From assembly GCA_029881805.1 (NCBI GenBank), contig JAOULW010000007.1, positions 1-64,000 of the forward strand: 64,000 nucleotides of DNA, given 5' to 3'. Below, in pieces: positions 1 to 64,000 of the stretch. This DNA comes from Candidatus Bathyarchaeota archaeon (GTDB lineage Archaea; Thermoproteota; Bathyarchaeia; Bathyarchaeales; Bathycorpusculaceae). Made by a program: the position numbers and the translations under genes. The notes below the pieces were generated by a model, which saw only the letters and a program-made list of their open reading frames with translations, was not told the DNA's origin and did no database searches. The stretch's first letter is position 1, and each line of letters begins with the position of its first letter.

Positions 1-513
1 GAGCCTATTTGGATAGCGAGAGACCTTTCGAAATGCAGCGGATGCCGCAAATGTGAGATTGCCTGTTCGCTTCATCATGAGAAGAGGATCTGGCCGGAAG
101 CATCAAGAGTGAGGGTTTTCATGTTGGTTCCAGGCGCAGATTTTCCGCATTTGTGTGCTCAATGTGAAGACTATCCATGTGTTGAAGCCTGTCCATTCAA
201 GGCATTGTCTGTAAGCAGGAAAACTAGTGCTGTCAGGATGAACAATAAGAAGTGCACTGGCTGCGGAAAATGCATAGAAGCGTGCCCTGGAAGAATTCCA
301 CACATGCATCCGACAAATAAGAAAATTGTAATCTGCGATCTATGCAATGGCAATCCACAGTGCGTGAAGGTCTGCCAAGAAGGAGGATGGAACGTTCTGA
401 AAACCGTTACGAGAAGAGAACATCCATACAAGCTTTACGCACGCAAGCCTGAAGAGCAGACGAGGAGTCTTGCGATTAAATTGTATGGAGAGAAGGCGGA
501 GGAGTTCATTTGA
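1..513 (+). CDS. 4Fe-4S dicluster ferredoxin-like electron carrier (5' partial)
   Basis: The reading frame is open from base 1, so the start lies outside the window. The visible part has a CSGCRKCEIAC motif near bases 34-66, a CAQCEDYPCVEACP motif, CTGCGKCIEACP, and a fourth group CDLCNGNPQCVKVC. That is four cysteine clusters, as in the HycB/DmsB-type family of proteins with several [4Fe-4S] clusters. Its stop codon overlaps the TTG start of the aldehyde oxidoreductase gene, so the two are translationally coupled. This arrangement is typical of the small electron-transfer subunit that takes electrons from an AOR-family tungstoenzyme. The ferredoxin call is clear; the exact partner is inferred from the overlap. 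Confidence 0.85.
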   Translation, partial: EPIWIARDLSKCSGCRKCEIACSLHHEKRIWPEASRVRVFMLVPGADFPHLCAQCEDYPCVEACPFKALSVSRKTSAVRMNNKKCTGCGKCIEACPGRIPHMHPTNKKIVICDLCNGNPQCVKVCQEGGWNVLKTVTRREHPYKLYARKPEEQTRSLAIKLYGEKAEEFI

Positions 514-2384
514 TCTTGGGTTATGCTGGAAAATTCTTAGAGATTGATCTTTCACAAGGCACCTTCAAAAACGTTACGTTTGACGATGAGCTGTTGAAGG
601 ATTACGTTGGGGGCAGGGCACTTGCAGCAAAAATCCTTTGCGACAGACTGATCAGTGAATGGGAGGAGCTGGATCCGCTTGGCCCTGACAATATTCTGCT
701 TTTTCTGCCCGGACCACTTACAGGTTTTTTCCCAGGCGGCAGAGTCTGCGTCTCGGGCAAGTCTCCACAGAGTAACGGTGTTGTGGGTTCGACTGTTGGC
801 GGCGAGTTCGGAGTTGAATTGCGCTGCGCCGGGTATGACGGCATCATTGTTACGGAACAGGCTGAGAAGCCCGTCTACGTGTTCATTAAAGACTCGGACG
901 TTGAGATCAGAGATGCAGGTCACATTTGGGGGAAGGATGGCAAAGAAACGAACACGTTGCTTAACAAGGAATGTAGGCGACTGTTGAGTGAGCGTTATCC
1001 GGATTATGGTGAGTGGAAGGAGCCTGCAAAATTGTACATTGGCCCTGCAGGCGAGAATAAAGTTCGAACTGCGGTGGTTGTGGCTAAGTGGACGCATGCA
1101 GCAGGCTACGGCGGTTACGGAGCGGTTATGGGTTCGAAGAATCTTAAGGCAGTCGCTGTTAAGGGTACTGGCCCGTTGCCTGAGGTTGCCGACCTTAGAA
1201 AAGTTAGCCGACTGATTAATGCCGTAAACAAGAATGCGTATGAAAATGTCTTGTGGAGACGGTGGGGAACAGGCGGTGGCGGTTACTCGTTTGCTGCGAA
1301 AACGAGTTCTGAACCTATTAGGAATTGGCAGGAAGAGTGGCATGATGAGAAAAGTTATGGCGTTGACCAGTTTGAAAGCAGGGTTTGGGTGAAGCAGTCT
1401 TGGAGCGACTTTGGCTGTCCCACAAACTGTTTAAAGATCGCGTTTGTCAAGTCTGGCAAGTTTAAAGGAGCGATTACTGATAATCCAGATTATGAATTGC
1501 AAGCGTATCTTGGCCCCAACCTAGGCATTTTCACGCCTGAAGAAGACGTGTTTATGGCTTCTTTGATTGATGATCTCGGGCTGTGTGGCATTCAGACTGG
1601 CAATGTTATGGGGTTTGCTGCTGAACTTTTCCAGAGGGGCATCCTGTCCAAGAAGGATCTGGACGGCATAGAATTGAAATGGGGAGACGCTGAAGCTTTC
1701 GCCAAGTTGGCAAAGAAAATTGCCATGAGGGAAGGCATTGGCAACTTGCTGGCTGAAGGCACGTACAGGGCAGCGTTGAAGATAGGAAAGATGAAAGGCA
1801 AAGACGTGCTGCAGTATGCTGTTCAGAGTAAAGGCATTGGGATTGGTGCCCATGGCATTCGCAGCGGCAAAGACTTTTCAACCGACATAGGGTACGCATG
1901 TTCAGTTCAATGTGGTGACCACACTTCAATAACCGACCTGCCTGAGGACGGCGCAGTGGGCGAAGTATGGGCAGTGTTCAATGATTCAGCGATCTGCTGC
2001 AATTTTAGTGGTGGTTTTGGTTTGTCTAGAAATTTGAAGTTCGACTTTTACAATGCAGTCACAGGTCTAGCGTTGACTCGTGAGAGTTGGAGCAAAGGTG
2101 GCGGGTTAAAGACGTTGCAGATACAGCGGGCATTATTGCTCTTGGGAGGACCAGATTTGAAGTGGAACCCGAAAGTCCATGACGATAACCCAAGCAGATT
2201 CTATGAGCCTTTGCCTTCAGGACCATGTAAGGGGAAAGCTGCTGACAGAACCAGCGTGAGGGAGGGCGTGCTGCAGTACTATCAGGAGGTTGGTTGGGAC
2301 GAGAACGGAATACCGAAGTCGGAGACTCTTAAGAAGCTAGAATTGGGAGATGTCAATAAAGCCCTGAGGAAGCTACGCAAATAA
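510..2384 (+). CDS. aor: Aldehyde:ferredoxin oxidoreductase (AOR family, tungstopterin enzyme)
   Basis: A 624-residue protein with the usual AOR length. The N-terminal tungstopterin-binding fold carries LPGPLTGFFPGGRV and GGYGAVMGSKNLKAVAVKG, both hallmarks of the family. AORs oxidise aldehydes to acids and reduce ferredoxin through one [4Fe-4S] cluster. The usual cluster motif C-x2-C-x3-C is altered here: residues 300-307 read DFGCPTNC, so the first Cys position is Asp300, followed by Cys303 and Cys307. The distal Cys is probably Cys496 or Cys497 in NDSAICCNF. The start is TTG at 510, which overlaps the stop of the upstream ferredoxin. Substrate cannot be read from sequence. Family assignment is firm; the Asp substitution is seen directly and its role as a ligand is inference. 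Confidence 0.93.
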   Translation: MILGYAGKFLEIDLSQGTFKNVTFDDELLKDYVGGRALAAKILCDRLISEWEELDPLGPDNILLFLPGPLTGFFPGGRVCVSGKSPQSNGVVGSTVGGEFGVELRCAGYDGIIVTEQAEKPVYVFIKDSDVEIRDAGHIWGKDGKETNTLLNKECRRLLSERYPDYGEWKEPAKLYIGPAGENKVRTAVVVAKWTHAAGYGGYGAVMGSKNLKAVAVKGTGPLPEVADLRKVSRLINAVNKNAYENVLWRRWGTGGGGYSFAAKTSSEPIRNWQEEWHDEKSYGVDQFESRVWVKQSWSDFGCPTNCLKIAFVKSGKFKGAITDNPDYELQAYLGPNLGIFTPEEDVFMASLIDDLGLCGIQTGNVMGFAAELFQRGILSKKDLDGIELKWGDAEAFAKLAKKIAMREGIGNLLAEGTYRAALKIGKMKGKDVLQYAVQSKGIGIGAHGIRSGKDFSTDIGYACSVQCGDHTSITDLPEDGAVGEVWAVFNDSAICCNFSGGFGLSRNLKFDFYNAVTGLALTRESWSKGGGLKTLQIQRALLLLGGPDLKWNPKVHDDNPSRFYEPLPSGPCKGKAADRTSVREGVLQYYQEVGWDENGIPKSETLKKLELGDVNKALRKLRK

Positions 2385-2471
2385 TCGAAAGAGAGAAGCG
2401 GACAAAGCGAAGCACGCGCTGCAAATTTTACAGTCGACGTAGTTGCTCTATGATTGAGTTATACTGCCCGA

Positions 2472-2690
2472 CTATTGATCAGAACCGCATCGTTGGAAAC
2501 GGAATATTAAGCGAAGTATTTGTGGGCTTAAATAAAATGCTTGCCAAATTATCAGATGATTAAAGAAACTGGCTGAATATGCATAAGCCTTGAACGCAGT
2601 TTTATAACCGTATTTCGTGCTGTTTCTGGTTATGGGGTCAAGCCAGCGTTTCAGTGCCGAGTCTTCCCAATTAACTGCTACTTCCACCAT
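2472..2690 (-). pseudogene. Decayed tyrosine-recombinase N-terminus (integration scar)
   Basis: A 72-codon frame whose first 38 residues (EDSALKRWLDPITRNSTKYG and what follows) resemble the N-terminal SAM-like core-binding domain of archaeal site-specific recombinases. After about residue 38 the similarity stops and the sequence turns hydrophobic, then a stop follows. There is no catalytic domain. The 465-bp gap between aor and infB that holds it is unusually long for this dense segment, as expected for a scar left by a lost element. It keeps an upstream TATA box (2743-2753) and a GGAGG close to the ATG. The recombinase match is from memory of the family, not from a search. Confidence 0.55.
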
Positions 2691-2742
2691 TTTCCTCCAA
2701 GGTCTCCATGGGAAATAAGTAATGGGCGGCGGGGTGGCATCG

Positions 2743-2753
2743 CCTTATATAAA
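2743..2753 (-). promoter_or_regulatory. TATA box of the integrase remnant
   Basis: On the minus strand the sequence reads TTTATATAAGG, a good archaeal TATA box, 53 to 63 nt upstream of the ATG at 2690. A start site about 26 nt downstream would give a leader of roughly 35 nt. No other minus-strand gene begins here. Confidence 0.5.
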
Positions 2754-2849
2754 CTTTGTTGGCTTGCACGTTAACCATACCTATATATAAGGGGTGTCTA
2801 GATGCCCCAGAGGACAACAGAGGTACTTCTCAAGACTATCACTTTTAGG

Positions 2850-4631
2850 TCAAGCTGTCCAGAACGGTGTTTTCTTTCTCATTATTTCTACGTATTCGTT
2901 TAGCGCCTCTTGTTCCTCCGCAGTCAATTTATCAATAAAAGCTTTTAGTAATATCTTTGCGTGGGTCTCTGGCACTTTTGCGTATAACATGTCTTTTTCG
3001 AATATGTGTCTTCCAACAATCGGTTTGTCCATGGACACTGCCACCTGCATTCCTTGCTGCGCTTCGGGTAAAGCTTTGCCCTTGTCTTGAATTTGCTGTA
3101 TTTCGCCTATTTCTTCGCCGTCTGCTGCTCGCACAAGCTTGGTTTTAGGCTTTATCTTTCCAGCTAGGATTTCCACACCAACTATTGCCGGCTTTGCCCT
3201 GTGAAAAACGTAGCCTTCCATTATCCGGATTTTTGCAGGCTTGACAAGCGCCTCGAAGTCCTGTTCGAGTTTTGCTTCTTGCTGCTTCTTTAGCCAAGAC
3301 AGGTAATTTTCAATCACATGATAGATTATTTTTTCTCGGAAGATTTGAACGCTCTTGTTTGTGGCTTCTTCTTCAGCGTCCGGCAAAATCTTAACGTTGA
3401 ACCCTAAGATTGCACCATATAGGGGTTCATGTTCCTTAACGACAGCGGCTTCCACAACATCTCTCTTAGATATGTCTCCAACATCTGCAAGTCTGATTGG
3501 CACGTCATTTTGTTTTAGTATGTCCGCAATAGCCTCTAATGAGCCCAGAGTGTCAGTTTTCAAGATAATACCGTTAATATCAGTCGCGATTCTGATTTTT
3601 TCGATTTCTTCTAACACAAGTCTAACGTAATTCTCTGTCTCTTCTGCTTCTGGGACAGCATATAGCGGTGCGCCAGCTAGGGCTCCCTCCAAGTCAGGCG
3701 CAACAATCTTGACTCCAGCTGCTGCAGAGATCGAATCTACGGAAGAGAATCTGTCTCGTGGGTCTCGAATTTCATCCAGTGGTTTCGGAACTAAAACTGC
3801 TCTGATGCGTGTAACGATGGGTTTTTCTTTGCCGCCGACGACAATCGTGTCATCTTTTCGCAGAATTCCATCATAAATAATGGTGTTAAGTGTCAATCCT
3901 AAGCCTGGTTCTTCTTTGACCTCTAAAACTGTGCCTTTTGCAGGCCCTTCGGTTGTCTGCAGCTGCTTCTTCAAATACTGCTGTGTCAAACCAACGAGAA
4001 CCATAAATAGTTCTGTGATGCCTTCCCCTGTTTTAGCGCTTGTTGGCACGATGGCAATCGTTTTGGTGAAGTCTTTTATGTTGTCGAAGCGGTCAACTCT
4101 GAACCCTAAACGTGAGAACACGCCTATGATATCATAAATCCTATTGTCTAAATCTTGCCTTACATAGGGGTCTTGCTTCTGATATGCCTTCAAGAACGGA
4201 GTGTCTGGATAGAGGTTCCAGGCGGGTATGCGGTCTATTTTGTTTGCAGCGACTAGAAAAGGTGTTTTGCGCGCCTTCAAAATTTCTATACATTCATAAG
4301 TTTGGGCTTCAAAACCACGCAGAACATCAATCACAAGGATAGCTATGTCTGCGGCGCTACCTCCTCTCCTGCGTAGATTGGTGAAAGCCTCGTGTCCTGG
4401 TGTGTCGATAATGAGCAAACCTGGGATTTCGATTTCTCCTTTAATCATCGAAAGTAAAGGACCAACCAACTGTTTGAGTGTGTCAACTGGAAAGAAGCTG
4501 GCTCCGATGTGTTGGGTTATTCCTCCAACTTCACGGGCTTGGACGCTTGTCTTCCGTATTTTGTCCAGTAGAAGAGTCTTGCCAGTGTCAACATGACCGA
4601 GGACGCACACAATTGGTTGACGAATAGGCAT
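2850..4631 (-). CDS. infB: Translation initiation factor aIF5B (IF-2 family GTPase)
   Basis: A 593-residue GTPase that promotes subunit joining at the end of translation initiation. The N-terminal G domain has GHVDTGKTLLLDKIR (G1, residues about 12-26), GGITQHIG (switch I), DTPGHEAF (G3) and NKID (G4). Domain II, an alpha/beta linker domain and the C-terminal beta-barrel with the final helix follow. The length equals the usual archaeal aIF5B. No intein is present. The gene ends opposite the scar and its start faces the DUF4342 gene on the other strand across a short spacer. Identification is secure. Confidence 0.96.
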   Translation of the reverse strand: MPIRQPIVCVLGHVDTGKTLLLDKIRKTSVQAREVGGITQHIGASFFPVDTLKQLVGPLLSMIKGEIEIPGLLIIDTPGHEAFTNLRRRGGSAADIAILVIDVLRGFEAQTYECIEILKARKTPFLVAANKIDRIPAWNLYPDTPFLKAYQKQDPYVRQDLDNRIYDIIGVFSRLGFRVDRFDNIKDFTKTIAIVPTSAKTGEGITELFMVLVGLTQQYLKKQLQTTEGPAKGTVLEVKEEPGLGLTLNTIIYDGILRKDDTIVVGGKEKPIVTRIRAVLVPKPLDEIRDPRDRFSSVDSISAAAGVKIVAPDLEGALAGAPLYAVPEAEETENYVRLVLEEIEKIRIATDINGIILKTDTLGSLEAIADILKQNDVPIRLADVGDISKRDVVEAAVVKEHEPLYGAILGFNVKILPDAEEEATNKSVQIFREKIIYHVIENYLSWLKKQQEAKLEQDFEALVKPAKIRIMEGYVFHRAKPAIVGVEILAGKIKPKTKLVRAADGEEIGEIQQIQDKGKALPEAQQGMQVAVSMDKPIVGRHIFEKDMLYAKVPETHAKILLKAFIDKLTAEEQEALNEYVEIMRKKTPFWTA

Positions 4632-4726
4632 ATCTGCACGTCTCCACAGCAGGATTGAACAAGCAAAGTCTCTTCAAAAATAATAAACTATTACTTAATA
4701 AACACTCATCCTCAGTTTACAGAACA

Positions 4727-4735
4727 TTTTTAAAT
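4727..4735 (+). promoter_or_regulatory. TATA box of the zinc-ribbon/DUF4342 gene
   Basis: TTTTTAAAT centred 29 nt upstream of the GTG at 4760. The spacing matches leaderless transcription, and it favours the GTG over an in-frame ATG at 4655. Confidence 0.5.
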
Positions 4736-4759
4736 TGCTATCAAATTCTGCTCAACACG

Positions 4760-5089
4760 GTGAAAGATGACTTGTCTTACTGTTCAAAATGCGGAGCAAA
4801 GCTAAAAGAAAACGACAAATTCTGCCATGCATGCGGGGCTTCTGTCACCAAAGTTACTAAAGAAGAGTTCACCGTTTCCTCTGACAACCTTATCGAAAAA
4901 GTTAAAGAGCTTCTACATGAAGGAAACGTGACCCGAATAATCGTCAAGGAGGAAAGCGGAAAGACTCTGCTTGAAATCCCTGTTACCGTAGGAGTTATCG
5001 GCGTTGTTATTGCTCCTTGGCTCGCAGCCCTAGGCGTAATAGCAGCACTTGCCACAAATTGCAAAATAGTGGTTGAAAGAAGAGAATAA
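4760..5089 (+). CDS. Zinc-ribbon DUF4342-like membrane-associated protein
   Basis: A protein of 109 residues starting at GTG 4760. An ATG at 4655 is in frame, but it would add an AT-rich, low-information N-terminus that lies upstream of the TATA box. The N-terminus is a zinc ribbon (CSKCGAKL then CHACGASV, a CxxC pair of pairs). The C-terminal part (LLHEGNVTRIIVKEESGKTL, then a hydrophobic segment) resembles the DUF4342 family, which pairs a small alpha/beta motif with one membrane helix. Function is unknown. The gene is divergent from infB. Confidence 0.7.
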   Translation: MKDDLSYCSKCGAKLKENDKFCHACGASVTKVTKEEFTVSSDNLIEKVKELLHEGNVTRIIVKEESGKTLLEIPVTVGVIGVVIAPWLAALGVIAALATNCKIVVERRE

Positions 5090-5114
5090 ACCTCTCTGCG
5101 CGGTCAAATTGATG

Positions 5115-5312
5115 TTACTCGATTTTTGCGGTCATCAGAATCAATCCTAACACTAAAGGTATAACGCTTAGCAATCCGAAAAACGCCGAATAAACACCTA
5201 ATTCGTTGGTGCTTAAGAAAGTGTAGTACATAGCAATGGCGCCAGTAATAATGAGCAATAGCCCAAAGAATCTTTCAGCAAACGATAATCCGAAACCGCC
5301 TCCCTCACTCAT
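5115..5312 (-). CDS. Small two-helix membrane protein, unknown function
   Basis: A 65-residue protein with two hydrophobic segments (about residues 12-32 and 40-62) and a short polar loop between them. There is no recognisable motif. It lies between the DUF4342 gene and topoisomerase VI subunit A on the minus strand. Its length, clean hydrophobic pattern and position without overlap support a real gene, but no function can be given. Confidence 0.6.
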   Translation of the reverse strand: MSEGGGFGLSFAERFFGLLLIITGAIAMYYTFLSTNELGVYSAFFGLLSVIPLVLGLILMTAKIE

Positions 5313-5380
5313 ATTTCCAACCCATCCAGTTCAATGTGCTTCTACATAGAACACAAACACTTATTTTAAATTTCCTTCAT

Positions 5381-6475
5381 TCACCTTGTTTCTTCAAGCT
5401 TTTCTGGCAAGTATTCGTCAACAATGTATGTTAAGCCATATCTGCTGAAAGCCTCTTGCTCTGCTTTCTTCTTTATTTTCATAAACGTCTTAATTTCCTT
5501 CTGCCACAGAGGGTCTTCTTTGTAACGCGGATCCTTCTGCAACTCATAAAGCCTTTTAATGTCCACTTCATCCAGTGGATCAGTCGGCAATTTATAATCC
5601 ACGATGTCTGAGGCCCAAACACCGCTCCATTTTGCATCAGGCGTCGTTAAATCCCTTAGGTGCGCAGCATTTGCTGAACCTGAAATTATGACCATGGCTA
5701 TGTGCATTCCCCAGGGGTCGCCGTCCGTGAAAATGTATACTGGAAGGCTTAGTTCTCTGTTCAACCTTCTAATAAAGTGTCTTGTAGCTCTCGGCGCCTG
5801 CCCCGCCGTCAAAACAAGTATTGCATTGAATTTATTGTGCACATTTTCCTCTACAAACCGTGTGAACAAGCCGCCTTTCTCTATGGCTATCACCTTATCG
5901 GCTGTTGTTTTCGCAAATTCTGCAGAAGTCAAGGCAGGTCCAATCAGTACACCATCCGGGTGTGAAGTCAGATTCAATGTTCTTCCTTCATAGCCAGGCA
6001 CAGTATATTCTATAGTTAAGTCGCCGAAAACTGCTGAGCGTTCTTCTGGGAATATGTTGAAGTCTTCTCGTGACAACCCCATAACTGTCTCCAAATCTGT
6101 TATGATATTGTTTGATTCCTGCTGGTCTGTGAAAGTCATTTCATAAGCCTGCGCAGAATAGTAAACATCTCTAAGAGTTGATGTCTTGCGTTGCGAAGTG
6201 AGCTCGCGAGAAAAAAATGCTGCCCAAACAAGTTGTGTGAAAGGTTTGAGATGGCGGATGTTGCGGGCGCTTCTTCGAACCTTTCTGTCACCTAAAATGA
6301 ATTGCCTAAGTAGCGAGTCGTAACAAATGTTTTCTGTTGAACGGCTCGGCATTGCTATTGAAGGAAAATATCCGCTGTCCAACTGTTCATAAATTCTTGA
6401 ACCGAGGTTTTCTAAACCCGTTAAAATGTCTTTTTTTCTTTCCGTCATACTACTTTTATGTTTCTTCTGTTCCAA
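5381..6475 (-). CDS. top6A: DNA topoisomerase VI subunit A (Spo11-like)
   Basis: A 364-residue catalytic subunit of the type IIB topoisomerase, which makes transient double-strand breaks to decatenate and relax DNA. The catalytic motif STLRDVYY (residues about 99-106) holds the active-site tyrosine, most likely Tyr106. The Toprim domain has DGDPWGMH with the metal-binding acidic residues. The start overlaps the 3' end of top6B by 20 nt, the usual coupled arrangement of the two subunits. Length and motifs agree fully with archaeal Top6A. Confidence 0.96.
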   Translation of the reverse strand: MEQKKHKSSMTERKKDILTGLENLGSRIYEQLDSGYFPSIAMPSRSTENICYDSLLRQFILGDRKVRRSARNIRHLKPFTQLVWAAFFSRELTSQRKTSTLRDVYYSAQAYEMTFTDQQESNNIITDLETVMGLSREDFNIFPEERSAVFGDLTIEYTVPGYEGRTLNLTSHPDGVLIGPALTSAEFAKTTADKVIAIEKGGLFTRFVEENVHNKFNAILVLTAGQAPRATRHFIRRLNRELSLPVYIFTDGDPWGMHIAMVIISGSANAAHLRDLTTPDAKWSGVWASDIVDYKLPTDPLDEVDIKRLYELQKDPRYKEDPLWQKEIKTFMKIKKKAEQEAFSRYGLTYIVDEYLPEKLEETR

Positions 6476-7982
6476 ACTTTTTCACGCTCTTAAGAAGTTT
6501 TTCTATATCTGGAAGTCTTTCTTTGCCTGCAAGCCTTGTTGAAAATTGGGCTATTTTCGGCAAATACCTACTAAAAACTCCAAATCTTTTTCGTTCTCGA
6601 TCAACGTGTTCTCTCCGCGTTAAGAAGCGTTGGAGTTGGCGGGCTGTTTCCCGTAGCCCGTTGGCTATTTCTCTTCTGACTTCAGGTCTGTCTGCAATGA
6701 ACTCTTTTCCTACAGTTTTGTATGGAACCTTTGTGCTGCAAATGTGCACTAGAATCGCCGTTGGCATGTCAGGTGTGACCTTGTACCTTCGCCAGTTCAT
6801 CGCATTTATCACTCTAACTGAAACGTCGCTTGCCTCATCGTATAATAACGGTATCCTATTGGCAAAGCGATAAATCATGAAGCTTCCTTTTTTAGGGATT
6901 TCTCCTCCATAAGCGATTCCTACTTCGATGATGAAGGGATGTCCTGCATAAGTTGCTGGCTTGCGCCGGTTGACACTTACAAATTCTGGTTTCAGCTCTT
7001 TTAGAACACCAGCCTTTAGCAATTCTTCGCCTAGAGGTGACAGACAACTCGCATCAGGCGGCAAGAATTCTTTGAATCTTTTCAGCATGTGCATTAGCTT
7101 AACGATTTCCTCATGGGAGAGTTTCTTCGGATTCTTGGATGGACTTATGTTGCTGAACTCTAAAAATTTCCGTGCAGTGATCTCTCCCACTCTGTGGAAG
7201 TGGTTTCTCAAGAACTCGAGCATGTTCTTGTAAGGTGTTATTTGTATAAGACGCTGGAGAAGCTCCACATCAACACCATAAGGGTGAGGTGAAGTCTCTT
7301 TTGGCGGTTCAGGCATTTCCCTCGTTACTCTGGTGAATCTGTAGAGTCTGCCCTTTGGATCAACAAAAGTTAGGTTCGCGTAGGGGTTCACCATTGCTGT
7401 TTGCTTAAAATAATCTAGAATTTTGGGCATGGCCCTAAAATAGTCACCTTCCAAGCAGAATTCAACTATGGTTCCTTTCCATTGTTCCTTGTTTATGAGA
7501 ACCTTTCTGTCAAGGATGAGTGGACGATTTCTTTGGATGTCAATCATGAGCTTGTAAATGTAAATCTTCGCCATTCCAGTGCTTGAGATTATGCAGGCTG
7601 GCTGGTGCGTGGTGATTTGTCCATATAGAATTGCCATTTTACCGCCTAGGCCGAAGGTTCCCCTTTGCTGCTTCAACTTGTATTTTGAACCAAAAAGCAC
7701 CTGCCCAAAGGCTGAGGGAATATGCCTCGGCAAGACTCCTATGCCATTGTCTTCAACTCTTAACCTGAAAATCTGGGTTTCTTTGCTGGCTCCTCCTTCA
7801 TATGAAAGCCTAACGTAGATGTCTGGTGGTATTCTGAGGCTTTCTGCGGCGTCCAGCGAATTTTCAACAAGTTCTCTTATTGCAGCAAAAATGGCTCTTG
7901 ACGGATTTGTGAAACCAGCTATATCTCTGTTTCGGTAGAAAAAGTCTGAAGCACTTATCTCTTCAAATGTTGTCTGAGCCAT
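6456..7982 (-). CDS. top6B: DNA topoisomerase VI subunit B (GHKL ATPase)
   Basis: The ATPase subunit of topoisomerase VI, about 508 residues from the chosen start. The Bergerat fold has RELVENSLDAAE (N box), DNGIGV (G1) and GTFGLGGKMA (G2). The transducer domain follows. I chose the ATG at 7982 (MAQTTFEE) because GGTGG lies 8 nt upstream; an in-frame start at 8015 would add 11 residues that do not look like the family. The gene is coupled to top6A downstream. Confidence 0.95.
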   Translation of the reverse strand: MAQTTFEEISASDFFYRNRDIAGFTNPSRAIFAAIRELVENSLDAAESLRIPPDIYVRLSYEGGASKETQIFRLRVEDNGIGVLPRHIPSAFGQVLFGSKYKLKQQRGTFGLGGKMAILYGQITTHQPACIISSTGMAKIYIYKLMIDIQRNRPLILDRKVLINKEQWKGTIVEFCLEGDYFRAMPKILDYFKQTAMVNPYANLTFVDPKGRLYRFTRVTREMPEPPKETSPHPYGVDVELLQRLIQITPYKNMLEFLRNHFHRVGEITARKFLEFSNISPSKNPKKLSHEEIVKLMHMLKRFKEFLPPDASCLSPLGEELLKAGVLKELKPEFVSVNRRKPATYAGHPFIIEVGIAYGGEIPKKGSFMIYRFANRIPLLYDEASDVSVRVINAMNWRRYKVTPDMPTAILVHICSTKVPYKTVGKEFIADRPEVRREIANGLRETARQLQRFLTRREHVDRERKRFGVFSRYLPKIAQFSTRLAGKERLPDIEKLLKSVKKFGTEET

Positions 7983-8071
7983 CCTAGTTTCCACCAGCAT
8001 CATGGATAACAGCAATTGCTTTACGATATGTTCTGCTTATTCTTTAATTTAACTACGGTTTTAGAGAAAGA

Positions 8072-8503
8072 TTATTCATTTTTGAAAGGAGACGGCAGCA
8101 ACTCCGCAATAGTCTTTAATTTGACAGTTTCAAACAAGATTCTACCTTTTTCCACTTTTGCCATGATAATTTCAATTTTGGGATTTTCCGCAAAGTCGAA
8201 AATGTACTGTAAACATGCTCCGCACGGTATGGGCTCACTAAGGCTGTTAGCATCCACGGTTATGGCTATTTGCTTAATTTTTCGATTGCCATGTAAAACA
8301 GCATGGTTTATGGCACATCTTTCAGCGCAAGTTCCAAGCCCAGAAATCCAGCTTTCAACATTACACCCTTCATAAATTTGTCCGTCCTCTGCGAGCACGG
8401 AGGCACCTACTCTAAAACCCCAGAGCACGTATGCATTAGTCATAGCTTTCGAAGCTGCCTTCAAAAGCTTCTTTTTGTTTTCTCTGATTTTAACCATAAG
8501 CAT
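8072..8503 (-). CDS. cdd: Cytidine deaminase
   Basis: A 143-residue zinc enzyme that deaminates cytidine and deoxycytidine for pyrimidine salvage. It has the two signature motifs: TCAERCAI (catalytic Glu with a zinc-binding Cys) and PCGACLQ (two zinc-binding Cys). CNVES is the substrate-binding CNVEN variant. Length is typical of the small tetrameric form. It sits 11 nt downstream of the ABCE1 gene on the same strand. Confidence 0.93.
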   Translation of the reverse strand: MLMVKIRENKKKLLKAASKAMTNAYVLWGFRVGASVLAEDGQIYEGCNVESWISGLGTCAERCAINHAVLHGNRKIKQIAITVDANSLSEPIPCGACLQYIFDFAENPKIEIIMAKVEKGRILFETVKLKTIAELLPSPFKNE

Positions 8504-8514
8504 TCCTTACCATC

Positions 8515-10317
8515 TTATCTTCGAAGTGAACGCACGTAGTAATATTCTCCGATTTGTTTTTGAAATATGTCAAGTTTTGAGCCCTCTTTGTTGACTCTAG
8601 GTCTCTTGGTACTAGGGTCTCTTCTGAATGTCACATTCATCTCCTTAAGAAACACATTCATTCCATCGCCTAAGCTTGTGGGCAGATTTGCTGTACCGTT
8701 CGCTCCTGGTTCTCCTGTGAAAACCATTAGACGGTCAGCTATGAAGTCTTGCGCAACAACGTCGTGTTCAACAACAAACGCCGTTACGTTGTTGTTTTCG
8801 ACAACTCTACGGATGACCCGTGCCATATTTAATCGCTCTTCAACATCTAGATAGGCACTAGGCTCGTCAAGCAAGTAGAGTTCAGCCTTACGAGATAGAC
8901 ATGCTGCAATCGCGACTTTTTGCAGTTCACCCCCGCTGAGTTCAGCCACATTTCTGTCCAAAAGCAGATGTATCCTCAAAGGTTGGAGGATTTCAGTCTT
9001 GTATAAGCTTGAAGAGAAATTCTCTTTGGCGACACTCATTAGAAGCTCTTGAACTGTGCCCTCGTATTCTGCTGAAATATACTGTGGCTTATAGCTCACT
9101 TTCAATTCACCAAGCTCACTTCCATTGTCAGTCTCTTCGATTCCAGCTAGAATCTTTACAAAAGTGGTTTTGCCAATGCCGTTCGGTCCTAGAATTCCAA
9201 TAATTTCTCCTCTTCTTATTTCTCCAGCGGGGACAGCAAGTTTAAAGGCTTCATATGATTTCTCAATTTGCTTCCATTTTACCAGTGTTTCACCCGCGCT
9301 GAGGCTTATTGTGGGTGGTTTTTCGTGGAATATTATTGATTCTTTTCGAAATCGGACATTCTCGTCTGAGATGTAACCCTGCAAGTAAATGTTTATGCCA
9401 ATTCTAACGCCATGAACATTAGAAACAATGCCATAAACGCCTGACTCTCCATAAAAAATGCAGATTTGGTCAGAAAGATAATCTATTATCGCTAGGTCGT
9501 GTTCTGTCACGATGATTGTCTTTTCATCGTCTTTTAGGCTTCTTATCGCTTTGGCAACTTCAAGCCTTTGCTTGACATCCAAATAGCTTGACGGTTCATC
9601 GAAAAGATAGACATCAGCTTCACGACATATGGCAGCAGCAGTTGCTACGCGCTGAAGTTCGCCTCCACTCAAGACTTCGAGGGGGCGGTTCCAAACTTGT
9701 TTAAGTTCAAGATGCTCCGCAATTTCATCTAGCTTTTCTCTCTCATCTACTTTTTCCAATAGTTCTCCAACTTTTCCGGAGATAGCTTTGGGGATTTTGT
9801 CGACATACTGAGGTTTATGTGAAACCCTTAGCGTGTTCTCTCTCATTTTCTGGAAATAGTTCTGAAGTGTTGAGCCTCTGAAGTGTTGGATTATCTCGTC
9901 CCAATCTGGTGGTTCTTCATGGTTTCCAAGGTTTAACTTCACTTCACCAGAAAGTATCTTGAGCGTAGTCGTTTTACCAATTCCATTCTGTCCAAGGAGA
10001 CCTAAAACCATGCCCGGAAAGGGGGTTGGAAGTCTAAAAAGCTTGAAAGTGTTTTGCCCAAAACGGTGACTGCAATCTTTCTCCAACTCATCTGGAAGGT
10101 TAACTATCGAGATTGCGCCAAATGGACACTTTTTTACACATATTCCACATCCAGTGCAAAGAGATTCAACAATCACCGGTTTGTCGTCTTCAAACCTTAT
10201 GGCTTCTATGCGGCTGCGCACGATCGGGCAAAAGCGATAACATAACCTACTGCAACGTTTTGGTTTACACCTATCTAGGTCTAACACTGCAACTCTTGTC
10301 ACGTTTGGATCCAACAA
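8515..10317 (-). CDS. abcE: Ribosome recycling ATPase ABCE1 (Rli1)
   Basis: A 600-residue soluble ABC protein that splits ribosomes after termination. The N-terminus carries two [4Fe-4S] clusters, with CKPKRCSRLCYRFCP and CTGCGICVKKCPFGAI. Two nucleotide-binding domains follow: Walker A GQNGIGKTT and GPNGIGKTT, signatures LSGGELQRVA and LSGGELQKVA, Walker B followed by DEPSSYLD and DEPSAYLD. This domain order is diagnostic of ABCE1. The micro-ORF with Glu and Trp only lies directly upstream on the same strand. Confidence 0.97.
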   Translation of the reverse strand: MLDPNVTRVAVLDLDRCKPKRCSRLCYRFCPIVRSRIEAIRFEDDKPVIVESLCTGCGICVKKCPFGAISIVNLPDELEKDCSHRFGQNTFKLFRLPTPFPGMVLGLLGQNGIGKTTTLKILSGEVKLNLGNHEEPPDWDEIIQHFRGSTLQNYFQKMRENTLRVSHKPQYVDKIPKAISGKVGELLEKVDEREKLDEIAEHLELKQVWNRPLEVLSGGELQRVATAAAICREADVYLFDEPSSYLDVKQRLEVAKAIRSLKDDEKTIIVTEHDLAIIDYLSDQICIFYGESGVYGIVSNVHGVRIGINIYLQGYISDENVRFRKESIIFHEKPPTISLSAGETLVKWKQIEKSYEAFKLAVPAGEIRRGEIIGILGPNGIGKTTFVKILAGIEETDNGSELGELKVSYKPQYISAEYEGTVQELLMSVAKENFSSSLYKTEILQPLRIHLLLDRNVAELSGGELQKVAIAACLSRKAELYLLDEPSAYLDVEERLNMARVIRRVVENNNVTAFVVEHDVVAQDFIADRLMVFTGEPGANGTANLPTSLGDGMNVFLKEMNVTFRRDPSTKRPRVNKEGSKLDIFQKQIGEYYYVRSLRR

Positions 10318-10429
10318 TGAATGGTCGTAGCTAGTGGATTATAAATATGTACCTTTAAATGACATGAAAAATTGTTTAAAAATGCTTCAGGTAAAGAAAA
10401 ATTGCAGAATGTTTAGCTTCTGTTTAATT

Positions 10430-10495
10430 CTACCATTCTTCTTCTTCCCATTCTTCCTCTTCTTCTTCTTCCCATTCTTCTTCTTCCTCACGCAT
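10430..10495 (-). CDS. Glu/Trp-only micro-ORF, 21 residues
   Basis: Minus-strand ATG at 10493-10495 and TAG at 10430-10432. The 21-residue product is Met-Arg followed only by Glu and Trp: glutamate runs of five, seven and four, each ending in a single Trp. A perfect GGAGGTGA Shine-Dalgarno (plus-strand 10502-10509) lies 6 nt before the ATG, the strongest one in this part of the window. It sits in the 296-nt gap between the asparaginase gene and ABCE1, all on the minus strand. The repeat could be a simple GAA-tract that drifted, but the in-frame Trp codons and the ribosome-binding site argue for translation. Function is unknown; an acidic peptide or a leader regulating ABCE1 is possible. Confidence 0.5.
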   Translation of the reverse strand: MREEEEEWEEEEEEEWEEEEW

Positions 10496-10613
10496 ACCTT
10501 TTCACCTCCAGCTACTTTTTGGTGCTTAGTGAAACAAGCTAGCAATGCTTTAAGCATTTTTCTTCGTCAGTTGTCGAGAATGAAAACCAAAGCGCATATT
10601 CAGCAATGCCTTT

Positions 10614-11588
10614 TTAGAGACTTTCTTTCACAATTTCAGCTGTTAAAGAGGTTATGGGCTCTTGCGTTTTTGGTGTCAGATAAGCCCAGCACATGTTTGG
10701 TGAATTGTGTGCTGCTCCGATTCTTCCGTGAGAGTCAACAGCTATTAATCCCATATGATTGTATATTGCTGGCATTTTTCGATTGATGAGCTTTACTGCC
10801 AATTCCACGCCTTCTTGTGCCGTTTTTCCATTGCCCATGTGATTGCACACGGTTTTCGCTAAGACAAGTCTTATTGCTACTTCACCGACACCTGTTGTTG
10901 AACAGGCGCCAGCTTCATTGTCTGCGTACGTACCACATCCGATCGATGGTGAATCTCCAATTCTTCCAGGAAGTTTTAAGGGGAAACCTCCGGTAGATGT
11001 TGCAGCGGCGACGTTTCCATCTTTATCTAAAGCGACTGCGCCGACAGTCTCCAGTTCAAAAAATTCAATGTGCCTTTTAATCAGTTCACTTAGCTTTGGC
11101 AGTTCAAATTTTCCATCGAGCAAAGCCTCTTTTTGCTGTTCGTAATATTTTAATCTAAGTTCAGTTTTTGGGTCTCTTCTTTCAAGATTAAACATTTTGG
11201 CAAGTTTTTCTGCGCCTTTACCCACAACAAAAACATGGTCTGTGTTTTCCATGACTATCCTTGCCAAACGAACGGGATTCCGTATGTCTTTTAATAATCC
11301 TGCTGCCCCAGCTTGTAATGTCTTTCCGTCCATGATTGACGCTTCCATCTCCACTTCCTTTTCTATATTCAAGCTTGAACCATAACCAGCGTTAAACGAA
11401 CCATCATCTTCCATGACTGCAACAGCCTCCATGACAGCGTCAACGGCTGTTCCCCTGTTGTTTATAATGTCAAAACCTACTTTTGCTGCTTTCTTGACCC
11501 CTGCTAAACCAGGTTGACTACGTTCAGGATGCCAACGTCCAGCGCCACCATGAACAACAATTACTGGATTTCGCTTTTCACTCAACAA
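10614..11588 (-). CDS. Plant-type L-asparaginase / isoaspartyl peptidase (Ntn hydrolase)
   Basis: A 324-residue N-terminal-nucleophile hydrolase that cleaves asparagine and isoaspartyl dipeptides. The autocleavage site precedes Thr181 in LETVGAVALD, which becomes the nucleophile of the beta subunit. Substrate-binding motifs GRIGDSP and STTGVGE follow. HGGAGRWH near the N-terminus is also a family mark. Length is as expected for the unprocessed precursor. Confidence 0.93.
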   Translation of the reverse strand: MLSEKRNPVIVVHGGAGRWHPERSQPGLAGVKKAAKVGFDIINNRGTAVDAVMEAVAVMEDDGSFNAGYGSSLNIEKEVEMEASIMDGKTLQAGAAGLLKDIRNPVRLARIVMENTDHVFVVGKGAEKLAKMFNLERRDPKTELRLKYYEQQKEALLDGKFELPKLSELIKRHIEFFELETVGAVALDKDGNVAAATSTGGFPLKLPGRIGDSPSIGCGTYADNEAGACSTTGVGEVAIRLVLAKTVCNHMGNGKTAQEGVELAVKLINRKMPAIYNHMGLIAVDSHGRIGAAHNSPNMCWAYLTPKTQEPITSLTAEIVKESL

Positions 11589-11841
11589 GCGTCTCCCCTT
11601 CCAAATTGGAATTACTGAGCTTGTGTACTCTGGAATTTAAGCTTAATGTTTTAAAATTCGTCAAAACGAATAAATCTACGCAAAGAAATATTATTTGTGG
11701 GATGATGTGAGGCGACGGCTGAGAGCTACAAGCTGTGAAAAAGCCACTAACCTGCACTGACCTGAATAAACTTGCTCCAAAAATAAAATCTAGCTGCGTA
11801 ATACATTAGATGTAGTTCATACAGAGCGAATGGTGTAGGCT
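11589..11841. other. Intergenic region with divergent promoters; possible small RNA
   Basis: A 253-bp gap between two divergent genes. A TTTTAAAA box near 11650 could serve either strand. Bases 11702-11760 contain ATGATGT, CTGA, TGTGAAA and CTGA in an order reminiscent of a C/D box RNA (C, D', C', D), but both C-type boxes deviate from RUGAUGA. No open frame of note was seen. Confidence 0.25.
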
Positions 11842-12366
11842 ATGCTTAGAGATTTTAATCTTTTAGCCACAACCTCTCGTGGAAATGGAGGTGACGCATG
11901 TTCTGAGTTATGTTTTCTCCTTGGGCAGATAGGTGATTCCGCGCCTACTGTTGAGAAGACTGGCATCGCTGGTTTGATTGCTGCAAAGACAGCCCTTAAT
12001 CCTTTTGAAGTTATAAATAGATTCCGCGAGATTTTACGTGAGCGTCCCTACGAGTTTCGTTACATGTTCAGAGTAATTCCGATTGAAAAGGTTGTTCGCA
12101 CAGATTTAAGCCAAATCGAGCACGCAGTCACTGAGTTTGGCTCAAAAATAGCCGAAAACGAAACTTTTCGAGTTACTGTTGAGAAGCGTTTTACAGCGAC
12201 TCCAACACAGGACATAATCGAAACTGCAGCCGCAAACATCGAAAGAAAAGTTGACCTGAATAAGCCTGACAAGATCATTCTATTAGAAGTCGTAGGCGGA
12301 TTAACTGGAATATCAGTAATAGAGCCGAATGCCATTCTATCTATTATGAAGGAAAAAGTTCTTTAG
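11842..12366 (+). CDS. THUMP-domain protein (TAN1-like)
   Basis: A 174-residue protein whose body (residues about 55-165) matches a THUMP RNA-binding domain: FRYMFRVIPIEKVVRTDLSQ, then FRVTVEKRFT and KIILLEVVGGLTGISV. The N-terminal NFLD-like part, LLATTSRGNGGDACSEL, is typical of TAN1/THUMPD1, the partner of the tRNA ac4C acetyltransferase. It likely binds tRNA and assists base acetylation. It converges with the Cgi121 gene, with a one-base gap. Confidence 0.82.
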   Translation: MLRDFNLLATTSRGNGGDACSELCFLLGQIGDSAPTVEKTGIAGLIAAKTALNPFEVINRFREILRERPYEFRYMFRVIPIEKVVRTDLSQIEHAVTEFGSKIAENETFRVTVEKRFTATPTQDIIETAAANIERKVDLNKPDKIILLEVVGGLTGISVIEPNAILSIMKEKVL

Positions 12367-12367
12367 A

Positions 12368-12934
12368 TTAACGTTGAGTACCCAGCAGCGCCATTCGTTC
12401 AATGACGAGGTCGGTTAAGACTCTTTCTGAATTGTTCTCTTTAATCATTGTTTCAAGTTCTGTTTCTGAAATTCCAAAAACCTTTCGGATAAGCATCGCT
12501 TTTTCCTCGGACATTTCAAGAACTGCCTCATCCGCTTGTGCCTTAACATGTTTTGAAGCTCTAGAAATAGCTAGTTTAACGTCTTCGCTTTTCTCTCCAA
12601 CTACCAGCATAGCCACATTTGAAACTGGAGACTTGATCCCGAAAAGCTTCGTGGCTTTTCGAATCTGATGCTGCGCAGAAGCGTAAAGCATAATTTCCAT
12701 CGCTAAGCTTTTTGAAATGTTTCCTTTGTTCTTGAAAGCTGTTAGCGCATTCAAAACCGCAAAATAGAGATGCTGCCATGTGGACACGAGTTTTGCATCA
12801 AAGAATTGAATTTCCACGTTTTTTGGCTTTTCTTTTCTAATTGTCTTTAGGAACCATCCGATATCAGGGATCCGAACATTTTCAAACCCGGTTATTTCTA
12901 AATGTGTATCAAATTCTTTGATGTACTTCAGCAA
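12368..12934 (-). CDS. cgi121: KEOPS complex subunit Cgi121
   Basis: A 188-residue protein with the Cgi121/TPRKB fold: FFDAKLVSTWQHLYFAVLNA near residue 45 and SLAMEIMLYASAQHQIRKA in the middle. Cgi121 binds Bud32 and recruits tRNA to KEOPS for t6A synthesis. The first step enzyme of that pathway, Sua5, is encoded 6 kb away at 18836-19939. The start overlaps the phosphoribosyltransferase stop region by 7 nt, so the two are coupled. Confidence 0.85.
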   Translation of the reverse strand: MLKYIKEFDTHLEITGFENVRIPDIGWFLKTIRKEKPKNVEIQFFDAKLVSTWQHLYFAVLNALTAFKNKGNISKSLAMEIMLYASAQHQIRKATKLFGIKSPVSNVAMLVVGEKSEDVKLAISRASKHVKAQADEAVLEMSEEKAMLIRKVFGISETELETMIKENNSERVLTDLVIERMALLGTQR

Positions 12935-13530
12935 TTTCTTTCCTCAAAAATCTCTCTTAGGAATCTTTTGATGATTTCTGCGGGTATTCCTGCTTTTTCA
13001 AGCTTTGCGGTTTCCTTTTCCAAGGGCTTTCTGTTTTTCTTGCATTTTTTGATGATTTTTCGGATGGTTTCTTTTATTTCCCATGGAAATACTATCCAAT
13101 GGCTTGTTTCCTTTACATAATAATCTGGCACGATAACGCTCCACGGTTTGTAGTAAACAGTAACTACTTTTACTTCGGTGGCCCCTTCATTGATGATGTG
13201 CTCTTTCACTAATTTCAGACTTTTACCTGTGTCTGCAACTTCGTCTACAATAAGGACTCTTTTTTCAGCCACCACGGCAGAAACTGACTGCGTTAAGGTG
13301 GGTTCGCCTTTTGTTTCGGCTACTCCTAGGTAAAATTCGGCTTTGACATTTGCAAGATTAGGATTATCCAACAAATCGGACAATACCCTGGCTGGAGCCC
13401 ATCCTCCCCTTGAGACACCTACGATAATGTCTGGTTTGAACCCGTCAGCTCTGATTCTTCCAGACAAAGTCAAAAGCATATTGTATATTTGGTTCCAGGT
13501 TGGAACTTCAAACCTCAGCTCCGAATCCAC
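12928..13530 (-). CDS. Purine-type phosphoribosyltransferase
   Basis: A 200-residue type I phosphoribosyltransferase. The PRPP-binding loop is VLIVDEVADTGKSL (residues about 92-105), and IVGVSRGGWAPARVL is the loop near the N-terminus. It resembles archaeal Gpt/Hpt-like enzymes that salvage xanthine, guanine or hypoxanthine; the base specificity cannot be read. The C-terminal basic helix (KKCKKNRKPLEKE) is an extension. It is upstream of and coupled to cgi121. Confidence 0.85.
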   Translation of the reverse strand: MDSELRFEVPTWNQIYNMLLTLSGRIRADGFKPDIIVGVSRGGWAPARVLSDLLDNPNLANVKAEFYLGVAETKGEPTLTQSVSAVVAEKRVLIVDEVADTGKSLKLVKEHIINEGATEVKVVTVYYKPWSVIVPDYYVKETSHWIVFPWEIKETIRKIIKKCKKNRKPLEKETAKLEKAGIPAEIIKRFLREIFEERNC

Positions 13531-13621
13531 CGTGTTCTCCTCCCTTTGTAAGAGTTTATTGAAACTTTATAAGTTTAAAAGATGAGTTGATGATGCTTAA
13601 ATCTGCCCTGGACAACCTTAA

Positions 13622-13641
13622 TTACCATGTGTTATTGGTAA
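13622..13641. promoter_or_regulatory. Short inverted repeat before the histidine-degradation operon
   Basis: TTACC and GGTAA arms (13622-13626 and 13637-13641) form a small palindrome 21 nt before the ftcD start, next to a TTAATTA box. It could be an operator for the hut genes. It is short, so chance is possible. Confidence 0.25.
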
Positions 13642-13662
13642 CTCTAAAAGGGTGTGGATAAT

Positions 13663-14580
13663 ATGGAGATTATTGAATGTGTCCCCAACTTTAGCACTTC
13701 AGACTCTAAAATTGCCGAGTTGATCCTTCACGAGATTAGAAAAACTGAAAATGCCTTTCTTCTTGATTATACCTTTGACGACTATTATAATAGACTTGTT
13801 GTTTCCTTCGTCGGTAACAGAGAATCAGTGCTTGAAGCCGCTCTAAGCTCTGCTTTGAAAGCCATCGAATTGATCGACATGCGAAAGCACAAGGGTCAGC
13901 ATCCACGTTTGGGTGCCGTCGATGTAGTTCCCTTCATACCAATAAAAGACGTTGCAATTAAAGACTGCATAGAAATTGCCAGAAAATTTGGCAAAACCTT
14001 AGCTGAAAAATGTGATGTGCCAGTTTACCTTTACGGCGAGGCAGGAGCAAAACCTGAGCGTAAAGATTTAGATTGGATAAGAGAGGGCGAATATGAAAAA
14101 CTAGCTGAAATGATTGTTAAGCCTGAACGTAGACCAGATTTTGGTTCAGCAAAGTTTAATCAAAAGACCGGAGCGACAATAACTGGAGCACGAAAGATCA
14201 TGGCTGGTTTTAACGTCAATCTTGGAACTCCCGATTTGAAGATTGCTAAGAAAATTGCAAACGCTTTACACGAGAAGAAGGGTGGCTTTTCAAGCGTCAA
14301 GGCCATGGCCGCATTTATTGCTGAGAAAAATATTACACAGATAGGCATGAGCATAAGCGATTTCGAGAAGACCCCACTTTATCGTGTTTTTGAAGCGCTA
14401 AAGGTGGAATGCGCTCGTTACAATGTGCCCATAGTGGGCTCGGAATTTTGTGGTCTGGCTCCTTTAGGGGCGCTTATTGATACAGCCTCTTATTATCTTA
14501 AGATTGATAACTTGAGTGAAGACCGCGTGTTAGAGATAGCCGTGCAAAATGTTATGAAAAAAGGCGGTGCCTTTGAATAA
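13663..14580 (+). CDS. ftcD: Glutamate formimidoyltransferase
   Basis: A protein of 305 residues from ATG 13663 (MEIIECVPNFS, the usual family N-terminus; a GTG at 13654 is also in frame). It transfers the formimino group of formiminoglutamate to a tetrahydrofolate-type carrier, the last step of histidine degradation. GQHPRLGAVDVVPFIP carries the catalytic His and the substrate loop. Only the transferase domain is present; the cyclodeaminase domain of the animal enzyme is absent. The 3' end overlaps hutI by 14 nt, so it is the first gene of a hut operon. Confidence 0.93.
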   Translation: MEIIECVPNFSTSDSKIAELILHEIRKTENAFLLDYTFDDYYNRLVVSFVGNRESVLEAALSSALKAIELIDMRKHKGQHPRLGAVDVVPFIPIKDVAIKDCIEIARKFGKTLAEKCDVPVYLYGEAGAKPERKDLDWIREGEYEKLAEMIVKPERRPDFGSAKFNQKTGATITGARKIMAGFNVNLGTPDLKIAKKIANALHEKKGGFSSVKAMAAFIAEKNITQIGMSISDFEKTPLYRVFEALKVECARYNVPIVGSEFCGLAPLGALIDTASYYLKIDNLSEDRVLEIAVQNVMKKGGAFE

Positions 14581-15892
14581 ACCTGTCAGAAGGAAAGCCA
14601 GAGAAAAGGTAGATTTGCTCATTGTAAACGCTGATGAGGTTGTCACTCTTGCCGGTGATTCTCAAAGACCTCGCACAGGTAAGCAAATGCAAGAGCTTGG
14701 AACAATACGTGATGGCGGTCTAGCGGTTAAGGATGGAAGAATAGCTGCTGTTGGAAAAACTCCTGAAATTACAAAAGTCTTCAAAGCAGAAAACATTATA
14801 AACGCAAATGGAAAAACTGTTTTGCCGGGTTTTGTTGACCCTCACACTCATCTTGTTTTCGCTGGTTCGAGAGAAGAAGAGTTTCAAATGCGAGTTGAAG
14901 GCGCCTCTTACATGGAAATTCTCAGCGCGGGCGGTGGCATACTAAAAACAGTAAAGGAAACAAGAAAGGCAAGCGCTGAAAAGCTTGCTAACATTAGTGA
15001 CAGAACCCTCGACTCCATGTTGGAGCATGGAACCACAACAGTAGAAACCAAAAGTGGTTATGGTTTAGCAACAAAGGATGAATTGAAGATTTTAGAAGTC
15101 ACTAGACGCCTGAATCAAATGCATTGCATGGATTTAGTTTCAACTTTTATGGGTGCGCATGCAATTCCGCCTGAATACAAAGGTGATATTTTGGGCTATG
15201 TCCGTTTAGTGGTTGAGGACATGATTCCCAAAGTGTCTGAGAAGGGACTTGCAGAGTTTTGCGACGTTTTTTGCGAAAGGGGCATTTTCAATTTGGAACA
15301 AACCAGGCGTATTTTGGCTACTGGTAAAAATTATGGTTTAAAACCCAAGATTCATGCGGATGAGATGAGCATGCTTGGTGGTGCTGAGCTTGCGGCTGAT
15401 ATTGGAGCTACTTCTGCCGAGCATCTGCTTTTTTCTTCCCCTGAAGGGCTTAAATCCATGGCTGATAAAGGCGTGGTTGCCGTTTTGCTTCCTGCTACCG
15501 CTTTCAGTTTGATGATGGGGAGATATGCGGATGCTCGGCTGATGATTGACTTTGGCGTTCCTATAGCTTTGGGCACCGATTTCAACCCCAGCTGTTGGGT
15601 TGAGAGCATGCAGTTGGTGATTGCGTTTGCTTGTCATTTCGTGAAGCTGACTCCGGCTGAGGCCATAACTGCAGCCACAATCAACGCTGCGCACGCAATT
15701 GGCAGAGCGTCTGAAATTGGCAGTTTAGAGATTGGAAAGAAAGCTGATGCCGTAATCTTGGATGCACCAAATCACAAGTTCCTTGGCTATCGCTTCAGTG
15801 TGAATCTTGTGGATAAAGTCATAAAGAATGGGAGATTGGTTGTTGATAAAGAAAAACCGGGTGGACTTGTGTTTCTGCGGGGGACTGAATGA
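14567..15892 (+). CDS. hutI: Imidazolonepropionase
   Basis: A 441-residue amidohydrolase that opens imidazolone-5-propionate to formiminoglutamate. Metal ligands are visible in VDPHTHLVF, in KIHADEMS and in GTDFNPSCW. SGYGLATKDELK is a further family motif. Length is about 20 residues more than typical because of the start region, RRKAREKVDLLIVNADEVVTL. It overlaps ftcD, showing coupled translation of consecutive pathway steps. Confidence 0.94.
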   Translation: MPLNKPVRRKAREKVDLLIVNADEVVTLAGDSQRPRTGKQMQELGTIRDGGLAVKDGRIAAVGKTPEITKVFKAENIINANGKTVLPGFVDPHTHLVFAGSREEEFQMRVEGASYMEILSAGGGILKTVKETRKASAEKLANISDRTLDSMLEHGTTTVETKSGYGLATKDELKILEVTRRLNQMHCMDLVSTFMGAHAIPPEYKGDILGYVRLVVEDMIPKVSEKGLAEFCDVFCERGIFNLEQTRRILATGKNYGLKPKIHADEMSMLGGAELAADIGATSAEHLLFSSPEGLKSMADKGVVAVLLPATAFSLMMGRYADARLMIDFGVPIALGTDFNPSCWVESMQLVIAFACHFVKLTPAEAITAATINAAHAIGRASEIGSLEIGKKADAVILDAPNHKFLGYRFSVNLVDKVIKNGRLVVDKEKPGGLVFLRGTE

Positions 15893-15912
15893 AGAATTCG
15901 GTTTTATGGGCT

Positions 15913-16143
15913 TTATTTTCTTGCTTTTTCTACGATTGTGTAGATCAACCATGCTATTACGCCATAGATTATGCCGTTGAATATTGCTGATGCAAGTGTT
16001 CTTACTCGAAGCCCGCTCCACTCTACGTTCGGATCTATGTTAATGGCGTCGCTGATTGTGTTGCCTAGAGGTAGTTCAGCGTAAGCTAAGGTTATCCCTA
16101 AGAAGATCAGGAAGACTATTATGAATATTATTGCTCCTTTCAT
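15913..16143 (-). CDS. Small membrane protein, unknown
   Basis: A 76-residue protein with hydrophobic stretches at residues 4-22 and 52-70 and a polar external loop between. The first could be an uncleaved signal anchor. It sits on the opposite strand between hutI and hutU. I recognise no family. Confidence 0.55.
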   Translation of the reverse strand: MKGAIIFIIVFLIFLGITLAYAELPLGNTISDAINIDPNVEWSGLRVRTLASAIFNGIIYGVIAWLIYTIVEKARK

Positions 16144-16253
16144 GTAGTTTTCTCCTTTCTTTCCTTAGCGTGTAAGCTATGCCTTAATAAATGTAATGGT
16201 TGTGAGCAAAGAATTATAATACGTTTCTGTTATTTTGTTCGTGGTGAGCTGGT

Positions 16254-17915
16254 TTGATAAAGATTGAGAAGCCAGTTAAGTGTCTGACTGGTTCTGAGCT
16301 GCATTGTAAAAATTGGCAGATTGAAGGAATCTTGCGCATGCTATTTAATGTTGTCGATCCTGAAGTGGCTAAGGACCCCGAAAAGCTCATTGTTTACGGT
16401 GGGACGGGCAAGGCCGCCCGAAATTGGGAATGTTTTGAGAGGATTGTTAAAACTTTAACTGAACTTGAGCCTGACGAGACAATGCTTGTTCAAAGTGGCA
16501 AGCCTGTGGCTGTCTTTAAAACTCATGAGTGGGCACCTAGAGCCATAATAGTAAACGCTATGCTTGTGCCACGATGGGCTACTTGGGACTACTTCCACGA
16601 GTTGGAGCACAAGGACTTAATCATGTTTGGACAGATGACTGCTGGTTCATGGGCGTACATTGGCACACAGGGCATTTTGCAGGGTACGTATGAGACTCTT
16701 GCGGCTGTTGCGAAGGAGCATTTTGGCGGTTCTCTGCATGGAAGGCTTGTTTTGACCGGTGGTTTGGGTGAGATGGGTGGCGCCCAGCCTTTGGCTGTTA
16801 CTATGAATGATGGTGTTGCCCTAGTTGTCGAAATTGACAAGCGCGCGATTGACAGACGACTTAAGCATGGCTACTTGGAGAGTTGGACGGATGACCTGAA
16901 TGAGGCTGTGGACATGGCTTTAGAGGCTAAACGAGAGGGCAAACCCAGAAGCATCGGTCTGTTGGGTAATGCCGCTGATGTGCATCCAGAACTGCTAAAG
17001 AGGAATGTTATTCCAGATGTTTTGACTGACCAGACTTCTTCGCACGACCCTTTGAATGGTTATTATCCCGCTGGACTTGCTAAGGAGGTTGCTGACGAGC
17101 TCAGAGAAAGCAATGCTGAAGAGTATTTGCGACGCGCCAGCACGAGTATGCGCTTGCAAGTGGAAACCATGGTTAAGATGATGCAGAAAGGAGCCGTGAC
17201 TTTTGAGTATGGCAATAATTTGCGTCAGCAAGCTTATGATGCTGGATTTAAGGACGCTTTTGCCTATCCGGGCTTTGTTCAGCGATATATTAGACCGATG
17301 TTTTGTGAGGGTCGCGGACCTTTCCGTTGGGCTTCGCTTGTGGGCAGTGCTGAGGACATTTACGCGCTTGATCGCGTTATCCTAAAAGAGTTTGCCCACA
17401 ATGAGGAGTTGTGTCGCTGGATACGCAAAGCGAATGAGCAGGTGAAGTTTCAAGGTTTGCCAGCGCGAGTTTGCTGGCTTGGCTTCGGTGAACGGGCAAG
17501 ATTTGGCAAGATAATCAATGACATGGTTGCAGATGGAAGGCTTTCTGGGCCAATATGGATTGGACGCGACCACTTAGACGGCGGAAGTGTCGCTTCGCCT
17601 AACCGCGAAACAGAAGGCATGGTGGATGGAAGCGACGCTGTGGCAGATTGGCCTATACTCAATGCTTTATTGAATGCTGTTGCTGGTGCCACATGGGTCA
17701 GCGTGCATCATGGCGGAGGCGTGGGGATAGGCTACAGCATACATGCAGGCATGTGCTTAGTGGCCGACGGCACAAAAGAAGCAGGAAAACGCGTAGTGAC
17801 CGTGTTAACGACAGACCCTGGAACAGCCGTAGTAAGACATGCGGATGCAGGCTATACACAAGCCCAGAGAGTAGCCAAAGAGAAAGCCATCAAGATGCCA
17901 ATGTCAAAACAGTGA
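16254..17915 (+). CDS. hutU: Urocanate hydratase
   Basis: A 553-residue NAD-dependent enzyme that converts urocanate to imidazolonepropionate, the step just before Hut[15 protein letters not shown] at the N-terminus, [14 protein letters not shown] for NAD binding, and [17 protein letters not shown] around the active-site Cys are all family signatures. The length is the family norm. The start is TTG at 16254 with GGTGAG about 8 nt upstream. Together with ftcD and hutI it makes urocanate-to-glutamate conversion possible; no histidine ammonia-lyase was seen in the window. Confidence 0.96.
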
Positions 17916-18220
17916 AGATTTTTCTTTTGGAATATGTTGCTGCCTGTGGAATCTGTTGTGACGTTTGTGAGCTCCACAAGAAGTTGGGTTGTGTTTGCAG
18001 TTCCGGCATCGAGCCTATAGCTAAGGAAAAGGTTAAGACTCGTTGGGACGGTAGAGGCGTTTTATGTTTAGTGGTGGATTGTGCTGTGAAGCGCGGCATT
18101 GCATACTGCATGCGAGACTGTGAAGAGTTTCCCTGCAAGAAGTATTTTGAATGGTGCTTTCCATACGGGAAAGACTATTTAGAAATGCACATCGAAAGAA
18201 AAAGAGAAGAGCAAGAATAA
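17912..18220 (+). CDS. Cysteine-rich DUF3795-like protein
   Basis: A protein of 102 residues starting at GTG 17912, which overlaps the hutU stop. It is rich in Cys: [40 protein letters not shown]. The order and spacing resemble the DUF3795 family of putative metal-binding proteins. The coupling to hutU is clear, but a role in histidine breakdown is only inferred from position. Confidence 0.7.
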
Positions 18221-18373
18221 CAAAATGAAAAAAGGTAAGGATGCCAATATTAGAATCGGAATAAAAGCTTTTTGGCAACGAATATTTCAGAGTTGTAACC
18301 GCTTTCTTTTACAAACTGCCACAGCCAATAGTGTTGCCGCTTTTCTTGTTCATGTAACATCGAGTCTTCTAAT

Positions 18374-18727
18374 TTATTGCTTCTGATTTCTGTTGTTGAT
18401 TCTACCTGATTTTCGTTTTCTCATCAGCTTCTTCGCCAGCAACATCACTATTAAAGCTACCACAATCCAAATCAAGCAATCAATAAACAACTCGAAATAA
18501 CGATATTCTTCCGGCAAAAGCGTCTTAGTAATTCGCCAAACAAGCGGCCACCCATAATACCTATGTCCAATAACGCTAGCCTCTGGCGGATTCTCAACAA
18601 ATCCGCTGGCTAAACAAATGCAAATCCCGGCAACAACCACTAAGACCAAATCACTCCAATTCGGTTTCAATAAATAATCAACCTTAAAACATAAACCAAA
18701 AACTAACGACATAATACTTTCGCCCAC
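18374..18727 (-). CDS. Predicted membrane protein, unknown
   Basis: A 117-residue protein with hydrophobic segments at about residues 25-43 and 82-101 and a basic C-terminus (KKLMRKRKSGR). A TATA box at 18771-18781 supports expression from the minus strand. No family was recognised. Confidence 0.5.
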   Translation of the reverse strand: MGESIMSLVFGLCFKVDYLLKPNWSDLVLVVVAGICICLASGFVENPPEASVIGHRYYGWPLVWRITKTLLPEEYRYFELFIDCLIWIVVALIVMLLAKKLMRKRKSGRINNRNQKQ

Positions 18728-18770
18728 GATACTTGGGCTATTAGGAAAGTCTCACCTAGATCAAAATTTC

Positions 18771-18781
18771 AACCTATATAA
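18771..18781 (-). promoter_or_regulatory. TATA box of the 18.4-kb membrane-protein gene
   Basis: CCTATATAAGG, nearly palindromic; on the minus strand it reads CCTTATATAGG. It lies about 48 nt upstream of the start at 18727. No plus-strand gene follows, so the minus orientation is preferred. Confidence 0.45.
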
Positions 18782-18835
18782 GGACCTAGAACCCTTCCGG
18801 GTCTACGCTTTTCATTGTGTTTATGCCCAAGGTGG

Positions 18836-19939
18836 TCAGACCATAACTATATTGTATCCAGAAGCCTTTCGCAGCCTATTCATAATGGCTAAACCAATTC
18901 TTTCAGCAGACACTCCCTCAGCTATAATAACATCCACCTTTTCCAAATCAAACTCTCTCAGGAGCCTGAACAAGTTTCTCGCAACAATAGCCATATCGCT
19001 TCGGCTTCCCAGAGACTTCACCACATCAGCTCTATAACACCGTGCTGTTTCGTCGGTTGCGAGAACCCCAACTTTCTTATTGACCTGCACGTAAAAACAA
19101 ACCAACTCGTTTATCTTGTTCACCACAGCAGTCATTTCACCTTCAACAACAATCATGTCTGCATTTGGCGCATAATGCCTATGCTTGACCCCAGGCGAAC
19201 GAGCCTTCTCAACCGGCAACGCCTTGTTAGCAACGGCAACAGGATTGAGCTCTACCTTGCCAAGAACTTCCTTCAAAACTTCATATGGCGTTCCGCCTGG
19301 ACGCAGAATCTGCGGTGGCTCAACAGTCATGTCTAAAACTGTGGATTCCACGCCAATGTGAGTCGGTCCAGCGTCTAAAATGACATCTATTCTTCCGTTA
19401 AGGTCATCCAGAACATGCTTAGCTGACGTTGGACTCGGCTTCCCAGCGAGGTTCGCGCTTGGAGCCGCAATAGGACATCCGCTTCCTCTAATCAAAGCCA
19501 AAGCTACCCAATGTCTAGGCATCCTAATTCCAATCGTGTCCAAACTAGCAACTGTTACGTCTGGCACGATTTCTGAGCGTTCAAAAATTAGCGTCAAAGG
19601 TCCAGGCCAAAATCTGGTCATCAATCTTTCAGCCTTACGCGGAACTTTCTTGGTTAATCTGTAAACATCTTTCACATCTCCCACATGCACTATCGGAGGA
19701 TTGTCAACAGGACGCCTTTTCGCTTCAAAAAGAGCCAAGACCGCTTTTGGGTTCAGTGCGTCCGCTCCTAGACCATATACTGTTTCCGTGGGAAAAGCCA
19801 CTAAACCGCCTTTCTTGATGAAATCTGCTGCTATTCGAATCTTTTCTAATTCGGGTTCTTGTGAATTGATCCTTAAAACCAAAGTCTTCTTCATGAATTG
19901 CCAGTCTCTAGCATCTGAATTAGAGTCAGGCCTAGACAT
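18836..19939 (-). CDS. sua5: L-threonylcarbamoyladenylate synthase (Sua5)
   Basis: A 367-residue enzyme that makes threonylcarbamoyl-AMP, the donor used by KEOPS for t6A in tRNA. The YrdC domain has GGLVAFPTETVYGLGADA, FEAKRRPVDNPP and APSANLAGKPSPTSAKHV. The extra C-terminal Sua5 domain (residues about 220-367) with the linker SPGVKHRHYAPNA is present, so it is Sua5 rather than short YrdC. An alternative start at 19894 (MKKTLVLRI) would shorten it by 15 residues. Confidence 0.94.
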   Translation of the reverse strand: MSRPDSNSDARDWQFMKKTLVLRINSQEPELEKIRIAADFIKKGGLVAFPTETVYGLGADALNPKAVLALFEAKRRPVDNPPIVHVGDVKDVYRLTKKVPRKAERLMTRFWPGPLTLIFERSEIVPDVTVASLDTIGIRMPRHWVALALIRGSGCPIAAPSANLAGKPSPTSAKHVLDDLNGRIDVILDAGPTHIGVESTVLDMTVEPPQILRPGGTPYEVLKEVLGKVELNPVAVANKALPVEKARSPGVKHRHYAPNADMIVVEGEMTAVVNKINELVCFYVQVNKKVGVLATDETARCYRADVVKSLGSRSDMAIVARNLFRLLREFDLEKVDVIIAEGVSAERIGLAIMNRLRKASGYNIVMV

Positions 19940-19983
19940 TTAAACTTCTTCAAAAAATGGCAGTGAAACGAAAACTCATTCTA

Positions 19984-20481
19984 TCATACAACGTAGTAGT
20001 CTATTACTTTTTTCATGCTTTTTGGTGCAGTCTGTCTCTTGGCAAGCTGCTTGAGTATTGTCATCATCTGAGGTTGGAAACGAGCTATGTCAGTCAGACT
20101 GACCAAACCGACTAGGCGCTTCCCATCCACTACTGGCAACTTTTTAATCTTCATCTGAAACATCAGTTTCACAGCATCTTCTAAATCCATATCAGGTTCA
20201 ACGACGACCAGTGGGCTGCTCATGACATCTTTCACTTTAGTTTTATGTGCGTTCTTTGCGTCTGAAATAACTCTCTTTAGGAGGTCTCTTTCGGTTATTA
20301 TGCCCATGGCTTTTCCCTTCTTAACAGCGATTAGACAGCCTATCTCAAACTTGTTCATGACGTCAGCCGCTTCCTTGACCGTTGAATTTTCATCTATAGT
20401 TATTACTTCCTTCACCATGACGTCATCAACTTTCAGCGAAACATTGCTTTCTTCCTCTTTCTTAGGCGACAACAAAACCAC
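19984..20481 (-). CDS. Tandem CBS-domain protein
   Basis: A 165-residue protein made of two CBS motifs, starting near residues 20 and 83: VKEVITIDENSTVKEAADVM with GIITERDLLKRV, then SSPLVVVEPDMDLEDAVKLM with GLVSLTDIARF. Such pairs bind adenine nucleotides and act as energy sensors or regulators. It lies 8 nt downstream of the UbiD gene on the same strand and may be cotranscribed. Confidence 0.88.
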   Translation of the reverse strand: MVLLSPKKEEESNVSLKVDDVMVKEVITIDENSTVKEAADVMNKFEIGCLIAVKKGKAMGIITERDLLKRVISDAKNAHKTKVKDVMSSPLVVVEPDMDLEDAVKLMFQMKIKKLPVVDGKRLVGLVSLTDIARFQPQMMTILKQLAKRQTAPKSMKKVIDYYVV

Positions 20482-20489
20482 CGACTTCT

Positions 20490-21878
20490 CTAATTTCTAG
20501 AAATCTTGTATATAAATTCGTGTGCGAAACTTTTGCTTCCCGGACCAAGCAAATTCCGAACAAGCTTTTCCATGCTTTCATTAACAGGAATTTTTGCACG
20601 CTCAAACTTCTCCTTAGGCCTAGAAAACGGTCGAGTGGCATCAACACCAACCTTTGTTGTTAAACCCGTCTCTTGATCAGCAGAAGAGTCCAATGTTGAA
20701 CCACGCACGTTCTTTATGGTAATTAAATCTTCGCTGGCTTGGAAACGTGTCGCAATTGCCCATTCCACATCAGAGGCATCAAACGCGTCGACGTCAGAAT
20801 CCACGACTATCGCGTGCTTCAGGCTTGGATGCGCCGCAAATGCAGCTAACAAAGCATTCTTTCCGTCGCCATCAAGCTGTTTTTCGATGGATATTATTGC
20901 GTGAAGCCATCCGCTTCCGCCAGCTGACAGGTTGACAGCATAAACCTTTGGCACAACCTTTGAGGCGGCTTCCCATATCAAGACTTCATGAGGCAAACCC
21001 ATCAAAAGCTTATGTTCCGCCCCAGAAGGCAAAAGCCCATGATAGACATAGTTTCTGCGGTGCATAACACACATAACCTTCACAACTGGCTGCTTCCTTA
21101 CGACGTCATATGTTCCAGTTATATCCACAAAGGGGCCTTCATCAACCTCTTCTGTTGCTGAGATTTTCCCCTCCAAAACCAATTCAGCTTCCGCTGGGGC
21201 ATACGCATCTACGTGTTTGCATTCAACTAAGCGCAACCTGTCACTCATCAATGTGTTTGCAACATCAAATTCGTTCATACCAAACGGAACAGGCGAAGAG
21301 GCAGCAAGCAAAATTGCTGGATGAACGCCTATTGAAATTGACACTTCCAGGTCTTTGCCAGCCTCCTTTGCCATCTGCCACAATTTGAAAAGGTGCCGCG
21401 GAACAAGACGAATAGCCAAGCGCTTATTGTCTAAAACTTGAAGACGATGCACCGATACATTCTCAACATTTCCATCAACGCTTTTCGCATATACAACGGC
21501 CGAAGTAATGTATGGACCAGCATCTCTCGCAAAATGCGTTAGGATAGGAATATTGGACAAGTCTCTTTCAGAAATTTCTTTGACCGCCCCATCACCAACA
21601 ATTTTTGGCTTTTTCGGTGAGCGCCAAGCCTCTGTTAATTTTCGATAAAGTTCATCTTGGTCCGTATCAAGTGCTGCGCAAATCCTCTTCCGAGTTCCGC
21701 AAACATTGGCAACAACTTTTGTTTCATAAGTTTTTACCTTCTCAAATAGTAGAATTGGACCTTGGCTGTCAAAGTTCTTCACAATGAATGAAGTTTCGAA
21801 ACGCGCGGAAATTTCGTCTTTAACATGTAAAACTTCGTTTTCTTTTTCCATTTGCTTGAGAAAAGCTTTGAGGCTCAT
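20490..21878 (-). CDS. UbiD-family decarboxylase
   Basis: A 462-residue prenylated-FMN-dependent decarboxylase. VHRLQVLDNKRLAIRLVPRHL is the cofactor and substrate region, and EGPFVDITGTYD carries the conserved acidic motif of the family. In archaea a UbiD homologue acts as trans-anhydromevalonate-5-phosphate decarboxylase in isoprenoid synthesis, so that is a reasonable role here, but specificity is inferred. It overlaps the PAC4-like gene by 4 nt and is followed by the CBS gene. Confidence 0.88.
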   Translation of the reverse strand: MSLKAFLKQMEKENEVLHVKDEISARFETSFIVKNFDSQGPILLFEKVKTYETKVVANVCGTRKRICAALDTDQDELYRKLTEAWRSPKKPKIVGDGAVKEISERDLSNIPILTHFARDAGPYITSAVVYAKSVDGNVENVSVHRLQVLDNKRLAIRLVPRHLFKLWQMAKEAGKDLEVSISIGVHPAILLAASSPVPFGMNEFDVANTLMSDRLRLVECKHVDAYAPAEAELVLEGKISATEEVDEGPFVDITGTYDVVRKQPVVKVMCVMHRRNYVYHGLLPSGAEHKLLMGLPHEVLIWEAASKVVPKVYAVNLSAGGSGWLHAIISIEKQLDGDGKNALLAAFAAHPSLKHAIVVDSDVDAFDASDVEWAIATRFQASEDLITIKNVRGSTLDSSADQETGLTTKVGVDATRPFSRPKEKFERAKIPVNESMEKLVRNLLGPGSKSFAHEFIYKISRN

Positions 21879-22252
21879 GTTGTTGCTCCCTCTTTTTCCG
21901 CTTCTAAGCGAATAACTTTTTCTATTAGCTTCATGAAGGTTGCTTGAGCTTGCATTTCGCTGATTGTTTCCAGATAAATTGAAACTAGCGCTATCTTTCC
22001 CTTTCTCGAAGCAACATACTCGGCAAACATACGGGCTGAGATTGCGTTCTTATCGCCTAATAGAGTAGATGATGATGGCGGTCCAAGCATATCTTTTGGT
22101 TTAGGAACAGCAATTGCCAGAGTTCCAAGTTTATCTTCATTTTCGCTTAGCAGAATTAGGCAGGAGTTCTCTGTCTCCATGTAAACCGCTAGAAAATGCA
22201 TATTTTGCTCAATGATCTCGTCTTTAACAATTTTTGCACGTTCCATCGTCAA
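21875..22252 (-). CDS. Conserved archaeal protein, PAC4-like (proteasome assembly chaperone fold)
   Basis: A 125-residue protein. The pattern HFLAVYMETENSCLILLSE, then GTLAIAVP, SSTLLGDKNAISARMFAEYV and KIALVSIYLE resembles the PAC4 family, in which two beta hairpins are followed by a helix and a conserved Ser-rich loop. PAC4-type proteins chaperone 20S proteasome assembly. The match is from fold-level memory and needs a profile search. It is the first gene of the UbiD operon. Confidence 0.5.
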   Translation of the reverse strand: MTMERAKIVKDEIIEQNMHFLAVYMETENSCLILLSENEDKLGTLAIAVPKPKDMLGPPSSSTLLGDKNAISARMFAEYVASRKGKIALVSIYLETISEMQAQATFMKLIEKVIRLEAEKEGATT

Positions 22253-22319
22253 GTCTCCATTGCTTATTTATAGCTTCATGCATTCACTATTTATTATTTT
22301 CAAAAAGGCGATGTAAAAA

Positions 22320-22991
22320 ATGGCTGCGAGCCGAGCAGAAAAAATACTGCAGACACTCCGAGAAACTTTCGCACTTCCAAAATGGGCTGTCCCCAGAAGA
22401 AACCCATTTGAAACACTAATTGTCACGATAATTTCACAAAACACCGCGGGCAGAAACACCGCAAAAGCCTTCGAAAACCTTTCGAAAAAATTCAGAATAA
22501 CACCCGAAGCATTGGCGAACGCTGAAATTAGCCAAATTGAGAAATGCTTGAACGTGGCTGGCCTGTACAGAAATAAATCCAAAATCATAAAGCAAATCTC
22601 TAAAATAATCCACGAAAAATTTCACGACGATCTAAAACCGATACTATCCTTGTCCTTTGAAGAGGCGAGGAGAACACTTCTAGAACTTCCCGGAATCGGA
22701 CCCAAAACAGCTGATGTCGTTTTGCTCTTTTGTGCGGAGAAACCTACGGTACCGGTGGACACGCATGTTAATCGCGTAGCAAAACGTTTGGGTTTAGCGC
22801 CTGCCAATGGAAATTATGAAATGGTTCGTGAATCTCTTCAATCGCTTTACGATGCGAAAGATTATTTGGTTCTTCATGTATTGCTCATTCAACTTGGTCG
22901 GAGCTACTGCAAATCTAGGAATCCTTTGTGTAAGCAATGCGCTGTAAACATGCTCTGCCCATCAAAACAGCTATGGGATAATAATGACTGA
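22320..22991 (+). CDS. nth: Endonuclease III (HhH-GPD DNA glycosylase/AP lyase)
   Basis: A 223-residue base-excision repair enzyme that removes oxidised pyrimidines. The helix-hairpin-helix LPGIGPKTADVVL carries the catalytic Lys, and VDTHVNRVAKRLGL has the catalytic Asp. The C-terminal [4Fe-4S] loop has four Cys (C-x6-C-x2-C-x5-C, CKSRNPLCKQCAVNMLC). The stop overlaps the next gene by 8 nt, so it is coupled to the XPD-like helicase. Confidence 0.95.
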   Translation: MAASRAEKILQTLRETFALPKWAVPRRNPFETLIVTIISQNTAGRNTAKAFENLSKKFRITPEALANAEISQIEKCLNVAGLYRNKSKIIKQISKIIHEKFHDDLKPILSLSFEEARRTLLELPGIGPKTADVVLLFCAEKPTVPVDTHVNRVAKRLGLAPANGNYEMVRESLQSLYDAKDYLVLHVLLIQLGRSYCKSRNPLCKQCAVNMLCPSKQLWDNND

Positions 22992-24918
22992 ACTAGCAAA
23001 AAAGGTTGCAAGATACTTTCCTTACGATAATGTAAGACCCTTCCAGGACAAGTTCGTAGAAACAGTTTTTGAGGCTATTGAGAAAGGCGGTTCTGCTTTG
23101 ATTGAGGGAAGCAATGGGTTAGGAAAAACCATCGCTACATTAAGCGCTTGCCTACCTAAGGCTGTAGAACAGAATCTAAAGATATTGTATGTTGCACGAA
23201 CACATCGACAACATGACCGTGTAGTCGAAGAGTTAAAAGCGATTTCTAGAAAGCAGCGAATTTCGGGGATTTCCATAAAGGGACGCCACGAAATGTGCCT
23301 AAATAATGTCGTAGCGAGGCACGCATTAGATGCGAGGGCGGTCATGGAAGTTTGCGAAATGTTAAAGACCAGAGACCGATGCCCATACTTCCGGAATATT
23401 GAAGAGAACCCAGACGAGTATTCTGAGATTCAACAGCATATTACCTTTAGGCCATATAAAGCCTCGGAAATCCAGAAAATTTGTAGAGTAAGAGGCTTCT
23501 GCACTTATGAGCTCGTAAAGGCTTCATTAGCAGAAGTAAATGTGATTGCATTAAGTTATCTTTATGTCTTCGACCCAGCGATCCGCAAGGCATTTCTCAA
23601 AAACTTGGACGCGCCCCTGCACAAAATTATCCTAATCGTTGATGAGGCGCATAACCTTCCTGAAACGGCAATTGAAATAGCTAGCAGTAGCTTATCTCTT
23701 TTCGCCATAAAGCAGGCAGAACTTGAAGCCAAAAAATTCGGCTATGAGGAAGTAAAAGACTTCGCAAAATTTGTCAGAAGCCAAATTGAAAGATTGATGG
23801 AAAAGATCGGTAAGGAAGCGCTAGTTTCCCCAGAAGTTCTTATAGAACTTGTTCGAGAAAAGGCTGATGTAGGTGAACCCTTAACATTTTTTGAGCATCT
23901 ACACGAAATTGGAAGTTCATTAAGACGAAGCCTACTTGCCGAAGGAAAATATCCCCGTTCTTTCATTCATGGCATGAGCGAGTTTCTGTTGAGATGGGTT
24001 GAAACTGCTGAGGAACAATCATTCGTTAACGTGATAAGCAAATATATGTCCAGAACGGGCGTTGCTACTGCAAAGCTGGAAATAGTCTCTTTGGACCCAT
24101 CGAAAATAACCGCGCCCGTTTTCTCTTCTGTCCGCTCCAGCATTGTCATGTCTGGCACTCTACAGCCGCTAGAAGCTTATACACAAATATCGAAGCTTCC
24201 AGAAAATACCATCAAAAGCGTTGTGCCGTCACCTTTTCCTAAAGAGCACATATTGCCCTTGGTCTGTTGCGGTGTTACTACAGCAATGGAGAAGAGGACA
24301 CCACCCATGTATAATAAAATCATAAAGCGAATACAAGAAGTCTCCCAGAACACACCAGCAAACATTGGAGTCTTTACTGCTTCCTTCGAAGTTCTACAGG
24401 CTTTGAGGGCAGAAAAACTTGAAAAGGCCTTGGATAAACCAGTCTTTCATGAACATAAAGGTATGACTTCAAAAGAAAACGAAACGCTTGTTGCAAGATT
24501 CAAGGTCCATGCCAAGCATGGTGGTGCTGTGCTTCTTGGTGTTCAAGGTGGCCGTTCCTCAGAGGGCGTAGATTACCCCGGTGACCAAATGAATTCTGTT
24601 GCAATTGTAGGCGTGCCATACGCAGAACCGACCCCAAAGGTAAGGGCTCAGATTGACTATTTTGAAAAACGTTTCTCAGGGCTAGGGCGCGAGTACGGTT
24701 ATATTCTCCCTGCAATGAAAAAAGCCTCTCAAGTTGCTGGAAGACCAATAAGAAGTCTTGAAGACAAGGGAGCCATGATTTTTCTTGACCACCGTTTTGC
24801 CACGGTATATTGTCAACATTTTCTTCCATCTTGGATACGTAATAGTTTGAAGATTTTGCCGGATAAAGATGGAGTTGTTGCATGGGAACTAAGCCGCTTC
24901 TTCAGAAAAGTTTGCTGA
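22984..24918 (+). CDS. XPD/Rad3-like superfamily 2 DNA helicase
   Basis: A 644-residue iron-sulfur helicase. Walker A is GSNGLGKTIATL, and the DEAH box is VDEAHNLPE. Four Cys for a [4Fe-4S] cluster lie between motifs Ia and II (MCLNN, VCEML/RCPYF, ICRVRGFC). GRSSEGVDYPG and QVAGRPIRS are motifs V and VI. It is the archaeal XPD relative for repair. It is coupled to nth, and its 3' end overlaps the convergent kinase gene by 17 nt. Confidence 0.93.
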   Translation: MTELAKKVARYFPYDNVRPFQDKFVETVFEAIEKGGSALIEGSNGLGKTIATLSACLPKAVEQNLKILYVARTHRQHDRVVEELKAISRKQRISGISIKGRHEMCLNNVVARHALDARAVMEVCEMLKTRDRCPYFRNIEENPDEYSEIQQHITFRPYKASEIQKICRVRGFCTYELVKASLAEVNVIALSYLYVFDPAIRKAFLKNLDAPLHKIILIVDEAHNLPETAIEIASSSLSLFAIKQAELEAKKFGYEEVKDFAKFVRSQIERLMEKIGKEALVSPEVLIELVREKADVGEPLTFFEHLHEIGSSLRRSLLAEGKYPRSFIHGMSEFLLRWVETAEEQSFVNVISKYMSRTGVATAKLEIVSLDPSKITAPVFSSVRSSIVMSGTLQPLEAYTQISKLPENTIKSVVPSPFPKEHILPLVCCGVTTAMEKRTPPMYNKIIKRIQEVSQNTPANIGVFTASFEVLQALRAEKLEKALDKPVFHEHKGMTSKENETLVARFKVHAKHGGAVLLGVQGGRSSEGVDYPGDQMNSVAIVGVPYAEPTPKVRAQIDYFEKRFSGLGREYGYILPAMKKASQVAGRPIRSLEDKGAMIFLDHRFATVYCQHFLPSWIRNSLKILPDKDGVVAWELSRFFRKVC

Positions 24919-26218
24919 ACTTCATAAACTCTGATCGATTATCTTCTGCAAAAGTGGGGATTTCCTTCATATTCTTGTCGAGCTTGACTTCTCCTATAGT
25001 GACTGTTGAAATTTCTCTAGATGCTGGAGTGAAGATTTTCATAACTTTCCGCACGTAGTCGATTTCTTGCAATACGCCTATCCCCAAGAATTTCTTATGG
25101 CCATCATACAAAGCTGTGAGTAATCCCTTTTCTTCGCCTTTTCGAAAAACTGTGATCTTCTTCTTCGTATATTCCTCAACTTTCTTTATGCACTCCCAAT
25201 CAATCCAGTGTCTTGCACCAATGACTATGCAGATTTTGTCTCGCAGTTCAGCAAGATGTAGGGGTCTCATCCCTAAAAGTTCGTAGATTTTTCTTGCGCG
25301 TTTAATGTTCTGATGCGTCTTGCCTAAGCCAAGTACCTCGTTTCCTTCAATCTTTAACCAATCTAGAGGAAGAGATTGAATTTTTGCATCTCTCAAGTAT
25401 TTAACGTATCCAAGCTCCCTTATGTTTTTCCGTTTCTCGCTGCTTCTTTGTCTTGCAGCCGTGGGAAAATCCACAACAATTCTCCTGTACCTTTCAAGAT
25501 TATTCAAGAAAAGTGCCAACTCTTCTTTCCGTTGGATGCAGAAAACTAGCTCTGGCTTGAGTTCCTCAACAAGCCGAACCTTATATTTGACAGCGTCTTC
25601 TCCTTCGACCCATCCGTCAGTGTTTATGACAACAACATCTGGGTTATTGCCTAAAATCTCTTTCTTAAGCGTCGCCAAGCCTTCGACTACTTTAGTTGTG
25701 ACTTTGCTTGGTGAGGTGACACCAGCAAAGAAAGCATTTTCTGCTTTAAGATTAAACAAGTCCGTTACAGGCCTAACTATGAAAGTGTACGCAACCGTAC
25801 ATGGTGGCCCTATGTCCGATTGACCTAAATCTCCATCTAAAATTGCAACTCTAGACTTTTTGTTTAACAGTTTATTTATCAAATACGTGCAGAAACTTGT
25901 TTTCCCAGAATCAACTGTGCCTAAGACTATCGCAGTTAATGGCGTGGTTTGAAAACCTCGAATCTCTTCGGTAGCCTTGCTCCATGAAATTGGAATGGTG
26001 TCGTCTTCAACTTCTTCAATGTTTGCGTTTTCTCCTAATGAGATGTCAAATGCTGCGCTTTGCTCCGCAAAAAAAGGCAATCTCTTGCCTTCGCGGATCA
26101 CAATCTTGTTTGTGCTACCGACTATGGAACCAAATACTGTTACTTTTCCAGAGGTCGCAGTAACAGATGCAGGACCGTCGACTAGCAAAGTTTTGCCTTT
26201 TTCAATTGTTCGTTTCAT
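24902..26218 (-). CDS. Clp1/Grc3-like polynucleotide 5'-kinase
   Basis: A 438-residue protein with a P-loop, VLGTVDSGKTSFCTYL (residues about 95-110), then DGDLGQSDIGPPCTV (the kinase lid/Walker B region of Clp1/Grc3). The N-terminal beta domain and the C-terminal domain frame it. Archaeal members phosphorylate RNA or DNA 5' ends and are linked to tRNA and rRNA processing. Coupled to the RNase H-fold gene upstream by a 17-nt overlap. Confidence 0.87.
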   Translation of the reverse strand: MKRTIEKGKTLLVDGPASVTATSGKVTVFGSIVGSTNKIVIREGKRLPFFAEQSAAFDISLGENANIEEVEDDTIPISWSKATEEIRGFQTTPLTAIVLGTVDSGKTSFCTYLINKLLNKKSRVAILDGDLGQSDIGPPCTVAYTFIVRPVTDLFNLKAENAFFAGVTSPSKVTTKVVEGLATLKKEILGNNPDVVVINTDGWVEGEDAVKYKVRLVEELKPELVFCIQRKEELALFLNNLERYRRIVVDFPTAARQRSSEKRKNIRELGYVKYLRDAKIQSLPLDWLKIEGNEVLGLGKTHQNIKRARKIYELLGMRPLHLAELRDKICIVIGARHWIDWECIKKVEEYTKKKITVFRKGEEKGLLTALYDGHKKFLGIGVLQEIDYVRKVMKIFTPASREISTVTIGEVKLDKNMKEIPTFAEDNRSEFMKFSKLF

Positions 26219-26855
26219 CTGTCTTACTCCGTGGAAACGTGTGTCCGTTTCTCCCGGCTATTCTTATGGCTGAAACAATGTCTCTCAGTCTTCTTCTATG
26301 CTTAGTTTCATTTAGGTAGCGGTCTGTTCCAGCCTCACTTACACTTTCCAATATTACGCTTGAAGGTAATGCTTTATCAAGAGTTTCTAGAAGTTTTTCC
26401 TTGTACAGAGGGGCCCCATCGCCAACTTTTATGGAGACCGAAGCTACTGGCTTGTTTTCAAAATTTCTAAGAGTCTTTTCTATTCTATTCAGTGTTTCTT
26501 CAATGCTGAAGCAATTTTCTGTTTCAACGATTTTTCCATCAGCCAGAACCGCCAATCCGAAAACTTCGCCTGGGTCTACTCCTATAACGATTTTTTCATA
26601 ATTGTCTTTTCCTTGAAGAATTTGCAAAGCGCCACTTATTAATGCCTCTGAGTCTGTGTCATTTTGGTACACCAAGATTTTTTCGTGGCTTATTAGCCTT
26701 CGTTCCTCTTCCGTGGTTATGACAACTTTAATTTTCATGGGGATGGGCTCTTTCGGAATCAAGCTTAGAAATGGTAAATTCCTTCTTTTCAATTCGCTGA
26801 CAATCAAATAGTAGGCTTTTCCGGAAACTGTGGCAACAGCAATCTTCGCTTTCAT
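26202..26855 (-). CDS. RNase H-fold protein (RuvC-like), unknown function
   Basis: A 217-residue protein. IVIGVDPGEVFGLAVLADG at residues about 90-108 is the first-strand Asp motif of the RNase H/RuvC fold, and SIKVGDGAPL and SEAGTDRY follow the same topology. The C-terminus KHRRRLRDIVSAIRIAGR is basic. It could be a nuclease of the Holliday-junction resolvase type, but catalytic residues beyond the first Asp are not certain. It is coupled to the Clp1-like kinase. Confidence 0.6.
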   Translation of the reverse strand: MKAKIAVATVSGKAYYLIVSELKRRNLPFLSLIPKEPIPMKIKVVITTEEERRLISHEKILVYQNDTDSEALISGALQILQGKDNYEKIVIGVDPGEVFGLAVLADGKIVETENCFSIEETLNRIEKTLRNFENKPVASVSIKVGDGAPLYKEKLLETLDKALPSSVILESVSEAGTDRYLNETKHRRRLRDIVSAIRIAGRNGHTFPRSKTDETNN

Positions 26856-26921
26856 ATAGCTTTCCTATCTGCACGAATACTTAAGCGCAAAGCAAATTAT
26901 TAGTTTCGTGGTTTATATCCG

Positions 26922-27632
26922 TTGATGTGCGTGACTGTGCTGCAGAAGATTTCGACAGGCTGTGAGTCAATTGACAACATTCTAGGAGGAGGCATCCAAT
27001 TTGGAAATGTTGGCTTGATTTATGGGGAGCCAGAAACTGGAAAAACCACCCTAGCCATACAATGTGCTGCAAATTGCACAAGACAAAATTACAAGACATT
27101 ATTCATAGATTGCGACGGCACCTTCTCTGCCCGGAGGATGTCCCAGATTTTATCTGATGACTTAGGAAAAGCCGAGTTAGTAATCCTAATGAAACCAGAG
27201 GACTTTCATGAACAAACAGTAGTCGTAGACCAGCTACCAGAGTACCTAACCAAAAGTTTTGGGCTTGTAATCGTTGACACGATGACGTCACTTTATCGCG
27301 TCAAAGTCGCAGAATCTCCAAGCAGAACTTTTGAGCTAAATCGTGAACTAAATAGACAGATGGCGCTGTCAGCACAGATTGCCAGAACCCAGAAAATCGC
27401 AGTCTTAGTAACGAGTCAGGTTCGAAGCGCATTCCATGACGCTCAAGTGAGCATAGAACCAGTCGCCACAAGAGTCCTGAAATTTTGGGCTGACACAATA
27501 ATTGCTCTGAAACCCACTGGAAACTCGCAAGTAATAAAAGCAACTGTGGAAAAAAACCCTCGAAAAATGCATCCTCAGACCTGCCGCTTAAAAATAACTG
27601 AAACGGGAATACATGAGTATTCAGTTCGTTGA
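26922..27632 (+). CDS. radB: DNA repair and recombination protein RadB (RecA superfamily)
   Basis: A 236-residue RecA-core protein lacking the N-terminal domain of RadA. Walker A is GEPETGKTTLA, and Walker B is LVIVDTMTSLY. The N-terminal TGCESIDNILGGGI is shared with RadB. It modulates RadA-mediated recombination. It overlaps carS by 4 nt. Confidence 0.88.
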   Translation: MMCVTVLQKISTGCESIDNILGGGIQFGNVGLIYGEPETGKTTLAIQCAANCTRQNYKTLFIDCDGTFSARRMSQILSDDLGKAELVILMKPEDFHEQTVVVDQLPEYLTKSFGLVIVDTMTSLYRVKVAESPSRTFELNRELNRQMALSAQIARTQKIAVLVTSQVRSAFHDAQVSIEPVATRVLKFWADTIIALKPTGNSQVIKATVEKNPRKMHPQTCRLKITETGIHEYSVR

Positions 27633-28141
27633 TGATGGTTATAGAAATGGATATAACACAATTGATTGTTGAAGCATCAAAATTCATATTTCCAGCTTAT
27701 TGCGCAAACGCCATTCCTGTAATTGCTGGCGGAGGGCGTCCAATAGATTTTGGGAAAAAATGGTTCGATGGAAGACCAATATTTGGGGAGAACAAAACTC
27801 TTCGCGGTTTCTTTGCAGGACTGATTATTGGAACAGTCGTAGGCCTTGCAGAAACCATATTTTTTGGTTGCCATATTCTTTTTGGCTTACTGCTGTCTCT
27901 AGGAGCCTTGTTTGGGGATTTAACAGGAGCCTTTGTAAAGAGAAGACTCGGACTTGCTCCAGGAGAATTACTTCCAATCATTGATCAAGTTGACTTCATA
28001 ATAGGAACAATCTTGTTTTCTCTTCCATTGCAGATTGTGTCTTGGGAACTTGTCATCACAACGCTAATTATAACTCCGCCCATACACTTGCTAACCAATT
28101 TCATAGCATATAAAATGGGCTTAAAAAGCAATCCCTGGTAA
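27629..28141 (+). CDS. carS: CDP-archaeol synthase
   Basis: A 170-residue membrane enzyme that transfers CMP to digeranylgeranylglyceryl phosphate to give CDP-archaeol, a key step of archaeal lipid synthesis. It shows PAYCANAIPVIAGGGRPIDFGK, GENKTLRGFFAG, and the acidic motif GDLTGAFVKRRLGL. Four to five hydrophobic segments are visible. A second in-frame ATG at 27647 is an alternative start. Coupled to radB. Confidence 0.95.
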   Translation: MMMVIEMDITQLIVEASKFIFPAYCANAIPVIAGGGRPIDFGKKWFDGRPIFGENKTLRGFFAGLIIGTVVGLAETIFFGCHILFGLLLSLGALFGDLTGAFVKRRLGLAPGELLPIIDQVDFIIGTILFSLPLQIVSWELVITTLIITPPIHLLTNFIAYKMGLKSNPW

Positions 28142-28144
28142 AAT

Positions 28145-28564
28145 TTATCGAGAGAGCTTGATCCGAATTATAGCCTCTAGGAACATGTAAGCTAAGAGTA
28201 TGAGGATTACTCCTACTATAAACATCATGTAAGCTTGTCTCGGTTTATAGGCGTATTTTGTACTCTGATACATGAACAATAATCCAAAAACGCCAAGCGA
28301 ATACAGAATCGTAACAACGACACTATCACTTACGAATTGCTCAGAAAGTTGTGGAAAGATAATTATGAAGCGGCCACCGTAGTAAACTGCTGGAAGGGGC
28401 TTCATTATTATATTGTATAACCCGCCTCCAAATAGAAATATAGCAATGGCTATTGTTATTATCGACAGAATCAGGGTAGATGGTCTTGCCGTCGAGATTC
28501 TTCGATAGAATCTGTTCAGCGAATATGATAATGAGGAAACTCTTTTCTTAACTGCTCTCGACAT
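28145..28564 (-). CDS. Ost3/Ost6/OSTC-like oligosaccharyltransferase accessory membrane protein
   Basis: A 139-residue protein with three membrane segments at about residues 29-51, 80-97 and 111-131. The pattern matches eukaryotic OSTC/Ost3/6: LFGGGLYNIIMKP follows the first helix as in the tGGiiYdvI segment; a second helix is LYSLGVFGLLFMY; the third is FIVGVILILLAYMFLEAIIRIKL, ending in a basic RIKL. In eukaryotes these subunits attach to STT3. AglB (STT3) is encoded at 33286, which strengthens the call. The TM pattern is seen in the sequence; homology is by memory and not searched. Confidence 0.62.
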   Translation of the reverse strand: MSRAVKKRVSSLSYSLNRFYRRISTARPSTLILSIITIAIAIFLFGGGLYNIIMKPLPAVYYGGRFIIIFPQLSEQFVSDSVVVTILYSLGVFGLLFMYQSTKYAYKPRQAYMMFIVGVILILLAYMFLEAIIRIKLSR

Positions 28565-28781
28565 TTTGACTTTCTCCGCTTCTTATTAAGTGCTCCGCCA
28601 ACTCTTTGGCCCACTCGCCTGTTAATGGATTCTTAACAATCTCACTTAAATACTCTTTCCAAGAGATCTGCAAAGCTTTTTTCCATGCGCCATACTTCTT
28701 ATCAATGCTCTCATAAGCCTTCATGTGCATCTCACAATAACTTCTTTCATCAGCCTCTCTACCGCAAATTGCGCATTTCAA
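28548..28781 (-). CDS. Small zinc-binding protein, unknown
   Basis: A 77-residue protein with an N-terminal CAICGREADERSYCEMH motif (CxxC, then C-x2-H), a treble-clef-like zinc site. The rest is helical and polar. It overlaps the topoisomerase I gene by 23 nt and the Ost-like gene by 17 nt, so it is the middle gene of a coupled trio. Confidence 0.75.
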   Translation of the reverse strand: MKCAICGREADERSYCEMHMKAYESIDKKYGAWKKALQISWKEYLSEIVKNPLTGEWAKELAEHLIRSGESQNVESS

Positions 28782-30912
28782 CTGCTTTCCTCCTCTGCTC
28801 TTTTAGTGGACACTTCGGATTGAAGCATAACATCCATGGACGCCTTCCTTCTATTCGAACTTGAACTGTAGGCCAACCGCATCCACGGCAGTTTCTTCCT
28901 AAAGATCTTACAGTGCCTTTCTGTGGCAACGGAAATGATGTATTGCATAAGCCTTTGAAGTAGTTTGTGCAGCCAACAAATCGTTTTCCAGTTTTTCTCG
29001 AATATAGTGTCACGAGTTTTCCGGTACTGCAAACGGGGCATGTGCCAATGATTCTTTCGTCTAGTCTTGCCCTTTTTATGGCGTTGCTCAATTGCTCGCC
29101 GATTTTCTCCTCTTTTTCCTTCAATTTATCTGTCGCGGATTTGAGGATTTCAACCGCGCCTAATAGGACATCTTCTCTTTTCTCGCTGTTAATCTGAATC
29201 TTGCTCATTTTTTCTTCGAGTTCCTTTGTTAGTTTTATTGAAACAACTGTGGGACAATATTTTTCCAGAATTTCCACAACTTCGAATCCTAGATCTGTTA
29301 CGACCATTCTTTCATCTCGAACATATTTTCTGTCATATAGCCTCTGTATGACGTCTGCCCTCGTTGCTTTTGTTCCGATTCCCGCCTCTTCCATCCTTTT
29401 AAGGATGCTACTAGGGTTATATCGTGGCGGTGGTTTAGTGAATTTGTCCTCAACAATTACTTTCTTGATGTTTGTTGTTTCCCCTTCCTTCATTGATGGC
29501 AACAGAACCTCTTTAGACCTTACGTAAGGTTCATAGAAGCGCAGCCATTCTTCCTTTAAAGTTTGTCTTCCACGCAGTAAAAATCGATGTCCGTTAATGT
29601 TTATGCAAATTTTCACGCTCTGTCTTGTTGATGGTTCACCAAAAACTGCCATGAATCTTCGAACGATAAGATCCCACATGATCCTTTCAGAGGAGTCTAA
29701 AACTTTCTCCGGTAGGTTTCCCGTTGGATAAATGGCCGGATGCGCTGGGTCTTCTTTCTTTCCTTCTCTTGGTCTCAATTCTGACTTTTCGAGAAGCTCT
29801 GCGGTCAGTTTTCTGAATTCTGAGGCATTGTTCAGATTTTTTAGTATTCCCTCGTAGTCTATGGCTGGAGGAAGCTTCTGACTACTTGTTCTTGGGTAAG
29901 AGATTAGAGCGTCTAGGTAGAGGCGTTGAGCAATGTTCGAAGTGCGTCTAGGTGTGTATCCAAAGAGGTCGTAGGCTTCGCCTTGTAGGGAACCTAAATC
30001 AAAGGGCAATGGCGGCATTTGATTAAATTGTCTAACATCGATCTTTTCGACTATTCCATTCTTTTCTTTACATGCACTTAGGATTGTGTTTGCTTCTCTT
30101 TTCGTCTCGATTTCTTTCTTTTCATATTTAGCTTGAAAGATTTTTCCGTCTATGTCGACTTCAGCTTTGACTTCCCAGTATGGAATGGGCACGTAGCTTC
30201 TGATCGATTTTTCTCTCATGGCAAGAAACTTCAGTGTTGGTCCCTGCACCCTTCCAGTGCTTAATGTTGTGTATTTTCCACTCCAATCCCTCGCTGCAAT
30301 TGTCAGTGTGCGGGAAAGGTTTACACCATAAAGCCAGTCAACCTCGTGCCTTGCGAGTCCAGCCTGTATGAGCGCAAAGTCTAGATGCGGTAAGGATTCA
30401 GAGTACGATTTTTCCAATTCCTGCTTGGTTAACGTGGAATATTTCATGCGTTTTGAGACGCCTTCTTTGTTGCCGCACGCATATTTTAGTATACAATATC
30501 CGATTATGCTACCTTCTATGTCATAGTCACACGCGTCAATAAACGTGTCAGCGCCCTTTGCCAGCTTTGAAATCGCTGCAACCCATGCGCGAATTTTTTT
30601 CGCACGTCGTTCAGCGACGTATCTTGGCACCCATTTGAAACCGAAAACAGGATAGTAGTTTCTTCCATGTCTTTCTTCAGCAACGGTGTATAAATGTCCT
30701 AAGGCCGAAATGACGAATATTTCCTTATCTCTTTCAGCCAAGTAGTATGGTACTCCTTTTTCTTCCATTTTTTTCGCTTTTTCCTTTACATCAAGTGCTG
30801 AGGCTATCCTTTGCGCAGCATCTGGTTTTTCTGTAATGATTAAAGCGTATTTTCCCATAACAGCACAAACCGTGCGAGCATGTTGAGAGATGATTTCCCG
30901 AGTTAAGCTCAT
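28759..30912 (-). CDS. topA: DNA topoisomerase I (type IA)
   Basis: A 717-residue single-strand-passing topoisomerase. The Toprim domain has LIITEKPDAAQRIASAL and IDACDYDIEGSIIG; the catalytic Tyr is in ALISYPRTSSQKLP. A C-terminal zinc ribbon CPVCSTGKLVTLYSRKTG with a following GCTNYFKGLC, then CRGCGWP and CFNPKC, bind DNA. A second start at 30858 (MGKYALIITEK) would remove an 18-residue poorly conserved N-terminus. First gene of the topA, zinc-protein, Ost-like operon. Confidence 0.95.
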   Translation of the reverse strand: MSLTREIISQHARTVCAVMGKYALIITEKPDAAQRIASALDVKEKAKKMEEKGVPYYLAERDKEIFVISALGHLYTVAEERHGRNYYPVFGFKWVPRYVAERRAKKIRAWVAAISKLAKGADTFIDACDYDIEGSIIGYCILKYACGNKEGVSKRMKYSTLTKQELEKSYSESLPHLDFALIQAGLARHEVDWLYGVNLSRTLTIAARDWSGKYTTLSTGRVQGPTLKFLAMREKSIRSYVPIPYWEVKAEVDIDGKIFQAKYEKKEIETKREANTILSACKEKNGIVEKIDVRQFNQMPPLPFDLGSLQGEAYDLFGYTPRRTSNIAQRLYLDALISYPRTSSQKLPPAIDYEGILKNLNNASEFRKLTAELLEKSELRPREGKKEDPAHPAIYPTGNLPEKVLDSSERIMWDLIVRRFMAVFGEPSTRQSVKICININGHRFLLRGRQTLKEEWLRFYEPYVRSKEVLLPSMKEGETTNIKKVIVEDKFTKPPPRYNPSSILKRMEEAGIGTKATRADVIQRLYDRKYVRDERMVVTDLGFEVVEILEKYCPTVVSIKLTKELEEKMSKIQINSEKREDVLLGAVEILKSATDKLKEKEEKIGEQLSNAIKRARLDERIIGTCPVCSTGKLVTLYSRKTGKRFVGCTNYFKGLCNTSFPLPQKGTVRSLGRNCRGCGWPTVQVRIEGRRPWMLCFNPKCPLKEQRRKAVEMRNLR

Positions 30913-31141
30913 AGTTGAAATTAAAAGTTTCTATCTCAATTTGAAACACGACCACATACCTGTAATTGTTTTTCTTCTCCATCAATTTCGCACGTTTTCC
31001 TAAAGGGCAGTCTTTTCGAATCTAAAATCAAAGACTTGTCATTATACTCTTCATCGATGGTCTCGTGAGACGTCGTTCAATCAGCAATCAATAAATATGT
31101 CGCGCCTGTTACTCTTTTTATTGCTAAGGGTGTGTATTACT

Positions 31142-31306
31142 GTGCCCCAGCGTGTTGTTTGCAAAGGATGCGGCCACATGTTATACGAAGGCGCTGACAT
31201 CAAACCTCCTGACGAGATTCTACATTTGAACGATGGGAAGTGTCCGCAATGTGGCAAGAAGCTTTCACTCATACCGATTGACGTAGAAGTGATACCTCTA
31301 AAATAA
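31142..31306 (+). CDS. Small zinc-ribbon protein
   Basis: A 54-residue protein from GTG 31142 (VPQRVVCKGCGHMLYEG). CKGCG and CPQCGKK form a four-Cys zinc ribbon. A CTTTTTATT box lies about 24 nt before this GTG, a leaderless arrangement; a start at 31097 in the same frame would precede the box. Function is not known. gcvT follows 23 nt downstream. Confidence 0.7.
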   Translation: MPQRVVCKGCGHMLYEGADIKPPDEILHLNDGKCPQCGKKLSLIPIDVEVIPLK

Positions 31307-31329
31307 ACTGCCTACCGAGGAAGGAGACT

Positions 31330-32472
31330 TTGGAGGAAATTCGTCAAATCCAACTTTACAATGTGCATAAACAAATGTCGAAATTGACAGTTTTCGCTGG
31401 TTTTGAAATGCCTCTGTGGTATAAGGGCATAACCCCTGAACATTTGGGAGTAAGGAACAGCGTCGGTATCTTCGATATTTCCCATATGGGAAGAATAATG
31501 ATCACTGGCGCTGACTCTGAACACTTCGTGAATTATGTAATAACAAATAATGTTTCTATAATTCCCCCGAACGGGGCTCAATATTCGGTCATGTGCAATA
31601 AGAGCGGCGGAATAATAGATGACTTTGTCATATACCGGCTGGAAAAAGAAAAATTCATGATGGTTTCCAACGCAACCAACAGAGAAAAAGACCATGACTG
31701 GCTAGTTAAAAATGTTGGAGGTTTTAATGTCAAAATCGAGGAAATTTCAAATGATGTAGCAATGTTTGCGGTTCAAGGTCCAAACGCTGAAAAAACACTA
31801 CAAGAGTTTTCTACGGAAGATTTGAACAAATTTGAACGGTTCAAATGTGGGTATTCACGCTTGGCAAATGTAGAAGTCTTTCTCTCCCGGACTGGATATA
31901 CAGGCGAGGATGGTTTCGAAGTCTTCGTATGGAACGCTTCTGTAAACAAACCAGACTACGCAGTAAAACTATGGAACACTATCCTTCGAGCTGGCAAACC
32001 TTTTGGAATAGAGGCATGCGGGCTTGGAGCAAGAGACACTTTAAGACTTGAAGCTGGAATGTGCCTATATGGAAACGACATAGACGAAAACACAACTCCT
32101 CTTGAGGCTGCACTAAGTTTTGTGGTGAAATTCCAAAAGGACAATTTCATTGGAAAGGAAACATTGCTTAGACAGAAAAGTGAAGGAATTAAACGCAAAC
32201 GTATAGGAATACGAATGATCGAACAAGGGATACCGCGGTCAAACTTCGAAATATACTCCGAAAAAGGCGAGAAAATAGGCCGATTAACCAGCGGAACATT
32301 TTCGCCCCTTCTTAAACAAGGCATTGGAATGGGCTACGTTCAAACGTCTTATGCTCAAGAAGGAAATTCGGTAAACGTGAGAATCCGCGACAAACAAGCA
32401 AAAGCAAAGATAACGTCATTTCCATTTTACGACCCAGAAAAATATGGGTACAAACGAAAAGCTTTTTCATAA
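31330..32472 (+). CDS. gcvT: Aminomethyltransferase (glycine cleavage T protein)
   Basis: A 380-residue T-protein fold. FDISHMGRI, RTGYTGEDGFEVFV, and GLGARDTLRLEAGMCLYGND are family marks for the folate-binding site. The start is TTG at 31330 with GGAAGGAG just upstream. No other glycine cleavage gene (P, H, L) is in the window, so it may work with distant subunits or be a related folate-dependent enzyme. Confidence 0.92.
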   Translation: MEEIRQIQLYNVHKQMSKLTVFAGFEMPLWYKGITPEHLGVRNSVGIFDISHMGRIMITGADSEHFVNYVITNNVSIIPPNGAQYSVMCNKSGGIIDDFVIYRLEKEKFMMVSNATNREKDHDWLVKNVGGFNVKIEEISNDVAMFAVQGPNAEKTLQEFSTEDLNKFERFKCGYSRLANVEVFLSRTGYTGEDGFEVFVWNASVNKPDYAVKLWNTILRAGKPFGIEACGLGARDTLRLEAGMCLYGNDIDENTTPLEAALSFVVKFQKDNFIGKETLLRQKSEGIKRKRIGIRMIEQGIPRSNFEIYSEKGEKIGRLTSGTFSPLLKQGIGMGYVQTSYAQEGNSVNVRIRDKQAKAKITSFPFYDPEKYGYKRKAFS

Positions 32473-33157
32473 ATGTGAAATCCGAATGAAAAATGCCTTT
32501 TCTGAGGAAACACATTGGGAAAAAGCTGCCAAAACCAAGGTTGGCAGATATCTGACCAGAACGGAAACAGACTTTGTTCGAAATTCTGTCGATATAACGA
32601 AATGTACGCTTATCATGGACGTAGGCGCAGAAGCGGGCAGATTTTCATTATTGGCAGCGAACAGCGATGTAGACGTCGTAAGCATAGACATAGACTATTA
32701 CGGACTGAAAAGATTGAAACTGAAAAACAGATTTGTCAATGTAATTCGAGCCGATGCAAGAAGCATTCCGATAAAAAAAGAAGTTTTCGATGCTGTCTTT
32801 ATGATTGAGGTTTTAGACTATATTCCTGAATTGGAAAAGGCGATGCAAGAGTGTTGCAAAGCTCTAAGACGAGAAGCCCCATTGGTTCTATCATTTGGCA
32901 ATAAATCCAGTCTGAAATCGAAACTCAGAGCAATTCGCGGAAAAATCTACCAGCACTCTTATCCCGAAGTAATACAGAGCCTAAACAGAACGGGATTCAA
33001 GATTAGAAGAAGAATCGGATATAATTGGTTACCTTTTAGTCGTACGTCTGAAAACCTGCTAGTTCCTTTATTAGCCAAAATGGAGAGACTGTTTGGACTG
33101 AGAAAAATTCCAAGTTTGAGCCCATGGGTTCTGATACACGCAGTTAAATCAGACTAG
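32444..33157 (+). CDS. Class I SAM-dependent methyltransferase
   Basis: A 237-residue protein with the SAM motifs MDVGAEAGRFSLLAAN (motif I, GxxGxxxG-like), VVSIDIDYYGLKRLK, RADARSIPIKKEVFDAVF, and MIEVLDYIPELEKAM (post II/III). It resembles the UbiE/type 11 group. It overlaps gcvT by 29 nt. The following genes form an N-glycosylation cluster, so its substrate may be a lipid or glycan, but this is not shown. Confidence 0.85.
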   Translation: MGTNEKLFHKCEIRMKNAFSEETHWEKAAKTKVGRYLTRTETDFVRNSVDITKCTLIMDVGAEAGRFSLLAANSDVDVVSIDIDYYGLKRLKLKNRFVNVIRADARSIPIKKEVFDAVFMIEVLDYIPELEKAMQECCKALRREAPLVLSFGNKSSLKSKLRAIRGKIYQHSYPEVIQSLNRTGFKIRRRIGYNWLPFSRTSENLLVPLLAKMERLFGLRKIPSLSPWVLIHAVKSD

Positions 33158-33285
33158 GCCCTTTTACTCATTATTCAAAGTCGCTTTGGAAACACATATA
33201 AGAATGACTCAAGTTTATGAAACGTCTATCAACCACAAGGATAATAAAATACCTCAATAATCTCTGTAGAAGAGATGAACCTTAA

Positions 33286-35538
33286 ATGAAGCTTCCAAAA
33301 GCCTTATCGAGAGAAAACGTCAGCGATCAACTGAAAAAGCTGGGAAAACTGCGGATTAGAATAAGCCATGGTTCAATATTGACTCTTTCAGCCTTGTTTC
33401 TCATACTTTTGGTCGCCTTGACCGTGCGCATATTCCCACTACGGTGGGAGATGGAGGCAGGTGCCCTTCATCTTTCAGAATTTGATCCCTACTATCAATA
33501 TAGTCTAACAAGCTACATGGTGAAAAACGGTTTATTGTCACCTTATTGGCCAGAGCCGTGGGTGGACAAGCAACGGTGGTATCCAGACGGAATAAACATG
33601 GCCAATTCTTTTCCAGCATTACCGATGACTGCAGCAGTTTTATACGAGATAATTTCAGCGTTGGGTATAAACATTGATTTGATGAGCTTTTGCGCGCTCT
33701 TTCCTGCAGCATTTGGCACCCTAGCTTGCTTGATCATCTACTTCCTCGGCAAAGACATGGGAGGAAAAACAGTCGGCATGTTTGCAGCTCTATTTCTAGC
33801 TTTGAGCCCATCCTTAATTCAGAGAACCTCCGTTGGCTTCTTTGATGACGAAACCATAGGAATGGTTGCTCTCTTGTTGTTTATCCTCATGTTCTTAAGG
33901 ACAATTGAAGAAGACAGACCCATTAACTCAACACTGAAATATTCGATTGGGTCCGCGCTTGCCTTAGCGTACTTCTGTTCTGGTTGGGGTGCAGCATATT
34001 ACCCGATAGGCTTAACTATGCTTTTCGTTTTCGCGCTGATTTTGCTGAAAAGGTACAGTCAGCGTCTCTTATTGTCTTATGGCATAACCTTTGGATTAGG
34101 TTTGTTCATAGCCATAAATGTTCCTTTCATTTCTCCGACGTATTTGACGTCTCCAGCTATCATGCCGGTTGCTGGAGTGTTTGTCTTACTTCTTCTCAGT
34201 GCAGTTCTTCGTTCCATAACTTCGACGAAGTCAAAAGTGCTATTTACTGGAATATTTTTGGCCATGTTAATTGGCGCTTTCATAATGTTCTGGCATTTTG
34301 GATATATGCAAGAACTGGGTGGAAAATTCTTTTCCGTCATTAATCCCTTTGCCCGGGAAGAGTCCCCACTCATAGAGTCTGTAGCTGAACACAGAATTTC
34401 TGCCTGGGGTTCAATTTATTACGAGTTTGGCGTAGGAATAATTTTTTTCATAGCCGGATTGTTCTTTACCATAAGAAACCTCAACAACAAAAATCTGTTT
34501 CTGTTGATTTTTGGTCTGACATCCCTTTATTTTGCTTCTTCCATGGCGCGTTTGCTTGTTGTTCTGGCGCCAGCTCTCAGTCTTCTAGCGTCAGGAGGAG
34601 TAATCGGCATATTAAAACCCTTCAGCACGTTGTTACAAGAACCACCTAAAATCGCTACAAAAGCCAAGTATGGTTTGGAGCATGTGGGAAAAGAATTTAG
34701 CGGAATTGCTGTAATCCTCATATTCCTAATTCTAATGTCCAACTTCGCTATCTCACCACAGTCTGGAGGCATACCTAAAGTGTACAGTCAAGCTTATTCT
34801 CCAGTCACTATTACTTCTGGCAGTGTTCCTATGTCTCCTGCCGAACCAGTAAACACTTGGTTCGACATGTTGGAATATCTGAACAACATGCGAAACCCCT
34901 CGATTGTTGTGTGCAGTTGGTGGGATTATGGTTATTGGCTAACCATGATTGGAAATGTGACATCGCTTGCTGATAACGCCACAATAAACTTCACGCAAAT
35001 AGAAAATATAGGGTTTATATTCATGGCCAACGAGACGCAGGCATTGCGAATGCTAGAATTGTATGATGCAAAATACATTCTTGTATTCACAACTCTTGTA
35101 GTGGGAGAATCAAGTGGTCAATGGGCCGCACAATGGATTGGCTATGGCGAGGAGGGAAAATGGATGTGGATGGCGCGAATTTCAGGCAAAGCCCATGAAC
35201 GATTCGTACGAGACGATTTCATTGAGGAACAAGACATGTGGACCGATGAAAAAACATTTGGGCAATACAATAATGAGACAAACAAGTGGGAATGGAATGA
35301 TGTGGGACAAAATTCGACGGTTTACAAATTGATGAGCTGGGGAAAACAACGTTGGTGCGACACAAATCAAGTTAGTTCTTTCCCTGATGAACCCGGCTTC
35401 CAGCCTGAATATTTTAAAGAAGCCTATTTTGCAGGGCTAACCTTGCGTCCGGAAACTGCACGTAGTATATATGGCAGTATCGTTCCGCTTGTATGCCTTT
35501 ACGAAATTGACTGGGAAAAATACTATTCAAATCAATGA
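33286..35538 (+). CDS. aglB: Oligosaccharyltransferase AglB (STT3 homologue)
   Basis: A 750-residue membrane enzyme that transfers lipid-linked glycan to Asn in N-x-S/T sequons. The catalytic WWDYGYW motif is at residues 545-551, and FDPYYQY in the first external loop holds the metal-binding Asp. About 13 hydrophobic segments occupy residues 25-480, followed by a soluble external domain. The stop TGA at 35536 is in frame with the next gene, five codons before its TTG start. Confidence 0.96.
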   Translation: MKLPKALSRENVSDQLKKLGKLRIRISHGSILTLSALFLILLVALTVRIFPLRWEMEAGALHLSEFDPYYQYSLTSYMVKNGLLSPYWPEPWVDKQRWYPDGINMANSFPALPMTAAVLYEIISALGINIDLMSFCALFPAAFGTLACLIIYFLGKDMGGKTVGMFAALFLALSPSLIQRTSVGFFDDETIGMVALLLFILMFLRTIEEDRPINSTLKYSIGSALALAYFCSGWGAAYYPIGLTMLFVFALILLKRYSQRLLLSYGITFGLGLFIAINVPFISPTYLTSPAIMPVAGVFVLLLLSAVLRSITSTKSKVLFTGIFLAMLIGAFIMFWHFGYMQELGGKFFSVINPFAREESPLIESVAEHRISAWGSIYYEFGVGIIFFIAGLFFTIRNLNNKNLFLLIFGLTSLYFASSMARLLVVLAPALSLLASGGVIGILKPFSTLLQEPPKIATKAKYGLEHVGKEFSGIAVILIFLILMSNFAISPQSGGIPKVYSQAYSPVTITSGSVPMSPAEPVNTWFDMLEYLNNMRNPSIVVCSWWDYGYWLTMIGNVTSLADNATINFTQIENIGFIFMANETQALRMLELYDAKYILVFTTLVVGESSGQWAAQWIGYGEEGKWMWMARISGKAHERFVRDDFIEEQDMWTDEKTFGQYNNETNKWEWNDVGQNSTVYKLMSWGKQRWCDTNQVSSFPDEPGFQPEYFKEAYFAGLTLRPETARSIYGSIVPLVCLYEIDWEKYYSNQ

Positions 35539-35550
35539 GGAAGCGATAGC

Positions 35551-36420
35551 TTGTTTCCAAAAGTCCCCGACTACCATAAGTCAAACAAGCCTCTGGTTCC
35601 AAATGGTTTAGGCGTAATTTACGTTCTAGTCAGCGCAACATATCTTTTCCTGCTGCATTACTTCATGGAAAATGACTTGTCTGGCAATGTTTCCCCTGCT
35701 CTGACTTTGGCTGTTTGTGTTTTGTTTGGGGGCTTTATGGGATTACTCGACGACTGGATGGATTTGCGGTGGCGCTACAAGGCTTTCTTTCCATTAATAG
35801 CCGCCATACCGCTTATTTCGTTAGCTACGAGGCTTGAACTCCGTACTTCGATTGCCATTCCTTTTTTCGATACCATAAATTTTGGCCCTGCCTACTATTT
35901 TATAATTATTCCGCTCATTGTGACTATAACCACTAACACTGTGAATCAGCTTGGTGGACTAAATGGTTTGGAAACAATCTCCCCGGGAATAATTTTGATT
36001 GGGTTAATGCTCATCTCTGGAACGGACGCAATCATGTTGTATGTTCCATTAATTGTGTGGCTTTCACTCGCTTTTTTCAATTTTCAAGGTAAGATTTTCG
36101 TTGGAAACACCGGATCTTTTGCCATCGGAACAACATTGGGTGCATTTGCAATTATTTCTGATTTGAAGTCTGGTCTCTTGATTTCGATTTTGCCACACAT
36201 TTTCAACTCTTCCTTGATCTTGCTGACGTATTTCCTTTTTAGAAATAAGGCACAAGTTTCTTTTGATGGGGAAAGGCTTTCTTCGGATCACAGGAGAAGT
36301 TTGATTACACTCATTACTTATCGCCGCCATCTCACTGAATGGCAAGTAGTTGTTATTATCTCGCTTTTGGTAGCAGCGTCAACTTTTATTGCTTCATTGG
36401 TTCAATTGTCAGCGTTATAG
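35551..36420 (+). CDS. Glycosyltransferase family 4, polyprenyl-phosphate sugar-1-phosphate transferase (GPT/MraY-like)
   Basis: A 289-residue membrane protein that likely loads the first sugar phosphate onto dolichyl phosphate. LLDDWMDLRWRYK carries the DDxxD metal site, NTVNQLGGLNGLETI is the nucleotide-binding loop, and VGNTGSFAIG follows. About nine hydrophobic segments are visible. It is shorter than typical GT4 members and starts at PDYHKSNKPLVPNGLG, so the usual first helix may be missing. The start TTG follows a GAGG element. It is adjacent to aglB, consistent with N-glycan synthesis. Confidence 0.88.
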   Translation: MFPKVPDYHKSNKPLVPNGLGVIYVLVSATYLFLLHYFMENDLSGNVSPALTLAVCVLFGGFMGLLDDWMDLRWRYKAFFPLIAAIPLISLATRLELRTSIAIPFFDTINFGPAYYFIIIPLIVTITTNTVNQLGGLNGLETISPGIILIGLMLISGTDAIMLYVPLIVWLSLAFFNFQGKIFVGNTGSFAIGTTLGAFAIISDLKSGLLISILPHIFNSSLILLTYFLFRNKAQVSFDGERLSSDHRRSLITLITYRRHLTEWQVVVIISLLVAASTFIASLVQLSAL

Positions 36421-36534
36421 CTGTTCTTTTTCAGCATAGCATGTGTGTACTGGCGTGAGACACACAAAAGGCAAAAATCAGTTTTTGAACGAGGCTTAAT
36501 AACGGAGGCTTAGAGAACAAGCTCACAGTATGAT

Positions 36535-36544
36535 TGTTTAATGT
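36535..36544 (+). promoter_or_regulatory. TATA box of the SecB-like gene
   Basis: TTGTTTAATG centred about 29 nt before the TTG start at 36569, consistent with leaderless transcription. The in-frame upstream sequence meets a stop at 36539, so no earlier start exists. Confidence 0.4.
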
Positions 36545-36568
36545 GGGGAATCCCTTATCTGCCCAGCA

Positions 36569-37060
36569 TTGTATATCCCAAATGTTTCGGTTAAGGTTGA
36601 GATCACTAGTTTGGTAGGGGTCAAACTGGATGCCAAGAGCCGGGCAGAAACTGTCAATTTTGATGTTAGGGCAAAGCTTGAGGAACGGGAACGTAAAAGC
36701 CAAGCACTCATCATAGGGTTCAACTTGCTTTTAACGACAAAGCCAAGTTTCGTAAGATTTGAGGTTGAAGGCAGGACCACATTGACAGGAAAAGATACAG
36801 AACTAAACAAAATGTTAGAGGTCGACCCTGACACAAAAGTGCCATATGTGTTTCAAAGAATTTACCAGCAAGCCTTTACAGCGATGTATCTTCTATCAAC
36901 AATTCTGAACGTTCCTCCGCCACCTCAGGATTTGCTGTTTCCCAAAAAGCAAGGAGCTTCAGCTGAAGATGTAGAAGTAGAAGTTGAAGCCCCAGAGGCT
37001 GTGGTTGTTCAAGCCCAACCGGAAAAAGATACAAGCGAAGTGGGCATTCCCAACAAATAG
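36569..37060 (+). CDS. SecB-like chaperone-fold protein
   Basis: A 163-residue protein. Residues 1-115 fit the SecB topology: four beta strands, ending in VPYVFQRIYQQAFTAMYLLS and the following PPPPQDLLFP, which recall SecB's final helices and proline-rich turn. The last 40 residues are a low-complexity acidic tail (DVEVEVEAPEAVVVQAQPEK). A role in holding unfolded proteins is plausible. The assignment is tentative. Confidence 0.45.
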   Translation: MYIPNVSVKVEITSLVGVKLDAKSRAETVNFDVRAKLEERERKSQALIIGFNLLLTTKPSFVRFEVEGRTTLTGKDTELNKMLEVDPDTKVPYVFQRIYQQAFTAMYLLSTILNVPPPPQDLLFPKKQGASAEDVEVEVEAPEAVVVQAQPEKDTSEVGIPNK

Positions 37061-37084
37061 TTTTCAGTAACATTTAATAGCCTA

Positions 37085-37168
37085 GAGTGATGTGCATAGC
37101 AGTTGTTGGCGGGTGAGTGGACCTCCACCCGTTCCGCCATAATAAACCCCGGCGTAGGAGGTGGAAAG
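37085..37168 (+). promoter_or_regulatory. Structured 5' leader of queT with anti-Shine-Dalgarno (candidate riboswitch)
   Basis: Upstream of queT the leader holds a hairpin with GGCGG (37108-37112) pairing with CCGCC (37134-37138). Inside the hairpin, ACCTCC (37121-37126) is perfectly complementary to the GGAGGT Shine-Dalgarno (37157-37162), and CCACC (37125-37129) to GGTGG. This would be an H-type pseudoknot hiding the ribosome-binding site. An A-rich linker ATAATAAAC lies between. In bacteria, queT-family genes are controlled by preQ1 riboswitches that work in this way. The pairing is seen directly; ligand binding is inferred. Confidence 0.5.
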
Positions 37169-37675
37169 TTGAAACTTGGCACGAGAGACATAGCATTAAC
37201 AGCGATTTTCGCAAGTTTGTATGCTGTTCTTGTTGTCACCTTGTCGAGTATTAGCTTTGAACTCGTCCAAATAAGAGTTGCAGACGCTCTAATTCCTTTG
37301 TCCATTGTGTTCGGGTGGCCAGTAGCGGCTGGTGTTACGATTGGTGGAGCCATAGCTAATGTTGTTAGTCCCATGCCAAGTATCATTACGGATGTTACGT
37401 TGGGCTCTCTAGCGAATCTTATCGCGAGCATTATAGCCTGGAAAATAGGTCTCTTGAAACTGAAGAACAAAATTCTGAGCGAGTTTCTTGGGTGCGTGAC
37501 CGCAACTGCTATTATAACCTTTATTGTTGGAACCTATTTGGCGATGTTGACTGAAATGGAACTATGGATCTGGTGGTTAGGCATAGGAGTTGGCTCAACA
37601 ATCAGCATCACCATTTTTGGATATGCTTTGGTTCAGGTAATGAAAAGATTGTCAAGTAAAACAAGTGTTACATGA
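37169..37675 (+). CDS. queT: QueT-family transporter (queuosine precursor uptake, ECF S-component)
   Basis: A protein of 168 residues from TTG 37169, 6 nt after GGAGGTG. Five to six hydrophobic segments are present: ALTAIFASLYAVLVVTLSS, VADALIPLSIVFGWPVAAG, ANVVSPMPSIITDVTLGSLA, then two more. This is the QueT pattern, a substrate-binding membrane subunit for preQ0/preQ1 or queuine. A longer frame back to 37103 would run through the leader hairpin and is unlikely. Its 3' end overlaps polB by 8 nt on the opposite strand. Confidence 0.85.
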   Translation: MKLGTRDIALTAIFASLYAVLVVTLSSISFELVQIRVADALIPLSIVFGWPVAAGVTIGGAIANVVSPMPSIITDVTLGSLANLIASIIAWKIGLLKLKNKILSEFLGCVTATAIITFIVGTYLAMLTEMELWIWWLGIGVGSTISITIFGYALVQVMKRLSSKTSVT

Positions 37676-40352
37676 ATCTTTCTAGTTTCGTTAACCCTAT
37701 TATTTCGTCAAAATCCAGGCCCAGTGCATCCAGTACTTGGTCAAATGTTGAATGCAGATGGGCTATGTACTTGTCAACGTCGATCTCGTTTTTTGTTGCC
37801 AGCTCAACTGGCTTTACATGTGGTTCTCTGATTACTTTGACAAAGCTTATCAGGTCGCCAGCTCTCACGTCTACTCGGTTTTCTTTTAGGATTCTTGCGG
37901 CCTTGACGTGTTGCGGTGTTGTTTTCGTATAACGTTCTGGTTCTTCACCTAAAACCACGTTAAATGCAAGATCGCTCAGGCTGTCCCATTCCCTTCTTTT
38001 CAGTCGCATGTAACAGCCTTGGACAATTTCAGAAATGTCTTTTTTGGCTTTTTCGAAATCTTCAGGAGTTTTAACTCTTGCCAAGCGTTCCTTCATTCTG
38101 TCGAAGGCTTTTTTGATGAATATTGGAATGTGTCGTTTCTTGCCTGTTAATCCCTTAACGTCGACGCTCCCATCCTCTAAGACTCCTAGATAATTCTTTT
38201 TTCGGGAGCTGAAAACAGCGTATCTGTAAACCTTGTCCACATCTAAACTCATTTTTAACTCTTTTTCAGTCCAGTGGGTCAATTCTTCAATTTGCTTTCT
38301 CGAAGGGTTCTTTAAAAAGAGGCTGTCCGTGTCTCCGTAAAGCACTTGGATTTCAATCTGTTCTGCTTTGTTAAGTATTTGCGTTATTGAGTGTCTGCCG
38401 ATGGCTGCTGTTGCCTCTGCCACAGGCGGGCAGTAAAGGTCGAAGCTGTCAGCGCCAAAGACTCCATAGCTGGCGTTTAAAATTACTTTGAGGGCTCCTT
38501 GAGTGATGTTGTACCAGCTTACAAATTCGGCTGGTAGCGTTTTGTCTTTTGATTTTGGCTTGTACCATTGCACTCTAAGGTCCCTAAGTGAACCGATTAG
38601 GAGGCTTTCTAAAGCTCGCTTTCTTGTGCAGACCCAGTGGGGTATGTCTGGGACGAGATTGTTGCGACATTCTGGGTGTAGGCACAGTATGGATTCGTAG
38701 CCGAGGTTCCAAACTTTCATTATTGATGGGTATAGGCTTGGGAAGTCCATTACTGCGACGTTGAAATGGACGCCTGGAACGGGTTCGACGACTATCGCAC
38801 CTTTATATTTTTTGCCTTTTATTATGGCTTTAGTCACTGTTTTGCCTTTTTTTGCGATTATGTCTTCTGCGTTTGGGATTAACATGTTTCTTTTGCGGTG
38901 TTCGCGGTGCATGAAGTTTCTTATCCATCGGGAGACGCCTTGTCGGCTTACGTCATCCATTGGCATGCTACTGATTCTAGCCAGAACTAGAATGAGCTTC
39001 ATGACCAATTCATGTTCGAAATTCGTTAGCTTAAAGGTGATTTCTGAATCTCTAAAGCAATATTTGGCAAGTTCTGTATAGGTTAATTCACCTATCCCTT
39101 TTTCTAACCTGATCTTTTCCATGTTGATTAACGCTGTGCCTACATCATCAAGCCTTACGTCTCGATAGCGGTTGTTGAAGGCATAGATTTGGATTGAACG
39201 GTTGAAGAAAAACTTGTACAAATCAATGTGTACGCCGTACTTCAGTAAACAGACGCGTTTGCCAACTTCTATTGGAATTTCATTTCTTCTAAAACCTAGG
39301 TTTTCTGCCCTGTGAGCTAAATAGCGCAGGTCGAAATCGTCGCCGTTGAAGGTTATGACGAATGGGTAGCTCCAAAGTACGTCAAAAACGGCTCGTATGA
39401 GATTTTCTTCGGTGTCAAATTTCTCGATAATTACGTCGGCAGGCAAATTCTCGTTTCCTTCGCGAGTATTTTGCCGTTTCAATAGTAAAACTCTTTTCTG
39501 TCCATCTGAGTCGTAGAGTGAGACGCAGACAACTTCGTACGTGGCTTCACGTGGGTCAGGCACTCTGGTGGCTATGGGCGTGCAAACTTCAATGTCCATG
39601 GCTACTCGGCGAAACTTTGGGGCCGGATACTCCAAAAGCCTAGCCCACTGTTCAATATGCTGAAGTTCTTCTGCTGTAGCGCCCTTGAAAATGCCCTTTA
39701 TCTGTTTAACCATCTCTTCGATTTCTTTCAAGTCTTTCGGGACTAGATCGCCGTTTTTGACTCCGTAAATCATCCCCGGCAAAAGATTCCTGTCATAAAT
39801 GTAGCATTGGTAATACTTGATTTTTGATTCCCAAACTTTAATCTCTTCTTGAGCAATTTGGACGTCAGAAACGTTTGGAAAATCCTCTGGAATGATGTCT
39901 CTTATGCAACCCCTTGGACGTCCTCCAATAGCCAACGGGTCTCTAGCAACGATTTTTGTTATGCTTACAATTCTATTCACTAGCGGATCAAACTTTTCCA
40001 CTATTTCGAAATGGTCAAAGCCTTGATGCTGAGTTAAGCGAGTTAGCTTCTCAAGTTCATACTGCGAAAGATTTGTTAGGCAGTATGGCTTGTGCCCCGT
40101 GTTATCATACCAGAAGTAGATTTTGCCCGAAACAGGCTCGTAGAGTTTGATCAGAGCTTTGCACTTCTGTCCGTCATAGGTGGCTGAAACAAAATACGAA
40201 GGTGGAAGATTTTCAGGCGCCAATGGCGGAAAAACACGTTTTTTGTCTTTTTCCCTCGTTGCAGCCTTTGTTAACGGTAAGGCCTCCGCTTTCATTTCCT
40301 TTTTGGGTTCACTTTGTGCGAGAGAGAAGTCTTCCAGATGTTTCTGCGCCAT
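37668..40352 (-). CDS. polB: DNA polymerase family B
   Basis: An 894-residue replicative polymerase. The 3'-5' exonuclease has DIEVCTP (Exo I), ITFNGDDFDL (Exo II) and YCFRDSEITF (Exo III). Polymerase motifs are MDFPSLYPSI (A), ILNASYGVFGA (B) and YGDTDSLFL (C). All catalytic Asp are intact. No intein is present. A TAATTAAAG box at about 40376-40385 lies 28 nt before the ATG, so the mRNA is probably leaderless. Another TATA-like element (40448-40459) lies further upstream. Confidence 0.96.
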   Translation of the reverse strand: MAQKHLEDFSLAQSEPKKEMKAEALPLTKAATREKDKKRVFPPLAPENLPPSYFVSATYDGQKCKALIKLYEPVSGKIYFWYDNTGHKPYCLTNLSQYELEKLTRLTQHQGFDHFEIVEKFDPLVNRIVSITKIVARDPLAIGGRPRGCIRDIIPEDFPNVSDVQIAQEEIKVWESKIKYYQCYIYDRNLLPGMIYGVKNGDLVPKDLKEIEEMVKQIKGIFKGATAEELQHIEQWARLLEYPAPKFRRVAMDIEVCTPIATRVPDPREATYEVVCVSLYDSDGQKRVLLLKRQNTREGNENLPADVIIEKFDTEENLIRAVFDVLWSYPFVITFNGDDFDLRYLAHRAENLGFRRNEIPIEVGKRVCLLKYGVHIDLYKFFFNRSIQIYAFNNRYRDVRLDDVGTALINMEKIRLEKGIGELTYTELAKYCFRDSEITFKLTNFEHELVMKLILVLARISSMPMDDVSRQGVSRWIRNFMHREHRKRNMLIPNAEDIIAKKGKTVTKAIIKGKKYKGAIVVEPVPGVHFNVAVMDFPSLYPSIMKVWNLGYESILCLHPECRNNLVPDIPHWVCTRKRALESLLIGSLRDLRVQWYKPKSKDKTLPAEFVSWYNITQGALKVILNASYGVFGADSFDLYCPPVAEATAAIGRHSITQILNKAEQIEIQVLYGDTDSLFLKNPSRKQIEELTHWTEKELKMSLDVDKVYRYAVFSSRKKNYLGVLEDGSVDVKGLTGKKRHIPIFIKKAFDRMKERLARVKTPEDFEKAKKDISEIVQGCYMRLKRREWDSLSDLAFNVVLGEEPERYTKTTPQHVKAARILKENRVDVRAGDLISFVKVIREPHVKPVELATKNEIDVDKYIAHLHSTFDQVLDALGLDFDEIIGLTKLERFM

Positions 40353-40447
40353 TTTCGTCCTTAACCTAATCGACTTTAATTAGGAAGGGTTAGATTAAAA
40401 TCTCTTACTAGAGTAGCATATTAATCTCTCCGGTGCCTTGAACCCCC

Positions 40448-40459
40448 TTTTATATATAG
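40448..40459 (-). promoter_or_regulatory. Strong TATA-like element upstream of polB
   Basis: On the minus strand it reads CTATATATAAAAG. It is 96 nt or more before the polB start, so it could be a distal polB promoter, or drive a short RNA across 40353-40425. The 213-bp gap between polB and thrS otherwise shows no open frame of note. Confidence 0.35.
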
Positions 40460-40565
40460 ATTGAGTTCACTGTTAGAATGTTTACAGGGGGCTTGGACGT
40501 GAATTTTGCTTGTTGTGTTTAGAAAAAAGGTGGAGAATGAGGTTACAGTTGACAGTGAACCCGTC

Positions 40566-41816
40566 TCATTGTTTGTTTTCTTCTTTGATTATCTTGACTA
40601 GCTCCAAAATTGTCAGCGAACCAGTTTTTCCAGCTCCATGTTCTCTAATTGCCAACTTTTTTGTTTCGGCTTCGCGTTTGCCGATTATTGCCATGTAAGG
40701 AATTTTCTGAAGCTCTGCCTGTCTTATTTTGTAGCCAACGGTTGATGGGTTGGCGTCAAGTGATGCCCTTACTCCACAAGCTTGCAGTTTTCTGTGCACC
40801 TTTCTAGCATATTCTCGACAATCATTGTTCACTGGCAAAACTGCTACTTGCGTTGGTGCGAGCCATGCCGGGAGGTTTCCTCTGTAATGTTCTATTAGTA
40901 TGGCGAAGAAACGTTCCACTGCTCCAAGCAAGGCGCGATGAATCATCACTACCTCGTGATCTTTGCTGTCTGCACCTACATAGGTTATGTTGAAGCGTCT
41001 GGGCAAATTGAAATCAAATTGTATAGTTGTGCACTGCCATTGTCTGCCAGAGGCGTCAACAATGTTTAAGTCAATTTTAGGTCCATAGAAAACAGCCTCG
41101 CCGAGCATTTCTTTGTATGGAATTTGCTTCTTTTTTAGCGCCTTCGCCAATGCGTTTTGGGCATGACTCCATTTTTGCTGCGAACCCATGTACTTGCTTG
41201 GTTGTTTCGGGTCTCTGGTTGAGAGGTATAGTTGATACTTTTTAAACCCGAATTTTTGCAGTATGTGTTTTGTTAAATCTAGCAGGTTGAGTATCTCTTG
41301 CTCGACTTGCTGAAGCGTGCAAAATATGTGCGCATCGTCTACTGTGAATCCTCTGACGCGCATTAGCCCGTGCAGCGTGCCTGAACGCTCGTAGCGATAT
41401 ACTGTGCCCCATTCCGCGTATCTTACTGGCAGTTCCTTGTAGCTTCTAGGATGAGCCTTGTAGATTTGAATGTGGAAGGGGCAGTTCATCGGTTTTACAA
41501 CGTGGTCTTCGCCGTCTTTGTTGAAAATGTACATGTTGTCTTTATAGTAATCTATGTGCCCTGAAGTCTGCCACAGTTCGCTTCTCGCGATGTGCGGCGT
41601 GCAAACCAGCTGATAACCGTTCTTCAAATGCTCTTGTTCCCAGAAATCCCTGATTAAATTACGAATCAACGTTCCCTTCGGATGCCAAAGAATCAAGCCA
41701 ACACCTACATCCTCGCTTATCGAGAATAAATCCAACTGCTGTCCTAGAAATCTGTGGTCTGAGTCTGAAAGCTCTCTTTTCTCCTTATTTTTGTTTTGTA
41801 AAAGATTTTGGTTCAC
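40566..41816 (-). CDS. thrS: Threonyl-tRNA synthetase, catalytic plus anticodon-binding domains only
   Basis: A 416-residue class II synthetase. Motif 2 is RYERSGTLHGLMRVRGFT, motif 3 is GAVERFFAILIEHYRG. Zinc ligands are MNCPFHIQIYK (Cys), HIFC or DHEVV. The C-terminal anticodon domain runs from about residue 315. The N-terminal TGS and editing domains of the usual 620-640-residue enzyme are absent, as in the catalytic ThrRS-1 of some Crenarchaeota, in which a separate protein edits mis-charged tRNA. A matching editing protein was not seen in the window. Confidence 0.93.
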   Translation of the reverse strand: MNQNLLQNKNKEKRELSDSDHRFLGQQLDLFSISEDVGVGLILWHPKGTLIRNLIRDFWEQEHLKNGYQLVCTPHIARSELWQTSGHIDYYKDNMYIFNKDGEDHVVKPMNCPFHIQIYKAHPRSYKELPVRYAEWGTVYRYERSGTLHGLMRVRGFTVDDAHIFCTLQQVEQEILNLLDLTKHILQKFGFKKYQLYLSTRDPKQPSKYMGSQQKWSHAQNALAKALKKKQIPYKEMLGEAVFYGPKIDLNIVDASGRQWQCTTIQFDFNLPRRFNITYVGADSKDHEVVMIHRALLGAVERFFAILIEHYRGNLPAWLAPTQVAVLPVNNDCREYARKVHRKLQACGVRASLDANPSTVGYKIRQAELQKIPYMAIIGKREAETKKLAIREHGAGKTGSLTILELVKIIKEENKQ

Positions 41817-42012
41817 AGGGTTTTTAGGGGATGCACTACTTTTTAGAACGTGTTTAGGGTCGTGTTTCTAAATACCCCATTTGAAACACCAAGCTCACTA
41901 GTAAGCACGTCATCCTATTTATTTCTTATTCCAGACAAGTTTCAGACAACAATAGCAAGAAAGTTTTTATTGTATCCTTGTTGAGTATGGTAAGTTCATG
42001 GTGAAATGATAA

Positions 42013-42480
42013 ATGTGGCCGCGTTTGATGCAAGCCATACTCTACTTAGGCGCGAATTTGGTCGCCCAAAGACCATGGTGGGACGCTATTCCTACGGGGC
42101 TTCGTTTAATCTTCTCTTTGGTGTTGTTCTTTGCGACTTTCTTGGTCTTGGCTGTTGTTCTATATCTTGCTGGATTAGTCGTTGTTGGCAAAAAACGCAC
42201 TCTTTTATCGGATGCATTTGTAATTTCTCTTTTCGGAACAGTTCTGTCAACACTGTTCTTCATGTTTATTCCATACAGTCTAATTGCACTACTTCTCTCT
42301 ATCTTTGTCTGGTTGCTCTTAATCAAGCGGCTCTATAAAACCAAATGGCTCAGTGCAATCGCAGTAGGAATTTTGGCAGTAATCATTTTCTTGGCTATCA
42401 CCATTCTATTAGCCCTGTTTCTCGACGTTTTAACCGAAATAATCGAACCTTTTTACCCACTTATTATATCAATGCCCTAG
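42013..42480 (+). CDS. Predicted membrane protein, unknown
   Basis: A 155-residue protein with four to five hydrophobic segments (about 30-52, 65-88, 90-102 and 115-140) and a preceding polar N-terminus. It is 12 nt before the next membrane protein gene. The family is not recognised; YIP1-like topology is only a guess. Confidence 0.55.
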   Translation: MWPRLMQAILYLGANLVAQRPWWDAIPTGLRLIFSLVLFFATFLVLAVVLYLAGLVVVGKKRTLLSDAFVISLFGTVLSTLFFMFIPYSLIALLLSIFVWLLLIKRLYKTKWLSAIAVGILAVIIFLAITILLALFLDVLTEIIEPFYPLIISMP

Positions 42481-42492
42481 GAGCCTCAGAAG

Positions 42493-43056
42493 TTGTTTGA
42501 TGAAAGAAAACGTACAATACTCTTAGGTTTTGCTTTTCTGCTCCTCCTGCTACTTTCTTCGTTTGAAAACACAATTTTCTTTCGCATGTCACTCGATGTT
42601 CTCCAAAATCTAAGAGAGAGCCTTCAAAATCAGCTGTTAGCGGTTGGAATACTTTTCATACACAACATCCTCGTAATCTCTCTCATCTTGATCGGCATGA
42701 GTTTCTACGTTAATTTGGTGGTTTTGGATTTCTTCAAGAGGGAGAAGTACGCACACATTGTTCTTGAACATCCAAGAACTTTCGCCTTGGTTTTCGCATT
42801 CGTGATAATCCTCCTAAGTATTCTGAGGGGAAGCACTCTCATTTATGGTGGAATAACTGTTGAAGCCTTACCGATAATTTTGTTGATAAGTGCGCCAGTG
42901 GGCATAGTTGAAGGGTACGGAATATACTTCATAATTAAGAAGACACTGAGCAGAACGATTTCCATGAGAGATTTAGTTTACATTTATGGCATATTCTTCA
43001 TCGCAGCCATAATGGAAGTAGGCTTCATAAACCTTCTAATTTATGTTTCAGCATAA
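42493..43056 (+). CDS. Predicted membrane protein, possibly SpoIIM-like
   Basis: A 187-residue protein with five hydrophobic segments (about 9-23, 49-77, 97-112, 125-143 and 162-184). The stretch GILFIHNILVISLILIGMSF resembles the conserved core of the stage II sporulation protein M family, an archaeal and bacterial membrane group of unclear role. It starts with TTG. It is the last host-like gene before the provirus. Confidence 0.5.
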   Translation: MFDERKRTILLGFAFLLLLLLSSFENTIFFRMSLDVLQNLRESLQNQLLAVGILFIHNILVISLILIGMSFYVNLVVLDFFKREKYAHIVLEHPRTFALVFAFVIILLSILRGSTLIYGGITVEALPIILLISAPVGIVEGYGIYFIIKKTLSRTISMRDLVYIYGIFFIAAIMEVGFINLLIYVSA

Positions 43057-43090
43057 TTTTATATTTGTTTAGTTTCTTCTAGGCTTCTGG

Positions 43091-44254
43091 GTGCGTTTGG
43101 TGAGGGGTGGGCGTAGGCGGTTGTCTTTTGGTGTGTGTAGGGTTGAGGTTGAGGGTTTTGTGGAGGATGCTTTTGTTGTTGATTTTTTGGGGAAGTTTCG
43201 TGGGAGGCCGCGTACTGTGCGTGAGTATGGGCGTGGTTTGTGCATGTTTTTTAAGTGGTTGCGTGTTGTCAAGGGGGTGGAGCTTAGTCCTGGGGAGTTT
43301 CTGAACGAGCATGTTCGTAGGCGTGGTAGCGACAGTGTTGAGGATAGGCGTTGGGCTTTGAAGCTTGTTTTGGAGTTTAGTCGTGATAATCCTGTTTTTG
43401 CTGGGGCTGCTGACGGGTACAAGTATGGCTTGTTCACTGTTGTTAGGAGTTTTTGTGCGTATCATGAGGCGGATTTGACGAGCAGCAAGGGTGTTTATGG
43501 AAGACGTCAGAAGCGCAAGTACAAGCCTAAGCAGTTCAGTGTCGAAGACGCCAGAAAAGTTTTGGGACACCTGAATCAGAGGGACCGGACGATCTGCCTG
43601 GTGATGCTGCAGAGCGGGCAGGGCGTAGGCGAGATCCTGAGGAAGTTCAATCACATACTGTCGTACGTGCAGGGCTGCATCAAAGCGGGAAATGAGCGGA
43701 TACGGATAGATTTTGACGAGCGCAAGGGCAACGGCTTAAACTACTTCACGTTCATAAGCCGAGACGCTGTCCAGGAGCTGAAGAAATGGTTTGCAATAAG
43801 GGAGAAGTGGCTCAAGGGCAAGAAAGACCCGGGCACAATATTCATAACGAACCGTGGAAAGCCATTGACCGTAGGCCTTTTTGAAGTACGCTTCTTCACA
43901 ATCGTCACGCGAGCCGGACTAAAGAAGGAGCCGTTTTCGCTCGTGCTGCACATGTTTCGTAAACTGTTTAAGACGGAGAGCAGGCCGCCGGAGCGCGGCA
44001 TAGACCAGGACTGCATAGAGTTCATGATGGGGCACTTGAGCGGAATCGAAAGCATAGGAGGCACGTACGACAAAACACCTGAGCTTTACGCTGGCGTTAT
44101 AGAAAGGGAATACGCCAAGCTGGAGCCTTACATTAACATTTACAGCGGAAAAAGTGCAGAAACCGAAGGCTTAGGCATAAGCGAACAAGACCTGACAAGC
44201 CTCAAACAGCTGCTACAGATGATGAAGGAAGGGAAAGTCAAAATAGAAGCCTAA
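43091..44254 (+). CDS. int: Tyrosine recombinase (integrase)
   Basis: A 387-residue integrase starting at GTG 43091. The N-terminal core-binding domain (about 20-120) is followed by the catalytic domain. Box II has HMFRKLF (His and Arg), MMGHLS (second His) and Tyr in GGTYDK, 11 residues after that His, as expected. The box I position that usually reads SGLRVSE reads SGQGVGE here, so the first catalytic Arg is not where expected. The first 400 bases are strongly G+T rich, and the rest is balanced. The final 57 bp recur at 45580-45636. Confidence 0.85.
   Translation: MRLVRGGRRRLSFGVCRVEVEGFVEDAFVVDFLGKFRGRPRTVREYGRGLCMFFKWLRVVKGVELSPGEFLNEHVRRRGSDSVEDRRWALKLVLEFSRDNPVFAGAADGYKYGLFTVVRSFCAYHEADLTSSKGVYGRRQKRKYKPKQFSVEDARKVLGHLNQRDRTICLVMLQSGQGVGEILRKFNHILSYVQGCIKAGNERIRIDFDERKGNGLNYFTFISRDAVQELKKWFAIREKWLKGKKDPGTIFITNRGKPLTVGLFEVRFFTIVTRAGLKKEPFSLVLHMFRKLFKTESRPPERGIDQDCIEFMMGHLSGIESIGGTYDKTPELYAGVIEREYAKLEPYINIYSGKSAETEGLGISEQDLTSLKQLLQMMKEGKVKIEA
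44198..44254 (+). repeat. Direct repeat copy 1 (integrase 3' end)
   Basis: The last 57 bp of int, encoding LKQLLQMMKEGKVKIEA and the stop. It matches 45580-45636 at all but 6 or 7 positions. The differences are synonymous except the last codon (Ala to Thr). The two copies flank the dockerin gene. Confidence 0.8.
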
Positions 44255-44412
44255 GCAGTTCGAAGCCTGAAGCGACTATGAGATAGAAGCGTCTGTTTCA
44301 ATTTTTCTTGCTTTTAACGTTTTGTATGCTGCGTTTTTCGGTGTAGAAAATTCTTTCATAAACTTAAAGAGCACAGTTGAAGGATAAGGTGTTATTGTAC
44401 ATAGAGGAGAAA

Positions 44413-44423
44413 GGGAGGTGATA
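44413..44423 (+). promoter_or_regulatory. Strong Shine-Dalgarno before the dockerin protein
   Basis: GGGAGGTGAT lies just before the ATG at 44430, spaced about 7 nt. A TATA-like TTCATAAACTTAAAG is near 44355-44369. Confidence 0.5.
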
Positions 44424-44429
44424 TAGATT

Positions 44430-45503
44430 ATGAAAGTAACTCCTTCTGGGTTATTGAACGTTGTCTTGACAACAATGCTTGTGGCTGCGTTGTTTTTGAC
44501 ATTTGCGAAAGGCCCAATTGAGCCTTATGATCCTTGGGCAGACCCAAACGATGATGGGTATATAGATGTAAAAGACTTACTCAATTTGGCTCTGCGTTAT
44601 GGATCATTTGGAGACCCAACAAAGCCAGTAGCATTAGGAAGTTACAATTGGAGTGCAGGCTCATACACTCTGGATATTCCAGGTGAAAGTGGCGGAAACC
44701 TATACATTATGACAGCTGGATACAGACAAGTAACGTTGGGCTTCAAATCTCCTAACTATCTGGATATTACAACAGGGTTCTTTCTAGGCCGTTATTATGC
44801 GTATGTGGACGAGTTCGCCATATCCAAACCAATAGTTTATCCAACGGAAAACACCATGTGGATAGAGCCTTCTGAAGTAGCTTTAAGTGCGATTTCTGGT
44901 CCCTTCGGCATCGTAACCGGCCAAAGATTCAATGTTACAGTTTGGATCAATCTCAATGTAGAATCTATCTGTTGGCAATTCTGGATGCTTTACGACAAGA
45001 GCATATTGACAACCACTGCCGCTGGCTACACTGGAACAGGCGGGACGAGGAGTGACTTCTTCGAAAAATCTGGAACAGCAAACCTGTTTCCGTTACAACC
45101 AAATCTGAACGAGGAATACAATGCCACCCACAACCGTACCAGTCACGGCGAAACATGGAACGAAATGATTCCAGGCAACCCATATGCGACCGGCTATGGA
45201 AGCCTGTCTTGGGTAGAATTTGAAGTAATTGCAGAACCGCCTCAGGGGCAAGAGATAACCACAATGATTGATATTTCCACTTGTTACAATCAACCAAGTC
45301 CCCGGACGTATGCCTTGGACCCTAACGGTTACGAGATTCCATTGAGTGAAGTGAAAGACTGTTTGTACACAATTGATTGGAGTCTTTTGGAATATGACGT
45401 GGCGAAAACATATACAATTACCGGACCAGCATTCACCATCAGATTCTACAATCCAAACCTCATCAACGCAACATTGGTAATAGATTATTACATGACAACG
45501 TGA
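44430..45503 (+). CDS. Secreted protein with dockerin-like calcium motif and cohesin-like domain
   Basis: A 357-residue protein. The N-terminus (residues 1-27) is a signal peptide or anchor. Residues 37-56 hold one dockerin/EF-hand-like loop, DPNDDGYIDVKDLLNLALRYG. After a beta-rich part, FGIVTGQRFNVTVWINL starts a domain that resembles cohesin/DUF-type beta sandwiches of secreted archaeal proteins. It stands alone between two copies of the integrase tail, and a T-run at 45526-45534 follows. Its role is not known; a surface or adhesion function is possible. Confidence 0.6.
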   Translation: MKVTPSGLLNVVLTTMLVAALFLTFAKGPIEPYDPWADPNDDGYIDVKDLLNLALRYGSFGDPTKPVALGSYNWSAGSYTLDIPGESGGNLYIMTAGYRQVTLGFKSPNYLDITTGFFLGRYYAYVDEFAISKPIVYPTENTMWIEPSEVALSAISGPFGIVTGQRFNVTVWINLNVESICWQFWMLYDKSILTTTAAGYTGTGGTRSDFFEKSGTANLFPLQPNLNEEYNATHNRTSHGETWNEMIPGNPYATGYGSLSWVEFEVIAEPPQGQEITTMIDISTCYNQPSPRTYALDPNGYEIPLSEVKDCLYTIDWSLLEYDVAKTYTITGPAFTIRFYNPNLINATLVIDYYMTT

Positions 45504-45525
45504 CCCTCATTTCTACTCAATCCTC

Positions 45526-45534
45526 TTTTTTTTT
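45526..45534 (+). terminator. Oligo-T terminator of the dockerin gene
   Basis: Nine consecutive T about 22 nt after the stop codon. Oligo-T stretches act as archaeal intrinsic terminators. Confidence 0.45.
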
Positions 45535-45579
45535 CAGTCGAGTTTCTTAGAGTATTATCCACAAAGGCTTTTCGCTGTT

Positions 45580-45636
45580 AGCCTCAAACAATTACTGCAG
45601 ATGATGAAGGAAGGAAAAGTCAAAATAGAAACCTAG
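45580..45636 (+). repeat. Direct repeat copy 2 (diverged integrase tail)
   Basis: A second copy of the integrase 3' end with its own stop (45634-45636). Only synonymous changes apart from the final codon, so it descends from another functional integrase rather than from a recent duplication. Upstream of 45580 the similarity stops. Confidence 0.75.
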
Positions 45637-46049
45637 ACGTCTGGTAGTTTCCATCCTTCTTTACGTTTCTGGCTAACGATCTTTTGCACATCTTTCTGTT
45701 CTAAGGCAAATTTTATGTGTTCGCAATTGTCGGCATCATCAATATTGCATCTTATACCTGATGGTTTGAAAGTAACGTCAACGACTCGATGAAGTTGTCT
45801 GTCAAGAATTTTGACTCCATCTTCATCGCAATTAATTTGTTCCATTCGGGGAAGTCGAGTTTCTTTGGCTTTGAGTTCTTCAAGTCGCCTGCGAGAGGAG
45901 TCTTCGAGAAAAGCTGCAATGCTCCTATAACCGAATTGAGGGTTTTCTTTGATAAACTGTTCTATCGCTTCAGCAAACTCGCTTTTGATGCTTATATTCT
46001 TGTAGGCTCTCGCGCTCAAAATCATCACTAATAGTAACAAAAGCAACAT
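45633..46049 (-). CDS. Ribbon-helix-helix regulator with C-terminal domain
   Basis: A 138-residue protein. YKNISIKSEFAEAIEQFIKE followed by YRSIAAFLEDSSRRRLEEL is a ribbon-helix-helix fold (beta strand then two helices). The C-terminal half is an alpha/beta domain with two Cys (CNIDDADNC). The probable start is Met9 (46025) in MILSARAYKN, because the first eight residues are only Leu/Val. It shares a promoter region with the divergent RHH gene at 46153, likely a control pair of the provirus. Confidence 0.75.
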   Translation of the reverse strand: MLLLLLLVMILSARAYKNISIKSEFAEAIEQFIKENPQFGYRSIAAFLEDSSRRRLEELKAKETRLPRMEQINCDEDGVKILDRQLHRVVDVTFKPSGIRCNIDDADNCEHIKFALEQKDVQKIVSQKRKEGWKLPDV

Positions 46050-46152
46050 TGCCGCATTTATGCGTTATTCCCTAATTTTACATGATTTTTACGTGAAATT
46101 TTATATACTTATCACGCATCCATACATGATTAATCACGCAAAGATGATGTAA
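46050..46152. promoter_or_regulatory. Shared divergent promoter and operator of two RHH genes
   Basis: A single TATATA-type element (46098-46109) reads as a TATA box on both strands. ATCACGCA occurs at 46111-46118 and 46133-46140, 22 bp apart (two helical turns). ACATGAT occurs at 46080-46086 and 46124-46130. RHH dimers bind repeated operators on one face, so these may be the autoregulatory sites. Confidence 0.5.
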
Positions 46153-46329
46153 ATGCAGGGAAAATCAGATTTTAAAAGCATAAGCTTGAAGACAGAACTG
46201 GTAGAAGAAATTGAAGAGTTCATCAAAAATAACAAAAGATACCGGAGTATTGCAGAGTTTGTAAGTGAAGCGGCTCGCCTTCGCCTTGAAGAATTGCAAA
46301 GAATAAAGGAGGCCCCTAATGTCAAATAG
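46153..46329 (+). CDS. Ribbon-helix-helix protein, 58 residues
   Basis: A short protein that is essentially one RHH domain: KSISLKTELVEEIEEFI, then YRSIAEFVSEAARLRLEEL. It is paralogous in pattern to the RHH gene on the opposite strand. It starts at ATG 46153 and overlaps the next small frame by 11 nt. Confidence 0.75.
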   Translation: MQGKSDFKSISLKTELVEEIEEFIKNNKRYRSIAEFVSEAARLRLEELQRIKEAPNVK

Positions 46330-46411
46330 GGCTATTTCTGCGGTTTTACATGACTTGGCTGCCGAGTTCCGAAAGCTTCTGAACGAAGCAAAAAAACGCG
46401 TGGAGGCTTAG
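46319..46411 (+). CDS. Small ORF of 30 residues
   Basis: ATG 46319 has AAGGAGG about 5 nt upstream. The product is amphipathic and helical (AISAVLHDLAAEFRKLLNEA). It overlaps the RHH gene and nearly touches the next frame, so it sits in a coupled chain. No family. Confidence 0.5.
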   Translation: MSNRAISAVLHDLAAEFRKLLNEAKKRVEA

Positions 46412-46412
46412 G

Positions 46413-46511
46413 TTGGCACCATTAGTTTACGATTTCAGGAAAAACCGTGCCATCAAGAAGCGAGGGCCTAAGCGGAAAATTGTGGAAGGAGAGCAACGTA
46501 AGCTTGGCTAA
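46413..46511 (+). CDS. Small basic ORF of 32 residues
   Basis: Starts with TTG 46413 after GGAGG. Rich in Lys and Arg (FRKNRAIKKRGPKRK), so it may bind nucleic acid. It overlaps the start of the next gene by 8 nt. No family. Confidence 0.4.
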   Translation: MAPLVYDFRKNRAIKKRGPKRKIVEGEQRKLG

Positions 46512-46926
46512 TGTTGCGGAAAAGCCTACGGCTGCTGATCTTGTGATGCTGCCTTACCGTGAAGTGCAATGCGATGATACGTTGCGTGAGTGGATTCAGG
46601 TCCTTCGCTTTGATTTAATTGACAAGCCCAAGCAGCCTCTTCGTGCGCAGTTGCTTCTAGATCGCCGCTACAAACTTAAGAAGAGCCAGAGCAAGCCTGT
46701 GGCCTATTTCCGCATGAGCAGCACTGAACAGTTGATCAAATTGGCGAACACTGCTTTGGCAGTTGCCATAGCCCTAGTCTATTCTGAGCAGGATCTTCTC
46801 GAGCCCACGGACGAGCAGATCCGCAATGTGCTGCGTGGTCATTGGCAGATGGCGCAGCCTGACGTATTAAACGCTGTGAAAACGATTCTCCGCGACTTGA
46901 AACTGCATCGTATGACTTTGGAGTAA
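46504..46926 (+). CDS. Viral hypothetical protein
   Basis: A protein of 140 residues from TTG 46504 (LANVAEKPTAADLV), with GGAAGGAG about 11 nt upstream; the frame is open to 46447. It is helical with a basic middle region (RRYKLKKSQSKP). It is followed at 5 nt by the zinc-motif gene. No known family. Confidence 0.6.
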   Translation: MANVAEKPTAADLVMLPYREVQCDDTLREWIQVLRFDLIDKPKQPLRAQLLLDRRYKLKKSQSKPVAYFRMSSTEQLIKLANTALAVAIALVYSEQDLLEPTDEQIRNVLRGHWQMAQPDVLNAVKTILRDLKLHRMTLE

Positions 46927-46931
46927 TAACG

Positions 46932-47168
46932 ATGTGTCAGTGTAATCTTTGTGGCCCTATTTCGCATAACGAGGCTGAGTTTGACGTTAGTTTCGGCAGC
47001 CAGGACAGTGAGCTTAAAGTGTGTCGCTGGTGCGAGGAAGATCTAGCTCTTTTTGGCATGCGTTTTAATCAGCTGGTCCGTTTGCCTAAGCCCGTGAAGT
47101 CGCGGCGCATCAGCCTTTCTTTGATTGTTTTGGGGCCTGTTTACACGTTGCTGGAGGCTACGGCGTGA
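46932..47168 (+). CDS. Small zinc-motif protein of the provirus
   Basis: A 78-residue protein with CQCNLCG at the N-terminus and CRWCEED in the middle, a four-Cys zinc site. The C-terminus is basic then hydrophobic. It overlaps the next small frame by 4 nt. Function unknown. Confidence 0.65.
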   Translation: MCQCNLCGPISHNEAEFDVSFGSQDSELKVCRWCEEDLALFGMRFNQLVRLPKPVKSRRISLSLIVLGPVYTLLEATA

Positions 47169-47320
47169 TTGCTGTTAGGCGCAAGGTTTTGGATGATTTG
47201 CTTGCTGACTCTGAATGGCGCCATCGCTTCGACCAAGCTGAGTCGACTGCGGAAGTTGAAGGTGTCATCGTGGATTATTGTCGGGCTAAAGGAATCAAAA
47301 TCGTGGAGATAAGAACGTGA
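47165..47320 (+). CDS. Small ORF of 51 residues
   Basis: GTG start at 47165 overlapping the preceding stop, and its stop overlaps the start of the HerA-like gene. Product begins VIAVRRKVLDDLLAD. The two-sided overlap supports coding status. No family. Confidence 0.5.
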   Translation: MIAVRRKVLDDLLADSEWRHRFDQAESTAEVEGVIVDYCRAKGIKIVEIRT

Positions 47321-48831
47321 AGTTGCGTTTGAGTTCTGATTTTGCAGTCGACACTGACGCTTACAAGCGTGAGGGCTTACGCTTTAGTATATTAGCTATG
47401 AGTGGCCATGGCAAGAGCAATGCTGCTGCTGACATTGTTGAAGACGTCCTGGTTAATCACGCTCAAGTAATCATAATTGAGCCTATTCCCGAGTGGCATA
47501 CGCTCAAAGCGCGCTATAACAATGTTGTCGTGATAGGTGGTCCTTATCAAGACTTGCCTTTAGAGTCGGCTTTCGCTCACGAATATGTTAAGGCTGCTTT
47601 GGAGAAGGGCATAAGCCTCGTAGTAAACGTCAGCGACATTGAAGATGATGCGGACCAGGTTAAGTTTGTTTCAAATTTTCTGTGGAATCTTTATCGTCTC
47701 GAGCAGAAGTATCGCCGCGTGCTCTTCCTGGTTCTCGAAGAAGCAGATATATGGGCTCCTCAAAATTGGGATGCTACAACCAAGCAAAGCCTCTCGAGAG
47801 TAAGCCTGATCGCGAAGCATGGCCGCAAAATCGGCGTCTTCCCAATTCTTATCAGCCAACGCCCAGCAGATCTGCACAAGAGCCCTCTAAGTCAGTGTAA
47901 CATTAATCTTTTCGGCAAATTCACCAGCCCAGCAGACCTGAACCCTAAAACCGGCATAATGTACGTGGTAAAGAAGCTTCATTTGGCAATAACGGAAGAG
48001 CAGATTATGAAACTTGAGACTGGGCAGTTTGTTGTTTCGGACAAAGCCGGAGTACATACAGTTGCGGTTCGCAAGCGCTTATGCCCTCACGGCGCCGACA
48101 CTCCACTTATCGAAGCTAAGCCTTTCACAGCTGACCTTTCCCATGCCCTAGGTGGTTTGCGTGATGAAATAGCGAAGGCCATAGCAGCCAAGAAAGATGA
48201 AGAGTCAGCGGTTAAGCGTCTCGAGAAAGAACGCGACAACCTGAAGCAGCAAGTTCGCGAGCTCCAGGAGAAGGCGAACATCAAACTTTCAGTCAAAGAG
48301 ATGCTAACAAACGACAATGAGGTCGCGGGTTCGAATCCCGCCCGAGAGGATGTTGATGTTGGAGAGCTGAAGCATGAAATTCTGAGTCTACGTGGTCAAG
48401 TGGAGACAGGAAAAGAAACGATTGAGACGCTTAGGAAGCAGGTTGCAGCTGTCGATAAGATTCGTGAGGGCATTAAGGACCTTGGGCTTATGCCTACGCC
48501 TATATCTACTCAGATACCTGCAGATAGCAGACAGGTCGGTTTGCAGTCTACTACGACTATCGTTGACGTGTTGCCTGCAGAGAAGTTCGTAACCATAAAC
48601 ACTGACACTGTTCCCGGTAAAGTCCTTGCGGTTGCTAAGAAAGGCAAGCTTGACAGCTATGTAAGACTCGGAGATATCGTCAAAGCTATCCAAGAAGAAC
48701 GCTGGAACGCAAGCTCTCAACAAGTCAACAATGCTTTAAACGACATGGTGAAAGACGGCTTAATCGCGAAGAAGCACACGGACCGCAACTATTTCTGCCT
48801 AGCCCAAGGCGTCAGATTCAAGGAGAGCTAA
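47317..48831 (+). CDS. HerA/FtsK-family ATPase with coiled coil and C-terminal winged helix
   Basis: A 504-residue P-loop ATPase. Walker A is LAMSGHGKSNAAADI (K33, S34), Walker B is LFLVLEEADIW (about 137-146), and ILISQRPADLHKSP is the HerA sensor region. Residues about 265-375 are coiled coil; the C-terminal 80 residues form a winged helix (GKLDSYVRLGDIVKAIQ to NNALNDMVKDGLI). HerA relatives translocate DNA. Within the coiled coil, residues 336-342 (VAGSNPA) come from a sequence that is a perfect tRNA T-arm. With no terminase seen, this may be the packaging or replication motor. Confidence 0.8.
   Translation: MKLRLSSDFAVDTDAYKREGLRFSILAMSGHGKSNAAADIVEDVLVNHAQVIIIEPIPEWHTLKARYNNVVVIGGPYQDLPLESAFAHEYVKAALEKGISLVVNVSDIEDDADQVKFVSNFLWNLYRLEQKYRRVLFLVLEEADIWAPQNWDATTKQSLSRVSLIAKHGRKIGVFPILISQRPADLHKSPLSQCNINLFGKFTSPADLNPKTGIMYVVKKLHLAITEEQIMKLETGQFVVSDKAGVHTVAVRKRLCPHGADTPLIEAKPFTADLSHALGGLRDEIAKAIAAKKDEESAVKRLEKERDNLKQQVRELQEKANIKLSVKEMLTNDNEVAGSNPAREDVDVGELKHEILSLRGQVETGKETIETLRKQVAAVDKIREGIKDLGLMPTPISTQIPADSRQVGLQSTTTIVDVLPAEKFVTINTDTVPGKVLAVAKKGKLDSYVRLGDIVKAIQEERWNASSQQVNNALNDMVKDGLIAKKHTDRNYFCLAQGVRFKES
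48325..48348 (+). other. tRNA 3'-end-like sequence inside the HerA gene
   Basis: GCGGG, TTCGAAT and CCCGC form a perfect 5-bp T-stem with a canonical 7-nt T-loop (48325-48341), followed by a 7-nt acceptor-like CCGAGAG. No 5' half of a tRNA lies upstream. Integrases often use tRNA 3' ends as att sites, so this may be an att core or captured tRNA fragment. Confidence 0.55.
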
Positions 48832-48833
48832 TC

Positions 48834-49016
48834 ATGTCAAACTCTAACTTGATAAAGGAAGGCCATGGATTAACTGATGTTTCTTGTGAGCATGGTAGCC
48901 GCTGGATTTGGTGGCCTGGTCCAGACAGAAAAGGGAAATGGGAACAAGTTGTTTGGGCTTGTGACTGTGACTGCTCAGATCCGCCGCGACCATTCAAGAA
49001 GCCTCAAATAAAATAG
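48834..49016 (+). CDS. Viral hypothetical protein, Cys- and Trp-rich
   Basis: A 60-residue protein with a CEHGSRWIWWPGPD region and CDCDCSD near the end; a metal site is possible. It is 2 nt after the HerA-like gene and abuts the next start. No family. Confidence 0.55.
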   Translation: MSNSNLIKEGHGLTDVSCEHGSRWIWWPGPDRKGKWEQVVWACDCDCSDPPRPFKKPQIK

Positions 49017-49919
49017 GTGATTCTGTCTTTGGCTCAGGCGCCCAAGCCTAGAAGTAAAAAGGTTTGTGTTTCAAAGTCAAAAGTCAAATTTTACTTCAGT
49101 ACTGTTCGCACTCGAGTTATTCCTATTCTTAAGCGTGTTGAGGTTGGCGATTACCCAGCCAAGATAGGGCGAATATACGGATGGAGCAAACAGCATGTTA
49201 GTTACTATCTCAAGAAGCTTCAAAAAGCTGGTTTAGTGAAGAGAAAGGTCCGGACAAACGTTGTTTTCTACGAGCTCACAAGTAAGGGTAAAAAACTTCT
49301 CGTGTCATGTGAGGGTGTCGTTTTTGGCAGTGGCGTGTATCGTTTGCATAGGTGTATGGTTAGGTTCCGAATTGCTAGTGAGGGTGTTTTGCCTGGGGAT
49401 TTTAGGCGTGTTGAGATGGTGAATTGGACGGCTTTGTTGGGTTTGGAGTGCGGTGTTAAGGTTAGGCATACGAGTAGCAGTTGGATTGTGCATGTTGAGA
49501 CTTTGTATGGGCGTCATCCTGGTGAGTTGTTTGTTTTGGCGAAGAATCTTGCTGATCGCGTGGCTAAGTCGTTGATGCTGAAGTATGGCTGCAAGCTTAG
49601 TGAAGGCGAGATCTGTCGAGGTTACGAGTTAGGTGTTGACGATCCGGTGGCTCAGCTGCTCAGCAGGTATTTCACAGTTAGCACGGGCAAGCGGAAGATG
49701 GACCACAGTCCTGGAGAGTTGGAAGGCGAAATTGACCATCTTAGCCGAGACTCTGCAATCGAATATTTGCTTATGCCTGAGCGTGTGAAGGCTTTAGAGG
49801 GCAAGGTTGAAGCTATGAATACTAACTTGGAAGAGCTCACTAGCGCCTTGCAGAAGCTTTTCAGTATTGAGCGGCAGCAGCTTGAGGGCCAGAGGAGCAT
49901 GCAGGATTATGTGGCTTAG
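49017..49919 (+). CDS. Winged-helix DNA-binding protein of the provirus
   Basis: A 300-residue protein. Residues about 40-95 form a winged helix (GDYPAKIGRIYGWSKQHVSYYLKKLQKAGLVKR and a beta wing). The middle is an alpha/beta domain of unknown type. A C-terminal coiled coil covers about 255-300. GTG start at 49017. Bases 49305-49560 are strongly G+T rich. It could be a replication or transcription factor. Confidence 0.65.
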   Translation: MILSLAQAPKPRSKKVCVSKSKVKFYFSTVRTRVIPILKRVEVGDYPAKIGRIYGWSKQHVSYYLKKLQKAGLVKRKVRTNVVFYELTSKGKKLLVSCEGVVFGSGVYRLHRCMVRFRIASEGVLPGDFRRVEMVNWTALLGLECGVKVRHTSSSWIVHVETLYGRHPGELFVLAKNLADRVAKSLMLKYGCKLSEGEICRGYELGVDDPVAQLLSRYFTVSTGKRKMDHSPGELEGEIDHLSRDSAIEYLLMPERVKALEGKVEAMNTNLEELTSALQKLFSIERQQLEGQRSMQDYVA

Positions 49920-50080
49920 GGATGTACGTGGTTTGGAGTGTTTTGCTGTTAAAACTGTTTTTGAATGTTGCGGGAAGAGGCTTAAACTATGCTTTTTTTG
50001 TTGAAAGCTTCGTTTTCTAGGCGCTTCTTAAGACTGCGTATTTGTGAGGTTGTTTGGTCTATATTAAACCACGTACATCC
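49920..50080. repeat. 15-bp perfect inverted repeat flanking a 131-bp spacer
   Basis: GGATGTACGTGGTTT at 49920-49934 and its exact reverse complement at 50066-50080. The spacer has no gene and is AT-rich, ending with TCTATATT before the second arm. It lies between two wHTH-type genes. It might be a miniature element, an origin element or an operator pair. Confidence 0.5.
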
Positions 50081-50085
50081 AGCAT

Positions 50086-50589
50086 ATGCTATACATTGCT
50101 CATGGAGGCTTTGCTAAAGTCTTGGCAGCAAATACTAAGGCTGATGTTAAAAAGCGTCGTTCTCCAGAGCAAAAACATGGCAAATACAAGTGGATTAAGA
50201 CGCTTGTTCGCCGTAATAGTGAGGATATTCGAGAAATAAAACGCATGCTCAGAGGCCTCAGCTACGGGCTTAGGCACCTAATGGATTTTCAGGGTCAATA
50301 TTTGGTTGACATGGTCTGCCAGGACAGCCGAGACCAAGCTATTCTAGACGTCCTGCGTTCTGCCGGGTCTGACGGGTTGTCGCCTAAAGAGATCCACGCT
50401 CGCGTAAGGCGCTACGGCTTGAAATATCATCATATTAGTCGTAGGATTAACCGCATGAATAAGCGTATGCAGAATGAGATAGGTGAGCGTCTGGCCGACA
50501 AGGTTGGTTGGAAATGGGCTTTGAGTAATTTCATGCATTGTAATTGGAGTGCCAAGACAAGTGAGATTCATAGCGAATCACATAGCTGA
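50086..50589 (+). CDS. Basic viral protein with C-terminal winged-helix-like domain
   Basis: A 167-residue protein. The N-terminal 60 residues are basic (KKRRSPEQKHGKYKWIK). Residues about 88-145 look like a winged helix (DGLSPKEIHARVRRYGLKYHHI). It follows the inverted repeat by 6 nt. No known family. Confidence 0.55.
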   Translation: MLYIAHGGFAKVLAANTKADVKKRRSPEQKHGKYKWIKTLVRRNSEDIREIKRMLRGLSYGLRHLMDFQGQYLVDMVCQDSRDQAILDVLRSAGSDGLSPKEIHARVRRYGLKYHHISRRINRMNKRMQNEIGERLADKVGWKWALSNFMHCNWSAKTSEIHSESHS

Positions 50590-50641
50590 CTTGTCTTTAT
50601 TGTCAACGTTTTAGCATGTAAAAATACGGAGTGAGAAAAGA

Positions 50642-51304
50642 CTAGTCTTCGTTCGAGTTTTCCTTTTCCTTAGCTTTTATGAAATCAATGAACTGCTTAG
50701 CTATGTCATATGCACCCTCTTTGATAAGATTCTGAACTATGCTTGCTTGTCTTTCTAGGGATGTTGAAATTGCTGCGGATGTGTCAACTTTGCTATCTTC
50801 ACTCACAGCAGAAACACCTTTTTCTTGTTCTTTTTCTGGTTTTAAGTATCTTGAATCGTCTAAATAAGCTTTTCTGACGTTTTCCTCGATTTTTTGGGCA
50901 TCGGGAGCTTCCAAACCAGTTATTTTGGCTAATTGAACCCAAAAGTTAGTTGTTGGAGGGTTTACTTGCCACCTACTGTAAAATTCTTTCCACAATGGTA
51001 TGTTTAGTATAGTCTCTTTCAGAGCCTTGTTCCTCTCTTCTTCACTAGGGTCATAGGTAAGTTTTTTCCCTAGTACGGTAACTTTTATCCCTCGGCTCTC
51101 GATGAGACCATAAGCTCTCAAAGACGCAAGTTTTCTTAGGAATGCGCCACTCACTGATTTGTGGTCTAATAGCTTGGCTGCTACAAGTTGGTCAGGAGCT
51201 TCTTCAGATTTGAATTGTTCATAAAGTTTCTTTGTAGCCTCAAATAATAGAGGATATATGCGCATGTCGGGAATTTCATATTTTCCAACTTTCAAACGGG
51301 TCAA
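50642..51304 (-). CDS. Hypothetical protein with N-terminal winged-helix-like region
   Basis: A 220-residue protein. Residues about 20-75 have a helical pattern with VAAKLLDHKSVSGAFLRKLAS LRAYGLIESR that suggests a winged helix. A helical middle and a charged C-terminus follow. It is divergent from the toxin-type pair across a region with repeated TTTACTATC-like motifs. Confidence 0.5.
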   Translation of the reverse strand: MTRLKVGKYEIPDMRIYPLLFEATKKLYEQFKSEEAPDQLVAAKLLDHKSVSGAFLRKLASLRAYGLIESRGIKVTVLGKKLTYDPSEEERNKALKETILNIPLWKEFYSRWQVNPPTTNFWVQLAKITGLEAPDAQKIEENVRKAYLDDSRYLKPEKEQEKGVSAVSEDSKVDTSAAISTSLERQASIVQNLIKEGAYDIAKQFIDFIKAKEKENSNED

Positions 51305-51307
51305 CTC

Positions 51308-51390
51308 TTTACTGTTTTTTACTATCCATATTTACTATCTAATTTATAAATCTTACTGTCAAGCGTAGTAAAATTTAAATAGTAGAAATG
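51308..51390. promoter_or_regulatory. Divergent promoter with repeated TTTACTATC-like motifs
   Basis: TTTACTGT, TTTTACTATC, TTTACTATC and TCTTACTGTC near 51308, 51317, 51331 and 51351, with reverse forms GTAGTAAAA (51365) and ATAGTAGAAA (51379). TTTATAAAT and AAATTTAAAT could be the two TATA boxes. This looks like an operator array. Confidence 0.4.
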
Positions 51391-51440
51391 GTAAAGCTCT
51401 CAATATCGAGAGGATACGGTCGTTCAAGTCAAACATCCTT

Positions 51441-51665
51441 TTGATGGAGTTGACCTGTGTGAAGGAGTCAAGCCCAACAAATAACATAGTTGCTTTGAAG
51501 TCAAATAGAGCTAAGGGTGGAATGGTTAGTTATTCTGCAATAGTTGTTCAGTATAGCCATACCAAGCGAGTTGAAGCTCATGCTTTTGAAGCTAGAAGTG
51601 AAAGTGGAAATGGACACCGTCAAGAAGACTTAAAAAGGCATCATCTTAGACAAAGTGTTGGTTGA
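51441..51665 (+). CDS. Putative antitoxin-like ORF upstream of the RelE-like gene
   Basis: A 74-residue frame (TTG or ATG start at 51441/51444) that overlaps the RelE-like gene by 11 nt, the layout of a toxin-antitoxin pair. The sequence has no recognised antitoxin fold. The pairing is inferred from position. Confidence 0.4.
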   Translation: MMELTCVKESSPTNNIVALKSNRAKGGMVSYSAIVVQYSHTKRVEAHAFEARSESGNGHRQEDLKRHHLRQSVG

Positions 51666-51993
51666 AGTGTATAAGTTTCAATGCCGTGCTACAGATGCGT
51701 TTCGAGACGACATTCACAAATTGGATAATGTTATAAGAAAGCGTATAGACAAGGTGATTTCAGAAGTCCTTTTCGAGAATCCTTACAATTCAAAACGTGT
51801 GTCTGCACGGGAACATAAAGGTAAAAGAATCGTTAGAGTGGGGGATTACAGACTCGTATTTGCCATTTGTGAGGAATGTAGAAGATTTGGGTTTAATGCT
51901 TTAATAAAGTGTAAGGATTGTAAGAAGCATGGTTCAAACAACGTCATACTATTTTCAGTTTCTCATAGAAGTATTTCATATAGAGGTTTCTAG
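51655..51993 (+). CDS. RelE/ParE-like toxin with CxxC insertion
   Basis: A 112-residue protein. KRIDKVISEVLFENPYNSKR, then REHKGKRIVRVGDYRLVFAI is the RelE beta-sheet core. An insertion, CEECRRFGFNALIKCKDC, makes a putative zinc site not usual in RelE. GTG start at 51655. The RelE fold suggests an mRNA interferase; ParE-type gyrase inhibition is the alternative. Its 3' end overlaps the Panacea-like gene on the other strand by 4 nt. Confidence 0.65.
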   Translation: MLVEVYKFQCRATDAFRDDIHKLDNVIRKRIDKVISEVLFENPYNSKRVSAREHKGKRIVRVGDYRLVFAICEECRRFGFNALIKCKDCKKHGSNNVILFSVSHRSISYRGF

Positions 51994-52631
51994 TTTACGG
52001 GCTGATATTTTTGTATTTTCCCGACCCTAGCGTCAGCAATTCCTCTTTCAAGAGCCTCACATGCTTTCTTGTCCATCAAAAGTGACAGAGTCTCTTCAGA
52101 ATCATCATCGAGTAGAAACCACGAGCGTGCATCATCTCGTTCAATCCTACCTAAGATTTGGTCAGAAGGCTTAGTATGACGAATTAGCTTTTCCCCGAAC
52201 AGAAGCGGTATATCATAAGTCACTTCTTTTATTGCTTTTCCAGAATATGAAGCAAATTCGTTGACAGTTCTATTCATATATCCTAGAATCTCTCGGTTTG
52301 TCTCTAGAAGACCAGAAAATTGCTTTAGAAGTTCACGTCCTTTATTACTTATGAATATATATGTTCCTTGCTTTTCTAATAGGTCATTGTTAAGCATGCA
52401 TTCTAAGTCTTTCAGTACTTCATTACTCATTGGACCAAAATCCCATCGGTAAAATAAATAGTCAAAAGCTTTTACTCTATCCTTTACCATCTTGGTTTGA
52501 GCTTGAAAAATCATCTTCATGAGTTTCACTTTACCAGTAATTCTATAACCTTTCCTTTGGGTTTGGTCAATCAGAAATAACATGAGCAAACGATTTGTAA
52601 GAATTTCTCTATCAGTTCGTTGCTCCATCAA
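51990..52631 (-). CDS. Panacea (DUF4065/SocA-like) domain protein
   Basis: A 213-residue protein. KLMKMIFQAQ, FDYLFYRWDFGPMSNEVLKDL and the following LLEKQG resemble the Panacea domain, which acts as an antitoxin or chaperone module to many toxins. It is convergent with the RelE-like gene. The assignment is by pattern and should be tested. Confidence 0.5.
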   Translation of the reverse strand: MMEQRTDREILTNRLLMLFLIDQTQRKGYRITGKVKLMKMIFQAQTKMVKDRVKAFDYLFYRWDFGPMSNEVLKDLECMLNNDLLEKQGTYIFISNKGRELLKQFSGLLETNREILGYMNRTVNEFASYSGKAIKEVTYDIPLLFGEKLIRHTKPSDQILGRIERDDARSWFLLDDDSEETLSLLMDKKACEALERGIADARVGKIQKYQPVN

Positions 52632-52837
52632 TTAGGCATCCATATTATTCTAGTGTAATACTCTTAATTTAGCTTTGTCTATGACTCAAATTGACAGAAT
52701 AAAAATCTTATGGAATAAAGCTCTGGAATAGTAATCTACAAATAAAACTAACCCATAACTTTACAGAACTCGGCAGATTCTTCCGCAAGAAAACAGAGAT
52801 GAAAGAAAACAGGAGAAGGGGAAGGAAAAGTAATATT

Positions 52838-53305
52838 CTAGGCTGTTGGTTGTGGGGGTCCTGGTCCTGTGGCTGCCTGTCTAGCTTGCTCCCATTTTGC
52901 TTTCCATGCAACTATCATCTTCCAGAGTTTTTCTAATGCGTAGATTAGCATCATGCCTGGTCCTGTGTTGATTATTATCGTTACAATTTGGTCGATTATG
53001 GCGCCGTATTGAGTGACTGCTGTTGCTGGCTGTATCCTTAAAGCAAAAGCGATAACTGCCACAATCAGCGTTATGAGAAGCGTTTTTGCGAATTTCATTC
53101 CGTCAAAAGTTTGTCCGGTGCTGGTTGCTGCCAGAAGCCCTAAAATGCTGTAGAAAAGCCAAGCCACAACTATCCAGCCTAAGGTTGTGGTGGCTTCGGG
53201 AGTTTCAGGTGTTTCGTCTTGAGCCCAGACCGTAGGAGTCAAGGCTCCTATAGTTAGACACAAGAGCGCTAAAACTGCGGCCACAAAAATGATTGGTTTC
53301 TTCAT
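52838..53305 (-). CDS. Signal-peptide membrane protein of the provirus
   Basis: A 155-residue protein with a signal peptide (residues 1-28, ending near VWAQD) and three hydrophobic segments (about 42-60, 72-90 and 104-123), with a basic C-terminal tail. GGAGGTGA precedes the ATG by 9 nt. Holin-like or pilin-like topologies are both possible. It lies downstream of the HTH gene on the same strand. Confidence 0.6.
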   Translation of the reverse strand: MKKPIIFVAAVLALLCLTIGALTPTVWAQDETPETPEATTTLGWIVVAWLFYSILGLLAATSTGQTFDGMKFAKTLLITLIVAVIAFALRIQPATAVTQYGAIIDQIVTIIINTGPGMMLIYALEKLWKMIVAWKAKWEQARQAATGPGPPQPTA

Positions 53306-53325
53306 TGTGGGCTTTCACCTCCTCT

Positions 53326-53625
53326 CTATCCAGTTTTGAAGGCGATTTCTTCTACAGGCGTCGGCTGTTGTTTCGCTGTGCGTTTCTGCTTGGCTTTGCT
53401 GTTGATTTCCTTCTCTATTTCGGGCAGTTTCAAGGGCCAGCCTAATGCTTTTAGTTCTGTGATCATTTTGTCTGCTTGTGCAAAGTTTTGTTTGGCTGAT
53501 TTGAGGCTGGCGTAAACTGTTGGCGGGTCCAGGTTAAGCTTGCGAGCGATTTTGTATGCTGATAGGCCTTGCAGATGGAGTTTGAGAATTTCGTGCATTT
53601 GCTTGGTTAGGCGCAAGTAAATCAT
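53326..53625 (-). CDS. Small HTH protein (sigma-70 region 4-like; possible small terminase)
   Basis: A 99-residue protein with a helix-turn-helix at residues about 8-40 (QMHEILKLHLQGLSAYKIAR KLNLDPPTVYASL). The C-terminus is basic. Its place just upstream of the portal, though on the opposite strand, suggests a small terminase-like DNA binder or a regulator. The function is not settled. Confidence 0.55.
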   Translation of the reverse strand: MIYLRLTKQMHEILKLHLQGLSAYKIARKLNLDPPTVYASLKSAKQNFAQADKMITELKALGWPLKLPEIEKEINSKAKQKRTAKQQPTPVEEIAFKTG

Positions 53626-53735
53626 ATGTTCTTGGTTTTTTATTGTTTTTAAGGCTTATTAGTAGTTCATTTAATTAAACAAACTCCTAATAACCTTCTT
53701 TTCGAAGTTACAGCAATTTTTCCTTTTAGATTGTC

Positions 53736-55073
53736 ATGCGCTGGAATCCTTTAGCCTTTCTCAGACGTAAAGTCGCAACTGAAACAGCAGACTCTCCAGG
53801 CATCCGTGGCGCGGGAGAGTCTAGCCAGGCAAAGTTTGGCGATCCGGTCACTGACGCTGACTTGCTTTTTGCCGTTAAACGTGAGCCTGTAGCCCATCGC
53901 ATTGTTTTTCAGGTGGCGCATGACGTTTTTGATAATTGGTTTGAAGTTGTTGAGGTTGCTGAGAAGCCGGATCCTGAGTTTGATAAGGCTGTGCAGAAGG
54001 TTCTCAGCAGCTTAAACGCTAAGGCTGTTTTTACTCAGGCCGCGGTTTTTGAGCGTCTCTTGGGCTGGTCAATCGTAGTCATAGGCTTCGTTGACCACGG
54101 AGAAAGCCTTCAGTCTCGTGTTGAAAAACCTCAGGAAATTAAGGACCTGGCTGTTTATAGCCCATTGACGTTTACGGTGCAAATGTCTGACGAGGACAAG
54201 GACAAAGACAGCTCACGTTTTGGTCTTCCTATTTTGTATGAACTCTCAAGAGGGCAAGGCGCCGAGAAAACTAAGGTCCATTACAGCCGCGTGATTCATT
54301 TCGCGACTCGACTGCTGGACCATCCATACAAGGGTTTGAGTGCCTTGCAGTCGGTTTATGACGATTTGACTGTTCTGCGGAATGTTCGCTGGGGCATGGG
54401 ACAAACAATGTTCCGTTATGGCAGCGGCTTCCCAGACATCGAGCTTCAAGGCGCCACTAAAAAGCAGCTGGACGATTTTGAGGCTAGTCAACAATTTAAG
54501 AATTTGCAGTCTCGCACGTATTTTCTGCACAACGAGAAGCAGACGGTTGAGTTCAAAGGCTTAGCCGGTCGAGCCTTGAACCCTGAGCCCTACTACGTAC
54601 CTATAATGGAAAACATAAGCGCGGCGAGTGGTATTCCTCTGGCTATTTTGCGAGGTGCCCAGGCTGGAGCATTAACCGGCAGCGACGTGAACGAGCGTGA
54701 ATATTTCAAGCTAATTTCTGATTTGCAGAGCCTATACGAGCCGTATCTTTGGCAGCTAATCGACTTGCTCATGGAAACAGGCCAGATTCCAGAGGTTGAG
54801 GATTACGAGATTCGTTGGGCTGGCGGTTTCGAGATGAACGAGCTTGACAAAAGCACAGCGGATCTGAACCGCGCTAGGGCTGATGATGTACGTAGTAAGT
54901 TTTTGACGGTTAATGAGCTGCGAGCTCGTATGGACCCGCCTTTAGACGCGTTGCCTAGTCCTGAGGGCGATGTCGTTCCCGGTTTGCTGCAGAAGCAGGA
55001 GCCGGTTTTACAGTCATCAAAAGAAAAGGAGGAAAAAGAAGAAAATGAGGCAGATAGGAATAAGCCTGGCTGA
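53736..55073 (+). CDS. Portal protein (DUF1073-like)
   Basis: A 445-residue protein. KFGDPVTDADLLFAVKREP VAHRIV at the N-terminus, then LLGWSIVVIGFVD, and VRWGMGQTMFRYGSGFPDIEL with SGIPLAILRGAQAGALTGSD match the DUF1073 (Acb1-like N-terminal) portal family. The C-terminal acidic tail (KEKEEKEENEADRNK) overlaps the next gene by 29 nt. It opens the virion module, in the canonical order portal, protease, scaffold, capsid. Confidence 0.82.
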   Translation: MRWNPLAFLRRKVATETADSPGIRGAGESSQAKFGDPVTDADLLFAVKREPVAHRIVFQVAHDVFDNWFEVVEVAEKPDPEFDKAVQKVLSSLNAKAVFTQAAVFERLLGWSIVVIGFVDHGESLQSRVEKPQEIKDLAVYSPLTFTVQMSDEDKDKDSSRFGLPILYELSRGQGAEKTKVHYSRVIHFATRLLDHPYKGLSALQSVYDDLTVLRNVRWGMGQTMFRYGSGFPDIELQGATKKQLDDFEASQQFKNLQSRTYFLHNEKQTVEFKGLAGRALNPEPYYVPIMENISAASGIPLAILRGAQAGALTGSDVNEREYFKLISDLQSLYEPYLWQLIDLLMETGQIPEVEDYEIRWAGGFEMNELDKSTADLNRARADDVRSKFLTVNELRARMDPPLDALPSPEGDVVPGLLQKQEPVLQSSKEKEEKEENEADRNKPG

Positions 55074-56103
55074 GGTCGACGCCACCAAAATCATCGAAGA
55101 TTCCGACGACTTTCTAATAGTGCCAGCTATTATTGCTCGTGAAGGAGTTTTCCCTTATCCAGAAGGCAAAGCGTACAAGCCAGCTGCAGAATTGAAAGAA
55201 GCTGCCTGGACAGCTGAAGGCGCTTGGATAGTGCCGGAAAAGCATCCGGACACTTTGATTGTTACTGACCGCAAAGACATAGTGGGCAGGGTTGAAAAAC
55301 CATTCTTCTGTGATGAAATCAGCGGTATAAAGGGAAATCTTAGGATTAACAAGAAAAAAGCGAAGCCAAACTTTGTAGCTGATGTTAAGTCTGGTAAACG
55401 TAAAGATGTTAGCATTGGCTTCTTCTACGATTTCGATGAAACTCCTGGACTATTTAAAGGCGAAAAATACGATTTCGTGCAGAGAAACATCCTAATGAAT
55501 CATGTGGCTGCTGGCGTGCCTGTTGGTCGTTGCCGATCGCCTTTCTGCGGTATAGCTGTAGATTCTTTTATTCGCAAATTTGCTACTGACCCGTGGGAAG
55601 AAACTGAAGAGTACATTCGAAGCGGACATAAAGAGGCCAGCGATACATGCCGTACTATTGTCGTGAGCGAAGAGCAGGGCATCAAGGCTGTCTATTGCAA
55701 GTATGGCAAAGATTGGGATATTCAAAGCTACCTTTTCAGCAAAGCGAAAGACTGGACGATAGAGAAGGCTAAAGCATGGTTTGCTGAGCACAAAAAGACT
55801 GCTGACGCCGCTAACGAAATGTCTCTCGAGGAGATTAAGCAGAAAATTGCCGAGTTCGCGAAAGAGCGAGACAGAATAATGGATGTTCTCTATCCTAGCA
55901 CAAAGTTGACTGAAGAAGAACAAACGAAGCTTCGCGGTCAGCTGACGGTTTTGGACGCGCAAATCAGGGCTTTTGAAAATATTCTGCAGGAAAAAATCAA
56001 GGCTGGAGCCACAACTGACACCAAAAAGAAGCCTGCGGTCCCGACGCCTTCAGCGGATCCTTTCAAAGAGATTGAACGTGCTAGGCGACTCCTTGAATCA
56101 TAA
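55045..56103 (+). CDS. DUF2213-like head maturation protease
   Basis: A 352-residue protein from ATG 55045, with AAGGAGG 12 nt upstream. Residues about 20-150 fit the DUF2213 family: FLIVPAIIAREGVFPYPEGK, LIVTDRKDIVGRVEKPF, DVKSGKRKDVSIGFFYDFDE and MNHVAAGVPVGRCRSPFCG. These proteins process the procapsid. A C-terminal helical segment (LEEIKQKIAEFAKERDRI) may bind the scaffold. An upstream in-frame start would lie within portal and is unlikely. Confidence 0.8.
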   Translation: MRQIGISLAEVDATKIIEDSDDFLIVPAIIAREGVFPYPEGKAYKPAAELKEAAWTAEGAWIVPEKHPDTLIVTDRKDIVGRVEKPFFCDEISGIKGNLRINKKKAKPNFVADVKSGKRKDVSIGFFYDFDETPGLFKGEKYDFVQRNILMNHVAAGVPVGRCRSPFCGIAVDSFIRKFATDPWEETEEYIRSGHKEASDTCRTIVVSEEQGIKAVYCKYGKDWDIQSYLFSKAKDWTIEKAKAWFAEHKKTADAANEMSLEEIKQKIAEFAKERDRIMDVLYPSTKLTEEEQTKLRGQLTVLDAQIRAFENILQEKIKAGATTDTKKKPAVPTPSADPFKEIERARRLLES

Positions 56104-56167
56104 TCACTCGAGGAAATCGTGTGGTAGAATTGTGTCGAGATGATGATGCACGCCACCACGACGGGGC

Positions 56168-56178
56168 GTTATAAATAG
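56168..56178 (+). promoter_or_regulatory. TATA box of the scaffold/capsid operon
   Basis: GTTATAAATAG centred 28 nt before the ATG at 56201. This would give a separate transcript for scaffold, cement and capsid genes, which are needed in high amounts. Confidence 0.55.
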
Positions 56179-56200
56179 CGAAAATGCTGAGGAAAAAAGA

Positions 56201-56713
56201 ATGCCTGATAATCAAACTGGTGAGTCTGAAAAGAAAGATGAGCACGGATGCGTAGTTGGTAAGGAAAAATGGAATGGAGAGAAATGCGTTCCAATTGAAG
56301 GCGACGCTTCGAATCCGAATCCGACTGCAAAAATGAGCATAGACCAGGCCTTAGCGGAAAATGCAGCTCTCAAAACAGAAGTCAAGGATCTCAAGAGGAC
56401 TGTTGGCGAGCTAGCTGTGCAGCTTAAAGCGGCAAATGATGTTCTGGAAGCACAAGAAAAGGGCAAGCTCATTGGCGAGATACTGCCCCGAAGCAAATTC
56501 ACGATCGAGGATCTCGCGGGCAAATCTCTCGAGGAGCTGCAGCGCATTCGATTGACGCTGGACCAGGCTAAGCTGCCTACGTACAAGAATATTCATCTCG
56601 GGTCTCATCTCGGGCCTGTAGGTGCTGACGAAGGCAGGGACGATGGCTTGACTGTCGGCGACTTGAGCGTTGTCACTGAACAGAAGCGCAAGGCAGCAGC
56701 TGGGAGGGCTTAG
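56201..56713 (+). CDS. Scaffold protein
   Basis: A 170-residue, largely helical and charged protein. Residues about 48-90 form a coiled coil (ALKTEVKDLKRTVGELAVQL). A C-terminal segment is basic (KRKAAAGRA). Position between the protease and the cement/capsid genes is classic for scaffold. No sequence family is claimed. Confidence 0.7.
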   Translation: MPDNQTGESEKKDEHGCVVGKEKWNGEKCVPIEGDASNPNPTAKMSIDQALAENAALKTEVKDLKRTVGELAVQLKAANDVLEAQEKGKLIGEILPRSKFTIEDLAGKSLEELQRIRLTLDQAKLPTYKNIHLGSHLGPVGADEGRDDGLTVGDLSVVTEQKRKAAAGRA

Positions 56714-56715
56714 AC

Positions 56716-57192
56716 ATGCCACAGTTTTTACCTAAACCGGCAAATCAGATCCTAGTAGCCGGAAACCCGTTAACTGCTGAGATGGAAATAGGCGCGAATG
56801 CAACAGCAGCCAAGATGCTTCCAGGAAGACTCGTAATTTTTGATGCAGTTGACGGAACGGTGAAAGAGGCTGGTGCCAAAGCTGACAATGTTGAGGGCAT
56901 TTTGGACGTAGCTCCAGACAAGCTCGAGTCAGAAGCATATGCTGTCGGAGACCAAGCCAGAATCATTGTTGGTGAATGCATCGCGAAATTGACGCTTCTG
57001 GCCAGCGAAAACGTTACTCGAGGAGATCCTCTTGTCTCAGCTGCAGACGGCAAGGTAGCCAAGCAAACCGTTGGCGCCATGGGCGCCCAAGGCTCCGTTA
57101 TCGGCTGGGCTTGGGAATCAAGCAACGTCACTGTCGACGCAGAGATTCTAGTGCATTACAAGAAGAACGCTGAGCCTGCTGCAGCAAGCTAG
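56716..57192 (+). CDS. Capsid cement/decoration protein (DUF2190-like)
   Basis: A 158-residue beta-rich protein. MLPGRLVIFDAVDGTVKEA, NVEGILDVAPDK and VTRGDPLVSAADGKVAK match the pattern of small capsid cement proteins. It is directly before the major capsid gene. A GGAGG element precedes the ATG. Confidence 0.75.
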   Translation: MPQFLPKPANQILVAGNPLTAEMEIGANATAAKMLPGRLVIFDAVDGTVKEAGAKADNVEGILDVAPDKLESEAYAVGDQARIIVGECIAKLTLLASENVTRGDPLVSAADGKVAKQTVGAMGAQGSVIGWAWESSNVTVDAEILVHYKKNAEPAAAS

Positions 57193-57204
57193 GAGTGATT
57201 TTGT

Positions 57205-58083
57205 ATGAAGACTTTGAGAAAAGTGGGTTTAGAAACTGGAGCTCTGACTGACGAGGAGATCCGATACATCGACACCCGAGTTGTCGAAACAGTGAGGCCC
57301 TTACTCGTTGGGCGTAGACTGTTTCCAGTGTTCCGTTTGCCTCATGCAGGCTTCAAAACAGTCAGGGGCTATAAGGAAACTGACATGAGCCCAGCGACAA
57401 TCGACATGAACGGTGATACAGACTCTTTTGACAGAATCGAGCTCGAGGGCTTCGATGTTAAGGTGCCTGTGATATCCAAAGGGTTCAAGCTGAACTGGAG
57501 AGACATAATTGCGGCTCGCAACGGCGGAATACCGATTGACACTCGCAGCGTGGAGAACGCTTCAAGACAATGCGCAGAAGAGGAAGACAAACTCTTGCTT
57601 TCGGGAGAGTACACCGGTTGGCGAGCTCTCGGAATCGAGGGCGTAATGACAGCCACGGGAAGAAACACTAAGGCCAGCGCTGGAGCGTGGCCAGCAAACA
57701 GCCTGACCGATTGTAGCGCTGCGATCGGAGAACTTGAAACCGACGGACACTATGGACCTTACGCTCTTATACTGCGAAGTTCTTGGCTTGCAAAACTTCG
57801 AGCCCTAGTGACTAACACGGCTGTTAAATGGCTTGATGTGATCAAGGATCTCTTTTCAGCCGGCATCTACGTCAGCGACAACTTATACACCAGCGGCGGC
57901 GCCTTAACAAGCGCGGCTATCGTTGAGCCTGGGCAGGAAAACTTTGAAGCCGTAATCGGTCAAGACTTATCCACATTCATGCAGCAAGACAGAAGCATGA
58001 ACACTTTCGGGAAGGTTTTCGAGGTCGTGGTCCCGCGCGTCAAACGACCCACCAGCATTTGTGAACTGACTGGGTTGACTTAA
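57205..58083 (+). CDS. Major capsid protein, encapsulin-like HK97 fold
   Basis: A 292-residue protein. VSKGFKLNWRDIIAARNGG-like and DTRSVENASRQCAEEEDKLL resemble the N-arm and spine helix of encapsulin/linocin shells, GIEGVM follows, HYGPYALILRSSWLAKL resembles GPYTLVI of the P-domain, and AVIGQDLSTFMQQDR (about residues 250-264) matches the LGQDLS motif of Thermotoga encapsulin. The C-terminus VVVPRVKRPTSICEL fits the last strand. It is placed right after the cement protein, so it is the virion shell rather than a free compartment. Confidence 0.8.
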   Translation: MKTLRKVGLETGALTDEEIRYIDTRVVETVRPLLVGRRLFPVFRLPHAGFKTVRGYKETDMSPATIDMNGDTDSFDRIELEGFDVKVPVISKGFKLNWRDIIAARNGGIPIDTRSVENASRQCAEEEDKLLLSGEYTGWRALGIEGVMTATGRNTKASAGAWPANSLTDCSAAIGELETDGHYGPYALILRSSWLAKLRALVTNTAVKWLDVIKDLFSAGIYVSDNLYTSGGALTSAAIVEPGQENFEAVIGQDLSTFMQQDRSMNTFGKVFEVVVPRVKRPTSICELTGLT

Positions 58084-58157
58084 GCGGGACCAGGTTAATC
58101 CAGTCTCCCTTCTCCCCTTTCGTAGTTTTTCTACAAAACAATGATGGAGGTCGAACC

Positions 58158-58409
58158 GTGAAATTCAAGATATTACCGAAAGTGCATGGCTTCACAGACG
58201 CCAAGGGCGTTCATCACTTGCCTGGCGAGATAGTGGATCTCCCAACTTCGTACGAGGGCGAGACTTGGCTGGAAAAGGTTGAGATTGAAAAGCCTAAGCC
58301 CGCCATGGTAGAAGTAAAAGCTGAAGGAGAAACTAAGCCTGAAGCTGAAGAACCGAAGCCAAGCCCTTTAGAGAAAACGGAGAAGAAAGGAAAAAAGTCA
58401 AAGTCTTAG
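58158..58409 (+). CDS. Small viral protein, acidic/basic tail
   Basis: An 83-residue protein (GTG start). The first 40 residues are a small beta motif (KFKILPKVHGFTDAKGVHHL); the rest is a charged low-complexity tail rich in Lys, Glu and Pro. Possibly a head-completion or minor structural protein. Its stop overlaps the next GTG. Confidence 0.55.
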   Translation: MKFKILPKVHGFTDAKGVHHLPGEIVDLPTSYEGETWLEKVEIEKPKPAMVEVKAEGETKPEAEEPKPSPLEKTEKKGKKSKS

Positions 58410-59044
58410 TGGGCATTCCGTTGACGGAGCCCAGCTACTATATTCAGTTTCGCGATGTTGTAGTCGACAGCATAAAAGCAGCCATGCAAGATATGCCTGG
58501 CATAAATTATGAAATCGTTGTTAACACTCCTACCAGCGATAAGGATGTACGTGGTGTTGTTGAAGCCTCTAACTTTCTTGTCGACAAGTGCCTGTGTGAA
58601 GGCTGGGATTACCTGTGGATAGTTGAAGGCGATATCCAAGTTCCCGGGCATGCTTTCAGAAGGCTATATTGCCCAAGGGCTGACATCAACCTAGGTGTTT
58701 ACCCGAACCATCGTGATGACGTTTTGAAGATGATGGCTGGCTACTTCAGAGATAGGCCTCCTGGTAATCCGCCTGAAATAGTAAACGTTTACGACAAAGC
58801 AAAGCTTGAGGGCAAAGTCTTCACGGGCATGGTTTGTGCTGGTGTTGGCTGCTGCTTGATTCATAGGCGAGTTTTCGAGAGTGGCCTGCGGTTCGTTTAT
58901 GACGTTCACCGTTTTAGAGTGAAGGTCGGCGGTCACGACCAGCTGTTTCTGTATGAGGCTCAGAAGGTTGGGTTTAAGGTGTTTCTGCATGGCGATGTAC
59001 TCTGTGGACATTTGCCTGAGTGGGGGCTCGAAAAGCTTGCATGA
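58409..59044 (+). CDS. Glycosyltransferase-like protein (GT-A fold)
   Basis: A 211-residue protein. GWDYLWIVEGDIQVPGHAF is the DxD-like nucleotide-sugar site, and CAGVGCCLIHRRVFESG and HDQLFLYEAQKVGFKVF follow as in GT-A enzymes. Encoded after the capsid gene and before a methyltransferase, it may decorate virion proteins or host glycans. Confidence 0.7.
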   Translation: MGIPLTEPSYYIQFRDVVVDSIKAAMQDMPGINYEIVVNTPTSDKDVRGVVEASNFLVDKCLCEGWDYLWIVEGDIQVPGHAFRRLYCPRADINLGVYPNHRDDVLKMMAGYFRDRPPGNPPEIVNVYDKAKLEGKVFTGMVCAGVGCCLIHRRVFESGLRFVYDVHRFRVKVGGHDQLFLYEAQKVGFKVFLHGDVLCGHLPEWGLEKLA

Positions 59045-59528
59045 AGCTGCCCTCGAGTTTCTAGCCAAAGTTAAGACACAGTTTCCAAGAAATTTTAGGG
59101 ATGCGAAAGTTTTGGAGCTTGGCAGCTTGAATATTAATGGTTCACCACGACCCTTCTTTGAAGACTGCTGTTATGTTGGTGTGGATTGGCGTGAAGGTCC
59201 AGACGTGGACCTGGTGGCTTTTGCTTCAGATTTGAAGTATCCTGATGAAATGTTTGATACCGTAGTCTCTACGGAGATGTTTGAGCATGATTGCTTTGCT
59301 AAAGTGAGTTTTGTTAATGCGCTTCGGATGCTGAAGAAAGGCGGCTTATTCGTTTTTACGTGTGCAAATGGGAAAAGAAAGCCTCACGAGATTCGCGCTG
59401 GCTTTGGCGGTTATTATAAGGGCGTCACGAAGTTTCAGGTTATCGAGTGGCTGCTGAATTATGGCCAGTTTTCAAAGTTCTGCCTTGAAGAGGAAGGCGA
59501 AGATTTGAGAGGCTGGGTTGTGAAGTGA
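58989..59528 (+). CDS. SAM-dependent methyltransferase (type 11)
   Basis: A protein of 179 residues from ATG 58989. VLELGSLNINGSPRPFF (motif I), YVGVDWREGPDVDLVAFAS, FDTVVSTEMFEHDC and ALRMLKKGGLFVF are the class I SAM motifs. An in-frame start at 58953 lies inside the glycosyltransferase gene. It overlaps that gene by 56 nt and the next by 4 nt. Confidence 0.78.
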   Translation: MAMYSVDICLSGGSKSLHEAALEFLAKVKTQFPRNFRDAKVLELGSLNINGSPRPFFEDCCYVGVDWREGPDVDLVAFASDLKYPDEMFDTVVSTEMFEHDCFAKVSFVNALRMLKKGGLFVFTCANGKRKPHEIRAGFGGYYKGVTKFQVIEWLLNYGQFSKFCLEEEGEDLRGWVVK

Positions 59529-59881
59529 CGGACCGGGAAATTGAGAAGTTTTTTGTTACGCCTTGCGACAGGATATTGATTGCTCTCTTGCAAAAGGGTG
59601 AAGCTTCAAATAGTGTTTTGGCTAAGGCTGTGGGGCTGCATCCTGTTCATTTGTGTCGGCTGCTGAGCTGGTTGAGGAATGGCGGCTTGGTTTGGAGGAA
59701 GCGGGTTTATGGTCGAGGGTTAGGCGGCGGAATTAAGCGTGTAAACAGGTTGACGAGCAAAGGCCGTGAGATGGCCGAACTTGGCTTGCAGCGGCTTGAA
59801 ATATTGAAGCGAGAGCTTTCTCAAAAGGAACTTAAAAAAATGCAATTCTGGGCTGAAGGTCCTGCTGACTCTTCTAGCTAG
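59525..59881 (+). CDS. Winged-helix protein
   Basis: A 118-residue protein with a winged helix (CDRILIALLQKGEASNSVLAK AVGLHPVHLCRLLSWLRNGGL, then the basic wing). It starts at GTG 59525 overlapping the methyltransferase stop. It may regulate the late genes. Confidence 0.65.
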   Translation: MTDREIEKFFVTPCDRILIALLQKGEASNSVLAKAVGLHPVHLCRLLSWLRNGGLVWRKRVYGRGLGGGIKRVNRLTSKGREMAELGLQRLEILKRELSQKELKKMQFWAEGPADSSS

Positions 59882-59954
59882 TGCGCGCAAATAAGCATCA
59901 GACAATTCTGCAAAGCGTCCAAGCTGAAATTATTGAGAACCTAGAAGTCGACCG

Positions 59955-59964
59955 TTTTATAATA
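59955..59964 (+). promoter_or_regulatory. TATA box before the restriction-enzyme remnant
   Basis: TTTTATAATA, 30 nt before the ATG at 59991, a leaderless arrangement. Confidence 0.45.
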
Positions 59965-59990
59965 CTTCCGCTATCGTTAGAACTATATTC

Positions 59991-60150
59991 ATGCAAATTG
60001 TTGCCCAATACTCATTCAACAATGGAAGAAAATTCCTCGAAAAACACCATAAGTCAGAACTTAGCGAGATCAAAGAGGTTATCTCCTTAGTTGTTGGGTC
60101 TCATCTGAAGACGAAAATAAGTAAAGAAAAGATAATGCTGGGGAAGGCTC
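59991..60150 (+). pseudogene. N-terminal fragment of a BglII-like restriction endonuclease
   Basis: About 53 residues, starting MQIVAQYSFNNGRKFLEKHH and containing KTKISKEKIMLGKAL. This matches the conserved N-terminus of BglII-like restriction endonucleases (pattern with KTKVSKEKT and GKLLYSP). After this point the frame is unlike the family. It keeps its leaderless promoter. The frame then runs on into the next secreted-protein gene, whose own start is at 60246. Confidence 0.45.
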
Positions 60151-60245
60151 TATGTCTTAAGTTTGGTGCTAGGAATGATATTATAGAACCTTGTTCCGCA
60201 AATTTTATCTTCAGATTGAACTATTGGAGATTAGGAGAAAGGAAA

Positions 60246-63200
60246 ATGAAGAAAATGCTTTCATTTTTAATGATCGGCTTAATCTGCTGTGCAACTATTT
60301 TGACGTTTGTAACCATTGTCAGAGCTGAGGCAGTCAACATCACGCTGATGTCCAGGAAGCTGGACAATTCCACTCAAAATCTTGGAACAATGACTGTTGA
60401 ACCTGAGTCGCCTCCTCAACCTCCAGTTCCCAATCTTCCGCGAATTGTGACTAGAGACACGCGCCCACTTCCCTATCAAGCGTTTTTCATTCCACCGTCT
60501 CGGCATGTGATACATCACTGGGAATACAGTGGCGGTATCTACGTACAAGATGCATCTATGCCTTTACCTGGGGTAAATGTGTACGTCAATGGGCCCAGTC
60601 CAGCTTTGCTGGTTGCAGTTTACGAAGAAGTCCCAGCCACAATTCACTTAGAATCTAGGGAGCTTGATGGTTCAACTGCCAATCTTGGCACGATGGATTT
60701 CACTGGAGCCTATTCACTTCCCCTTCCGTACAACATACAAAAGATGGTTAGTGGGTCCCCATATTACGCGAAATATTATCCTCCTCCACAACATCTGTTC
60801 GATCATTGGGAGACGACTGATGGAGTTTGGGTGCCGAACCCAAATATCGGTCCTGAGACAGACGTGTATGTTAGCTACGATGGGACCCTCAGAGCAGTCT
60901 ACAAAGATTCTCCGTTGCCACCATACGATGTGACTATCGCTGCCTACTGCTACAGCGAGGGAACTGATCCAGGCGTTCTAATCTCGCCTGCAGGAGTCTC
61001 CACTCCTCGCACATTTACGGGTCTGGTAGGAACCAACGAATTCACCGTTCCAAACCTTGATCCAAGTGGACACACTTTCAGGCAGTGGAGCAACGATGAA
61101 GAAAGTACAACGATATCGGTGAGTGAAGCTGGGACATATACAGCTTATTACGACGTTAATCAAAAGCCAATCGCAGTGCTTGACGTTGACCCTGATCCGC
61201 CGGTTGTGAGTGTTGGTGCTCATGTTTGGTTCTATGGCATAAATTCATATGATCCTGATGGCGACCAAATTGTGGCTTTTTTCTTCGATTTTGGAGATGG
61301 TCAAAACAGCGGCTGGCTCAACTACCCCACCGTAGCAGACACTCATAATTATAGCGCATCAGATGAATATTGGGCCAAGCTCATGGTAAAAGACAATTAT
61401 GGTCTGGAAAGCGATTGGTGCACTGAAGTAAAAATCACCGTTCTTTCAATACCAGGTTCACCTGTGGCCATTCTAGAAGCTACTCCCCTTTTACAGGAGC
61501 TAGGATCTCCAGTGACATTTGACGCTTCTCAATCTTATGATTCAGATGGTTGGATTGAGATATACTGCTTTGATTATGGAGACGGCGTGACAGAATGGAC
61601 ATCGGATTCCGTTAGGGTTCACGTTTACAGCCAAGGAGGAGACTATTCTGCAAAAGTACTTGTTTCAGACAACAACGAGCTGGACTCTTGGAGTCAACCA
61701 GTCGAAGTTACCGTAACCCAATTCCCAGAAGCACATTTCGTTCTCAGCGGACCTGATACAAGCTTCACTCCAAACATAATATGTGAAAAATCAAATGCTG
61801 AGTTCAATGCTCTTCCAAGTTATGATCCTGACGGAACTATAGTTAGTTATTCGTGGAATTTTGGAGACGGAGCCACAGTAACCGAAGATGATCCGGTCAC
61901 GTATCACACATATGTTTCCAGCGGACCCTATACAGTGACTCTCACAGTTACAGATAATAAGGGCGCAACAGCGTTCACTTCGAGGAGCATTTTTATCGAC
62001 TCCCTAAAATGGGTAGTTTACTTCGAGGTTGATTATATGACTGGACACGAGCCTTCAGACTCTGCATTGGAATACATTCATCAGTATTTCACGGACAACG
62101 GAATCTACGTGTATTTCTTCATAGACGACGAAATCCCGTTGGATGAAGGCGTTGATGCCACTGAATTCTGGCAGTATGAAAACCAGTACAATGATGTGTG
62201 GAAGCTTGATGATCGCGCCCAAGGAAACATAGCAAATGCCAAGTATACTCTTAAAGAAAAGTGGATTCTTTACGGAACAGTTGACGCCACTGGGAATGCC
62301 CATGGATACTCATATGGCAACACCAACGCCGGGAACTACATATTCATTGCGGATCAAACAAACGATATCTGGGCAGACTCAAATGCTCGCACACACGATG
62401 ACGTTGAGACTGTTGTTTTGATGCATGAAATTGGCCACGCAATTGGAATATCCGTTGAAGATGTGCCTGGAACTGATCCTGATGGCGATGGTACACCCGA
62501 AGATTATGATGACAATTCTTGGTCGGTCATGGCTCTTGGTCCATCAGGCGATCAATGCGATGCTACACCAATAAGATATAGTTCAGAGTATTGGGAAGAA
62601 AAGAACTTGGAGTTCTACACGCTCTCAGGATCGACCTTGAGAATCGCGGCCTATTCACCCGTCAACATAATGGTGACAGATCCTTTCGGAAGAAGAGTCG
62701 GATTTGATTCTGATTCAGGAGAAACGCTCAATGAGATTACTGGAGCGACATATACTGGTCCAGGTACTGAACCCCAAGAGATTTACATTCCAGAACCACT
62801 AGAAGGCGATTACGTCGTTCAGGTTTTTGGGACAGGAGTTGGAGCATACGAAATAACACTGGAGTCTGTTGTTAATGGTTCAATTACTGACAGTGATTCT
62901 TGGCAAGGCACGACCACGATTGGCGAACAGCACGAAGAAACTTGCAGATTGGACGAAGACGGTGCTATTGTGTTGCCTCATGACGTTGGAGTAACGAGCA
63001 TTTCAACTTCGAAAACTGTAGTTGGACAGGGCTTCACTATGTCTATTAATTTTTCAGTCGAAAACGAGGGCAACTACACGGAAACGTTTGACGCAACCGT
63101 TTACGTTAATGAAACAATCATCACCACATTTGAAAACATAATCCTGACTCCAAAGAGCCACACTGACCTTATCTATGTTTGGAACACCACAGACTTTGCC

Positions 63201-63482
63201 AAAGGCAACTACACAATAAGTGTCTACATAGAACCTGTTCTGGACGAGATAGACGTCTATGACAACGACCTTACTGGCGGCACTGTTTATGTTGGCATTC
63301 CTGGTGACATCGATGGCAATGGCATTGTTGAAGTCAAAGACCTATTGGCTATCGCTTTAGCCTACGGTAGCTACCCAGGAAAAGTCGGTTACCAAGCAAA
63401 CTTGGATATAAATGGCAACGAGTTCATAGACGTAAAAGACATACTCATAGCAGCAATAAACTACGGGCAACACTACCCATAG
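60246..63482 (+). CDS. Giant secreted protein: repeats, three PKD domains, metzincin-like motif, CARDB, dockerin
   Basis: A 1078-residue protein from ATG 60246 with GGAGAAAGG upstream. Signal peptide at residues 1-25. Two repeats, with SRKLDNSTQNLGTM and SRELDGSTANLGTM, cover about 30-220. Three PKD domains (about 306-395, 403-490 and 493-580) each have the FDFGDG/NFGDG motif. HEIGHAIGISV at about 727 and the Met-turn SVMAL resemble metzincin peptidases, though the position of the third zinc ligand is Val. A CARDB-like domain (about 910-1010) and a C-terminal dockerin pair (DIDGNGIVEVKD, DINGNEFIDVKD) follow. It may be a virus-encoded exit enzyme, adhesin or surface protein. Confidence 0.75.
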   Translation: MKKMLSFLMIGLICCATILTFVTIVRAEAVNITLMSRKLDNSTQNLGTMTVEPESPPQPPVPNLPRIVTRDTRPLPYQAFFIPPSRHVIHHWEYSGGIYVQDASMPLPGVNVYVNGPSPALLVAVYEEVPATIHLESRELDGSTANLGTMDFTGAYSLPLPYNIQKMVSGSPYYAKYYPPPQHLFDHWETTDGVWVPNPNIGPETDVYVSYDGTLRAVYKDSPLPPYDVTIAAYCYSEGTDPGVLISPAGVSTPRTFTGLVGTNEFTVPNLDPSGHTFRQWSNDEESTTISVSEAGTYTAYYDVNQKPIAVLDVDPDPPVVSVGAHVWFYGINSYDPDGDQIVAFFFDFGDGQNSGWLNYPTVADTHNYSASDEYWAKLMVKDNYGLESDWCTEVKITVLSIPGSPVAILEATPLLQELGSPVTFDASQSYDSDGWIEIYCFDYGDGVTEWTSDSVRVHVYSQGGDYSAKVLVSDNNELDSWSQPVEVTVTQFPEAHFVLSGPDTSFTPNIICEKSNAEFNALPSYDPDGTIVSYSWNFGDGATVTEDDPVTYHTYVSSGPYTVTLTVTDNKGATAFTSRSIFIDSLKWVVYFEVDYMTGHEPSDSALEYIHQYFTDNGIYVYFFIDDEIPLDEGVDATEFWQYENQYNDVWKLDDRAQGNIANAKYTLKEKWILYGTVDATGNAHGYSYGNTNAGNYIFIADQTNDIWADSNARTHDDVETVVLMHEIGHAIGISVEDVPGTDPDGDGTPEDYDDNSWSVMALGPSGDQCDATPIRYSSEYWEEKNLEFYTLSGSTLRIAAYSPVNIMVTDPFGRRVGFDSDSGETLNEITGATYTGPGTEPQEIYIPEPLEGDYVVQVFGTGVGAYEITLESVVNGSITDSDSWQGTTTIGEQHEETCRLDEDGAIVLPHDVGVTSISTSKTVVGQGFTMSINFSVENEGNYTETFDATVYVNETIITTFENIILTPKSHTDLIYVWNTTDFAKGNYTISVYIEPVLDEIDVYDNDLTGGTVYVGIPGDIDGNGIVEVKDLLAIALAYGSYPGKVGYQANLDINGNEFIDVKDILIAAINYGQHYP

Positions 63483-63638
63483 CTCCTCCTTCTATCGTGA
63501 CAAGTCGCAAGATAGGTGTCAGTCTTATCTAGAGACATAAGCCTATCGTGCAATGCTCAGAATTGTTAGTTTTTTAGTTTTCTTGTTAAGATTTGCTTTT
63601 AAACGTGCAAATCGGCTTGTTTTTTTAGTGAAAATGGA
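63483..63638. other. Intergenic region before the tail-protein gene
   Basis: A 156-bp region with a T-rich stretch and a CTTTTAAACG box near 63597-63606, which may be the TATA box of the next gene. No gene seen. Confidence 0.35.
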
Positions 63639-64000
63639 TTGAAAGAACAAAGAAGGGCACATTCAGGCAAAGTCAAACGCATCTATGTTTGGCGTCCAGT
63701 AAAAATCGACATGAATAGGCGCATTGAAGTTTGGCGTCCACTCGCGAATCTGACCAAGGTTCAGCTGAAGAAGGCGTTGAAAGTCGACCTCATCAATGGA
63801 GTTAAGAAGGCATTAATAGACGTTGACGAGAATGTGCTGGAACTCGACCTTGTTGTCGATAACGGTTTGGATGCTCTGTGCGGTCAAGGTTTTGACAGTA
63901 GCGGTAGCAGACCTGCAGTTTTCAATTACGTGGCTATCGGTACGGATGGCACGGCGCCAAGTAACTCGCAGACAGCTTTAGGTTCAGAGTCAATGCGTGT
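63639..64000 (+). CDS. Probable viral tail or structural protein (3' partial)
   Basis: A frame open from TTG 63639 to the window end, at least 120 residues. It has a twofold motif (IYVWRPVKID and IEVWRPLANL), then GLDALCGQG and NYVAIGTDGTAPSN. The last segment resembles sequences from tail-fibre or baseplate proteins. The downstream part is outside the window. Confidence 0.55.
   Translation, partial: MKEQRRAHSGKVKRIYVWRPVKIDMNRRIEVWRPLANLTKVQLKKALKVDLINGVKKALIDVDENVLELDLVVDNGLDALCGQGFDSSGSRPAVFNYVAIGTDGTAPSNSQTALGSESMR

Follow-up and report, generated by a model that had tools for sequence, protein, structure and literature searches.

A candidate riboswitch class, probably sensing preQ0, in the leaders of archaeal queT and queC genes

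The leader of a queT gene from a Candidatus Bathyarchaeota archaeon carries a compact 55-nt element, which recurs in many uncultured archaea and probably represents a new class of translation-off riboswitches in archaea that would bind preQ0 and exert feedback control on queT and queC. Comparison with related genomes shows a conserved RNA, its base pairs, the pairing with the Shine-Dalgarno (SD) sequence, the position of the promoter and the association with particular genes; we infer ligand binding, the identity of the ligand and the sign of the response.

Within the window, that is, the whole stretch of 64,000 nucleotides analyzed here, the element proper occupies about positions 37108–37162, inside the range of 37085–37168 given by the initial annotation, and its leader follows a hypothetical ORF that ends at 37060 (Table 1). 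The GGCGG/CCGCC hairpin described in that annotation is present as P1, and the complementarity it had noted between ACCTCC in the loop and the SD GGAGGT amounts to six contiguous Watson-Crick pairs in the window sequence. The last G of the P2 strand GUG competes with this pseudoknot for C37126. The downstream gene indeed encodes an archaeal QueT, the substrate-binding (S) component of an ECF transporter.

Table 1. Positions of the leader features in the window and of related loci (L numbers) in other genomes
Feature	Position	Strand	Basis
TATA box TTTAATA, queT leader	37073–37079	+	sequence; AT peak in aligned relatives
Transcription start, queT leader	expected near 37100–37106	+	normal archaeal spacing
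P1 5′ strand GGCGG	37108–37112	+	two-sided changes in relatives
Short P2 5′ strand GUG (partner CAC, 37126–37128)	37113–37115	+	pair conservation
Anti-SD loop strand ACCUCC, pseudoknot	37121–37126	+	varies with the SD across species
CCGUU, nearly invariant bulge separating P2 from P1 3′ strand	37129–37133	+	conservation
P1 3′ strand CCGCC	37134–37138	+	two-sided changes in relatives
Linker core AAACCCCGG, called invariant	37144–37152	+	conservation
SD GGAGGU, pseudoknot 3′ strand	37157–37162	+	sequence, comparison with relatives
queT, TTG start, presumed regulated gene	37169–37675	+	PF06177, E=1.1e-24
230-aa membrane protein behind the element	L172:175–870, L193:162–872; also L176, L205, L206, L211, L218, L224		
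Distant relative	L241:177–893		
Second queT leader	L002:1944–2013; L042:550–619	-	
Second queT leader	L013:1419–1488; L019:1421–1490; L035:520–589		

Minimum-free-energy folding of the single leader sequence gave no better result than shuffled sequences (z=+0.53). Because of this, one sequence by itself is no proof of a structure, and the proof comes from comparison. A search for QueT covered 91 genomes of the host's family within the Bathyarchaeia, and the leaders of the genes were then read; the same element lies 5′ of 73 of the QueT genes examined. In these 73 leaders, 99.3% of the cells assigned to P1, P2, the CCG/CGG pairing and the loop-SD helix are paired, compared with 95.4% in shuffles. 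This whole-structure value was reached by 0 of 500 shuffles, and sliding by one column left at most 58%. Pairing per helix was 99.2% for P1, 100% for the two counted P2 pairs and 98.6% for loop-SD. The covariation score was 0.187 versus 0.112 in shuffles, again reached by 0 of 500; columns 33/79 of the family alignment, for example, are occupied by CG in 36 and by UA in 34 cases. P1 shows several compensatory types in relatives: GGCGC/GCGCC (19 cases), AGCGG/CCGCU (14), CGCGG/CCGCG, UGCGG/CCGCA and GACGG/CCGUC. The two outer pairs of P2 are formed in all family members, one of them varying from G-C to G-U; P2 is not retained in the most divergent instances of the element. The initial annotation had made its proposal depend on covariation in homologous leaders, which is strong.

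The pairing of CCG with CGG was also considered as a general feature and was rejected: it does not vary among the family members, yet distant families have lost CGG. The variants in question (L158–L161, L232, L233) carry CCCCAAAA in place of CCCGG directly 5′ of the SD.

The most strongly supported interaction is, judged by comparison of sequences, the pairing between loop and SD. Among 181 instances of the element, 176 can form a loop-SD helix of at least 5 bp, with a mean of 6.7 bp versus 4.8 bp with shuffled loops. A simple swap test inside one family gave a weak difference (6.33 vs 5.95 bp) and was replaced by a contrast controlled by the QueT protein tree. Since related sequences inflate such counts, 84 disjoint nearest pairs of relatives with different SDs were taken from this tree, and each leader's own loop-SD duplex was compared with the crossed one. 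The own duplex was more stable in 54 pairs and less stable in 13, with the remaining 17 tied (sign test p=2e-7; Wilcoxon p=2e-8). Loop and SD have changed together even where the SD is rare, as in GCUCCG with CGGAGC (L233) and CAUCUCC with GGAGAUG (L141); further examples are GCCCCC with GGGGGC (L158), CCCUCU with AGAGGG (L147) and, as read from the alignment, UUUCCGA with UCGGAAA (L231), a locus where the automatic helix count had set its anchor wrongly. The earlier suggestion that a pseudoknot could hide the SD is borne out insofar as the pairing is conserved and covaries with the SD in relatives. A covarying, structured 5′ leader RNA, together with an expression platform in which the loop pairs and changes with the SD, is what is expected of a riboswitch, and the initial proposal of a riboswitch survives as a candidate. 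The strong support for the loop-SD pairing would also suit a ligand-free hairpin that sequesters the SD, or an RNA thermometer, but neither would need the near-invariant CCGUU and AAACCC or a restriction to preQ0 genes, and we consider this explanation very improbable.

Several segments of the core are nearly invariant without being needed for pairing. Positions conserved in at least 97% of the 181 instances include GCG and GU in the 5′ arm, CCG, a single U, CGC in the 3′ arm, and A.AAA.CCC; the linker is between 4 and 15 nt long. Within AAACCCCGG, AAACCC is kept nearly everywhere, and GG is missing from some distant families. The linker sequence ACCCC was tried as a rival anti-SD and rejected, since it does not change along with the SD. 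Nor does AAACCC follow the changes of the SD, and it is therefore not an anti-SD strand; it is more likely to be an element of a binding pocket, of which CCGUU is presumed to form a part. Conserved nucleotides of this kind would be equally useful to a protein, and a repressor bound to the pseudoknot could block the SD without any direct sensing of a metabolite. No candidate partner gene was found for such a repressor, however, and a compact 55-nt design with a conserved core, placed before genes for transport and synthesis, is what small metabolite riboswitches typically show, so that we regard a protein-binding leader as rather improbable.

The position of the promoter agrees with an RNA element. 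An alignment of 178 instances revealed one sharp AT peak (0.79–0.92) at –34 to –28 relative to P1, preceded by BRE-like A-rich positions. With the TATA box 28–34 nt 5′ of the stem, transcripts should begin at the element, which therefore should form the 5′ end of the mRNA; from the usual archaeal spacing, the start would fall about five nucleotides 5′ of P1. A leader transcript, on which the initial annotation had also made its proposal depend, is thus predicted by a TATA box at a fixed distance. An inverted repeat this close to a promoter could in principle be an operator, bound as DNA by a transcription factor, but the element lies downstream of the expected transcription start, G-U pairs are tolerated, the linker length is variable and the pairing reaches the SD. 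Such an operator is therefore the least credible of the explanations considered here.

The spread of the element was searched inside the phylum Thermoproteota with a covariance model (R1) comprising P1, P2 and sequence, built from the family leaders. R1 matches were obtained in 78 of the 91 genomes in the host's family, and 185 of the 257 Bathyarchaeia genomes had one; genomes from other classes of the phylum also yielded matches. One strict pattern gave no hit in viral contigs. The element is placed 5′ of queT or queC. For 37 of the 44 clear queC matches of the family, which include some fragments, it lies on the same strand, under 1 kb upstream. The gene order in these loci is mostly element-queT-queC; in G060, G061 and G063 it is element-queC-queT, so that the element directly precedes queC. 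Outside the family, queC lies near the element in 18 of 80 fetched flanks. The identity of QueC is supported by TIGR00364 scores over the cut-off in two examples from other families and by PF06508. Four claims of the initial annotation stand, namely the candidate riboswitch, the SD hidden by a pseudoknot, the archaeal queT and the possibly new class, but it had missed the association with queC, the conserved CCGUU and AAACCC and the wide occurrence of the element in the phylum.

In two loci (L199, G105:C44; L127, G003:C37), the element is kept and the queT-like gene behind it seems, in the assembly, to be interrupted by a frameshift or a stop codon. A second group of QueT-like paralogues (L086–L092; N-terminus MLDL..MWKxPKMIA) is without such a leader and perhaps has another substrate.

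The host genome encodes the archaeosine-type TgtA, which uses preQ0 by established biochemistry. No QueD, QueF or QueC was found in it (the best QueC match, E 5.7e-5, was taken as an off-target ATP-binding match). With TgtA present and QueC, QueD and QueF absent, preQ0 would therefore have to be imported. The organism appears to salvage preQ0, and QueT would be the natural importer, although the substrate specificity of QueT in archaea is itself predicted. preQ0 is the precursor of archaeosine, and archaeal salvage is likely (PMC5372724). Of the element-bearing genomes of the family, 39 contain queC and 39 do not. This half without queC, dependent on QueT imports, would also fit a riboswitch for another 7-deazaguanine or purine, such as preQ1, queuine, the free archaeosine base or guanine. 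The host, however, possesses a preQ0-using TgtA and no QueF, and queC makes preQ0. preQ1 is not known as an intermediate in archaea. We consider another ligand unlikely, even though bacterial QueT is predicted to carry preQ1 (PMC5372724).

For the preferred reading, a preQ0 riboswitch, we propose the following mechanism. The element would act in cis from the start of the queT mRNA, as a leader in which P1 and the short P2 present the loop, and pairing of the loop with the SD would close an H-type pseudoknot. CCGUU and the A-rich AAACCC probably shape the binding pocket. At high levels, the ligand, most likely preQ0 (free 7-cyano-7-deazaguanine), would stabilize the pseudoknot and hide the SD, so that queT, the uptake gene, and any queC that follows it would be translated less; when the ligand is scarce, the SD would be freed.

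The element was compared with known systems. Rfam 15, applied to the whole window at the gathering score, gave no match at the element, and the Rfam preQ1 models found none at E up to 10 in 401 and 81 nt around it, nor in the relatives L008, L018, L053, L064 and L079. The comparison with preQ1-I, II and III proposed in the initial annotation therefore revealed no relation, and its suggestion of a possibly new class remains standing. A position 5′ of queuosine-precursor genes, as in the preQ1 classes, was found here for queT and queC. The preQ1-II riboswitch (RF01054, COG4708 motif) occurs 5′ of bacterial queT and controls translation through a pseudoknot that engages the SD, as proposed for the archaeal element. 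The archaeal element differs from it in core sequence, in its archaeal hosts, in its additional position 5′ of queC and in its likely ligand, preQ0, and 81 nt around it gave no match to the model even with E raised to 10. With preQ1-I (RF00522) it shares a small H-type pseudoknot, an A-rich linker and the presumed control of que genes, but it has an extra P2, its SD pairs with the hairpin loop and the Rfam model does not match. preQ1-III, the third bacterial preQ1 class, also forms a pseudoknot near the SD, but is much longer and gave no Rfam match. The fluoride (crcB) riboswitch of Thermococcus kodakarensis is likewise archaeal with presumed translational control, but is unrelated in ligand, genes and sequence; in 2021, it was named as the only natural archaeal riboswitch with experimental proof (PMC8241225). 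No earlier description of the element was found in the open-access literature. The element may well work like bacterial preQ1-II, but it matches no preQ1 family model, and we have filed it as a putative new class. That this class, known from archaea only, is dedicated to preQ0, would be the first with preQ0 as its natural ligand and would join the very few natural riboswitches of archaea, with members across the Bathyarchaeia and several other classes of Thermoproteota, seems to us somewhat better than an even bet.

A second, unrelated queT leader RNA, GGUAGUUUCCGUAUAUAACCUACCUUAAAAAACCCGG, was observed at five loci of two genera. It looks like an H-type pseudoknot with an A-rich linker and a C 5′ of the 3′ stem strand, reminiscent of preQ1-I, and has no match in Rfam. 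It replaces the main element in G005, G008, G015 and G016, where the latter is absent, and G032 carries both. Family f10 and G535 have the main element 5′ of a gene for a 230-aa membrane protein, for which Pfam, NCBIfam and PDB offered no convincing relative and which is probably an unrecognized 7-deazaguanine transporter.

Few riboswitches are known in archaea. If our interpretation is correct, a riboswitch class would precede the archaeosine-precursor genes in about 70% of genomes from an archaeal class that is abundant worldwide, and control by small molecules acting on RNA would be routine in these organisms. It would also provide a first view of how archaea regulate the uptake and synthesis of preQ0, and the leader RNA could be used to name unknown transporters.
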